Assembly: GCA_947588765.1 (NCBI GenBank)
Contig: CANPZG010000008.1
Span: forward strand, 1 to 40,200
Length of the DNA stretch: 40,200 nucleotides
Reading direction: 5' to 3'
Origin: an uncultured Bacilli bacterium
GTDB lineage: Bacteria; Bacillota_I; Bacilli_A; RF39; UBA660
A program made the translations under genes and the position numbers. Below, piece by piece: positions 1-40,200 of this stretch (position 1 is its first letter; every line of letters starts with the position of its first letter). Below the pieces are notes generated by a model. The model worked only from the letters and a program-made list of their open reading frames with translations, had not been told where the DNA came from and did not search any database.

Positions 1-99
1 AATACAATCAAAAAATATATTCAAGAACAAGAAACAGAAGATAGATTATTAGACAAAAGAAGTATGAAAGAATATAAGGACCCGTTTACGGGTAAGTAA
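1..99 (+). CDS. tnpA: IS200/IS605 TnpA transposase, C-terminal end (5' part outside window)
   Basis: An open frame enters from the left edge and stops at TAA 97-99, giving 32 residues that end SMKEYKDPFTGK. This tail (YI-x-EQE...D...S-x-KEY-x-DPF-x-G) matches my memory of the end of IS200-type Y1 transposases, which act on single-stranded DNA through a catalytic tyrosine upstream of this segment. The His-hydrophobic-His motif and the tyrosine lie outside the window, so intactness cannot be judged. The terminal hairpins that follow directly support the assignment. Confidence 0.65.
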   Translation, partial: NTIKKYIQEQETEDRLLDKRSMKEYKDPFTGK

Positions 100-212
100 G
101 GGAGTCAAAGGCAATTGGCAGACTAAAAAAGCCTCCAAATGGAGGCCGCCAGTAACTGGCCTTATAGGCCTTAGCGAAAAACCACGTCTTTTAGGCGTGG
201 ATTTTTATTTTG
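100..212 (+). mobile_element. right end of IS200/IS605-type element with stacked hairpins
   Basis: Directly after the transposase stop lie several short perfect hairpins: 131-136 with 141-146 (gcctcc/ggaggc), 148-153 with 155-160 (gccagt/actggc), and 182-188 with 194-200 (ccacgtc/ggcgtgg, one G-T pair) followed by a T-rich run. IS200/IS605 elements use subterminal hairpins rather than terminal inverted repeats, so this is read as the element's right end. The last hairpin plus T-run would also serve as a rho-independent terminator. The exact boundary cannot be fixed without an empty site. Confidence 0.6.
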
Positions 213-257
213 GTAAGGATATTAGTCATAATTTTTAGACTAGTTCTATTAAGAACG

Positions 258-293
258 TGATATAATTTATTTAACAAATGTTTTATAGGAGGT
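258..293 (+). promoter_or_regulatory. extended -10 promoter and Shine-Dalgarno of the HipA-like gene
   Basis: TGATATAAT (258-266) is an extended -10 and has no clear -35. An aggaggt SD (287-293) lies 5 nt before ATG 299. The same nine-base TGATATAAT recurs before three other genes here (3356-3364, 34574-34582, and 36637-36645 on the minus strand). Confidence 0.6.
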
Positions 294-298
294 ACTAA

Positions 299-1228
299 AT
301 GTATTCTGAAGAAGAAAAAGAGCAAATTAGCAAATTGGATCGCAATAATTTTCGTAAATTAAAACAAAAAGAAAATAAGGGGAAAGTTATACCAGTATCT
401 GATGATATTCTATATATTAGTAATTTTAATTTAGAAGTATTTTTTTATAATGATAAGAAAAAATATGGTGATAGTGGAAAATTATACTTAGCTACTAACA
501 AATATAATCATAAAGAAAAATATATATTAAAGCATGCGTTTTATGATTGCGCTTGTAATGAATATATTTATAGTAAAATAGGCAATAAAATGGGAATTAA
601 AATAGCCCCGGTAAAATTATTTATTTTAGATGATAAAAAAGATAAATTTAAAAGTGATTTTGTTTGTGGAGTAAAATATTTTGAAAATAGTGAACATGTT
701 AATTATAATTACATAGTTAAAAATAAAAATAATATTAGTAATTGGCAAGATTATTTTCGAATGCTTTGTCTAGAATCTTTATTTGAAGAGAGTGATGGGA
801 TTGAAGTTATAAAATATAACGATGAAATTTATAGAATAGATACAACAGCGGCATTTACAATATCTGAAACATATATTCAAATGTTAGCTTATGATTATAA
901 AGCTAATGGGATTAATATAAAAAATTTTGCAAAAAAAGAAATATTACGGCTAGCTAAAGGTAATACTGATTGGCGATTAAGTAGTTGGAAACATAGTATA
1001 GATTATTTTTTAGAAACATATGATCAAAAATATTTTGGTTATTATTTAGAAACTTTTAAATTATTTGAAAAAATTACCGAAAAGGATATTGAAGAATGGG
1101 TAAATATTTTAACATTTTTTTATCCTAATATGATTGGAGAATATTTCAAAATTTATTTTAAAAATTTAAAATTGGATGTTGAACAATTTCTTATTAATAT
1201 TGATAAACAAAATTTGGTGACAGTATAA
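299..1228 (+). CDS. hypothetical protein with HipA-like kinase-fold features
   Basis: This 309-residue protein starts at an ATG with a strong SD. Residues about 70-110 read YILKHAFYD..NEYIYSKIGNKMGI.IAPVKLF. That resembles the HipA/phosphoinositide-kinase-like segment in which a lysine-bearing strand is followed by an NE..YS.IG.K.GI helix and a P-V strand. Further on, RIDTTAAFT (about residue 180) may be a degenerate metal-binding region. No clean catalytic HRD/NxxD motif is visible, so activity is doubtful. There is no signal peptide or membrane segment. It stands alone between an IS end and rmuC with its own promoter. Kinase-like fold is a weak inference; an unrelated accessory protein is possible. 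Confidence 0.4.
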   Translation: MYSEEEKEQISKLDRNNFRKLKQKENKGKVIPVSDDILYISNFNLEVFFYNDKKKYGDSGKLYLATNKYNHKEKYILKHAFYDCACNEYIYSKIGNKMGIKIAPVKLFILDDKKDKFKSDFVCGVKYFENSEHVNYNYIVKNKNNISNWQDYFRMLCLESLFEESDGIEVIKYNDEIYRIDTTAAFTISETYIQMLAYDYKANGINIKNFAKKEILRLAKGNTDWRLSSWKHSIDYFLETYDQKYFGYYLETFKLFEKITEKDIEEWVNILTFFYPNMIGEYFKIYFKNLKLDVEQFLINIDKQNLVTV

Positions 1229-1291
1229 AAATATTATAAATTAAATTGTTTTATATGCAAACATATGTTATGATATATTAAGGTGATTAAT

Positions 1292-2374
1292 ATGATGGAG
1301 TATATTATAATAGGACTATTAGTTATTGTTATTATTTTACTTATAGTATTACTTTGTAAGAAAACTAATAATAATGATTTAACCGAAAGATTAGGTCATT
1401 TCGAAGCTAATATAAATAAAGAAATTGGTGATTTTAAATATAACTTTACGAAAGAATTATTAGCTGATTTTGAAAAATTAAATGAAAGAATTGAAAAGAA
1501 ACTTTCTTTAATTAGTGATGTGGTAAATGAACGATTAGATAAAAATTTTGATAAAAGTAATAAAACATTTATGAGTGTTTTAGAAAGATTAACTAAAATA
1601 GATGAAGCGCAAAAGAAAATAGATAGTTTAAGTAGTGAAATAGTTTCGTTACAAAGTGTTTTAACGGATAAGAAAACTCGTGGTACTTTTGGTGAGGTTA
1701 ACTTAGAGTATATTTTAAATAATGCTTTTGGTTCTAAGACGAGTGGCATATATGAAACGCAACATAAATTTAGTAATGGCTATATTGTTGATTGTCTTCT
1801 TTATGCTCCATCTCCTTTAGGTACGATTGCAATAGATTCGAAGTTTCCATTAGAAAATTATCAAAAAATGACGGATAAAACTAAGACTAAAGAAGAAAGA
1901 ATAATGGCTGAAAAATTATTTGTTAATGATGTTAAGAAACATATTTTAGATATTAGTGAAAAATATATTATCCCGGGGGAAACTACCGAAGAAGCAATTA
2001 TGTTTTTACCGGCGGAAGCCATATTTGCCGAAATTAATGCCTATCATCCTGAATTATTACAGTTTGCTTATAATAAAAAAGTATGGATAACTGGCCCTAC
2101 CACTTTAATAAGTACTTTATCCATTATTAGTATGATTATTAAAAATATGGAAAGAGATAAATATGCGAAAGTTATTCATGAAGAACTTAATAAATTAAGT
2201 ATTGAATTTACCCGTTATAAAGAAAGATGGGATAAATTATCTCGAAGTGTTAAAAGTGTTAATCAAAGTATTGAAGATTTGCATACCACGAGTGAAAAAA
2301 TTCAAAAAAGATTTGAAAGTATTAATGGGGTCGAAATTGCGAAAATAAGCAATCAAGAAAGAATCGATAATTAA
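1292..2374 (+). CDS. rmuC: DNA recombination protein RmuC
   Basis: This 361-residue protein has an N-terminal membrane anchor (about residues 4-24), a coiled coil up to about residue 125, and then the RmuC domain. The domain opens with the hallmark KKTRGTFGEVNLEYIL and continues with the PD-(D/E)XK-like AIDSKFPLENY. A C-terminal coiled coil follows. RmuC proteins limit inversions and rearrangements and are thought to be membrane-tethered nuclease-fold factors. The in-frame GTG at 1283 lies inside the SD (aggtg 1281-1285), so ATG 1292 is preferred, with ATG 1295 as an alternative. The length is typical of Gram-positive members. Confidence 0.9.
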   Translation: MMEYIIIGLLVIVIILLIVLLCKKTNNNDLTERLGHFEANINKEIGDFKYNFTKELLADFEKLNERIEKKLSLISDVVNERLDKNFDKSNKTFMSVLERLTKIDEAQKKIDSLSSEIVSLQSVLTDKKTRGTFGEVNLEYILNNAFGSKTSGIYETQHKFSNGYIVDCLLYAPSPLGTIAIDSKFPLENYQKMTDKTKTKEERIMAEKLFVNDVKKHILDISEKYIIPGETTEEAIMFLPAEAIFAEINAYHPELLQFAYNKKVWITGPTTLISTLSIISMIIKNMERDKYAKVIHEELNKLSIEFTRYKERWDKLSRSVKSVNQSIEDLHTTSEKIQKRFESINGVEIAKISNQERIDN

Positions 2375-2384
2375 GGTATTTTTA

Positions 2385-2413
2385 TTGCACTAATAATAAA
2401 TATAAGTTATAAT
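2385..2413 (+). promoter_or_regulatory. sigma-A promoter of the HTH-metallophosphoesterase gene
   Basis: TTGCAC (2385-2390), a 17-nt spacer and TATAAT (2408-2413) form a near-consensus housekeeping promoter 26 nt upstream of ATG 2440. The leader carries a G-rich SD (gggatgggg). Confidence 0.7.
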
Positions 2414-2439
2414 TTTTCTATGGGATGGGGGAATAACTT

Positions 2440-3333
2440 ATGAAGATAGCTGATATTTTATTAACTAAATTAATGGAAGGTACAACAATTAATGAACTTA
2501 TGGTAGCTACTAATTTGTCTTTTAAAAAAGTATGTTATCATTTATATTTATTAAAAGCTTGGGGATATAATATAAGATATGATTATTTTTCGAATGGTGA
2601 AATTAAATGTAGTTTAACTAATGAAGTTCATGAAAATAAAAGAAATAATTTATATGTGGTTAACAATGAAAAGAAATTAAAAGTTATATTATTATCTGAT
2701 TTGCATTTAACGAGTGCAAATGAAAGATTAGATTTATTAAATGAAGTCTACGATTATATGGTAAATGAAAACATTCATATTATCTTAAATGGTGGCGATA
2801 TTTTAGATGGTTTTGTTGGTTCTGGTGATAGACTTTATTCCACAGGAATCGAACAAATAAAATATTTAATTAATAATCATCCTTATCAAAAAGATATCAT
2901 TAGTTTTATCTGTCTAGGAGATCATGACAAAAGTATATTGAAAAAAAGTAATATTGATATAATTAATGCATTAAAATCATTTCGCTTAGATTTAGTACCT
3001 TTAGGGTACAATAATGCTAAGTTAAAAATATATGATGATGAAGTAACTCTAAGACATTTATCAAGCGATAAAGAAATGAGTGATGGTTTAATTTTATCTG
3101 GTCATTCGCATTGTTTTAAGTTGACAGCAACCCCGGAACATACACATTTAGTTTTACCTTCTTTATCTAATATTTCTGTTAATAATTTTTCTTATCCCGG
3201 ATTTATTAAAGCTACTTTAGATTTTAAAGATGGTTTAATCGTTCATAGTTTATTTGAACAATACTTATGGATGGAAAAGTTAGAAAAAGTAAATGAAGTT
3301 GTAAGTCAAATGGAAAGAAAATTAAAAAAATAA
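2440..3333 (+). CDS. metallophosphoesterase with N-terminal helix-turn-helix
   Basis: This protein has 297 residues. Residues 1-45 look like a small HTH (TINELMVATNLSFKKVCYHLYLLKAWG). Residues 80-280 form a calcineurin-like phosphoesterase with all metal-binding blocks in order: SDLHL 86-90, NGGD 117-120, GDHD 160-163 and GHSH 221-224. The third block has Asp where most family members have Asn (GNHD), still a plausible ligand. Substrates could be a cyclic dinucleotide, nucleotide or phosphoester; none is shown by the sequence. The HTH suggests either nucleic-acid targeting or a regulator whose partner domain is an enzyme. It has its own promoter. Confidence 0.75.
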   Translation: MKIADILLTKLMEGTTINELMVATNLSFKKVCYHLYLLKAWGYNIRYDYFSNGEIKCSLTNEVHENKRNNLYVVNNEKKLKVILLSDLHLTSANERLDLLNEVYDYMVNENIHIILNGGDILDGFVGSGDRLYSTGIEQIKYLINNHPYQKDIISFICLGDHDKSILKKSNIDIINALKSFRLDLVPLGYNNAKLKIYDDEVTLRHLSSDKEMSDGLILSGHSHCFKLTATPEHTHLVLPSLSNISVNNFSYPGFIKATLDFKDGLIVHSLFEQYLWMEKLEKVNEVVSQMERKLKK

Positions 3334-3355
3334 GATTAATAAAATAAATAATGTA

Positions 3356-3364
3356 TGATATAAT
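3356..3364 (+). promoter_or_regulatory. extended -10 promoter of the four-gene COG2426-dusB run
   Basis: TGATATAAT, identical to the element at 258-266, lies 23 nt upstream of ATG 3388. A weak SD (taggatt) sits between. No convincing -35 is seen, as is common for extended -10 promoters. Confidence 0.5.
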
Positions 3365-3387
3365 TAGTTAGATAGGATTGTGATAAT

Positions 3388-3903
3388 ATGGAAAGTATTG
3401 TAGCTTTTTTTGTGAAAATTTTTGGTTTTTTAGGAACGACTATGTTAGGCAAAAATCTAACTATTTTTTTGATTTCTTTAATGCCAATTTTAGAATTAAG
3501 GGGAGGGATGTTAGCCGCATCTTGTTTATTAAATTTAAATCCTTATACTAGTTTATTAGTTTGTATAATAGCAAATATTATTCCTATTCCGTTGATATTA
3601 TGGTTTATTACTCCAGTATTTGATTATTTTAAAAAGAAAAAGTTTTTAAAAGGATTTGCTAATTGGTGTGAAAAACATGCGCAAAAGAATTTTGGTAAAA
3701 TTGATTCTTTAAAATATTATGGGTTATTTGCGTTTGTTGCCATCCCTTTACCAACAACAGGAGCTTGGACTGGGTGCTTAATAGCCTCACTTTTAGGTTT
3801 AGATAAGAAAAAATCAATGTTTGCCGCGATGGCTGGAGTTGTGGCTGCTGGTTTAATTATGTTAATTGTTTCATATGGCCTTCTTGGGGGTATCTGTGGA
3901 TGA
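3388..3903 (+). CDS. COG2426 small multi-drug export-type membrane protein
   Basis: This 171-residue integral membrane protein carries the two family signatures: LISLMPILELRGG near residue 30 and AIPLPTTGAWTG(C) near residue 118, each followed by hydrophobic helices. Pfam calls this family 'putative small multi-drug export protein', but transport has little direct support and the fold is related to re-entrant-loop DedA/VTT-type proteins. It is first in a run of overlapping genes; its stop overlaps the next start by ATGA at 3900-3903, so the two are probably translationally coupled. Confidence 0.8.
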   Translation: MESIVAFFVKIFGFLGTTMLGKNLTIFLISLMPILELRGGMLAASCLLNLNPYTSLLVCIIANIIPIPLILWFITPVFDYFKKKKFLKGFANWCEKHAQKNFGKIDSLKYYGLFAFVAIPLPTTGAWTGCLIASLLGLDKKKSMFAAMAGVVAAGLIMLIVSYGLLGGICG

Positions 3904-4508
3904 TTATCTATTTAATTAGTAATAATTTAGTAATTGATGATATTAATTATGAAAGTGATGTGCCCGTGGATGAAAAAAGAATAAATCGTCCTTTATCAAT
4001 CGATGGGGAAAAGTTGGCTGCCAAATTAAGTGAAAAAATAGTTGTTAGTGAAATATATTCCTCAGCTTTTGCTTCATCCATTGCAACAGCCAAATACATA
4101 GCTTGTAAAAACAATTTAATTATCAATATCAATTCGGCTTTAAATGATATTAAAATTGGAGAAATGGTTCGACACAATATTAAAATGTTACGGTTTATGC
4201 AAGATCGTAATTTTGATTATAAATATGTTAATGGTGAATCCTTAAATGATGGTAAAAGAAGAATATTGCCTTTATTTAAAAAAATTATGAGTAGGAATGC
4301 AGATACAGCGATAATTACCCATAAAAGAATAATAATGAGTTTATTATTAAATTATTTAGATACGGGGTATAATTTAGATGAACGACTAATTTTAAGTTTT
4401 AAAGACAAGGTTGTTTTAGATGATAATGAAAATGATTGTGATATTTTAAAATTAACAATTAATGAAGAAAAAATTGAAAATATTGAAGTTTTAGAAATAG
4501 AAAGGTGA
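3900..4508 (+). CDS. histidine-phosphatase-fold protein with lost RHG catalytic motif
   Basis: The 202 residues follow the phosphoglycerate-mutase/histidine-phosphatase layout. A first strand reads MIIYLISNN, then comes LSIDGEKLAAKL (family: LT..G..QA..L), IYSSAFASSIATAKYIA (family: ..SS...A..TA..) and later TAIITHKRIIMSLL (family: ..V.H...I..L). The diagnostic RHG, whose His is the phospho-acceptor, is replaced by SNN (residues 7-9). The late THK keeps a histidine. The protein is therefore probably catalytically dead as a classical phosphatase and may act by binding. It overlaps its upstream neighbour by 4 nt, and its stop lies inside the next gene's SD. Confidence 0.6.
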   Translation: MIIYLISNNLVIDDINYESDVPVDEKRINRPLSIDGEKLAAKLSEKIVVSEIYSSAFASSIATAKYIACKNNLIININSALNDIKIGEMVRHNIKMLRFMQDRNFDYKYVNGESLNDGKRRILPLFKKIMSRNADTAIITHKRIIMSLLLNYLDTGYNLDERLILSFKDKVVLDDNENDCDILKLTINEEKIENIEVLEIER

Positions 4509-4516
4509 GAATAAAA

Positions 4517-5080
4517 ATGGAAGTAAATGTTAGTGTAGGTATTAGTGCAAGGCATATTCATTTAACCAAAGAAAATTATGAAAAGTTATTTGATCATGAA
4601 ATGACTAAGAAAGCTGATTTAAATCAAATTGGCCAATTCGCCGCCAATGAAACGGTTACAATTAAAACATCAAAAGGTGAGTTAAAAAATGTGCGGATTG
4701 TTGGGCCTTGTCGGGAATACAATCAAGTTGAAATAGCAGCATCTGATGCCCGGGTTTTAGGAATTGACCCACCAGTTAGAAGAAGTGGAGAATCAAGTGG
4801 GGCAGCAGTTGTTGAGGTTATTACCGAAAAAGGTAAAATTGAATTAGATAATTGTATTATTGCTAATCGACATGTGCATATGAATCCAAAAAAGGCTGAA
4901 GAATTAGGGGTTGTAAATAGAGAACTATTAACTTTAGAAATAGATGGTACTAAAAAAGGAAACTTAGAAGTTGAAGTTGTTGTTACCGATAATGGTTATT
5001 TTGAAGTACATTTAGATACGGATGATGCTAATGCTTTTCTTTTAAAAAGTGGAGTGCAAGAAAAATTAATAATTAGGTGA
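4517..5080 (+). CDS. pduL: PduL-type phosphate acyltransferase
   Basis: This 187-residue protein matches PduL, the zinc-dependent enzyme that interconverts acyl-CoA and acyl-phosphate and replaces Pta in many anaerobes. The two PduL halves are visible: SARHIHLT (10-17) with IVGPCREYNQVEIA (61-74), and ANRHVHM (116-122) with VHLDTDDANA (164-173). The paired HxH motifs supply zinc ligands. There is no N-terminal encapsulation peptide and no microcompartment genes nearby, so a cytosolic acetate/ATP-generating role is the simplest reading. ATG 4517 is chosen because the in-frame GTG 4505 is part of the SD (aggtgag). Confidence 0.9.
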   Translation: MEVNVSVGISARHIHLTKENYEKLFDHEMTKKADLNQIGQFAANETVTIKTSKGELKNVRIVGPCREYNQVEIAASDARVLGIDPPVRRSGESSGAAVVEVITEKGKIELDNCIIANRHVHMNPKKAEELGVVNRELLTLEIDGTKKGNLEVEVVVTDNGYFEVHLDTDDANAFLLKSGVQEKLIIR

Positions 5081-5085
5081 TATAC

Positions 5086-6081
5086 GTGAAATGGAATATT
5101 GGAAATATTGAAATTAAAAATCAAGTTGTTTTAGCCCCGATGGCGGGAATATCAAATCCAACCTATATTAAAATTTGTGAAGATATGGGTGCAGGCTATG
5201 CTATAAGTGAACTTATAAGTGCCGAAGCTATAACAAGAGGCAACAAAAAAACATTTGAGATGTTAAATGGTTTTGATAAATTAAATATTCCCGTAGCTAT
5301 TCAAATTTTTGGCTCTAATCCTAAAAAGATGGCCGAAGCGGCAAAAATATTAGTTAAGGATTATCATACTCAAATAATTGATATTAATATGGGCTGTCCG
5401 GTGCCGAAGGTTGCGATTAAAAATGAAGCTGGTAGTGCCTTAATGAAAAATCCAGATAAAGTTCGTGAAATTGTTTCGACTGTTGTTAAAGCTGTTAATG
5501 TTCCGGTTACTGTGAAAATAAGAAGTGGCTGGGATGAATCTTGGGTTAATGCGGTAGAAATTGCTAAAATATGCGAAGAAGCTGGGGCTAAAGCGATTGC
5601 TATACATGCTAGGACCAGAAGTCAAGGTTATGGAGGAAAAGCTAACTGGCAAATTATTAAAGATGTAGTTGAAGCTGTAAATATCCCAGTCATTGGTAAT
5701 GGGGATATTACCTCTTGCTATTTAGCCAAAAAAATGCTCGAAGAAACAAAATGCACGGCGGTTATGATTGGTCGGGGGTTACTTGGTAATCCATGGCTAA
5801 TTAAAGAAACCATAGACTTTTTAGAAAATGATGCTGAACCTCAAGAAGTGAGTTTTGAAGAAAAAATAAAAATGATGAAATATCATTTACAAGAATTATT
5901 AAAGATAAAATGCGAAAAAGAAGCGATATTAGAAATACGCAGTCATTTTCTTTATTATCTAAGAGGAATGCCGGAAAATAAAAGTATTAAAGTGGCTTTA
6001 TGTGGGGCTAAAACTAAAGAAGAAATGTTTAGTATTTTAGATAATTATTTATCTTATTTAACAAAAAATGAAAAAATTTAA
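5086..6081 (+). CDS. dusB: tRNA-dihydrouridine synthase, DusB type
   Basis: This FMN-dependent enzyme reduces uridine in the tRNA D-loop. The TIM-barrel markers are present: VVLAPMAGISN (14-24), DINMGCPVPKV with catalytic Cys104, HARTR, the phosphate-binding GNGDI, and GRGLLGNPWL. Length (331 residues) is normal. The likely start is GTG 5086, five bases after the aggtga SD at 5075-5080; the upstream in-frame GTG 5077 lies inside that SD. The residues after it (KWNIGNIEIKNQ) match the usual DusB beginning. It ends the four-gene run. Confidence 0.93.
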   Translation: MKWNIGNIEIKNQVVLAPMAGISNPTYIKICEDMGAGYAISELISAEAITRGNKKTFEMLNGFDKLNIPVAIQIFGSNPKKMAEAAKILVKDYHTQIIDINMGCPVPKVAIKNEAGSALMKNPDKVREIVSTVVKAVNVPVTVKIRSGWDESWVNAVEIAKICEEAGAKAIAIHARTRSQGYGGKANWQIIKDVVEAVNIPVIGNGDITSCYLAKKMLEETKCTAVMIGRGLLGNPWLIKETIDFLENDAEPQEVSFEEKIKMMKYHLQELLKIKCEKEAILEIRSHFLYYLRGMPENKSIKVALCGAKTKEEMFSILDNYLSYLTKNEKI

Positions 6082-6095
6082 ACTTTTCTACCAAA

Positions 6096-6124
6096 TTCGA
6101 CAATTTTTTCTTAAACAATATAGT
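6096..6124 (+). promoter_or_regulatory. putative Spo0A box overlapping the -35 of the SirA-like gene
   Basis: ttcgacaa (6096-6103) is the reverse complement of TTGTCGAA, matching the Spo0A box TGNCGAA. It sits where a -35 would be, 17 nt before TATAGT (6119-6124). Spo0A-activated sigma-A promoters place the box there. Bacillus sirA is Spo0A-controlled, which fits the gene downstream. SD aggtg is at 6136-6140. Confidence 0.5.
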
Positions 6125-6146
6125 ATTATTATCCCAGGTGATAATA

Positions 6147-6563
6147 ATGCGAACGTTTTATATTTTTAAAATTAACAAGGAATTAAGTAATATTTTGTTA
6201 GAAAGTCCTTATGTTTTATACAAATCTTTGGAAGGAATCTATTTATTAGATAAAGAAAGTATTAATATTGGTAAAGATATGTTAGAAGAAATAACTTTAC
6301 GAATTGATATTGATAAATACAATAAGTTACTTTATGAAAAAAATAAAGATAATGATTTTTATATGAAAATAGGTAATAATCATCGCATCTATAATAAGTA
6401 TCGAGCTGAAGAAACTAATATTATTGTTAAAGGAACGCATATATTACTAACTACAAATGTTTTACCTAAAAATTTAAATTTATTTTTACCTACCAATGAT
6501 TTATTTGTTTGTGATTTTGCTAATCGTGATTATTTTTGGTTACAAATGTTAGTTAATAATTAA
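6147..6563 (+). CDS. SirA-like protein (possible sporulation inhibitor of replication)
   Basis: This 138-residue protein begins MRTFYIFKINKELSN, close to the SirA opening (aromatic-rich strand, then a helix). It ends FVCDFANRDYFWLQML, which recalls the D-F-...-WL end of SirA. Bacillus SirA binds DnaA domain I to block new rounds of replication at sporulation. The middle is divergent, so the call is tentative. A Spo0A-like box sits at the -35. The start is ATG 6147, because GTG 6138 lies inside the SD. Its last codons and stop are the left copy of a 27-bp direct repeat. Confidence 0.4.
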   Translation: MRTFYIFKINKELSNILLESPYVLYKSLEGIYLLDKESINIGKDMLEEITLRIDIDKYNKLLYEKNKDNDFYMKIGNNHRIYNKYRAEETNIIVKGTHILLTTNVLPKNLNLFLPTNDLFVCDFANRDYFWLQMLVNN

Positions 6564-6838
6564 GTAGTTATCGAAAATGTGCATTTTACATAGAAGTGTG
6601 ACAATATTCCAATTTGCCACTAAAAGTCAAGGAACCCAAGTTATGATTGATTTGCAGAAAGGCAGCAAACAATACTGCAAATTAAAAAATTATATCATAA
6701 CTTGCCTAACTTTTAGTGTTTTCTCGGCATAATGTCTATTCAAAGAAGATAAAATGCACAGTGTAGGTTTGCTAACCATATACCGTTGTCACATATGTTT
6801 GGCAAACCTACAGTTAATAATTAAGTAGTTATCGAAAA
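6551..6838. repeat. folded element bounded by 27-bp direct repeats
   Basis: The sequence 6551-6577 (last codons and stop of the SirA-like gene plus 12 nt) is repeated exactly at 6812-6838. The intervening 234 nt are nearly all foldable. 6578-6588 pairs perfectly with 6750-6760, 6618-6627 with 6709-6718, 6637-6647 with 6694-6704, and 6651-6657 with 6675-6681, making one long interrupted stem. A second hairpin pairs 6762-6772 with 6802-6812. No ORF of note lies inside. It could be a MITE-like insertion with an unusually long target duplication, a site-specific cassette, or a structured RNA. The right repeat copy lies just before the next promoter. Confidence 0.75.
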
Positions 6839-6842
6839 ATTG

Positions 6843-6871
6843 TTGCTAAAAAACTATAAACATGCTAAAAT
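6843..6871 (+). promoter_or_regulatory. sigma-A promoter of the coiled-coil protein gene
   Basis: TTGCTA (6843-6848), a 17-nt spacer and TAAAAT (6866-6871, preceded by TGC) form a good promoter. Transcription would begin near 6878, so ATG 6874 is not the start and ATG 6898 is chosen. Confidence 0.65.
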
Positions 6872-6897
6872 AAATGCTACAAAAAAGGGTTTTGGTT

Positions 6898-8193
6898 ATG
6901 AAATTATTTAACATATTTAAGAAAAATAAAACAAGATTTGTAACTCAGGAACTAATAAGTTTAAATGCTTTAGCTAAAGTTCCTAGTATTGATTATTTTA
7001 AAGATAATAATCAGTTTTTGTTGTTGATTAATTTAAGAAAAAAAGAATATCTCGAAACTTTAATTAAAGAAAAAGTGTTAACCAGTAGTGAATTAAAAAG
7101 TGGAAAGTTACAAGATAAATTAAATATGTTACATAACTTAATTGAACAAAATACTTTAGGTAATGATTTATTTGAAAAAGTTATATTTGATGAAGAAGAT
7201 AAAGTAAAAGCTTTAATAATCCTGCGAAAATTTACAATATATAATGAAAAGATAATAGAACTAGAAGAAGAAGTCGTAAGTAGAATAATAGCCTTAAAAG
7301 AAATATTAAAAAGAACTTTTTTAAATAAACCAAAAAGAATAAGTATTATAAACGAAGTAAATAGATTAACCAATGTATTTATTATCTTAATGAATCAAAA
7401 AGAAACATTAAGAGTATGTTTAAGCAACTATAGTAAGAAGTGTTTTGATATAACGAAAGAAAGAGATAAAGCGAAAGAAGAAACATTAATTAAGAAAAGA
7501 AAAAAAGAACTAAATGAATATCAAGAACAAACTTTTGGTAAAATAGATACCAAAATAAATAACTTAAGTGATATGGCTCTAGTAGAAGTAGCTTTAGAGG
7601 AATATATTTATGTTAATAAAGAAAAAATAAATGAAGAAATAGCTAATTTAAATGAAGCATCTTTATTGAATAATGGCCTTGATAATTTAAAAAAGGTAAT
7701 CACTAAATTTAATCTTTATTACGAACTTGGCAAAAATGTTATTCCTATTGATTATATTAAAAAATTATATGAAATTAAATTTAGACTTTTAACAACGGGT
7801 ATAGTGGGTTGCATAGAACCATTTATAAGTGAAGAAACATCTAAATTAGAATTAGAAACATATGAAGAAATAATTAATGACCTTCTTAATAAAATTTTTC
7901 TTCAAAAAGAAAATATTGATTATGGTAAATATTGGAAAAAATTAATATTATTAATAAAAGATGATTTAAGAGATAAAGATGGAAAAATTAATCCTTTAGA
8001 AATATTAGAAAATAGATATAAATTAAACTTATTATTAGCAATTTCTAATAATAAATTGGATATTTTTTATCAAAATTATGATGTTATTGCAAATAAAAAT
8101 ATTTATATTAAACGAATTTTAGAAGAAATTGCTTATACTCATTTAATAGAAAAAAGATTTTCAAGTTATTCAAAAATATTAAAGAAACATTAA
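6898..8193 (+). CDS. hypothetical Lys/Glu-rich helical protein
   Basis: This 431-residue protein is not recognised. It opens MKLFNIFKKNKTRF and is almost wholly alpha-helical by composition, with charged coiled-coil stretches (about residues 80-135 and 195-240). It has no signal peptide, no convincing membrane helix and no catalytic motif. The start at 6898 has SD aaggg 7-8 nt upstream and lies correctly downstream of the promoter. It stands alone, downstream of the folded repeat element and upstream of a candidate small RNA. Confidence 0.6.
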   Translation: MKLFNIFKKNKTRFVTQELISLNALAKVPSIDYFKDNNQFLLLINLRKKEYLETLIKEKVLTSSELKSGKLQDKLNMLHNLIEQNTLGNDLFEKVIFDEEDKVKALIILRKFTIYNEKIIELEEEVVSRIIALKEILKRTFLNKPKRISIINEVNRLTNVFIILMNQKETLRVCLSNYSKKCFDITKERDKAKEETLIKKRKKELNEYQEQTFGKIDTKINNLSDMALVEVALEEYIYVNKEKINEEIANLNEASLLNNGLDNLKKVITKFNLYYELGKNVIPIDYIKKLYEIKFRLLTTGIVGCIEPFISEETSKLELETYEEIINDLLNKIFLQKENIDYGKYWKKLILLIKDDLRDKDGKINPLEILENRYKLNLLLAISNNKLDIFYQNYDVIANKNIYIKRILEEIAYTHLIEKRFSSYSKILKKH

Positions 8194-8204
8194 TAATTAA
8201 ATAC

Positions 8205-8322
8205 TTGTCAAATGAAAAAATTTATGATATGTTTTTGATATATCAAGAGAAATTATTAAGTTGATTAAAATCACAATAATAAGCATAATTATGATTGTAG
8301 AAAGGTATTTCTCTTGTTTTTT
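8205..8322 (+). ncRNA. candidate small RNA with its own promoter and U-tract
   Basis: TTGTCA (8205-8210), a 17-nt spacer and TATGTT (8228-8233) would start RNA near 8240. A 10-bp perfect stem pairs 8244-8253 (caagagaaat) with 8307-8316 (atttctcttg) and is followed at once by TTTTTT. Its loop holds an inner hairpin around cataattatg (acaat 8273-8277 with attgt 8294-8298). The RNA would be about 80 nt. No known family is recognised, and a long-loop terminator for the upstream gene is the alternative. Confidence 0.4.
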
Positions 8323-8335
8323 ATTTAAATTAAAG

Positions 8336-8364
8336 TTGAGAAAAATATTATTTTATAGTAAAAT
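8336..8364 (+). promoter_or_regulatory. sigma-A promoter of yneF-like gene
   Basis: TTGAGA (8336-8341), 17 nt, TAAAAT (8359-8364), then an aagaggtg SD and ATG 8385. Confidence 0.65.
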
Positions 8365-8384
8365 TGTATTAAGAGGTGAATGAT

Positions 8385-8594
8385 ATGGGTAAATTAATTT
8401 TATACTTAATAATTGGAATTGTAATTGGTCTTATAATAGGTTTTTTCCTTACCAGATTATTATTTAAAAAACAAATGGAAAAGAATCCCCCTATTAATGA
8501 AAAGATGATTGAAGCGATGATGAGTAGTATGGGAAGAAAACCTAGTCAAAAACAAGTAAAACAAGTAATGGCTCAAATGAATCGTTATAAATAG
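8385..8594 (+). CDS. yneF: YneF family (UPF0154) small membrane protein
   Basis: This 69-residue protein has one N-terminal transmembrane helix (GKLILYLIIGIVIGLIIGFF) and the conserved cytosolic tail KNPPINEKMIEAMMSSMGRKPSQKQ. The tail is the YneF signature. The family is widespread in Bacilli, including Mollicutes, and its exact role is unknown. In-frame GTG 8376 is part of the SD, so ATG 8385 is the start. The next gene follows after 8 nt and is probably co-transcribed. Confidence 0.9.
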   Translation: MGKLILYLIIGIVIGLIIGFFLTRLLFKKQMEKNPPINEKMIEAMMSSMGRKPSQKQVKQVMAQMNRYK

Positions 8595-8602
8595 GTGTAG
8601 TA

Positions 8603-9244
8603 ATGGTTAGAACTATACAAAGTGAAATGTTAAAACAAAAGAGAGAAAAAGAAAAAAAAGAGGAAGAAAAAAAAGCTAAATTAGAAAAACAAAGAATCAA
8701 AAATTATAATCTTATTCGTTTTATGCATTTAAATATAAATCCAAATTTAAAAAGTTTACTTATGGAAATTGCTTTTAATTATGAAATAAATTATCAAGAA
8801 ACCGGCTATAAAAAATTAAAAGTTTTATTTGATGAAAGTATTCTCAGTTTTGATTATTTAATTCAAGAATTAACTAATGCGTATGATATAACAATTCCCC
8901 AAAATGTTGAGGAATATAATGCTTTAAAATTATTTTTTGAAAGAAATTTATTAGTTATTTTTAATTATTTTTTAGCTTTTTTATCATCCCAAGATATTAA
9001 AAAAATATTTACTCTTTTTGACTATAGTCAAAAAGAATATGCACGAGAATTAATTTTAAAAAATATTAATGAAATAGATGAAAATGAAAAGGAAGAAATT
9101 TTAAAAATCATTAATGAAGAAAAATTTGATTCTGTTCATTTAATTAATGATTTAAATAATAATAATTTAGATGATATAAAAAATAATAAAGAAAGCTTTA
9201 AAAATCTTTTTATAGATAATAAAAGTAGAGAACGAAAAATATAA
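8603..9244 (+). CDS. hypothetical protein, second gene after yneF
   Basis: This 213-residue protein is not recognised. Residues 1-35 are an extremely charged helix (KQKREKEKKEEEKKAKLEKQ), followed by a predicted all-helical domain (about 40-160) rich in aromatic and aliphatic residues, and an Asn/Lys-rich tail. There is no signal peptide. It follows yneF by 8 nt, so it is probably an operon partner. A terminator-like hairpin follows at 9271-9313. Confidence 0.55.
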   Translation: MVRTIQSEMLKQKREKEKKEEEKKAKLEKQRIKNYNLIRFMHLNINPNLKSLLMEIAFNYEINYQETGYKKLKVLFDESILSFDYLIQELTNAYDITIPQNVEEYNALKLFFERNLLVIFNYFLAFLSSQDIKKIFTLFDYSQKEYARELILKNINEIDENEKEEILKIINEEKFDSVHLINDLNNNNLDDIKNNKESFKNLFIDNKSRERKI

Positions 9245-9270
9245 TTTATTAATATCTAATTTACATATTT

Positions 9271-9313
9271 AAAAGTAAATCAATAAATTTTTATTAAAAT
9301 ATTTACTTTTTTT
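9271..9313 (+). terminator. rho-independent terminator after the yneF operon
   Basis: aaaagtaaat (9271-9280) pairs with atttactttt (9301-9310), and Ts follow. The loop is AT-rich with weaker inner pairing. Confidence 0.6.
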
Positions 9314-9364
9314 GCATATTTTGATAAAATTTTAATATAAGAATAAAGAGGTGTGTTATAAATT

Positions 9365-10222
9365 ATGAAAGATTTTATTTATAATTTGTATAGCAATGAT
9401 AATTTCACGGTTATTTTGACTATTATTTTAGTTATTTTAGTAATCGCCTTTTTCATTGTTTTATTTTTTGGTAAGAAGGATAAGAAGTTGCAAGAAACGC
9501 AAAGGTTACAAAAATTAAATGATGCTTTTAAAGAAGAAAAAACGGAAGAAAAAGTTGAAGTAGCGAAAGATGAAATTAAAGAAGAAAATAAAGATTCGGT
9601 AGTTATAGTTAAACCTATGGATGAACCTCCTTTTGAAGGTATGGCAGAAGAAGTAAAGACTGAACCAATGAGCGAAGAACCAAAAGTGGAAGTTCCTCCT
9701 GTAAAACCAATTGAAGAAATTAAAGTAGCACCAGTTGAAGAAAAAGAAGAAGTTAAATTGGAAGAAGAAAAACCTCAACCATTAGTGGAAGAACCAAAAA
9801 CTGATAGTATTCCAGAACCAAGTGATGTTATAGTAAAAGAATTTAATCCTAATGAAGATATGCCGGATGTCAAAGATTTTCATTTTGATGAATTAAGTGC
9901 CTCTTTAGAAAAAGAATTAACTGCTTTAGAAAATATTAAAAATGAATTTAACAGTATTAATGTTGAAAAAGAAGAAAAGGTAGAATTACCTAAAGAAAAT
10001 AAAGAAGAAATTGAATTACCAAAAATAGAAGAAAAGAAAGAAAAAAGTTCACCCCAAGTATTTAGTTCTGTTTTTGTTAAAAAAGAACCTATTGAAGATA
10101 CAGCGGAATTTGATTTACCAACATTGAAAGAAGAAAAAAAGCCGGAAGTGGAAACTAAAGAAGAAAAAGGATTTAGTTTTAATGATATTGAAGGCGAAAG
10201 TTACAATTTAAATGACAAATAA
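9365..10222 (+). CDS. membrane-anchored Glu/Pro/Lys-rich protein upstream of parE
   Basis: This 285-residue protein has one N-terminal membrane helix (about residues 14-36, FTVILTIILVILVIAFFIVL), then a basic stop-transfer (GKKDKK). The rest is a long low-complexity cytosolic tail dominated by Glu, Lys, Pro and Val (EEPKVEVPPVKPIEE). The layout recalls ZipA-like tethers, but no globular C-terminal domain is visible. The SD gaggtg is about 11 nt from ATG, rather far. A terminator overlapping the parE promoter follows, so it need not be co-transcribed with parE. Confidence 0.55.
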   Translation: MKDFIYNLYSNDNFTVILTIILVILVIAFFIVLFFGKKDKKLQETQRLQKLNDAFKEEKTEEKVEVAKDEIKEENKDSVVIVKPMDEPPFEGMAEEVKTEPMSEEPKVEVPPVKPIEEIKVAPVEEKEEVKLEEEKPQPLVEEPKTDSIPEPSDVIVKEFNPNEDMPDVKDFHFDELSASLEKELTALENIKNEFNSINVEKEEKVELPKENKEEIELPKIEEKKEKSSPQVFSSVFVKKEPIEDTAEFDLPTLKEEKKPEVETKEEKGFSFNDIEGESYNLNDK

Positions 10223-10224
10223 GA

Positions 10225-10264
10225 GGGATAAAAGTTGATTTTATTCCTTTTTTCTTGGTATAAT
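10225..10264 (+). promoter_or_regulatory. terminator overlapping the parE promoter
   Basis: gggataaaa (10225-10233) pairs with ttttattcc (one G-T pair), followed by a T-run, closing the upstream gene. Within it starts TTGATT (10235-10240), 18 nt before TATAAT (10259-10264), a good sigma-A promoter. SD aaaggtg precedes ATG 10284. Confidence 0.6.
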
Positions 10265-10283
10265 TATTAAAGGTGAATAGAAT

Positions 10284-12188
10284 ATGGCAAAATATGATGA
10301 AACATCGATTAAAATTTTAGAGGGCTTAGAAGCTGTTAGAAAAAGACCGGGGATGTATATTGGTTCTACTGATAAAAGAGGAATGCATCATTTAGTATGG
10401 GAAATAGTTGATAATGCTATAGATGAAGTTATTAATGGTTATGGTAATCATATCAAAGTTATTATTAATAATGATGGTTCAGTTACAGTCGCGGACAATG
10501 GTCGGGGTGTTCCCACGGGAATGCATGAATCTGGAAAAAGTGCAACGGAAGTAATTTATACTATTTTACATGCTGGTGGTAAATTCACGGAAGATGGCTA
10601 TAAAGTTTCCGGAGGGTTACATGGTGTTGGTGCCAGTGTCGTTAATGCCTTAAGTAAATACATGCAAGTTTTATCTTATCGTGATGGTAAAATTTGTATG
10701 ATTGAATTTGAGAATGGTGGAAAAGTTAAATCACCATTAAAAGAAGTTGGTAAAACCAATAAAACGGGAACAATAGTTAAATTTTTACCAGATCCCGAAA
10801 TATTTAAAAATTGTAATTTTTCATTTACGACAATTAGTGAAAGAATGCAAGAAACAGCTTTTTTACAAAATGGTTTAACTATTGATGTCATCGATGAAGC
10901 TGATAAAAAAGAAGCTAGATATCATTATGATAATGGTCTTATTAGTTTCGTTGAATATATGAATGAAGATAAAGAACAATTACATAAAGTAATTAGTTTT
11001 AGCAATACCAAAAATAAAATTGAAGTAGATATTGCGATGCAATATACTAGTTCTTATAATGAATCAATTTTATCATTTGTTAATAATGTTAAGACAGTTG
11101 ATGGTGGTTCCCATGAAGTAGGATTTAAAACGGGAATTACCAAAGCCTTTAATGATTATGCAAAAAATAATAATTTATTTAAAGGTAAAGATACTTCTTT
11201 AGATGGAGCCGATGTAAGAGAAGGGTTAACAGCCGTAATTTCATTGAAAATCCCCGAAGAACTCTTACAATTCGAAGGCCAAACCAAAGGAAAATTAGGA
11301 ACTCCAGAAGCTAGAAGTGTCACCGAAAGTATCACTTATGAATCATTAAAATTTTTCTTAGAAGAAAATAAAGAAGTAGCTTTAACTATTTTAGATAAAG
11401 CTATGAAAAGTAAAGTGGCGAGAGAAGCAGCTCGTAAGGCTCGTGAAGAAGCTCGTAATGGTAAAAATAAAAGTAAATTAGAAAAAATATTATCTTCGAA
11501 ACTTGCTCCAGCGCAAAGTAAAAATCCGAAGATAAATGAATTATTTTTAGTCGAAGGAAATTCGGCTGGTGGTTCAGCTAAAGGAGGAAGAGATAGAAAA
11601 TTCCAAGCAATTTTACCATTAAGAGGTAAAGTTATAAATGGAGAAAAAGCTAGTCTTGATGAACTACTTAAAAATGAAGAAATTAATACCATTATTCATA
11701 CAGTAGGGGCTGGTGTTGGCCAAAGTTTTGATGCCAGTGAATCTAACTATGATAAAGTTATAATAATGACCGATGCCGATGTCGATGGAGCCCATATTCA
11801 AGTTTTACTTTTAACGTTCTTTTATCGTTATATGCGGGGGTTAATTGAAGATGGTAAATTATATTTAGCTATGCCACCATTATATAAATTAGATTATGGT
11901 AAAAAAAGATTTTATGCCTATACCGATGAAGAGTTAAATGAAATAAAAAATAGTAATCCAGGTAAATGTACAATTCAAAGATACAAAGGTTTAGGGGAAA
12001 TGAATCCCGAACAACTTTGGGAAACAACAATGAATCCTGATACGCGTAGTTTAATTCGCATTAATATTAATGATGCCTCTTTAGCTGAAAAACGCGTTAG
12101 TGTTTTGATGGGGGATAAAGTTGAACCACGTAAAGATTGGATTAATGAAAATGTCGAATTTACTATGGAAGACGACTATCGGATATAA
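10284..12188 (+). CDS. parE: DNA topoisomerase IV subunit B (ParE)
   Basis: This 634-residue ATPase subunit decatenates chromosomes with ParC. GHKL motifs are clear: E40 and N44 in WEIVDNAIDE, DNGRGVP (71-77) and GGLHGVG (110-116). The TOPRIM domain has its acidic residues at E424 and D497/D499/D501 (DADVDG). ParE rather than GyrB is chosen because of LAPAQSKNPKINELFLVEG and RDRKFQAILPLRGKVIN, which match Gram-positive ParE, and because parC follows 12 nt later. The first TOPRIM block reads EGNSAGG rather than the commoner EGDSAGG. Confidence 0.93.
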   Translation: MAKYDETSIKILEGLEAVRKRPGMYIGSTDKRGMHHLVWEIVDNAIDEVINGYGNHIKVIINNDGSVTVADNGRGVPTGMHESGKSATEVIYTILHAGGKFTEDGYKVSGGLHGVGASVVNALSKYMQVLSYRDGKICMIEFENGGKVKSPLKEVGKTNKTGTIVKFLPDPEIFKNCNFSFTTISERMQETAFLQNGLTIDVIDEADKKEARYHYDNGLISFVEYMNEDKEQLHKVISFSNTKNKIEVDIAMQYTSSYNESILSFVNNVKTVDGGSHEVGFKTGITKAFNDYAKNNNLFKGKDTSLDGADVREGLTAVISLKIPEELLQFEGQTKGKLGTPEARSVTESITYESLKFFLEENKEVALTILDKAMKSKVAREAARKAREEARNGKNKSKLEKILSSKLAPAQSKNPKINELFLVEGNSAGGSAKGGRDRKFQAILPLRGKVINGEKASLDELLKNEEINTIIHTVGAGVGQSFDASESNYDKVIIMTDADVDGAHIQVLLLTFFYRYMRGLIEDGKLYLAMPPLYKLDYGKKRFYAYTDEELNEIKNSNPGKCTIQRYKGLGEMNPEQLWETTMNPDTRSLIRININDASLAEKRVSVLMGDKVEPRKDWINENVEFTMEDDYRI

Positions 12189-12200
12189 TGGGGGAAAATT

Positions 12201-14702
12201 ATGGAAAATATTTTAAAAAGAATTGAAGATTATGCTTTAGAGTACATTATGGGTGATCGTTTTGGTAAATATGCCAAAGAAATAATTTTGGATAGAGCTA
12301 TACCTGATGTTAGGGATGGTTTAAAACCCGTCCAAAGAAGAATTCTATATTATATGTATGATGAACATAATACTTATGATAAAAATTATATTAAATGTGC
12401 TTATACGGTAGGTGGGGTTTTAGGTAAATTCCATCCTCATGGCGATTCCAGTGTCTATGATGCTATGATAAGAATGAGTCAATGGTGGAAACAAAATACT
12501 ATTTTAATTGATGTTCATGGTAATAATGGTTCCATGGATGGTGATGGACCAGCAGCATATCGTTATACGGAAGCAAGACTTTCTAAAATTAGTGAAGAAT
12601 TATTAAAAGATTTAGATAAAGAAACTGTTAACTGGGCGCCAAACTTTGATGACCGTTTTTTAGAACCAACGGTTCTACCAGCAAAATTTCCTAACTTGCT
12701 TGTTAATGGTTGCAATGGAATTTCGGCAGGTTACGCTACAAACATTCCACCTCACAATTTAGGGGAAATAATTGATGCGACTATCAAAAGAATAGACTCA
12801 CCTAATTGTCGACTTGATACCATTTTGGAAATTGTTAAAGGACCAGACTTTCCCACTGGTGGTATTGTTGAAGGCAAACAAGGCATAATTGATGCTTTTA
12901 CGACTGGTCGTGGTCGGGTAGTAGTTCGTAGTAAAATTAGTTTTAATAAAGAAAAAGGTAAAAATCAAATTATTATTGATGAAATACCTTTTGAAGTTAA
13001 TAAACAACAATTAGTGGCCAAAATTGATAGCCTAAGAATTGATAAAAAAATCGATGGTATCGCCGAAGTTCGTGATGAAACCGATCGTGAAGGATTGCGT
13101 ATTGCGATTGATTTAAAGACAGGCGCTAATAAAGATTTAATTTTAAATTATTTACTTAAGAATACCGATTTACAAATATCATATAACTATAATATGGTTG
13201 CTATTGTAAATAGAACTCCTAAAACATTAGGTATTCTTGATATTTTAGATGCTTATATTGTTCATGATAAAGAAGTAATTACTAAAAGAACAGCATACGA
13301 ATTAAAAACTTATAAATTAAGATATCATATTGTGGAAGGTTTAATTAAAGCCATATCTATTTTGGATGAAGTAATTAAAACAATTAGAGCTAGTAAAAAT
13401 AAACAAGAATCAAAGGAAAATTTAGTTAAAAAATTTGATTTTACTTTAGAACAAGCTGAGGCCATAGTTACTTTACAACTTTATCGTTTATCTAATACCG
13501 ATATTGCAATATTAGAAGAAGAAGCGGCATCTTTACAAGCCAAGATAAAAACTTGTGAAGAAATATTAGGTGATGAAAATATCTTAAAAAATGTTATGAA
13601 AAATGAACTAAGAGAAATAAAGAAAAATTATAGTACTCCGCGGAAAACTTTAGTTAAGGAAGAAATCACTGAAATAAAAGTAGATATGAAAGAAATGATT
13701 AGTGATGAAAAAGTAATAGTTATCATTACTAATGATGGTTATGTAAAAAGAGTTAGTCTAAAAAGTTATAAAGCGGCTACTGATGAAACAACTATTAAAC
13801 CAGGAGATTTCATTACTAATAAATTTATTGTTAGTACTTTAGATACTTTATTACTATTTACTAACAAAGGTAATTATTTATATGTACCTATTCATATTAT
13901 TCCTGAAAGTAAATGGAAAGATTTAGGTAAACATATAAGTAATGTTATTATGATTAAAGAAGATGAAAAAATTGTTGGTAGTTTAATTTTGAAAGATCAA
14001 GATCGTAATATTATGTTATTTACCAAAAATGGTATGATTAAACAAGTTAATTTAAAATCATTTATCGTAACTAGATATAATAAACCACTTACAGCTATCA
14101 AATTAAAAGATAATGATGAACTAGTTAATGTATCAATGACTTATGATGATGTTTTATTTGTAACTCATAATGGTTATTACCTAAAATATAAGGAAAATGA
14201 AGTACCAACTATTGGGGTTAAAGGTAGTGGTGTAAAAGGTATTAACTTAAAAGATGATTATGTTATCTTTGCCTCATGTATAAAAAATGATAAAGAATAT
14301 TTAAATATATTTACTAATTATAGTACGGGTAAGAGATTAAAATTAAATGATTTAGTTACAATATCGCGAGCTAAAAAAGGTAATATGTTATTTAAGAAAA
14401 CTAAGAGTAAAGATTATAAAATCTTAAATGCTTACTTAACTGATAGTAAAGATATCAATATTTTGAAATATGATACTGATTTAGTCGAACTAAAAAATAG
14501 TGAAATTCCAATTATGGATTTAAATAGCACGGGAAGTATTATTTCCAAGAAAAAATATGATTTAGTTACTTTAAAGCCTTTACCAATTGAATTGAATAAT
14601 AATAATAATAATAATAATGTTAAGCAAGAAGAACCCAAGGAAGAAAAACAAGAAGAACAACAATTATCTTTTGCTGATTTCACGGAAAACTTTAAAATAT
14701 AG
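12201..14702 (+). CDS. parC: DNA topoisomerase IV subunit A (ParC)
   Basis: This 833-residue cleavage/rejoining subunit has its catalytic tyrosine at Y122 in the motif AAYRYTEARLS. The quinolone region reads GKFHPHGDSSVYDAM, with the usual serine and acidic positions present. The GyrA/ParC C-terminal beta-pinwheel blades follow (repeats such as VIVIITNDGYVKRV and IMLFTKNGMIKQV). The extreme C-terminus departs from the family: a run of seven Asn, encoded by an AAT microsatellite (near 14597-14618), then a Glu/Gln/Lys-rich tail. It is transcribed with parE and ends 4 nt before a hairpin. Confidence 0.94.
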   Translation: MENILKRIEDYALEYIMGDRFGKYAKEIILDRAIPDVRDGLKPVQRRILYYMYDEHNTYDKNYIKCAYTVGGVLGKFHPHGDSSVYDAMIRMSQWWKQNTILIDVHGNNGSMDGDGPAAYRYTEARLSKISEELLKDLDKETVNWAPNFDDRFLEPTVLPAKFPNLLVNGCNGISAGYATNIPPHNLGEIIDATIKRIDSPNCRLDTILEIVKGPDFPTGGIVEGKQGIIDAFTTGRGRVVVRSKISFNKEKGKNQIIIDEIPFEVNKQQLVAKIDSLRIDKKIDGIAEVRDETDREGLRIAIDLKTGANKDLILNYLLKNTDLQISYNYNMVAIVNRTPKTLGILDILDAYIVHDKEVITKRTAYELKTYKLRYHIVEGLIKAISILDEVIKTIRASKNKQESKENLVKKFDFTLEQAEAIVTLQLYRLSNTDIAILEEEAASLQAKIKTCEEILGDENILKNVMKNELREIKKNYSTPRKTLVKEEITEIKVDMKEMISDEKVIVIITNDGYVKRVSLKSYKAATDETTIKPGDFITNKFIVSTLDTLLLFTNKGNYLYVPIHIIPESKWKDLGKHISNVIMIKEDEKIVGSLILKDQDRNIMLFTKNGMIKQVNLKSFIVTRYNKPLTAIKLKDNDELVNVSMTYDDVLFVTHNGYYLKYKENEVPTIGVKGSGVKGINLKDDYVIFASCIKNDKEYLNIFTNYSTGKRLKLNDLVTISRAKKGNMLFKKTKSKDYKILNAYLTDSKDINILKYDTDLVELKNSEIPIMDLNSTGSIISKKKYDLVTLKPLPIELNNNNNNNNVKQEEPKEEKQEEQQLSFADFTENFKI

Positions 14703-14706
14703 AAAT

Positions 14707-14746
14707 AATCACCTATTTTAAACATAAAATAAAATAGGTGATTTTT
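14707..14746 (+). terminator. 14-bp terminator hairpin containing the ylbD Shine-Dalgarno
   Basis: aatcacctatttta (14707-14720) pairs perfectly with taaaataggtgatt (14730-14743) around a 9-nt loop, followed by a T-run. The 3' arm carries aggtg (14736-14740), the SD for ylbD whose ATG is at 14748. The hairpin can therefore end parEC transcripts and hide the ylbD ribosome site in read-through RNA. Confidence 0.75.
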
Positions 14747-14747
14747 C

Positions 14748-15125
14748 ATGAGTAAAAAAGAAGAATTTCGTAACTTTGTTAAAACTAAACCGGAACTGGC
14801 ATCATTCGTCGAAAAAGGAGAAATGACTTGGCAAAAGTTTTATGAATTATATGATTTATATGGTGAGGATAATGAAGTATGGAATAAATATAAGGGAGAA
14901 GATAGAGCTAATTTAAATATTACGGAAGGAATAAATAAAATAACTAATATGGTTAAAAATGTTGATATGAACTCCATTAAAAATCATATTAATACGGCCC
15001 AAAAAGCCATAGATTTAGTACAAGATTTTACAACTAAAAAAAGCGCTGATTTAGCATCTAACCTAGCTAGTTTAAATAAAGGCCCAGCAGCACCTAGACC
15101 CTTAAATAAATTTTTCGAGGATTAA
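14748..15125 (+). CDS. ylbD: YlbD-like putative coat protein
   Basis: This 125-residue protein has the YlbD pattern near its start: FRNFVKTKPELASFVEKGEMTWQ followed by YELYDLYGEDNEVWNKY. In Bacillus, YlbD is annotated as a putative spore coat protein, with weak functional evidence. The C-terminal half is helical and ends in an Ala/Pro stretch. The gene is followed after 1 nt by ylbE, the same pairing as in Bacillus. Confidence 0.75.
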   Translation: MSKKEEFRNFVKTKPELASFVEKGEMTWQKFYELYDLYGEDNEVWNKYKGEDRANLNITEGINKITNMVKNVDMNSIKNHINTAQKAIDLVQDFTTKKSADLASNLASLNKGPAAPRPLNKFFED

Positions 15126-15126
15126 C

Positions 15127-15348
15127 ATGCAATTACCTAATATCATTGCTTTTAAAGAAAATGAAAAAGAATATAATTATTTAAAACAAAATTCATATTA
15201 TTTTAAAGACTTAAATCGAGGAACTAAAAATTATAATAATTTCATTCAAGATATGAAAGTTAAGTATAAAGAAAGAACTACAGATAAATTAAATAATATG
15301 ATTGATAATATTGATATGATTTCATCAGTATTAGATATATTTAAATAA
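15127..15348 (+). CDS. ylbE: YlbE-like protein
   Basis: This 73-residue protein matches YlbE: a short helical protein with Y-x-YLKQNSYYFKDLNR (Bacillus: ...IREQPIWYRTLSR) and a C-terminal ...NMIDNIDMISSVLDIFK (Bacillus: ...RFSEGIQMASMMMHMF). Function is unknown. Start ATG 15127 lies 1 nt after the ylbD stop (SD gagg at 15117-15120), so the two genes are coupled. It abuts the convergent membrane gene with no gap. Confidence 0.75.
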   Translation: MQLPNIIAFKENEKEYNYLKQNSYYFKDLNRGTKNYNNFIQDMKVKYKERTTDKLNNMIDNIDMISSVLDIFK

Positions 15349-16047
15349 TTATTTTCTTACTAATTTATTTATTTTTTCTTGTTCATTAATATCTATTTCA
15401 GCAAAATTAAAGTTTAATAAATTATTTAAAGTATGATAATTACTATTAATATTATGTAATAAGTTATTTAAAGTTTCTCTCCATTTAGCCATATCACATC
15501 TTTTATGATATTGAATACTATGTAATTCAGTTAAATCTTTTTTCTTTTCTTGATTTAATTTTAAATCATTTATAATATCTTCTAAAGTATTAGCATCAAT
15601 TATTACTTTTATGTATTTCTTTTCTTTATGATAATTTATAAATAACTTAATACATCTTTCTAAATATATTAAAAATAATCCTAGAAAAGATATGGTTGAG
15701 AATAAAACATAATGACATAAATAAGTAATTAATATTACAATAATAAGTATTTTTGTTAAATCCATTACAAATTTATTTTTTAAGATATATTTATCTATTA
15801 AAGCATAATAGACATTTTTTAATTTATCATCTGGATTTTTTAAAACTTTAATTAATTCTTTATCTTCATAGATAGTAGTATTACATTTAGCTATTTCGAT
15901 ACTTAAATTATCCATATTTTTATCATATATTTGCATTTGATTATTAATAAGAATTAATTTATCTTCAATTTCTTTTTGATTTAATGTTAACCTTTCATTG
16001 ATTATTTTTGCTTTTTTAGCTTCCATTTTAATTTTTTCTTTTATCAT
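15349..16047 (-). CDS. hypothetical coiled-coil membrane protein
   Basis: About 232 residues: an N-terminal Lys/Glu coiled coil (about 1-75), two adjacent membrane helices (about 97-135, LTKILIIVILITYLCHYVLF and FLGLFLIYLERC), then a second cytosolic coiled coil. Not recognised. ATG 16047 is preferred because the SD gaggg abuts the upstream ATG 16053 with no spacing but lies 6 nt from 16047. Its stop directly abuts the ylbE stop (15348/15349). Confidence 0.55.
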   Translation of the reverse strand: MIKEKIKMEAKKAKIINERLTLNQKEIEDKLILINNQMQIYDKNMDNLSIEIAKCNTTIYEDKELIKVLKNPDDKLKNVYYALIDKYILKNKFVMDLTKILIIVILITYLCHYVLFSTISFLGLFLIYLERCIKLFINYHKEKKYIKVIIDANTLEDIINDLKLNQEKKKDLTELHSIQYHKRCDMAKWRETLNNLLHNINSNYHTLNNLLNFNFAEIDINEQEKINKLVRK

Positions 16048-16178
16048 AACCATCCCTCATATAAAAGATATTTTATAAAAAAAGATAATTTTTGTCAATT
16101 AGCAATAAATAGGGTAATTAATATTTAAAATAGTACTTTAGTAAAAATTTTTTAAAAAAATTAACAATTTTTACATGG

Positions 16179-16212
16179 TTCGACAAATTTTTCACTTTTA
16201 ATGTGTTATAGT
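16179..16212 (+). promoter_or_regulatory. putative Spo0A box and extended -10 before the Rpn-type gene
   Basis: ttcgacaaa (16179-16187) is the reverse of TTTGTCGAA, a full Spo0A-box match. It is followed by atttttc as at 6096, then TGTTATAGT (16204-16212), an extended -10. The box-to--10 distance is 22 nt, longer than at 6096, so activation from the -35 is less certain here. Confidence 0.4.
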
Positions 16213-16247
16213 GATTGGGTTTCAATTAGACAGGGGGGGAAAAAATT

Positions 16248-17090
16248 ATGATAATCGAAACACAACTTCCAACTTCTTTAGCAAATGATCTTTTATTTAA
16301 AGAAGTATTAACTCATCCGGATAATAGAGATAAGTTAATTTACTTTTTAGCTACTTTAACTAACCTTACGGAAGATTATTTAAAAAGTAATCTAAAGAAA
16401 GTATTATATGAAAATATATTTCTTAAAACTCAGATAAATGATAAAGCTTATCGAGGTGATGTAGTAATTGAATTAACCAATTTAAAAATTAATCTAGAAT
16501 GCTACAGTATCTTTGATAAAGCATCATTTATTAAATCATTGTCATATGTCCTAAGAATATATTCAACTGGTATGGAAAGAGGAAATAAAAAATATAATAA
16601 AATGGATAAAGTAATAGGAATAAACTTTATCGATAATGTAAATTATAAATTAATAGAAGATAAAGATTATTCAAAAGTAACATTAGTATATGAAAATAAA
16701 GCGATAACAGATGCAATAGAACTAGAATTTTATCGCCTTGACAAAATAAGGAATAAAACCTATAATGAGAGTGATAAGAAAATGAAATGGTTGAAGTTTA
16801 TAGGAGCCAAAGATTATGAAGAAAGGAAGACCATAGCGAAGGGGGACAAAAGATTAATGGAGTTAAATGAATGGGTAGAAGCCTATATAAATGATGAACA
16901 TACAAAAGATGTATATGGAAAATGGGCGGAACAAATTGCATTAGATAAAGGAATAAGAGTTGGAAAAGAAGATACTACAAGTACAATAGCTAAAGAAATG
17001 ATAAAACTTGGATTAGATAACAATGTTATTCATAAATCTACTAAATTATCCTTAAGAGAGATAAATGAGTTAAGAGAAGAAATAAGATAA
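16248..17090 (+). CDS. Rpn-family PD-(D/E)XK nuclease / putative transposase
   Basis: This 280-residue protein has the layout of the recombination-promoting nuclease family (PF12784-like). It opens with SLANDLLFKEVLTHPDN-R and continues to the nuclease core YRGDVVIELTNLKINLECYSIFDKASF, where D and E are candidate metal ligands. In most relatives the E is followed by a Q (ExQ); here it is ECY, so activity is uncertain. Then come RIYSTGMERG and a helical C-terminus with an EIR-type HTH-like end. Such proteins promote RecA-independent recombination in E. coli. The SD is a run of seven Gs. It stands alone. Confidence 0.75.
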   Translation: MIIETQLPTSLANDLLFKEVLTHPDNRDKLIYFLATLTNLTEDYLKSNLKKVLYENIFLKTQINDKAYRGDVVIELTNLKINLECYSIFDKASFIKSLSYVLRIYSTGMERGNKKYNKMDKVIGINFIDNVNYKLIEDKDYSKVTLVYENKAITDAIELEFYRLDKIRNKTYNESDKKMKWLKFIGAKDYEERKTIAKGDKRLMELNEWVEAYINDEHTKDVYGKWAEQIALDKGIRVGKEDTTSTIAKEMIKLGLDNNVIHKSTKLSLREINELREEIR

Positions 17091-17153
17091 TTATCAATTT
17101 CTTCTTTTTCTTTTTAATTTTTTCTTTTATAATATTATTTATAGGTGGTAGAA

Positions 17154-18047
17154 ATGTATAAGAGTAATATTAATTTAAATTTATATAAGACTTTTTATGA
17201 TGTGGCTAAATTAGGGAGTATCTCGAAAGCTGCCGAAAGTAGTTATACATCCCAACCAGCTATAAGTAAATCAATAAAAAAATTAGAGGAAGAATTAAAT
17301 ACTAAACTATTTATTCGAAAATTAAATGGAGTAGAATTAACTGAAAAGGGCAAAGAATTACTTTATTATGTGGAAAAATCTTATCATAATTTAGTTTTAG
17401 CCGAAAGAAATATGCTCGAAAATGATAATTTAGAAAGAGGAAAATTAGCTATTGGAATGCCATCAAATATTGGATCATTTCTTTTATTTGATAAAATAAT
17501 TGCTTTTCATGAAAAATATCCTCATATTGAAATAACTATTGTAACAGGAGGAACGCATACTTTAATTGAACTATTAAATAGTCATGAAGTTGATTTTGTA
17601 ATTGATACTTCCCCGATAGATATAAAATTAAAAAAAGGCATAACTATCAAGAAACTAAAAGAAGTAAAATATAGTTTTATTTGTAAAAAAAATACTAAAC
17701 TAAAAAATATTGATAGCATTATAAGTTTAAAAGATATAGTAAATTATCCTTTAATCTTACCAATAGTTGGAACAGCGAATCGTAATGATTTAGATATAAT
17801 CTTTGAAAAAAATAATTTAGTTCCTCAAAATGTGTTAAATATTCATACTACTGAAATGATTACCGCGGCTGTTAAAAGAGATTTAGGTATTGGTTATGTA
17901 ATTTATAATTTAGTGAAAAATGATAAAGAATTAAAGATAATCAATTTGAAGGAAAAACTACCAACAGTTGATATAAATATAATTTATAATAAAGAATTAT
18001 TAACTAGAGCTCCTTTAGAGTTTATCGAAAACTATTTACAATTATAG
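17154..18047 (+). CDS. LysR-family transcriptional regulator (first)
   Basis: This 297-residue protein has an N-terminal winged HTH (LYKTFYDVAKLGSISKAAE..TSQPAISKSIKKLEEEL, about residues 10-50) and a periplasmic-binding-like effector domain from about residue 90 (GKLAIGMPSNIG). ATG 17154 is used because GTG 17145 sits in the SD aggtgg. It reads toward the radical SAM gene, with a strong terminator between them. A paralogue of similar size lies on the opposite strand at 20804-21697. Confidence 0.9.
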   Translation: MYKSNINLNLYKTFYDVAKLGSISKAAESSYTSQPAISKSIKKLEEELNTKLFIRKLNGVELTEKGKELLYYVEKSYHNLVLAERNMLENDNLERGKLAIGMPSNIGSFLLFDKIIAFHEKYPHIEITIVTGGTHTLIELLNSHEVDFVIDTSPIDIKLKKGITIKKLKEVKYSFICKKNTKLKNIDSIISLKDIVNYPLILPIVGTANRNDLDIIFEKNNLVPQNVLNIHTTEMITAAVKRDLGIGYVIYNLVKNDKELKIINLKEKLPTVDINIIYNKELLTRAPLEFIENYLQL

Positions 18048-18074
18048 GTATAATTAAAAGTTATATTGAAAATG

Positions 18075-18110
18075 AAAAAAAGATATTTGGCGAAATAAAT
18101 ATCTTTTTTT
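18075..18110 (+). terminator. rho-independent terminator after the first LysR gene
   Basis: aaaaaaagatattt (18075-18088) pairs perfectly with aaatatcttttttt (18097-18110) around an 8-nt loop. Confidence 0.8.
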
Positions 18111-18136
18111 ATAATTATCATAGAGGTGATAATAAA

Positions 18137-19144
18137 ATGTATGAAAATATTGGAGTTTTTAAAGATTTTAAAGATAATTCTCTAAAGACTGTTTTTGAAG
18201 ATGAAAAGAAAAGGATAATTGAAATGACGTTATTGTTTAATAAACATGATAAGGATGTAGTATGTGTTCCAACCCATAATTATTGTAATTTAGGTTGTAA
18301 GATGTGTCATTTAACTAATGTGAAAGTAAATAAACCAATGATACCTATTATGGGGGAAGATTTCTTAACATGTTTAATTGAAACTTTAACCAAGAATGAA
18401 AATAATAAATTAGTTAAAAGAACAAATAAGAAAAAATTACTTATTTCATTCATGGGGGTAGGGGAACCATTACTTAATATTTCCTTAATTAAATATGTCT
18501 TTTTACATGAAAATATATTAAAAAAAAGGTTAGGGTATGAAGCTATTGGATATGCTTTAGCGACAATTATGCCTAATGAAAATCTTAATGTTCTTACAGA
18601 AGTAGTAAATAAATATAATATTCCTTTAAAGGTGCATTTTTCTTTACATAATCCAATTGATGAAAAAAGATTTCAACTTTTGCCAAGTACTAATGTTAAA
18701 GTAGAAAGAGCTTTAGAATTATTAAATAATTATCGCGAAATAGTTCAAAGTAATGAAAAAATAAAAAAAGAGTATGTTAAATTACATCGAACTAGTGACC
18801 CTACGGAAATTCATTATACCTTAATTAAAGATTTAAATGATCAAGAGGAAGAATTAAATATTTTATTAAAATATTTAAAAATATATAAAATACCGATTAA
18901 GTTTATTAAGTTTAATCCAAAAGACAAGTTAGAAATTAGTGCTAGTGAAGCTAAATGGATTAATAAAATAAAGACTGAAATACCAGATTTAAGAGTCAAA
19001 ACTTATGCTCCTCCCGGCAAAGAAATTGGTGCTTCTTGTGGAGAATTTACCAAACACTACTATCATTATGAAATAGAAACTAGCAAGGAAAAACAAGAAT
19101 TTGAAGTTTGGAAAAAACTCCATCAAGTTGAAATAAATAGTTAA
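18137..19144 (+). CDS. RlmN/Cfr-like radical SAM enzyme without the usual N-terminal domain
   Basis: This protein has 335 residues. The cluster motif CxxxCxxC is C50/C54/C57 (CNLGCKMC). C43 lies exactly seven residues before C50, the same spacing as the RlmN cysteine that precedes its cluster (CVSSQVGC). C301 in GASCGEF matches the RlmN/Cfr methyl-carrying cysteine (ACGQ). GVGEPLLN (RlmN: GMGEPLLN) and FSLHNP (SLH-N/A-P) complete the pattern. RlmN and Cfr methylate C2 or C8 of adenine in 23S rRNA or tRNA. Only 42 residues precede C43, against roughly 100 or more in RlmN, so the accessory RNA-binding domain is missing and the substrate is unknown. Confidence 0.75.
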   Translation: MYENIGVFKDFKDNSLKTVFEDEKKRIIEMTLLFNKHDKDVVCVPTHNYCNLGCKMCHLTNVKVNKPMIPIMGEDFLTCLIETLTKNENNKLVKRTNKKKLLISFMGVGEPLLNISLIKYVFLHENILKKRLGYEAIGYALATIMPNENLNVLTEVVNKYNIPLKVHFSLHNPIDEKRFQLLPSTNVKVERALELLNNYREIVQSNEKIKKEYVKLHRTSDPTEIHYTLIKDLNDQEEELNILLKYLKIYKIPIKFIKFNPKDKLEISASEAKWINKIKTEIPDLRVKTYAPPGKEIGASCGEFTKHYYHYEIETSKEKQEFEVWKKLHQVEINS

Positions 19145-19150
19145 AAAATA

Positions 19151-19195
19151 ATAAAACTCCTAAAAATCGTTCATATTAAGATTAAGGAGTTTTAT
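19151..19195 (+). terminator. hairpin terminator carrying the sortase Shine-Dalgarno
   Basis: ataaaactcct (19151-19161) pairs perfectly with aggagttttat (19185-19195). The 3' arm is the aaggag SD of the sortase gene, whose ATG begins at 19197. This is the same design as at 14707-14746. The loop is long (23 nt) and the T-run short, so termination may be weak. Confidence 0.6.
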
Positions 19196-19196
19196 T

Positions 19197-20000
19197 ATGT
19201 TAAAAACAAAAAAGATTATTTTAAATATTTTGTTAGTTATTTTACTAAGTATATTAAGTTTAAATATTATAAAAATCGCTTATTGGGTTAAAGATGCTAG
19301 ACATACTAAAAAAATAGTTAGTAATTACAAAGATATAAATGTAAGTAAAGAAATTAACAATAAAGTTATATTTATTAATCCTCCGGAAGATAACAATGAT
19401 TTATATTATGAATTAGTTAATGAAGAATTATTAAATATTTCCTTAGATAAATATTATAGTGATAATCCCGATACGGTTGGTTATTTAAGTATATTTGATA
19501 CACCTATTGATTACCCCATAGTTCAAACTATAAACAATACTTATTATTTAAAACATTCTTTTGATAAAAAATCAAATAAAGCTGGCTGGGTATTTTCGGA
19601 TTTTCGTAATAACTTAGATAATCTTAATTATAATAGTATTATTTATGGACATAAAAGAAAAGATGGCACTATGTTTGGTAGTTTAGATAAATTATTAAAT
19701 GAAGATTATTATAAGGAAAATAAACATCATACAATTAATCTCCAAACTTTTAATTATAGTTACTTATTTCAAATCTTTAGTGTTTATACTATTCAAGAAG
19801 AAAGCTATTATTTAAAACCATATTTTATTAATAAAGAAGAGTATGCTTTATTTTTAGAAACGATAATTAATCGTAGTAAAATAAAGTTTCCAGCCAGTGT
19901 AACTATTGATGATAAAATTCTTACTTTATCAACTTGTTTAGATAATAATGGTAACAGAATAGTAATCCACGCTAAACTCATAAAAAAAGGAATCCTTTAA
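19197..20000 (+). CDS. srtB: class B sortase
   Basis: This 267-residue transpeptidase has an N-terminal membrane anchor (about 7-30). The sortase core has YGHKRKDGTMFGSL (catalytic His, class B style), TLSTC (catalytic Cys) and NGNRIVIHAKL (catalytic Arg). Class B enzymes typically join proteins bearing NPQTN-like signals to peptidoglycan. The convergent neighbour ends with NPSTN plus a membrane anchor, a likely substrate. Its last codons form half of a shared terminator, and its stop overlaps that of the neighbour. Confidence 0.9.
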   Translation: MLKTKKIILNILLVILLSILSLNIIKIAYWVKDARHTKKIVSNYKDINVSKEINNKVIFINPPEDNNDLYYELVNEELLNISLDKYYSDNPDTVGYLSIFDTPIDYPIVQTINNTYYLKHSFDKKSNKAGWVFSDFRNNLDNLNYNSIIYGHKRKDGTMFGSLDKLLNEDYYKENKHHTINLQTFNYSYLFQIFSVYTIQEESYYLKPYFINKEEYALFLETIINRSKIKFPASVTIDDKILTLSTCLDNNGNRIVIHAKLIKKGIL

Positions 20001-20011
20001 AATTCCTTTTT
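19984..20011. terminator. bidirectional terminator made of two convergent gene ends
   Basis: aaaaaggaat (19984-19993) pairs with attccttttt (20002-20011) around an 8-nt loop with T-runs on both strands. It spans both stop codons (TAA 19998-20000 on plus, 19997-19999 on minus). Confidence 0.75.
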
Positions 20012-20734
20012 AGCTTTTAAATATACTGTTGGTATTAATCCCCCTAAAGTAAGAATACTAGTAGTTATATAAGTTGTAATATTATCATTGGTACTAGGAT
20101 TATCAATATCAAAAATTTTGGCTACTTCAGTTAAAGATAGTTCATCACCTTTGGTGATATCTTTACTTACACCATTGATTTCTAATACACCTTTTACTGT
20201 ATCATCAGGTACCCATAGTGTAGGAGCATTTCCTTTTTCGGTACTATTTTTGATTTCGGCCTCATTACCTAAAGCAAGTTTTGGTATTTCCGTAACATTT
20301 TTACCTTGGCCTAATTCAATACCTCCGAAACCATTTCCTGATACGTCAATAGTTCCTTCAAAAGTTACATTACCACCATTAATTAACAAAGCCGCATTAG
20401 CTCCAGTTAATTTAATATCTTTGATGGTAGCATTAGTTTTATATACTTGAAGGACATATATTCCGCCCCAAACAGTATTATCTCTACTATTATTTTCGCC
20501 AAATGTACCAGTATAACGTAGAGTATGATTATTACCTTCAATATATACTGGCCGCGTAATAGTTATTTTACTAGTAGTATCAATATTGTTTTCAATGATA
20601 ATAGTATCGATTTCTTCATTAGAGATTGCCGCTTTTAATTCATCTTCATTTTTAACTTTCATGGATTCCGCATTAACAGTTACAAATGGCATGAATAAAA
20701 ACAATCCTAACATTAAACTAAATAACTTTTTCAT
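19997..20734 (-). CDS. secreted beta-helix surface protein with NPSTN sorting signal
   Basis: This 245-residue protein has a signal peptide (MKKLFSLMLGLFLFMPFVTVNA, cleavage near residue 22). A repetitive parallel beta-helix-like region follows (ITITRPVYIEGNNHTL, ATIKDIKLTGANAALLINGG, GFGGIELGQG). The C-terminus is NPSTN (212-216), a hydrophobic segment (about 219-236) and a short charged tail KAKKEF, a complete cell-wall sorting signal. The motif fits sortase B (NPQTN type) better than LPxTG. The partner is almost surely the convergent sortase. An aggagg SD precedes the ATG. The ligand or role on the surface is unknown. Confidence 0.8.
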   Translation of the reverse strand: MKKLFSLMLGLFLFMPFVTVNAESMKVKNEDELKAAISNEEIDTIIIENNIDTTSKITITRPVYIEGNNHTLRYTGTFGENNSRDNTVWGGIYVLQVYKTNATIKDIKLTGANAALLINGGNVTFEGTIDVSGNGFGGIELGQGKNVTEIPKLALGNEAEIKNSTEKGNAPTLWVPDDTVKGVLEINGVSKDITKGDELSLTEVAKIFDIDNPSTNDNITTYITTSILTLGGLIPTVYLKAKKEF

Positions 20735-20803
20735 CTTTTTCCTCCTTTATTAATAGGATAGAAAAATCACCATTTTATATACTGGCAATAACTGGTGGCA
20801 TAT

Positions 20804-21697
20804 TTATTTTTTATTATTGATAATTTCGATTAATTTTTTGGTACTGAAATTAGGACTATTGATGGTTGACGTAGCCATACCAATATAACGGGAAGGAATA
20901 TCTTCTTTGATATTTAATATATATAAGTTTTTATTTTCTAAATCTTTAGTAATAAATTCTTTAGTAACATAACCAATTCCTAAACCAATTTTGGTAAATT
21001 CAGTAACTAAGCTATAACTTGCTACTTCCATATTAGGTTTTAATATGACATTATGATCTTTACAAATGTTATCAATAAAGGTTCTAGTATTTGATGTTTT
21101 AGCTTGAAGGATTAAAGAATAATTATTTAAATCTTTTAAACTTAATTCTTTTTTAGCTAAATCTTTATATTTTGGCCCAACTACAAAGACATCTTGGACT
21201 TTTTTTATGGGAGTAAGTTTAATGTCATTACCATAACTATCGCCATTTAAATTTAAAATAATTAAATCAATTAACCCATTTCTTAATTTAGGAATTAATT
21301 CTTTAGTAACAAGCGTGGATATCTCAATTTTAATATGAGGATATAATTCGTGAAATTTTGCTAAATATGGTAGTAAAAATTCTTTGGTTAGGGTAGCACT
21401 TATGCCTATTTTAATAGTTCCTGTTTCTAAATTAATTAAATCTGTGAATTTATTCTCAGCGTTGGTAATATATTCCATAGCTTGTTTAATAAATTTGAAA
21501 AATTCTTCGCCTTCTTGAGTTAAAATAACACCTCGTTTTGTTCGAATAAATAGATTACCACCGAGAGATATCTCCAAATTTTTAATAGCTTTACTTATGG
21601 CTGGTTGGCTTATATTTAAAGCAAGACTAGCTTTGGTAATATTACCATAATTTGCTACAACATAAAAGATACGATATAATTCTAAATCAATATTCAT
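20804..21697 (-). CDS. LysR-family transcriptional regulator (second)
   Basis: This 297-residue protein has a winged HTH at residues 5-60 (LYRIFYVVANYGNITKASLALNISQPAISKAIKNLE) and a LysR substrate domain from about residue 92 (GTIKIGISATLTKEFLLPYL). It lies upstream of the secreted protein gene on the same strand (69-nt gap) and is divergent from the zinc-ribbon/coaD operon. The SD ggagg sits inside a short palindrome (ataacc-tcc-ggttat, 21699-21713). Its targets could be the sorted surface protein or the divergent operon; neither is shown. Confidence 0.9.
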   Translation of the reverse strand: MNIDLELYRIFYVVANYGNITKASLALNISQPAISKAIKNLEISLGGNLFIRTKRGVILTQEGEEFFKFIKQAMEYITNAENKFTDLINLETGTIKIGISATLTKEFLLPYLAKFHELYPHIKIEISTLVTKELIPKLRNGLIDLIILNLNGDSYGNDIKLTPIKKVQDVFVVGPKYKDLAKKELSLKDLNNYSLILQAKTSNTRTFIDNICKDHNVILKPNMEVASYSLVTEFTKIGLGIGYVTKEFITKDLENKNLYILNIKEDIPSRYIGMATSTINSPNFSTKKLIEIINNKK

Positions 21698-21784
21698 AAT
21701 AACCTCCGGTTATGACATAAATAAATAATATGTATTTTAATTATAACAAAAAATGCCATATAATACAACTAAGGAGGAAATAAG

Positions 21785-22009
21785 ATGTATACGTTTGAAA
21801 TAGCTGATTTAGATGAAAGCATAAAAAAGGCAATAGCTAATAATGATGAAAATAGTATAGAAAATTGTGAACATGATTTTGAAAAAAGAGATAATGGCAT
21901 AATTACTTGTCGGAAGTGTCATCTTACCTTTTTAAATAAAGAAGTGGATGAAACTATCACGCAAGTAGGAGAAGCTAAAGATATTAAAAGGTTGGTTAGG
22001 AAACTATGA
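21785..22009 (+). CDS. small zinc-ribbon-like protein before coaD
   Basis: This 74-residue protein contains C-x-H (NCEHDF) and CxxC (ITCRKCHLTF), a minimal zinc-ribbon pattern, flanked by acidic helices. No family is recognised. It has a strong aggagg SD and a TATAAT about 30 nt upstream. Its stop overlaps the coaD start (ATGA at 22006-22009), so coaD translation is coupled to it. Confidence 0.6.
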   Translation: MYTFEIADLDESIKKAIANNDENSIENCEHDFEKRDNGIITCRKCHLTFLNKEVDETITQVGEAKDIKRLVRKL

Positions 22010-22488
22010 AAAGAGTATTATATCCAGGTAGTTTTGATCCTCTTACCTTAGGTCATATGAATATTATCAATCAAGCCATTAATTTATTTGATGAAATTTA
22101 TATTGCTATTTTGGAAAACCGTAATAAAAAAGAAGGTATGTTTACCTATGAAGAGAGGTTAGAGTTAATAAAGAAAATATATGATAATTATCCCCAAGTA
22201 AAAGTTATTCTGGCCAAAGGGGCAGCTGTCGATGTAGCTTTAGACCATAATTGTCAAGCTATAATTCGTGGCTTAAGAAGTTTAAGTGATTTTGATTATG
22301 AAGTAGGGATGCAACAAATAAATAAAGAAATATCTCATAATAAAGTAAATACCATATGCTTTTTTGCTGATAAAGAATATCAATTTGTTTCCTCTAGTAT
22401 GGTTAAAGAAGTATTTTATTTAGGCAAAGATATTTCTAAATATGTTAATCCAACTATTGAAAAAGCTTTGGTGTTAAAAAGAGGCTAA
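22006..22488 (+). CDS. coaD: phosphopantetheine adenylyltransferase (CoaD)
   Basis: This 160-residue enzyme adenylates 4'-phosphopantetheine in coenzyme A synthesis. Family blocks: YPGSFDPLTLGHMNII (nucleotidyltransferase GxFDP..xGH), AIIRGLRSLSDFDYE, and YQFVSSSMVKEV (SSxxVKE). Length is typical. It starts at ATG 22006 overlapping the zinc-ribbon gene and is followed 1 nt later by an MBL hydrolase. Confidence 0.95.
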   Translation: MKRVLYPGSFDPLTLGHMNIINQAINLFDEIYIAILENRNKKEGMFTYEERLELIKKIYDNYPQVKVILAKGAAVDVALDHNCQAIIRGLRSLSDFDYEVGMQQINKEISHNKVNTICFFADKEYQFVSSSMVKEVFYLGKDISKYVNPTIEKALVLKRG

Positions 22489-22489
22489 G

Positions 22490-23242
22490 ATGGAAGAAGT
22501 TATTATTATCCCTTTAGGAACAGTATCACCATATCCTACTTTAACCAATAATTGTCCGGGCTTTTTAGTTAAGTATAAAGATACAAAAATTTTATTAGAT
22601 TGTGGTAGTGGCATAACGAAATATTTAAATTTTCCCAATGATTTAAATAATTTAAATGTAATAATAACTCATTTACACAAGGATCATTATAGTGATATTT
22701 CTTCAATTCAATATGCTGCTTATGTATATCATAATTTAAATTTACTGCCTCAAAAAGTAAAAGTATTATTACCATTTTTACCTAATTATTTAGATATAGT
22801 TAATACCAAAGAAAGTTTTTGCGAATATGAGGAAATAATTAATGATAAAACTTATGAAATAGATGATTTAAAAATAACTTTTCATGATAATAGTTCTCAT
22901 AGTATTCCTTCATTCATGGTAAAAATTGCTAGTGGTAAAGAAAAAATGGTATATACCTCTGATATAGGTTCAATTAATTTGAAGGATGCTATAGAATTTT
23001 GTCGAAATACGGATTTACTTATTTGTGAAAGTTCTTTGTTAAAAAAAGATAATCCAGCTTGTAATTATCATCTGACGGCTTATGAAGCGGCTTTAATTGC
23101 TCGGGAAGCTCAAGTAAAAAAATTAGTTTTAACTCATTTTTGGCCGGAGGAAAGAAAAGAAAATTATGAAAAAGAGGCCAAGACGGTATTTGAAAATACT
23201 ATTGTCGCGGAAGAAGGGCAAAAATTATTATTAAGGAGATAA
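22490..23242 (+). CDS. YhfI-like metallo-beta-lactamase-fold hydrolase
   Basis: This 250-residue protein opens with IIPLGTVSPYPTLTNNCPGF. The metal site is THLHKDHYSD (HxHxDH), followed by TSDIG (Asp ligand) and LTHFWPE (C-terminal His). CNYHLTAYEAA resembles the GHM/L-T motif of Bacillus YhfI and of RNase Z-like hydrolases. Substrate unknown; nucleic-acid or small phosphodiester cleavage is possible. It is tightly packed (1-2 nt gaps) between coaD and the PHP gene. Confidence 0.85.
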   Translation: MEEVIIIPLGTVSPYPTLTNNCPGFLVKYKDTKILLDCGSGITKYLNFPNDLNNLNVIITHLHKDHYSDISSIQYAAYVYHNLNLLPQKVKVLLPFLPNYLDIVNTKESFCEYEEIINDKTYEIDDLKITFHDNSSHSIPSFMVKIASGKEKMVYTSDIGSINLKDAIEFCRNTDLLICESSLLKKDNPACNYHLTAYEAALIAREAQVKKLVLTHFWPEERKENYEKEAKTVFENTIVAEEGQKLLLRR

Positions 23243-23244
23243 AA

Positions 23245-24270
23245 ATGGCAAATACAAAAAAATATTATGAAGATAAAATAAACGATATTGACCCAATGGA
23301 AAATGGTAGTACCTTAAGTTTAAGGATTATGCAAAATGACTATTGGCAAGATTTAACTTTATTAAGTAACTATCTGGCTAAGAAAAAGTTAATCGATATG
23401 CATATTCATTCTATTTATTCTGATGGGGAATATGATATAGAAAAACTTATTCGTTTAGCTTTAGAGGTTGGTTTAAAAGCTATGGCTATAACAGATCATA
23501 ATACCATTGAAGGTATCAAAGCTTTAGATAGAATAAATTCTATTTTTAGTTCAATCCCGGCTTTAATTAAAGATGCCAACTTAAAAATTATCAAGGGAAT
23601 CGAATTAACTGCGAAAGTAAAGCAAGGTCAAATGCATATTTTAGGTTATGATTTAAATCCTTATAATAAAGAATTAAATCAAAAAATGACGCTGTTAAAA
23701 GATAATAGCGTTAATCGCTTATTAAGTATTTATGAACAAATAAAAAGAGATTATGGGATTACTTTTACTTATGAAGATATCAAGGCTTTAATAAATGCCA
23801 ATCATAATTTAGGTCGTCCAGATATTGCTAAATTATGTGTAAAATATGGTTATGCTGAAAGTGTTCCCGATGCTTTTAATAAATATCTTAATGCCGCTCA
23901 CGAAAAAATTCGTGGTGTTAATAAAGGTTTAACTGCAGAAGAATGTATTAGTTTAATTAAGACTAGTGGAGGTATTCCCGTCTTAGCCCATCCTAAATCA
24001 TTAAAATTAGAGGATACGGAATTTCAAAAAAAATTACAAGAGTTAATAAGTTATGGTTTACAAGGAATAGAAGCCTATCATTCCTCTTTTACAACTGTCG
24101 ACCAACAATATTATTTAGCAATGGCAAAAAAATATAATTTACTTATAAGTGGCGGTAGTGACTATCATGGGCCAACAGTAAAACCGGATATTAGTATGGG
24201 CACAGGTAAAAATAATTTATTAATTCGTAAACTATCCTTATTAGATAAAATAAATTCTAAAAATATTTAA
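23245..24270 (+). CDS. PHP-domain phosphoesterase (YciV/RNase AM-like)
   Basis: This 341-residue protein has a PHP domain starting near residue 49. Its metal-binding motifs are DMHIHSIYSDGEYD, ITDHNTIEG, KGIELTA, VLAHP and GGSDYHGP. Stand-alone PHP proteins of this type (YciV/RnmA) hydrolyse 3',5'-bisphosphonucleotides or trim RNA 5' ends. The first 48 residues are an extra helical extension of unknown role. It is the last gene of the zinc-ribbon-coaD-MBL-PHP run. Confidence 0.85.
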   Translation: MANTKKYYEDKINDIDPMENGSTLSLRIMQNDYWQDLTLLSNYLAKKKLIDMHIHSIYSDGEYDIEKLIRLALEVGLKAMAITDHNTIEGIKALDRINSIFSSIPALIKDANLKIIKGIELTAKVKQGQMHILGYDLNPYNKELNQKMTLLKDNSVNRLLSIYEQIKRDYGITFTYEDIKALINANHNLGRPDIAKLCVKYGYAESVPDAFNKYLNAAHEKIRGVNKGLTAEECISLIKTSGGIPVLAHPKSLKLEDTEFQKKLQELISYGLQGIEAYHSSFTTVDQQYYLAMAKKYNLLISGGSDYHGPTVKPDISMGTGKNNLLIRKLSLLDKINSKNI

Positions 24271-24316
24271 AAAAATTCTAAAAATTGCTATAATAAAAAC
24301 AAGAGGAGTAGTAAAT

Positions 24317-25822
24317 ATGTTAAATGCGATAAAAAGAGTTTTCATTGTTTTTATTGGGGTTATTTTACAATTTGGCTTTGCCATTATGATAAGACTATTT
24401 TTTACTAGATACTTAGGAATAATAACTTTATTATATAGTATTATAAGTATTTTAATTGTTCTAGGAATATTAAAAGAAAGTACGAGATTGTCTCATGATT
24501 TACCTTGGATTATTCTAATTTTAATCTTTCCGATATTTGGAACAATATTTTTAATTACTTTAGGTCGCAATTATTCCAAAAATAAATTATCGAAAAGCAT
24601 ATTTGCTCATGAAAAGAAATATAATAAGCTTTTAGTTCAAGACGAAGAAATAAAACAAGAAATTGAAGCTAAAAAGTTAGATAATATTAAATATATAATT
24701 AATCGGACTAATTATTATGTTAGTACGAATAATGATGTTACTTATTATAATTTTGGAGAAGTATTTTATCCCGAATTATTAAAAGAATTAAAAAAGGCAG
24801 AAAAGTTTATTTTCATGGAATATTTTATTATTAATGAAGGCATTATGTGGAATGGAATTCTGGATATATTAAAAGAAAAAGCAGCCAGGGGAGTAGATGT
24901 TAGGATTCTTTATGATGATATGGGTAGTATTGCGATGCTTTCTTCAAATTATGCCAAAGAGTTAGCTAAGTTTGGCATAAAATGTATATCATTTAATAAA
25001 CTGAGTCCTTTCCGCGGCATATTTATGAATAACCGCGATCACCGAAAGATAACGATAATTGATGGTAAAGTAGCCTTTTCAGGTGGCGTAAATTTAAGTG
25101 ATGAATACATAAATATTAAAAGTCGATTTGGGGTATGGAAAGACAATGGGATTAAAGTTGTTGGTGATGGTATTTGGAATCTAACCGTGATGTTTTTAAC
25201 TTTATGGAATGCCAATATTGCTGAAGATAAAGATATAACTAAATTTAAATATGATTTTAAAGATACGAAAAAGAATAAAGGATATGTTTTACCTTATGGG
25301 GTTGCTCCCTTGCATCAAGATTTAATTGGTGAAGATGTTTATATTAATATTATTAATAGTGCGAAAGATTATGTTTATATTATGACTCCTTATTTAATAA
25401 TCGATACGGATATGGTTAATACTTTATGTCGAGCAGCTAAAAGAGGAGTCGATGTAAGAATTATTGTTCCTGGTATACCTGATAAAAAAATTGTTTATAC
25501 CCAAACAGTATCTTTCTTTAGAGTATTACATGATAACGGGATAAAGATCTATAAATATACGAAAGGTTTCGTTCATTCGAAAGTGTTTGTATCTGATGAT
25601 GTTAGAGCTGTAGTAGGAACTATTAATATGGATTATCGTAGTTTATATTTACATTTTGAAAATGGAATTTATATGGAAGAAGTTAAAGCCATCAAAGATA
25701 TTTATGATGATTTTACTGAAACATTTAAAGATTGTAAAAAGTTAAATGATAAGGATGTTAAAGTGGGATTCTTTAAATCCTTATGGCAAGCTATATTAAG
25801 ATTATTTGCCCCACTTTTTTAA
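24317..25822 (+). CDS. cls: cardiolipin synthase
   Basis: This 501-residue membrane enzyme joins two phosphatidylglycerols. It has N-terminal hydrophobic helices (about residues 8-32, 36-50 and 60-78) and two phospholipase D motifs: H242-x-K244 in NRDHRKITIIDG and H420-x-K422 in FVHSKVFVSDD, each followed by a GG/GT-x-N segment (SGGVNLSDEY, VGTINMDYRS). Length is typical of ClsA-type proteins. An extended TATAAT and gaggag SD precede the ATG. It ends just before a terminator shared with the convergent methyltransferase. Confidence 0.93.
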   Translation: MLNAIKRVFIVFIGVILQFGFAIMIRLFFTRYLGIITLLYSIISILIVLGILKESTRLSHDLPWIILILIFPIFGTIFLITLGRNYSKNKLSKSIFAHEKKYNKLLVQDEEIKQEIEAKKLDNIKYIINRTNYYVSTNNDVTYYNFGEVFYPELLKELKKAEKFIFMEYFIINEGIMWNGILDILKEKAARGVDVRILYDDMGSIAMLSSNYAKELAKFGIKCISFNKLSPFRGIFMNNRDHRKITIIDGKVAFSGGVNLSDEYINIKSRFGVWKDNGIKVVGDGIWNLTVMFLTLWNANIAEDKDITKFKYDFKDTKKNKGYVLPYGVAPLHQDLIGEDVYINIINSAKDYVYIMTPYLIIDTDMVNTLCRAAKRGVDVRIIVPGIPDKKIVYTQTVSFFRVLHDNGIKIYKYTKGFVHSKVFVSDDVRAVVGTINMDYRSLYLHFENGIYMEEVKAIKDIYDDFTETFKDCKKLNDKDVKVGFFKSLWQAILRLFAPLF

Positions 25823-25831
25823 AACAAAAAG

Positions 25832-25862
25832 AAAACTACTTTTTAATTATGAAAGTAGTTTT
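25832..25862. terminator. bidirectional terminator between cls and the methyltransferase
   Basis: aaaactacttt (25832-25842) pairs perfectly with aaagtagtttt (25852-25862), with T- or A-rich flanks on both sides. Confidence 0.8.
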
Positions 25863-25869
25863 AGTATTT

Positions 25870-26538
25870 TTAAGGTTTTTGAATTAAAATATGATAATGA
25901 TATGATTCGGTTATATCATTTTCTTTTTCCGTGTATTCAATTTCTTGTCTAATATTAATTATTTTGAAATCTTTAAATAATTCTTTTACTAATTTATAAT
26001 CAACATAGAAGTGAGGTACTTTATATTCAGGACCTTCAACCATTCTTAAACGAGTATTTTCATCTATTAAAGGCCAACTTTCTTGTTTAAATCCCCATGT
26101 GTCTTTAGAACCTAAAGTAATGTAACATTCACCATTATGTTTCATAACTCTAGCTAATTCCTTTATTATTTGCCTCATTCCTTCTGTATCAGTATGAGAA
26201 ATAACATTTTTACAATAAATACAATCAAATTGTTCATCTTCATAAGGTAGTCTAAGCATATCACCAACCTTATAATCAAATTCTAAATTTTCTTTTTGGG
26301 CCCATTCTTTAGTACGATTAATGGCTTCAGTACTAATATCAAAACAACTAACATTAAATTCATGTTTACCAAAAAGAATGGCATGTCTACCTAATCCACA
26401 TCCTAAATCCAAGAAATCTTTTTTATCTTGTGATTTCCATCTGTTTAATAAATAATAAGATTCGATACTAGGATTTTTCCAAATTTCCTCTTTTTCTTCT
26501 TTAAGAACTTTCCAGTCCCAACCTTTTGATTTAATCAT
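25870..26538 (-). CDS. class I SAM-dependent methyltransferase
   Basis: This 222-residue protein has motif I FLDLGCGLGRHAILFGKH (about 42-59), an acidic end of strand 2 (CFDIS), VGDMLRLPYEDEQFDCIYC, and the methyltransferase 11-type core. The C-terminal half (WPLIDENTRLRMVEGPEYKVPHFYVDYKLVKELF) resembles small-molecule methyltransferases that close over the active site. Substrate unknown. An aggagg SD lies 6 nt upstream. It is transcribed toward cls. Confidence 0.8.
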   Translation of the reverse strand: MIKSKGWDWKVLKEEKEEIWKNPSIESYYLLNRWKSQDKKDFLDLGCGLGRHAILFGKHEFNVSCFDISTEAINRTKEWAQKENLEFDYKVGDMLRLPYEDEQFDCIYCKNVISHTDTEGMRQIIKELARVMKHNGECYITLGSKDTWGFKQESWPLIDENTRLRMVEGPEYKVPHFYVDYKLVKELFKDFKIINIRQEIEYTEKENDITESYHYHILIQKP

Positions 26539-26698
26539 TTGCTACCTCCTTAATTTACTTATATTATAATACTTTTTTTAAAAGTTACAAAATAAAGTAA
26601 AGGAAAAATAGTAACTATTTTAGTTATTGTTAGGAAATTTGCTAGGAAAAGTTTTTAATATATAGTATAATTAAATTAATTATAGATTTAACTCAAGA

Positions 26699-26812
26699 AT
26701 GATTAGTTATCATTTAAGTGATTTAGAAAATAATGATTATGTTAAGCATACTGGCTCAAATAAAAAAGGTAAATGGGTTGTTATAAATAAAGGAAGTGAA
26801 AGAGATGACTAA
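26699..26812 (+). pseudogene. C-terminal wHTH remnant of an AlbA_2/RecG-like protein
   Basis: A 37-codon frame encodes MISYHLSDLENNDYVKHTG followed by SNKKGKWVVINKG. This looks like the last winged-helix segment of the AlbA_2/Schlafen ATP-binding family (T-I-x-YHL..L...GYI...GSNKKG.W). No upstream domain is present, so it is probably a relic. It overlaps the start of the next gene, so it could still act as a short coupling ORF. A broken copy of the same family's N-terminal part lies at 39241-39633. Confidence 0.4.
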
Positions 26813-27062
26813 AACAATAGGAAAAGTAATTGAAGTATATATTCCCGAACAATATCAAAATGGTGGATTATTAGATGTTATGGATAGAACTAATATTGGC
26901 TTTAAAATAAAAACACAAGATGGTGTAAAAGACATAGTTTTAGAGTCCAATGAAACTAATGCCCAAATAATGAAAAATGATTTAGTTTTAATGAAAGAAC
27001 AAGATATATCAGGTAAACATTTTATTGATATTGAAATTTATGATGGAGAAAGTTATGAATAA
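26805..27062 (+). CDS. small unknown protein, first gene of the HA-helicase module
   Basis: This 85-residue protein is mainly beta by pattern: GKVIEVYIPEQY, NIGFKIKTQDGVKDIVLES and NDLVLMKEQDISGKHFIDIEI alternate hydrophobic residues as in an OB-like or small barrel fold. No family is recognised. ATG 26805 follows the aggaag SD by 8 nt (in-frame GTG 26796 is weaker). Its end overlaps the helicase start by 8 nt (27055-27062), implying coupled translation and a shared function. Confidence 0.6.
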   Translation: MTKTIGKVIEVYIPEQYQNGGLLDVMDRTNIGFKIKTQDGVKDIVLESNETNAQIMKNDLVLMKEQDISGKHFIDIEIYDGESYE

Positions 27063-30000
27063 TAATAAAAATAATAATGAATTTCAAATAATAGGTTTAT
27101 ATGAGCATAATAGAAATAGTTATAAAAAGATAAAATCAGCCTTTGCAACAGGGGAAGATGTCGTGGGTATAGTTCATGCTACGGGAACAGGTAAATCCTA
27201 TAATGCCTTACAACTTGCATACGATAATAAAGATAAAAAAATTGTTTATGTGGTTCCATCTAATGGAATAATTGAACATATAAAAAAAATAATAACAGAT
27301 AATCCAAATTTAGAATTAAAAAGGGATTTTCCTAATTTAGAATTTAGAACTTATCATAGTTTTATCTCTTTAAGTAGAGAAGAGATAAGAAATATTAATT
27401 GTGATTTACTAATTCTTGATGAATTTCATCATATAGGAGCACCTATATGGGGAGCAAGAATTAATGCAATGATAGAAACTCATCCTAATATGAAAATATT
27501 TGGAATGACAGCTTATACGGTAAGAGATAGAGGTACGGCTTATGAAAGAGATATGGCTAATCCTCTAACTGAGGAATTATTTTCCCGTAAGATAGAGAGT
27601 AGATATGATTTATGTGATGCTATGATAGATGGTATACTTCCTAAACCAGTATATAAAAGTGCCTATATAAATTTAATTGGTTTAGAAAGTAAACTAGAAG
27701 AAAGTGTTCAAAAACTAGATACTTCTACTAAAGAATATCAAGAATATATGTCAATTTTAACTGATGTTAAAAGAAGAATTCATGAGGCCCCAAGCATACC
27801 TAATCTTTTAAGAAAAAATATAAAGCCAAATGGAAAATATATATATTTTTGTCCACCTTATGTAGAAGAAGGAACTAATGATATTGAAACAATTAAAAAT
27901 CAAGCACTTCTATGGTTTAAACAATTTGTTCCGGAAGAAGATATTGTTATTTATACTTCAACAAGTAAAATGGGGGAAGTTGGAAAACAAAATCGTGATG
28001 CTTTTTATGATGATGTTTCGCTAGATGGGGAAAAAGTTAATCATAAATTGCGAATAATGTTTGCTATAAATCAATATAACGAGGGAATTCATGCTCCTAA
28101 TATTGATGGTGTTATTATGGGTAGGGGTACAGCATCAGATATTGTCTATTTTGAACAATTAGGTAGAGCCTTAGCTGTTCGAGGAAATACTAAAGATATG
28201 TTTGAAGAATTAAAAAAACATTCAATAGAAGAATTAATAGAGATGTGTAAATCAAGAGATATTTCTGTTAAAGAAAATACACTTAAAGAAGAACTAATTG
28301 AAAAACTAATTGCCCCAGTAGTAATTGATTTAACTAATAACTATGAATTCATTAAAGAACTTGAAAATAATTTAAAAGATAGAATTAAAGGTATACAAAG
28401 TATAGGCTTAGGTAATCATAGAGATGTAAAAATAAAAGATGCCTCTTTTGATATTGAAATAGAGAATCAAGATTTATTTGAAATGTTAAAATATGTTGGT
28501 GATAGATTAACAAAGACGTGGGAAGATTATTATGAACTAGCTAAAGCATATTATGATCATTATGGAAATTTATTGATACCACATATTTTTAAAACTAATG
28601 ATGGTTATACTTATGATGAGAATGGAATTGTTAATCTTGGAATTTGGATAATGAACCAAAGAAAAAAATTTTTTAGTTTATCGCCTGAAAGGCAACAATT
28701 ATTACAAGCAATAGGATTTGTATTAAATGCTTTTGAAGCGCAATGGCATAAAAATTATGAACTAGCCAAAGCATACTATGATTATTACGGAAATTTATTG
28801 ATACCACAAATTTTTAAAACCGATGATGGTTGTACTTATGATGAGCAAGGTTCTATAAATCTCGGTACTTGGATAACTAACCAAAGAAAAAAATTTTTTA
28901 GTTTATCCTTTGAAAAGCAACAATTATTGCGAGCAATAGGCTTGGTATTAAAGCCTCAAGAAGAACAATGGAATCAAAATTATAAGTTAGCTAAAGCATA
29001 TTATGATTATTACGGAAATTTAGAAATTCCTTTAAAGTTTAAAACCAATGATGGTTATACTTATAATGAAAATGGAAAATCAACTCTTGGAATTTGGATA
29101 ACTACTCAAAGAAAAACTTTTTCTAATTTATCCTTTGAAAGGCAACAATTATTGCAAGCAATAGGTTTTGTACTAAAGCCTCATGAAGAACGATGGAACC
29201 GAAATTATGAACTAGCCAAAGCATATTATAAGCATTATGGAAATTTAGAAATTCCTCAAAGATTTAAAACCAATGATGGTTATACTTATGATGAAAATGG
29301 AAAAATAACTCTTGGAATTTGGATAAAGAACCAAAGGAAAACTTTTTCTAGTTTATCCCTTGAAAGGCAACAATTATTGCAAGCAATAGGTTTTGTATTA
29401 AAGCCTCATGAAGAACAATGGAACCAAAATTATGAACTAGCCAAAGCATATTATGAACATTATGGAAATTTATTGATACCACATACTTTTAAAACCAATG
29501 ATGGTTATACTTATGATGAAAATGGAATTGTTAATCTTGGAATTTGGTTATCTAACCAAAGGAAAACTTTTTCTGATTTATCGTCGGAACAACAAAAGCT
29601 ATTGCAAATGATAGGTTTTGTATTAAAACCTTTTGAAGAACAATGGAACCGAAATTATGAACTAGCCAAAGCATATTATGAGCATTATGGAAATTTAGAA
29701 ATTCCTCAAAGATATAAAACCAATGATGGTTATACTTATGATGAAAATGGAATGGTCAATCTTGGAGCTTGGATAAGTACCCAAAGATATAGCTGTGATA
29801 TCAAAAGCGAACGGGGAATATTGTTATGTAATATAGGTATGGTTTGGAATATAAAGAAAAATAAATTAGAAATAAATAATTTATGTACTCAATATAATAT
29901 AAATATCGAAAAAAACAAAACAATTCTTAGTCATATTTCCATTCAAGAGTTACAATCTAAAATTGAATTTCTTAAAGTACATAATATTCCAATTATAGAC

Positions 30001-30126
30001 GAAGATGATTTACTTATTGACATATTTTCTATGAGTAGTTATGATATGAAAGAAAAATATGGTTTATCATTAGAAGATTTAATAAGTGAATATTATATTA
30101 AAAATCAAAAGGATAAAGGTGTTTAA
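27055..30126 (+). CDS. superfamily 2 helicase with six helicase-associated (HA) repeats
   Basis: This protein has 1023 residues. The helicase core has Walker A HATGTGKS (41-48), a DEAH-box variant DEFH (about residue 121), FGMTAYT (motif III) and EQLGRALAVRG (motif VI). Between motif VI and PVVIDLTNNYEFIKELE is a SAP-like insert (about 385-418, IEELIEMCKSRDISV). Residues 488-932 are six HA domains (PF03457 type) of exactly 75 residues each, with W...YELAKAYY..YGNL.IP..FKT.DGYTY..L..WI..QR as the core. A helical tail follows. HA arrays are thought to bind nucleic acid. ATG 27055 has SD ggag. Phage or plasmid defence is an inference from context. Confidence 0.85.
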   Translation: MNNNKNNNEFQIIGLYEHNRNSYKKIKSAFATGEDVVGIVHATGTGKSYNALQLAYDNKDKKIVYVVPSNGIIEHIKKIITDNPNLELKRDFPNLEFRTYHSFISLSREEIRNINCDLLILDEFHHIGAPIWGARINAMIETHPNMKIFGMTAYTVRDRGTAYERDMANPLTEELFSRKIESRYDLCDAMIDGILPKPVYKSAYINLIGLESKLEESVQKLDTSTKEYQEYMSILTDVKRRIHEAPSIPNLLRKNIKPNGKYIYFCPPYVEEGTNDIETIKNQALLWFKQFVPEEDIVIYTSTSKMGEVGKQNRDAFYDDVSLDGEKVNHKLRIMFAINQYNEGIHAPNIDGVIMGRGTASDIVYFEQLGRALAVRGNTKDMFEELKKHSIEELIEMCKSRDISVKENTLKEELIEKLIAPVVIDLTNNYEFIKELENNLKDRIKGIQSIGLGNHRDVKIKDASFDIEIENQDLFEMLKYVGDRLTKTWEDYYELAKAYYDHYGNLLIPHIFKTNDGYTYDENGIVNLGIWIMNQRKKFFSLSPERQQLLQAIGFVLNAFEAQWHKNYELAKAYYDYYGNLLIPQIFKTDDGCTYDEQGSINLGTWITNQRKKFFSLSFEKQQLLRAIGLVLKPQEEQWNQNYKLAKAYYDYYGNLEIPLKFKTNDGYTYNENGKSTLGIWITTQRKTFSNLSFERQQLLQAIGFVLKPHEERWNRNYELAKAYYKHYGNLEIPQRFKTNDGYTYDENGKITLGIWIKNQRKTFSSLSLERQQLLQAIGFVLKPHEEQWNQNYELAKAYYEHYGNLLIPHTFKTNDGYTYDENGIVNLGIWLSNQRKTFSDLSSEQQKLLQMIGFVLKPFEEQWNRNYELAKAYYEHYGNLEIPQRYKTNDGYTYDENGMVNLGAWISTQRYSCDIKSERGILLCNIGMVWNIKKNKLEINNLCTQYNINIEKNKTILSHISIQELQSKIEFLKVHNIPIIDEDDLLIDIFSMSSYDMKEKYGLSLEDLISEYYIKNQKDKGV
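28516..29850 (+). repeat. tandem 225-bp coding repeats in the helicase
   Basis: Units begin at 28516, 28741, 28966, 29191, 29416 and 29641, each exactly 225 bp; the sixth degrades near 29790. Units 3-6 share long identical stretches at DNA level (for example aaaaccaatgatggttatac), which points to recent duplication or gene conversion and possible copy-number variation without frame loss. Confidence 0.9.
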
Positions 30127-30127
30127 T

Positions 30128-30451
30128 ATGTTTTTAGATAAATATTTAAACTCAACATATTTAGATTTAGTATATAGTAATTATGAAGAAAGCTATATAA
30201 ATTTATTAGATGAAGATAATTTTAATAAAGTTTATATGCTATTAAAGAATAATAATTTTTATTTTCTCGATGATGTTATCTTGAACTATTTAGAACTATT
30301 TGAAATTGAAGCAAGATATGTGCAGTTAGCAATTACTAAATTTAAAAATATTTTAGGCGAAGATTTTGTGAAACAAATAGGGAAAAATATGACATTAATT
30401 AATAAAATAATTGAGTTGGCACTTGATTATAGCGAAAAAGATGAAATGTAA
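30128..30451 (+). CDS. small helical protein, third gene of the HA-helicase module
   Basis: This 107-residue protein (MFLDKYLNSTYLDLVYSNYEE...) is Leu/Tyr/Asn-rich and all-helical by pattern, without a recognised domain. It starts 1 nt after the helicase stop, with SD aaaggtg inside the helicase end, and is closed by a strong terminator, so it belongs to the same transcript. It could be a partner or immunity subunit of the helicase; nothing in the sequence decides this. Confidence 0.6.
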   Translation: MFLDKYLNSTYLDLVYSNYEESYINLLDEDNFNKVYMLLKNNNFYFLDDVILNYLELFEIEARYVQLAITKFKNILGEDFVKQIGKNMTLINKIIELALDYSEKDEM

Positions 30452-30491
30452 AAAAATTATGAAAGATAAAGATAAACTTTCATAATTTTTT
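30451..30491 (+). terminator. strong terminator of the HA-helicase module
   Basis: aaaaaattatgaaag (30451-30465) pairs perfectly over 15 bp with ctttcataatttttt (30477-30491). The A-rich left arm also makes it usable from the tRNA side. Confidence 0.85.
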
Positions 30492-30519
30492 CTTGATTAT
30501 AAAACAAAAGATTTATCTA

Positions 30520-30593
30520 TGGAGCAGATAGCGAGAATTGAACTCGTAACTTAAGCTTGGGAAGCTTATATTTTACCATTAAACTATATCTGC
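30520..30593 (-). tRNA. tRNA-Gly, anticodon CCC
   Basis: The reverse strand folds as a full cloverleaf. Acceptor GCAGATA pairs with TATCTGC. The D-arm is GTTT...AAAT, the anticodon stem TAAGC/GCTTA with loop TTCCCAA, and the T-arm CGAG-TTCAATT-CTCG. Discriminator U73 (diagnostic of bacterial tRNA-Gly) is followed by an encoded CCA. The anticodon is CCC, reading GGG. There is an A-C mismatch at the base of the T-stem. Its 3' end faces the helicase module. Confidence 0.9.
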
Positions 30594-30668
30594 AACTTTT
30601 TATAATTATACTACAATATATACTATAAAAACAATTATTTATGGTATACTTTTAATTGGTGATAAATA

Positions 30669-31523
30669 ATGGCATATAATTTAGAAGTTATAAATTTAAC
30701 AAAAAATTATCAAGATTTTCAATTAAAAAAAATTAATATAAGATTACCTAAAGGTAAAATTATTGGTCTTATTGGAGAAAATGGTAGTGGCAAAACTACG
30801 ACAATTAAGGCTATATTAAATTTAATGACCTATGATAAAGGAAATATAAAAATTTTTGATAAAGATAGTAGAGATTTAACTAAAATAGATAGGGAACATA
30901 TTGGAGTTGTTTTAGATGATAGTTTCTTTTCTCCTATTTTAAATGTGAATGACATTAATAAATTAATGAAAAATTTTTACCATAATTGGAATGAAAAATT
31001 ATATTATGATACAATTAAAAAATTTAAAATACCTTGTAATAAACCCTTAAAAGAATTTTCAAGTGGAATGAAAATGAAAATTAAAGTATTGTGTGCTATT
31101 GCCCATGAACCAAAATTATTGATATTAGATGAACCTACTAATGGTTTAGATCCTATATTTCGTTATGAAATAATTGAACTATTTAATAATTTTGTCAGTA
31201 ATGGTGAAAATTCTATTTTAATGACTACTCATATAACAAGCGATTTAGAACATTTAGCGGATGAAGTAATATTTATTGATGATGGCAATATTATTTTAGA
31301 TGTTAGTAAAGAGAAAATAGATAATGAATATGGGATTGTTGAATTATTAGAAGATAACTTTATTAAGATAAAAAAAGAAGACTATCTAAAATGTTTAAAA
31401 TATAAAAATGAATGTTATATTTTAGTAAATCCTAAACATGATTTTCAAAAAAAATATTCTAAGTTAAAGATAAGAAAACCAACTTTAGAAGAATTAATGC
31501 TATTACTGGTGAAGGGAGAATAA
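30669..31523 (+). CDS. ABC transporter ATP-binding protein
   Basis: This 284-residue protein has Walker A GENGSGKTT (36-44), signature FSSGMKMKIK, Walker B LLILDEPTNGLD and the switch His in TTHI. The degenerate signature (SSGMK rather than LSGGQ) and C-terminal extension are typical of ABC-2 exporters paired with small permeases, often for bacteriocins, antibiotics or lipids. The permease gene follows 2 nt later. Upstream, TATACT with ggtgat SD provides a separate promoter after the tRNA. Confidence 0.9.
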   Translation: MAYNLEVINLTKNYQDFQLKKINIRLPKGKIIGLIGENGSGKTTTIKAILNLMTYDKGNIKIFDKDSRDLTKIDREHIGVVLDDSFFSPILNVNDINKLMKNFYHNWNEKLYYDTIKKFKIPCNKPLKEFSSGMKMKIKVLCAIAHEPKLLILDEPTNGLDPIFRYEIIELFNNFVSNGENSILMTTHITSDLEHLADEVIFIDDGNIILDVSKEKIDNEYGIVELLEDNFIKIKKEDYLKCLKYKNECYILVNPKHDFQKKYSKLKIRKPTLEELMLLLVKGE

Positions 31524-31525
31524 TT

Positions 31526-32200
31526 ATGAATACTATTAAAGGTTTATTAACGAAAGATTTATATGTCTTTAGAAATTTTAAAAGCAATATTATTTTTAGC
31601 ATTTTTATGTTTATATTTTTAATTACGGTAGGTTCCATCAGAAGGGAAATTTTTACTTTTGGTTCAATATTATTTTTAATCTTTTTTGGAATGAATAGTA
31701 TTTCTTCTTTTTCTTATGATGAAAATGCTGATTCCGATAAATATTTACTATCTTTACCAATTACGCGAAAAGAAATTGTTTTATCAAAATATTTATTTGT
31801 CTTTTTAAATTCTTTTGTTTCTCTTATAATTGGTATTTTTATTAGTTTTGTTATTACTATTTTAGTTCGTGGAAAAATAGATAATTTAGGTGATTCATTA
31901 AGAATATGTTTAATTGCTTTTACAAGTGTATCTTTCTTAATGTGTGCAAATGTGCCTTGTATTTATAAATGGGGAGTAGAAAAGGGTAGGATGCAATCAG
32001 TTGTTATTCCCGCTTTATTTATCTTTTTATTAGGTATATTTGGTTCTTTGTTATTATTGTTATTTCCGGGATTTTATTTAAATATAGATTTATTATATCT
32101 ATTCAAAATATCACCATATATTTGTCTTACTTTAAATATTTTAATTTATGTTATTTCTTATTTAATTTCATATAAAATTTTTCTTAACAAAACTATTTGA
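31526..32200 (+). CDS. ABC-2 family transporter permease
   Basis: This 224-residue protein begins MNTIKGLLTKDLYVFR, the usual start of ABC2_membrane_5 permeases, and has about six hydrophobic helices. A conserved segment SFSYDENADSDKYLLSLPITRKEIVLSKY fits this family (usually ..E....YLLSLPITR..IV..KY). It forms one exporter with the ATPase upstream. The substrate is not indicated. Confidence 0.85.
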   Translation: MNTIKGLLTKDLYVFRNFKSNIIFSIFMFIFLITVGSIRREIFTFGSILFLIFFGMNSISSFSYDENADSDKYLLSLPITRKEIVLSKYLFVFLNSFVSLIIGIFISFVITILVRGKIDNLGDSLRICLIAFTSVSFLMCANVPCIYKWGVEKGRMQSVVIPALFIFLLGIFGSLLLLLFPGFYLNIDLLYLFKISPYICLTLNILIYVISYLISYKIFLNKTI

Positions 32201-32501
32201 TTTTTTCTTTAATTCTTTCTCAAGTAATAATTATCTACTTTTTACTATTTTTGTTATGTTTTGCATTAATATAAAAAAATCCACCTAACTCAACTTTGAT
32301 TTAGGTGGAAACCAACAATTGGCGACACTTTGGCACTAGCTTATTAAGTGTTCCTTTTTTTATTAATTAATATTTATATTATATTCATAAAATGAATAAA
32401 TATTATAAAATGGAGCGATTGTGGAAGATATCTACAACTTTTGCTCACTATGAGGGTGATATATAAATCATCCATCTATAAAGATTATAACATATTATCT
32501 T
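32201..32501. other. intergenic region with terminator hairpins and one repeat core
   Basis: There is no gene here. ccacctaa (32281-32288) pairs with ttaggtgg (32301-32308) and has its T-run on the minus-strand side, so it terminates the kinase transcript. acactt (32325-32330) pairs with aagtgt (32346-32351) followed by Ts on plus, a possible terminator for the ABC operon. An AT-rich palindrome follows (tattcat-aaa-atgaata), then aaatggagcgat (32408-32419), the 12-nt core shared with repeats at 37288 and 39754. Confidence 0.5.
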
Positions 32502-34049
32502 TTAAAATGGAAGGTCTATACAATTATCATTGAATGTTTTTACAATGTATTTTATAAAAGGAAGAAATAGTTCATCATCCTCTTTTATTTCTAAATATAA
32601 GTTATATAAATCAGAAAAATGTTTTTTGTCTATATAAGATTCTTCAAAGAACATACTATCATTATCATCATAGAAATCTGAAAATTTTACTTTATCATAA
32701 AATAACAATTCTTGTTGTTTCATTTGTATTCTTTCTAAAAACATTTTAATTTTTTCATTTGTAAAACGATTAGTTGTTTTAAAAGTTGGTATCTCATATT
32801 GATTTCCATATCTATCACTATCTATTGTAAAAGCAATATGTTGCATTATGTCTTCTAGTTGTTCTTTTATTTCTTTTTTGTCTTTTTTAATTACTTTTTT
32901 TGTGTTTACTTCACCAGAAGGAAGCAATTTACTATTTATATCTTTATATATTTCATCTATTGTTTGATATCTGTCACTTGGTTCATTAGCAATACATTTG
33001 TCTATAATATTATCTAATAATTCCATTCTTGGACCAGAGTACTTGTCTGTTATCTTTTTTCGTCTAGTACCTTTGCATGTTTCATTAAAAACTAGCCAAT
33101 ATATTATCTGACCTAAAGAATAAATATCTGCTGCTTTTGTTAACTCTTTTTTACTATCATTTTGTTCTGGGGCAGAAAACTCGTAGTTTGCTAATCTTTC
33201 ACTTTTTTGAGTATGGCCTGTCATATCATAAATATCAGAATTGTAACATGATATTCCAAAATCAGCAATATTAAGTCTTCCATTCTCATCTATTAATATA
33301 TTTTTTGGTTTTAAGTCTCTATGTATAATACCATTATCATGTATTTTTTTTAATGCTTGAGCTAGTTGGTCAAAATTAGATATTAATTCATCTTGGGATA
33401 TTTCATCTACATATTCAAGATGATTTGAATATTTCTTCATTACTATTATTGGCACTTTACAGTTATCCAAAACTATTTCTTCATAAAAATATTGCTTAAC
33501 TATTCCTTCATTATTATCTACACCAATTAGTACATTGAAAAATTCACACAAAAATCTATTCCTTTTATTTTTATCATTCTTTAATAAAAATTTAATGGCA
33601 ACATCATGATTGTTTAATTTTCCAAAATATACAATCCCATTACCACCAGCACTAGTTTCAGTTATTGAAATTTCAGTTATATTACCATAAAGAGTTTTTA
33701 TTGTATAATTATTTAACCTTAAATAGTCATTTAACTTCTTTTGTGTAAATACTTCTGTCTGAGTTGAAATATTAATTTTATTCTCAAGATAATCCATTAG
33801 AGGATAAAATGTTTCTTTTATTCTTTCACGACGTTCTTTATATCCACCAAATTTTTGCAATTGACTTCTATAATCATAAGAACGTTTTGTAAGTTTTATC
33901 TCAGGTGGAACATCTATATTTGCATCATTAAACATTTTTTTAATTTTTCTTATATTTTCTGAAAAAATTTTTTCATCAATACTGATGTTGCAATAAGTTG
34001 CTAAATCTTCAAGTACATCTATAAAATCTTGTAATTCATTAATATTCAT
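32502..34049 (-). CDS. Hanks-type Ser/Thr protein kinase with extra N- and C-terminal domains
   Basis: About 515 residues. The kinase domain (about 125-370) has a glycine loop SAGGNGIVYFG, catalytic Lys in VAIKF (K153), HRDLKPKN (HRD 243-245), DFG (263-265) and SAPEQ (APE). The N-terminal 120 residues are a helical domain of unknown kind, and the C-terminal 140 are also helical. There is no membrane helix or PASTA repeat, so this is a soluble kinase unlike PrkC/StkP. It lies downstream of an ASCH gene and beside a restriction-modification pair, which suggests a role in stress or phage response. The start is ambiguous: ATG 34049 is 13 nt from its SD, while GTG 34058 is 4 nt away. Confidence 0.8.
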   Translation of the reverse strand: MNINELQDFIDVLEDLATYCNISIDEKIFSENIRKIKKMFNDANIDVPPEIKLTKRSYDYRSQLQKFGGYKERRERIKETFYPLMDYLENKINISTQTEVFTQKKLNDYLRLNNYTIKTLYGNITEISITETSAGGNGIVYFGKLNNHDVAIKFLLKNDKNKRNRFLCEFFNVLIGVDNNEGIVKQYFYEEIVLDNCKVPIIVMKKYSNHLEYVDEISQDELISNFDQLAQALKKIHDNGIIHRDLKPKNILIDENGRLNIADFGISCYNSDIYDMTGHTQKSERLANYEFSAPEQNDSKKELTKAADIYSLGQIIYWLVFNETCKGTRRKKITDKYSGPRMELLDNIIDKCIANEPSDRYQTIDEIYKDINSKLLPSGEVNTKKVIKKDKKEIKEQLEDIMQHIAFTIDSDRYGNQYEIPTFKTTNRFTNEKIKMFLERIQMKQQELLFYDKVKFSDFYDDNDSMFFEESYIDKKHFSDLYNLYLEIKEDDELFLPFIKYIVKTFNDNCIDLPF

Positions 34050-34131
34050 AAAAACCACACATTCCTTTCACTTCATTCAAGGCTCACATAGTCATGAAAA
34101 AGATTATTTTTCAGACTAACCTCCTAAATAT

Positions 34132-34527
34132 TTATTTAATATTTTCTTCATCTAAATCTATATTCCATAATCCCAGTTGTCCGTTTACTTCTTTATTATA
34201 ATCTATCTTTTTTATGTTGTTTAATTTCCATGCATAACCAGTTCTAAATTTGTTTCCATATGCGATGTTATTTTCAGCTATTATTTTTTTATTTAATTTG
34301 TCGTCTAATTCTAAACAATCTTCTATTTCAACAATGGCCAAAATCCTTCTTGAAGGAAATTCTAAATTCATATTCTCATATTTTTTCATATCTTCTTTAT
34401 CTATTCCAGATCCAGCATGAATTAACACTTTTCCTCTGTATTTAGTTTTCCAAGATCTAAATTCATATTTTTTTATTCCTTCTGCAACTAAAGTCGCCCA
34501 TGGTTGCCTTAATGTTAATACCTTCAA
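34132..34527 (-). CDS. ASCH-domain protein
   Basis: 131 residues. KVLTLRQPWATLVAEGIKKYEFRSW followed by YRGKVLIHAG is the ASCH signature (LxLRQPWA.LI..G.K..E.R.W), a PUA-like beta-barrel that binds RNA or modified nucleosides; some members are N4-acetylcytidine amidohydrolases. The start is judged TTG 34527, five bases after SD ggtga; the in-frame GTG 34536 is part of that SD. It lies between the kinase (downstream, same strand) and the divergent restriction gene. Confidence 0.75.
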   Translation of the reverse strand: MKVLTLRQPWATLVAEGIKKYEFRSWKTKYRGKVLIHAGSGIDKEDMKKYENMNLEFPSRRILAIVEIEDCLELDDKLNKKIIAENNIAYGNKFRTGYAWKLNNIKKIDYNKEVNGQLGLWNIDLDEENIK

Positions 34528-34543
34528 TTTAATCACCAGTACA

Positions 34544-34582
34544 ATTATAACATATAAATAATAAAATATTTTGTGATATAAT
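34544..34582. promoter_or_regulatory. divergent promoters for the ASCH and restriction genes
   Basis: Plus strand: TGATATAAT (34574-34582), then aggagg and ATG 34602. Minus strand: TATAAT (attata at 34544-34549). The minus transcript would start near 34537, leaving almost no leader before the SD. The two operons share 74 nt. Confidence 0.55.
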
Positions 34583-34601
34583 GATTACAAGGAGGTATTA
34601 T

Positions 34602-35378
34602 ATGCAAACAGAACAAGAAATAATTGATGAACTTTTAACTAAATTTACAGAAATTGCTTGTAAGGGCTGGATTGAGAGCCATAGACAGCACAATACAGGT
34701 ATTGGAAAAACTTTTGAAGATTTACTAGAAAAAGTAGAAGATAATATAGGAGATCCTGATTATAAAGGCATTGAATTAAAGACTCATAGATCAAATAGTA
34801 ATTCATTTACAACTTTATTTACTGCTTGTCCAGATGGGCCAAAACCTAGCGAGAATACAAGATTAAGAGAAACATATGGTGAAATTGATGAAAAATCCGG
34901 ATTAAAAACTCTTCATACATCTATATTTGCCACTAGAAAGACAATTTATTTTAATAAAAATAAGTTTCAAATGGAGGTAAATAAAGATGACAAAAAAATT
35001 TATTTACTTGTATTTGATATGGATGATAACTTAATTGAAAAAATTACATTTTGGACTTTTGAATCACTTAACAAGAAATTGGAAAGAAAATTAAAAATTT
35101 TAGCTTTAGTAGATAGTAAAAGTAGAAAAGAAAACGGAAAAGAATTATTCAAATATGATAAAATAACCATATGTAAATTTAAAAATTTTGATAAATTCTT
35201 AGATGCCATAAGTAATGGAAAAATTATGCTAGATATTAGAATAGGTGTTTATAAAAGTGGTAAATACTATGGCAAAACACATGATCATGGAACTGGATTT
35301 AGAATTAAGGAATCTGATTTAGAATGTTTATATGATATTTTTGAACTAAGAAGTTTCGAAGAACAAAAGGAAGATTAA
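34602..35378 (+). CDS. MvaI/BcnI-family type II restriction endonuclease
   Basis: This 258-residue protein has the family's GIGKTFEDLLEKVEDN...DPDYKGIELKTHRSNS. The D(x)ELK triad of a PD-(D/E)XK nuclease corresponds to MvaI/BcnI (...GNTLE..LG...N....D..G.ELK..R). MvaI and BcnI are monomeric nickase-like enzymes cutting CCWGG and CCSGG; the exact site here is unknown. A later HDHGTGFRI may contribute to the fold. ATG 34602 has a strong aggagg SD. The gene converges on the methyltransferase and abuts it exactly. Confidence 0.85.
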   Translation: MQTEQEIIDELLTKFTEIACKGWIESHRQHNTGIGKTFEDLLEKVEDNIGDPDYKGIELKTHRSNSNSFTTLFTACPDGPKPSENTRLRETYGEIDEKSGLKTLHTSIFATRKTIYFNKNKFQMEVNKDDKKIYLLVFDMDDNLIEKITFWTFESLNKKLERKLKILALVDSKSRKENGKELFKYDKITICKFKNFDKFLDAISNGKIMLDIRIGVYKSGKYYGKTHDHGTGFRIKESDLECLYDIFELRSFEEQKED

Positions 35379-35392
35379 TCAATCTTCCTTTT
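35365..35392. terminator. bidirectional terminator formed by the restriction and methylase gene ends
   Basis: aaaaggaagatt (35365-35376) pairs perfectly with aatcttcctttt (35381-35392) around a 4-nt loop. Both stop codons lie in or beside it. Confidence 0.8.
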
Positions 35393-36614
35393 TCATTATA
35401 ACAATATATTCATTGGTCATTGTAGAAACAGTATTGCCTGTTTTATTAGTTGGAGATGTTTTTTTAGGTTGTCTTTTATTTGGTATATTTCTTATTATTG
35501 TCTCAACATGCTTAAATCCATTATTTTCAAATACATATCTTGTAAATTCATCTGTAGGTAATTCAATATTACTTACACGTCTATTACCAACTACATAGGC
35601 ACAAATACCATGATTTTTAACAATTTTGCTTACATTTTCTATTGATTTTTTATAATCTCGATAAAATGACCATATTTCTTTAGCCCTTTTTGGCTTTTCT
35701 ACAGCTATTTGCTGAATAATGTCATCCAATACTTTAAAACCGGTTTCCTGAATATCTGTCGTTTTGCCACCCATTAATTTTTTATCCAGTTTTCTCGCAT
35801 CCTCTATACCAAGCCATTCATTTGATAAAGTAGAAAATTGACCATAAGCTACAGTTGTACCGCTATCTCCATATGGTGGGGAAGTAATTACAATATCGAC
35901 AGAATTTTCTTGTATTAATTCATTGGGTATTTCTTCTGAAGAGTTGAAATTATAAACTTCATGATTGAATAATTTGTTTTTCTTTTCAAACTCTTTATAA
36001 CCATTTATATTTCTCATTAATTTTTCTGTAAATAATTTTATAGTATTTGGATTCCAATTATTAATTTTTTCTTTTGGAATTCTGTATAACTTAAATTCAC
36101 CATTTCTTGTTAAGGAAACTTCCCTTAATGTTTCACTAAACGGAACTAGAAGGAAGTCTTTTTCATCTTGATTATCAATTGAATCAATAAAGTCTTTTAT
36201 AAACATCAAATCAACTATTTGTTTTTCTTTAAACCAAAAATCTAAATTATTAATATTTGGTCGTTGATACACTTTTATATTTTTATTTTTCGTTAACTTT
36301 TCAAAATTGTTTAAAAGCTTTATAATATTGTTGATGTTAACTTTAGTAACTTTAGATTTTGATATTAATCTTGCTAATGGATTTAAATCAGTCCCAATGC
36401 ATTTTAAACCAACTAAGGATCCCTCAACAAGTGAAGTACCTGTGCCACAATAAGGATCAAATAAAATTTTCATATCATTATTTTTATATCTACTTAATAT
36501 TTCGCGTGCTACTTGAGGAATCATCATCGCCGGATATATGTGAAATGAATGAGTATATTCTTTTGTATCTGCTCCAATAAAATCCCAATAATTATCTACA
36601 TACTTTTTTCCCAT
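35379..36614 (-). CDS. amino-DNA methyltransferase of the restriction-modification pair
   Basis: About 411 residues. Motif I is FDPYCGTGTSLVEG and the catalytic motif IV TSPPYGDSG; SPPY is usual for N4-cytosine or N6-adenine methylases, and N4C would fit MvaI/BcnI-type systems. C-terminal NEYIVIMKKED closes the fold. The start ATG 36614 is chosen because an SD (gaggcg) lies 6 nt upstream and the extended -10 (36637-36645) lies between it and the further ATGs at 36659 and 36668. The gene converges with the nuclease gene rather than sharing an operon. Confidence 0.85.
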   Translation of the reverse strand: MGKKYVDNYWDFIGADTKEYTHSFHIYPAMMIPQVAREILSRYKNNDMKILFDPYCGTGTSLVEGSLVGLKCIGTDLNPLARLISKSKVTKVNINNIIKLLNNFEKLTKNKNIKVYQRPNINNLDFWFKEKQIVDLMFIKDFIDSIDNQDEKDFLLVPFSETLREVSLTRNGEFKLYRIPKEKINNWNPNTIKLFTEKLMRNINGYKEFEKKNKLFNHEVYNFNSSEEIPNELIQENSVDIVITSPPYGDSGTTVAYGQFSTLSNEWLGIEDARKLDKKLMGGKTTDIQETGFKVLDDIIQQIAVEKPKRAKEIWSFYRDYKKSIENVSKIVKNHGICAYVVGNRRVSNIELPTDEFTRYVFENNGFKHVETIIRNIPNKRQPKKTSPTNKTGNTVSTMTNEYIVIMKKED

Positions 36615-36636
36615 TTTATTCGCCTCACTAAAATAT

Positions 36637-36645
36637 ATTATATCA
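36637..36645 (-). promoter_or_regulatory. extended -10 promoter of the methyltransferase gene
   Basis: The reverse strand reads TGATATAAT, identical to three other promoter elements in the window. It places the RNA start near 36631, upstream of the SD at 36621-36626. Confidence 0.55.
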
Positions 36646-36701
36646 TAAGAACTAGGCATTTTAATCATCTTATTTTATAGTTCCATGTCATATTTTTCTT
36701 A

Positions 36702-37101
36702 TTAATAATTATTATCAAAACTTGTAATTCTATCAAATGTTTTTTCATTAATAATTTGATTATTATACATATCCTCCACAACTTCTGCATAAACCCCTTC
36801 TTTATCTTTCCTATTAAATCCTTTGTTTCTTGATAATTAGTCATATCGGCTATATTAATATCTCTATTTCTACTTTTTAATTTTTACTTTAATGTTGCAT
36901 CTAAGTTATATTCACATTTTGATAAAGTTTTTGCATCTTGTATTCCATTATTAGTCATTGAAGTTGTTTCACTTACATTATTTTTAGCAGAATTTCTAAC
37001 ATTATTTTTTCTATTTTTATTACTTCTTAAATGCAAAGAATATGCAAGTTCACTTATAAAAATCATCTCCTTAGAAGCTATTTTGTCATGTCAAAATACA
37101 T
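36702..37101 (-). pseudogene. multi-lesion pseudogene, family not recognised
   Basis: A good aggagg SD precedes ATG 37101 (MYFDMTK, then a stop). One extra base would join this to IASKEMIFISELAYSLHLRSN and on to CEYNLDATLK, which stops near 36890. Reading through gives KLKSRNRDINIADMTNYQETKDLIGK, and another single-base shift joins DKEGVYAEVVEDMYNNQ to INEKTFDRITS, ending at 36702. Thus at least one stop and two frameshifts interrupt a plausible protein of about 130 residues. It lies immediately upstream of the methylase gene on the same strand. The product is unknown; a mobile-element protein is a guess. Confidence 0.4.
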
Positions 37102-37110
37102 AACCTCCTA

Positions 37111-37137
37111 GATATCTTGTTATACTAACAAGATATC
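37111..37137. promoter_or_regulatory. 12-bp perfect palindrome, probable operator of the pseudogene
   Basis: gatatcttgtta (37111-37122) and taacaagatatc (37126-37137) are perfect inverted repeats with a 3-nt spacer. They lie just upstream of the SD of the 36702-37101 pseudogene and look like a repressor site. Confidence 0.5.
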
Positions 37138-37192
37138 AGTGGGCTAAGAAATATTCCTTAGAATTCCAAAACTTCGTATTGTAATGATGAAA

Positions 37193-37234
37193 GGGGCTGA
37201 CTAGAAATTAATCATTTAATTTTTGGACAGCCCC
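37193..37234. other. IS-terminus-like hairpin
   Basis: ggggctgactagaaa and ttttggacagcccc form an imperfect inverted repeat with 7 perfect outer pairs (37193-37199 with 37228-37234), followed by T-rich sequence. GGGGCTGTCC-type ends occur in several IS families, so this may be a collapsed element or simply a terminator. Confidence 0.4.
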
Positions 37235-37287
37235 AATTTTTCTTTAAAATAAAAACTTACAAACCTTTAAGTTCGTAAGTTGATTTC

Positions 37288-37324
37288 AAATGGAGCGATA
37301 ACTTTACTATATTCGAAAAATTAT
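37288..37324 (+). repeat. AAATGGAGCGAT repeat, copy 2
   Basis: 37288-37308 is identical over 21 nt to 39754-39774, and CGAAAAATTAT (37314-37324) is identical to 39781-39791, with a short variable part between. The first 12 nt also occur at 32408-32419. This copy runs directly into the tnpA fragment. Confidence 0.7.
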
Positions 37325-37468
37325 GGATATTGGATTGAATCTGTAGGAAAACATGGTTCAGAAAGTGTTATCCGCGAATATGTAAAAAATCAAGGCAAAG
37401 ATAAATATGAACAACTATATTTTAACGATGAGACCTTATCAAGCCCCGACAATCTTATTGCGGGGTAG
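37322..37468 (+). pseudogene. IS200/IS605 tnpA 3' fragment
   Basis: The frame ending at TAG 37466-37468 encodes YGYWIESVGKHGSESVIREY followed by VKNQGKDKYEQLYFND. This looks like the end of a Y1 transposase (W-x-ES-V-G...VI..Y(V/I)..Q). The catalytic parts are absent and there is no proper start, so it is a relic. Its codons run into the terminal hairpin of the element. Confidence 0.5.
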
Positions 37469-37506
37469 TTGACAAGTATATCAAAATGTTCTATGGGGCT
37501 TTTTTA
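37442..37506 (+). mobile_element. right-end hairpin of the tnpA relic, also a terminator
   Basis: ccccg (37444-37448) pairs with cgggg (37461-37465), forming the subterminal hairpin. Alternatively agcccc (37442-37447) pairs with ggggct (37495-37500) followed by six Ts, a terminator. Two competing folds of this kind are common at IS605-type ends. Confidence 0.5.
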
Positions 37507-37694
37507 ACATAAAAAATCATCTCTATCTAGAGATGAAATATATTTGTATGTCTAAAAAATTCGAACAGATTCGTCAATGGAGTGGATGATAAGAGGGTTT
37601 TAAAGCAATTATCAAAAAAATATCCCTCACTCGTTAGATTGATTATATTATAAATTGCATTTAAGTGTGTAAGTAATATTTTGTTGAGGTGAAT

Positions 37695-37723
37695 TTGACA
37701 GTTATAGCATTTTATGATAGAAT
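37695..37723 (+). promoter_or_regulatory. consensus sigma-A promoter of the secreted protein gene
   Basis: TTGACA (37695-37700), a 17-nt spacer and TAGAAT (37718-37723, preceded by TGA) form the strongest promoter of the right-hand region. Confidence 0.75.
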
Positions 37724-37749
37724 ATGACCTCACAGAGGGAGAAATTGAA

Positions 37750-38373
37750 ATGAAAAGCATTAAAATTAACGAAAAATTAAGGACTAGAATTATATCGGGA
37801 GGACTAAGTTTAGTATTAGTAGCATCTGGATTTTGCTTAGGTAAATTGGATTCTAAAAATAATAATTCATCTAAACCAAGTAATACAACTATTGTAAGCG
37901 AAGATGAATTAGTTAACCAATACTTAAGTGATTATATTGAAAAACGTGATGCACTAGAAAAGAAAATCGCAAGTTTATTAGAGCAAAAAGAAAGATTACA
38001 AAATGTTGAAACATTCAATATGGAAGATTTAGTTGTAATGGAAAATTCAAATGTAGATAATGAAACAAATTTATATATACTACGTGCAACTGGTAATGGT
38101 GGCATATGTTATGAATATCATAATGCCTTTCAAGCTTGGTATAGATTGCATTATGAATCTGAAAAACATTATGATTGGTGTTTAGATTATATTCATTTTG
38201 ATGAATGTCAACCATTATTTAATTATTTGACAGATGAAGAAATTGAAACTTTAACAAATAATGGTGGAAAAATTACAACATTAGAGTTAGACGAAATTTT
38301 AGTTCGTATTAGATCTGAATATCAAGAACAAATATCAGAGAATAATCATTCAAGAAGTATAACAAAAAATTAA
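37750..38373 (+). CDS. secreted or membrane-anchored protein of unknown function
   Basis: This 207-residue protein has a basic N-terminus and hydrophobic helix (IISGGLSLVLVASGFCLG, about 12-30) acting as signal or anchor. The SGFC context is a poor lipobox, so a lipoprotein is unlikely. A Ser/Asn linker follows, then a coiled coil (about 55-95, IEKRDALEKKIASLLEQKERL) and a C-terminal domain with two Cys and many Tyr/His/Trp (YRLHYESEKHYDWCLDYIHFDE). Not recognised. ATG 37750 fits the SD gaggga and the promoter; ATG 37714 lies within the promoter. Confidence 0.65.
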   Translation: MKSIKINEKLRTRIISGGLSLVLVASGFCLGKLDSKNNNSSKPSNTTIVSEDELVNQYLSDYIEKRDALEKKIASLLEQKERLQNVETFNMEDLVVMENSNVDNETNLYILRATGNGGICYEYHNAFQAWYRLHYESEKHYDWCLDYIHFDECQPLFNYLTDEEIETLTNNGGKITTLELDEILVRIRSEYQEQISENNHSRSITKN

Positions 38374-38723
38374 GATTATGATATAGTAATAACACACTAC
38401 TAAGTTGGTTTACCGACTTAGGTGTGCAAAGGGGATTTTTCCCTTTTGATACCCAAATTAAGTAACATATCACAAACTGATTGTAAGTGATAATGTTTCT
38501 TTTTTATTTGTCTTGCGACTTCATAAAAAGAAAAGAATACTATCGCCATTTTCATTGCTTATGCAACAAAGCGTGCCATGAATTCTTTATAAAAAAATAA
38601 TCTTAATGCCTAATCTTGCAAAAAGGTTATTTTCTTATTTTCAGGATTATTTTAGCAATTTCTTTACTTTTTTTATCATTTTTGAAATATAACATAATAA
38701 TAATTTTATAAAAAAAGTATTAA
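38374..38723. other. intergenic region: terminator hairpins, otherwise nothing seen
   Basis: cacac and ctaagttgg (38393-38408) pair with ccgacttag and gtgtg (38413-38426), forming a long hairpin that probably ends the upstream transcript. A second small hairpin (aaaggg/cccttt, 38428-38446) follows. The remainder to 38723 is AT-rich with no convincing ORF, promoter or repeat. Confidence 0.5.
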
Positions 38724-39143
38724 TTATAATATCCAAGTTTTTTCATTACTTAATTTAAAATTATTGTTGTTATTCATTTTTATTTTGAATTCTTTAATAT
38801 AATTTTCTATATCTTCTTTTGAAATATAACCTTCTGAATATGGTAAATTATCATTTTTAGAAATATAAGTATCTTTTATACCATCTATAAATGGTATTCT
38901 ATCATATATATACAAAACATCAGCCATAAAGCTAATATTTTTATCATATTGTTTTGCTTTCTCTTGTGTATAATTTTTCTCTACTTCTTTTATTAAATTG
39001 CTACAATCTCCGCCATCCCAATATTCGTCTTTATAATTTTTTAGACATAAAATAGGGAATTCCAATTGGCTTTTTTTATATTTCAAATCAACAATTATGT
39101 AATAAATGTTATTATTTAGTTTTATTCTTTTTAATATTTGCAT
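38724..39143 (-). CDS. hypothetical protein
   Basis: This 139-residue protein begins MQILKRIKLNNNIYYIIVD after a good SD (aaggag, 8-9 nt spacing). It shows an alternating beta pattern at the start, then a helical middle (LIKEVEKNYTQEKAKQYDKN) and Asn-rich end. No family is recognised. It lies among decayed genes but has an intact frame and ribosome site, so it is probably real. Confidence 0.5.
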   Translation of the reverse strand: MQILKRIKLNNNIYYIIVDLKYKKSQLEFPILCLKNYKDEYWDGGDCSNLIKEVEKNYTQEKAKQYDKNISFMADVLYIYDRIPFIDGIKDTYISKNDNLPYSEGYISKEDIENYIKEFKIKMNNNNNFKLSNEKTWIL

Positions 39144-39240
39144 TTTTAACTTCTCCTTTAAACTTCATATCTAAATTCATATTTATTTAATAATTTAATT
39201 ATACAATTTTTAATTGAAAAAAGTAAGATTTACATCAAAT

Positions 39241-39633
39241 TTATGGACATTCATCTGATAAAAGTAGTGCTAAATTAGTATAATAATTATCATCATTTAA
39301 TAGATTTAACGCTTTGTACTTATTTTCATTAAAAACTATATCTTTATTTTGAAACATCTTTTTTAAATATGTGAAATGTAAATTTTGATTATGAGATATT
39401 TCACTTTCAAATACATCATGATTTTCCTTTATTAAATTTTTAATCATTTCATTTGATGCAGGTGTAGAAACATTACCTGCCTAAAAAAACACCATTAGAT
39501 TTTATTCCTTCGCGAATCATACTGCTTAATGTTTCATATCTTTACTAACATTTTTTAGCCTTTTTATCTTTCTGTCATCATTTATGCTAATATAAATTGT
39601 ACCACCTTTAGAATTTGCAAAAGCTACAAACAT
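39241..39633 (-). pseudogene. broken AlbA_2/Schlafen-type ATP-binding protein
   Basis: Three frame pieces read in order as the AlbA_2 domain. From ATG 39633: MFVAFANSKGGTIYISINDD. After a frameshift: TLSSMIREGIKSNGVFLG. After another: AGNVSTPASNEMIKNLIKEN, then HFTYLKKMFQNKDIVFNENKYKAL and YTNLALLLSDECP, where a stop truncates it. The family normally continues beyond DECP. FANSKGGTIYI and LALLLSDECP are characteristic. Members resemble RecG-related regulators and are frequent in accessory DNA. Confidence 0.65.
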
Positions 39634-39753
39634 AGTTATCACCTTTAATATTATTAAAAACTTATTTTTTTAATAATCAATGCATTCGACCACTTTTCGA
39701 CCATATTTCATTTTTATATTAAAAAATCGAACTAAAAAGTCGACTAAAATACA

Positions 39754-39791
39754 AAATGGAGCGATAACTTTACTTATCTACGAAAAATTAT
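39754..39791 (+). repeat. AAATGGAGCGAT repeat, copy 3
   Basis: Shares 21 identical nt and then CGAAAAATTAT with 37288-37324. A short hairpin terminator (agcac 39829-39833 with gtgct 39839-39843, then Ts) lies 38 nt downstream, so the region could encode a small RNA of under 100 nt. The rest of 39634-39932 holds an AT-rich hairpin (ttattaaaaa/tttttaataa near 39651-39676) and no gene. Confidence 0.6.
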
Positions 39792-39932
39792 ACTTCCAAG
39801 ATTGATTAAATCAACTAAATAAATTATAGCACATTTTTGTGCTTTTTCAGGTGGGAGTATGGCGATTTTTAACAAATTATAGTATAATTATATAGAAATA
39901 TTTACGTTTTTTTGATGATTGGAGAAATTTGT

Positions 39933-40200
39933 ATGGATAAAAAAATTTAAATGCTAATTCAACAGATATTATTGTTTCTGGAATCTCTGCGGCAGTTGGA
40001 ATAATTCCTGTAGCTGGCGGATTTGTGTCAGAAATAGTTCAAAATGTTATTCCTAATCAAAGAGAAGACAGAATTGTGAAATTTATTTCCGATTTGAGTG
40101 ATGAATTAGAAAAGACAAAATTTTCGTTAGAAGAATTAAAATTAAAATTTGAAAATCAAAAATATGGTACTTTTACCTATAATTGCTTGCGTGATTTAGT
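39933..40200 (+). pseudogene. membrane-associated protein gene, interrupted at an A7 tract; continues past the window
   Basis: ATG 39933 has a good SD (ggag 39921-39924) but stops after five codons (MDKKI). The next frame is open from just after the A7 tract (39939-39945) to the window end: NLNANSTDIIVSGISAAVGI, then IPVAGGFVSEIVQNVIPNQR, then EDRIVKFISDLSDELEK. One extra A would join them as MDKKNLNANST. The Gly/Ala-rich hydrophobic segment followed by a PNQREDR helix recalls small membrane-inserting proteins seen near defence genes. It may be a true pseudogene, a slippage-controlled gene or a sequencing error. Confidence 0.5.

Follow-up and report, generated by a model that had tools for sequence, protein, structure and literature searches.

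A horizontally transferred three-gene helicase unit with a diversifying HA-repeat array in uncultured Bacilli

The three genes and the helicase

Within the 40,200 nucleotides from an uncultured Bacilli bacterium that were analysed here (the window), three genes follow one another closely on the plus strand. Gene A (26805..27062; ATG at 26805, stop at 27062) encodes a beta-rich protein of 85 amino acids, gene B (27055..30126; ATG at 27055, stop at 30126) a 1023-residue SF2 helicase with an HA array, and gene C (30128..30451; ATG at 30128, stop at 30451) a helical protein of 107 amino acids. A and B overlap by 8 nt (ATGAATAA), 1 nt separates B from C, and the unit is closed on the same strand by a terminator hairpin at 30451..30491 (-12 kcal/mol, z -3.4) with a 15-bp stem and a U-rich tail. 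The initial annotation had placed the overlap, the gap and the strong closing hairpin correctly. Because its stem is AT-rich, the hairpin was missed by the consensus terminator scan and is absent from its output. Upstream, A overlaps by 8 nt the remnant of a winged-helix gene (26699..26812, plus strand), of which 37 codons of the 3' end are left. This remnant also precedes A in L009 (81%) and L019 (70%); three units in different places thus have it 5' of A. Downstream, a tRNA-Gly(ccc) gene lies on the minus strand at 30520-30593.

The Pfam matches of B are ResIII (7e-12), DEAD (1e-6) and HA, PF03457 (1.4e-84 in all). With ResIII/DEAD and six HA repeats above the curated cut-off, B is an HA-repeat SF2 helicase (PF03457). 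Pfam bears out its first description as an SF2 core with six HA units; these are spaced exactly 75 residues apart, and the 1.27-Mb genome has no other HA repeats. The SF2 core comprises residues 14-380 (27094..28194, plus strand), with the Walker A sequence ATGTGKS at 42, DEFH at 122 and QLGRAL at 368. It is poorly modelled by AF2. The best solved-structure matches of the core include RadD (6jde, 7r7j, 8h5y), an SF2 DNA repair helicase, and many SF2 helicases score like RadD against this weak core model; the models of B and RadD overlap well only across the first RecA domain. To our knowledge, RadD has no HA array and no counterpart of gene A or gene C. The fold search probed mainly the helicase part of B and is therefore silent on solved relatives of the HA fold. 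By sequence, a putative helicase domain (2kta) was the only match, and a weak one (0.51).

Between core and array lies a segment, residues 381-420 (28195..28314, plus strand), which had been called a SAP-like insert. It is indeed a conserved segment, kept after motif VI in all close relatives, and it marks the subfamily that bears gene A. The assignment to SAP is less secure, as both SAP (14.4 bits vs a cut-off of 23.9) and Rho_N (13.5-20.3 bits vs 24.9) score below the Pfam cut-offs. B itself gives 0.03 for SAP and 0.07 for Rho_N, and a relative gives 5.6e-4 for Rho_N. We refer to it as SAP/Rho_N-like.

Partner genes A and C

Neither A nor C matched a Pfam, NCBIfam or PADLOC family, and PHROGs gave nothing of note. 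When the loci were mapped with HMMs, A was found directly 5' of B, usually overlapping it; among SAP-type loci with an intact B 5' end, only two have no A in this place. Unlike the unit in the window, the distant PF03457 HA/SF2 helicases of the same family (L152-L166) showed no SAP/Rho_N-like segment, and neither A nor C was mapped beside them. From these sequences, A looks like an obligate partner of B. Its predicted strand order (b-b-b-a-b-b) resembles that of an OB fold at low confidence; the AF2 pLDDT is 49 and a structure search returned no meaningful match, so it is the strand order alone that suggests an OB fold for A.

Gene C is tied to a different part of B, the C-terminal domain that we call Bct (residues 936-1023 plus stop; 29860..30126, plus strand). 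C is present only behind genes ending in Bct; it is missing where the helicase has a different C-terminus, as in L011, L012, L017, L141 and L147. Where two helicases lie in tandem (L143 and L145), a single C stands at the end. Bct is common to unrelated proteins made of 38-aa repeats (YEEIKKILxMPEWxDPKYQSLLTPxIW), whose arrays of 8-17 copies are likewise terminated by a Bct-C pair in L088-L094. Comparing profiles from the helicase loci with those from the 38-aa-repeat loci gave 98% probability (E 2.7e-13) for Bct and 99.4% (E 4.6e-21) for C. Since the pair is shared by two array types that are unrelated, Bct-C likely has one and the same role in both. C could also be taken for a copy of Bct, as an iterated HMM cross-matched the two, but with clean profiles the probability does not exceed 31%.

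The 38-aa arrays ended by Bct-C adjoin prfA/prmC, polA/mutM and pnp. This would fit a reading of the unit as a regulator that binds RNA or DNA to control host genes, following the logic of PPR or OPR proteins and carried as an accessory gene. In the same direction points the MPEW motif of the 38-aa repeat, which resembles the 'PPPEW' signature of OPR proteins (PMC8635915), a likeness and not homology. With conserved host targets, however, one would not expect the patchiness, the transfer between genera and the selection for changed reading positions described below, and we regard such a regulator as improbable, at something like one chance in five.

Distribution and transfer

A scan of bacterial genomes returned 15 loci, and searches of related genomes added more. 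At the level of identity described below, the unit occurs in 26 of 386 genomes of the family, in a patchy manner. Beyond the family, at E 1e-60, a search of 395 genomes of the class found family members only, and one of 392 genomes of the phylum found only the window itself. Dozens of loci have A and C together with B, and the possibility of a lone helicase gene, which the initial annotation had held out, therefore does not apply. Its suspicion that the unit has no name also stands, as PADLOC contains no matching named system. A-B-C is thus a real, unnamed and mobile three-gene module.

The surroundings of the unit differ in every lineage. The 110 flanking genes are mainly housekeeping genes with no visible defence enrichment, and there is no repeated location in defence islands; the restriction cluster of the window is the exception. 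That cluster and the tRNA had at first been offered as evidence for a defence or mobile-DNA system, an argument that fails because the neighbours of the relatives are entirely different. We dropped the neighbourhood evidence (tRNA, methyltransferase, ABC transporter and restriction cluster) for this reason. Given the patchiness of the unit, its housekeeping flanks, an empty site and transfer between genera, we take the tRNA, the methyltransferase and the restriction cluster to be incidental neighbours. Matches to 'GajB' among the neighbours turned out to be UvrD-type helicases. RNase J adjoins the unit in L140, L145 and L149, probably as shared synteny of one lineage.

The empty site lies between gerKA and wecG. 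In G021 these two genes adjoin, about 50 to 100 bases apart, and in G020 and G024 the unit is inserted between them (L172 is the empty site, L083 and L084 its unit-bearing counterparts); no direct repeats are evident there. Sequence identities tell a similar story. Over its core, B of the window is 83-87% identical to B of seven genomes from other genera, while GyrA reaches only 58-66%; in G011, of the same genus, B is 53-55% and GyrA 74% identical. All of the genomes are metagenome-assembled, from uncultured Bacilli of rabbit and ruminant guts, and mis-binning could therefore mimic transfer; read at face value, the sequences indicate that the unit is horizontally transferred between genera.

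Varied insertion places, an empty site and movement between genera would be expected as well if the unit were itself a selfish or mobile element. No integrase or transposase is common to the loci, though, and no terminal repeats belong to the unit, so that as far as can be seen it is carried and does not move itself; we consider this explanation very improbable. A serine recombinase lies near the unit in L012 only. No relative turned up when viral contigs were scanned four times with B, A and C as queries, and there is therefore no direct link to phages; a search of a phage collection returned one helicase, at 28%.

The HA array and its possible target

The six HA repeats of B lie on the plus strand. 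Each carries seven positions that emerge below as selected, and the residues at these positions follow the coordinates here: repeat 1, residues 489-563 (28519..28743), HIIMNKK; repeat 2, residues 564-638 (28744..28968), QITTNKK; repeat 3, residues 639-713 (28969..29193), LKITTKT; repeat 4, residues 714-788 (29194..29418), QRIKNKT; repeat 5, residues 789-863 (29419..29643), HTISNKT; and repeat 6, residues 864-932 (29644..29850), QRASTYS. In the relatives, copy number is mostly 4-8, and 191 HA repeats were collected in total. Inner repeats are often closer to other repeats of their own protein than to those of relatives, in spite of cores that are 84% identical. L011 and L012 share 96.4% of their cores, but their arrays are only about 61-68% alike. 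In L143, core identity between the two helicases in tandem is 98.6%, and at most three of the seven key residues agree per best-matched repeat. Between L018 and L128, 90% of ordinary repeat positions are in common and none of the seven key positions. In the near-identical pair L083/L084, all 42 key residues are unchanged.

The key positions were recognised from repeat pairs of the same protein (80-98% nucleotide identity; 21 proteins), for which pN/pS was obtained by simple counting. It exceeds 1 at only seven of 69 positions, namely 41 (1.77), 22 (1.73), 44 (1.47), 45 (1.36), 49 (1.29), 48 (1.28) and 23 (1.25); the next-highest value is 0.88, and structural positions are near 0. Bootstrap intervals exclude 1 at positions 41, 22, 44 and 45. 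In a split-half cross-validation, with sites picked in one half of the proteins and tested in the other, the corrected dN/dS was 1.55 (5-95%: 1.06-2.05) vs 0.25 at the remaining positions. Under AT-biased mutation models the pooled dN/dS was 1.2-2.4, with 0.97-1.45 as the most conservative confidence interval, and biased mutation is insufficient to explain the signal. Similar counting on the 38-aa repeats found one of 34 positions above 1; these repeats were discarded as a case of positive selection and served as a control of the method. Each conserved HA unit therefore contains a few hypervariable residues under diversifying selection, as would be expected of a modular reader. Together with copy-number variation and array swaps, these positions make the array one that, judged by its sequence, evolves like a specificity region.

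Such turnover might be sought in slippage, to which tandem repeats are prone, and B might be an ordinary accessory repair helicase of the RadD kind whose array drifts neutrally; RadD is, after all, among the best structural matches of the core. Neutral drift does not confine a dN/dS above 1 to seven of 69 positions and leave the others strongly constrained, and A and C are dedicated partners, so that we hold this reading to be quite unlikely.

AF2 predicts for each HA unit a long helix, a hairpin and then two helices (pLDDT about 75-91). In the second helix, positions 41, 44, 45 and 48 (in repeat 4, residues 755, 758, 759 and 762) are spaced as i, i+3, i+4 and i+7 and so lie on one face. D and E make up 3.4% of residues at the selected positions vs 30% at other variable positions, and K, R, H, N, Q, S and T make up 69%. 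From this chemistry and the mode of evolution we infer that the array quite likely reads nucleic acid. Diversifying selection on a single face and array swapping would also fit a sensor of some rapidly changing protein, such as one from a phage, built in the manner of LRR or TPR proteins with the helicase as effector, and some selected positions accept hydrophobic residues (31% I/L/V/M/A/F/W at position 41). The near lack of acidic residues and the wealth of K/R/N/Q/S/T/H at exactly the selected positions, and the fusion to an SF2 motor with a Rho_N/SAP-like segment favour nucleic acid instead and make protein sensing unlikely.

Following the nucleic-acid reading, A-B-C would be a stand-alone, horizontally transferred operon in which B is a RadD-like SF2 ATPase/translocase and the HA array its specificity region. 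The nucleic acid would be contacted by the exposed face of the second helix (positions 41, 44, 45, 48 and 49) and by positions 22-23, which precede the strand, so that 4-8 units in a row would read a longer stretch of sequence. The target would be re-tuned as units are duplicated in tandem, arrays exchanged and single residues changed at the seven positions. The job of the unit is probably the recognition of foreign DNA or RNA. We prefer genetic conflict, with phages or plasmids, as the setting because it is the usual cause of diversifying selection combined with transfer. Most likely, the array would recognise specific nucleic acid of foreign origin, from a phage or plasmid, which the motor would then remodel or keep from being used. 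The probable role of A would be to support the motor, perhaps by binding nucleic acid as a small OB-like subunit, whereas C would dock on Bct and couple recognition to output. A, B and C contain no nuclease or other killing domain. To the whole reading, a transferred operon with a RadD-like motor and an HA specificity array probably aimed at foreign nucleic acid, we assign a probability of about 50%. Defence as the purpose of the unit is plausible at slightly less than even odds. More tentatively, HA repeats may be an unrecognised class of modular nucleic-acid reader with a seven-residue code, and A-B-C a new system of genetic conflict in which an evolvable protein array, in place of guide RNAs or fixed restriction sites, aims the helicase at foreign sequences.

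Re-tuning by repeat turnover is best known from PRDM9 and the KRAB zinc fingers of animals. The zinc-finger arrays of the PRDM9 type resemble the HA array in that their tandem units turn over and are under positive selection, which in PRDM9 acts where bases are read (PMC3890296), but the folds are unrelated, and HA units are without zinc, bacterial and part of a helicase protein. HsdS of type I restriction systems likewise combines a conserved core with an exchangeable specificity part, its target-recognition domains (PMC7394358, PMC5399793). A-B-C differs in lacking a methylase or restriction subunit and in having its specificity as a repeat array inside the motor protein. PADLOC's mREase_IV (type IV, methyl-directed) is matched by B weakly and locally in the helicase (2.5e-7; residues 329-383, 55 of 945 model positions), and the unit has neither a nuclease nor a reader of modified bases. 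What is new here is the evolution of the HA array as a specificity region. If the reading is right, a common and unstudied Pfam repeat would be a candidate programmable DNA/RNA-binding module with named putative reading positions (22, 23, 41, 44, 45, 48 and 49), whose code natural variants could solve. Some bacteria would then carry mobile, protein-guided recognition systems re-tuned via repeat turnover.

The open-access literature yielded no functional study of HA repeats. The nearest described architecture is that of the PF03457 HA helicases of Ruminococcus albus (pRUMAL01/02) and an Aneurinibacillus plasmid, which likewise have an SF2 core followed by an HA array, with cores 31-32% identical to that of B. 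Acidic residues are scarce at the selected helix positions there too: over five helix positions in the arrays of Ruminococcus, Aneurinibacillus and distant family members, they make up 4.5% vs 30%. R. albus has two HA helicases in tandem, with N-terminal halves that are 82.5% identical.

Tandem and near-identical helicases

At two loci from other genomes, L143 (7395-14075) and L145 (7799-14270), a tandem pair of A-B type helicases is accompanied by a single C gene. Within these pairs the helicase cores are almost identical and the HA codes (seven selected residues per HA repeat) differ; the tandem helicases are natural array-swap pairs. Elsewhere, the helicase genes of L012 and L013 differ by one base, with the two MAGs being labelled Bacilli and Clostridia, which reflects either mis-binning or very recent transfer.

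A second repeat joined to Bct

The C-terminal domain of B (Bct) also ends proteins of 38-aa MPEW-type repeats, each with a C-like gene coming after it (L088:7751-9546, L089:5360-7515, L090:4999-6344, L092:3900-6753, L093:7245-8169 and L094:6978-7753). These proteins are without a name, and Pfam gave no genuine match to them. The repeat has a single hypervariable position, after 'IW', where N, Q, H, S, R, L, A and T are seen and acidic residues are nearly absent. Possibly, these repeats constitute a second reading array.

Neighbouring genes

The start of A is overlapped by the 3'-end remnant of a winged-helix gene (window 26699-26812; L019:5642-5755; L009:1-151), which may be a decayed ancestral fourth gene of the unit. 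A relative within the window's own genome (L191, 436 aa) looks by eye like an AlbA_2-type ATP-binding protein. Judged likewise by eye, the product of window 16248-17090 resembles an Rpn/PD-(D/E)XK-type transposase-family nuclease; L079 holds a homologue (53%). The defence cluster at 32502-36668, comprising a PD-T4-6-like Ser/Thr kinase, an ASCH protein, an MvaI/BcnI-type endonuclease and a DNA methyltransferase, is separate from A-B-C, with no link between them.

In three genomes (L140, L145 and L149) an RNase J gene lies immediately 3' of C. Behind a B-family helicase without Bct and C sits the gene for a protein with a HopA1-like Pfam match (L011:9392-10675; 1.6e-6).
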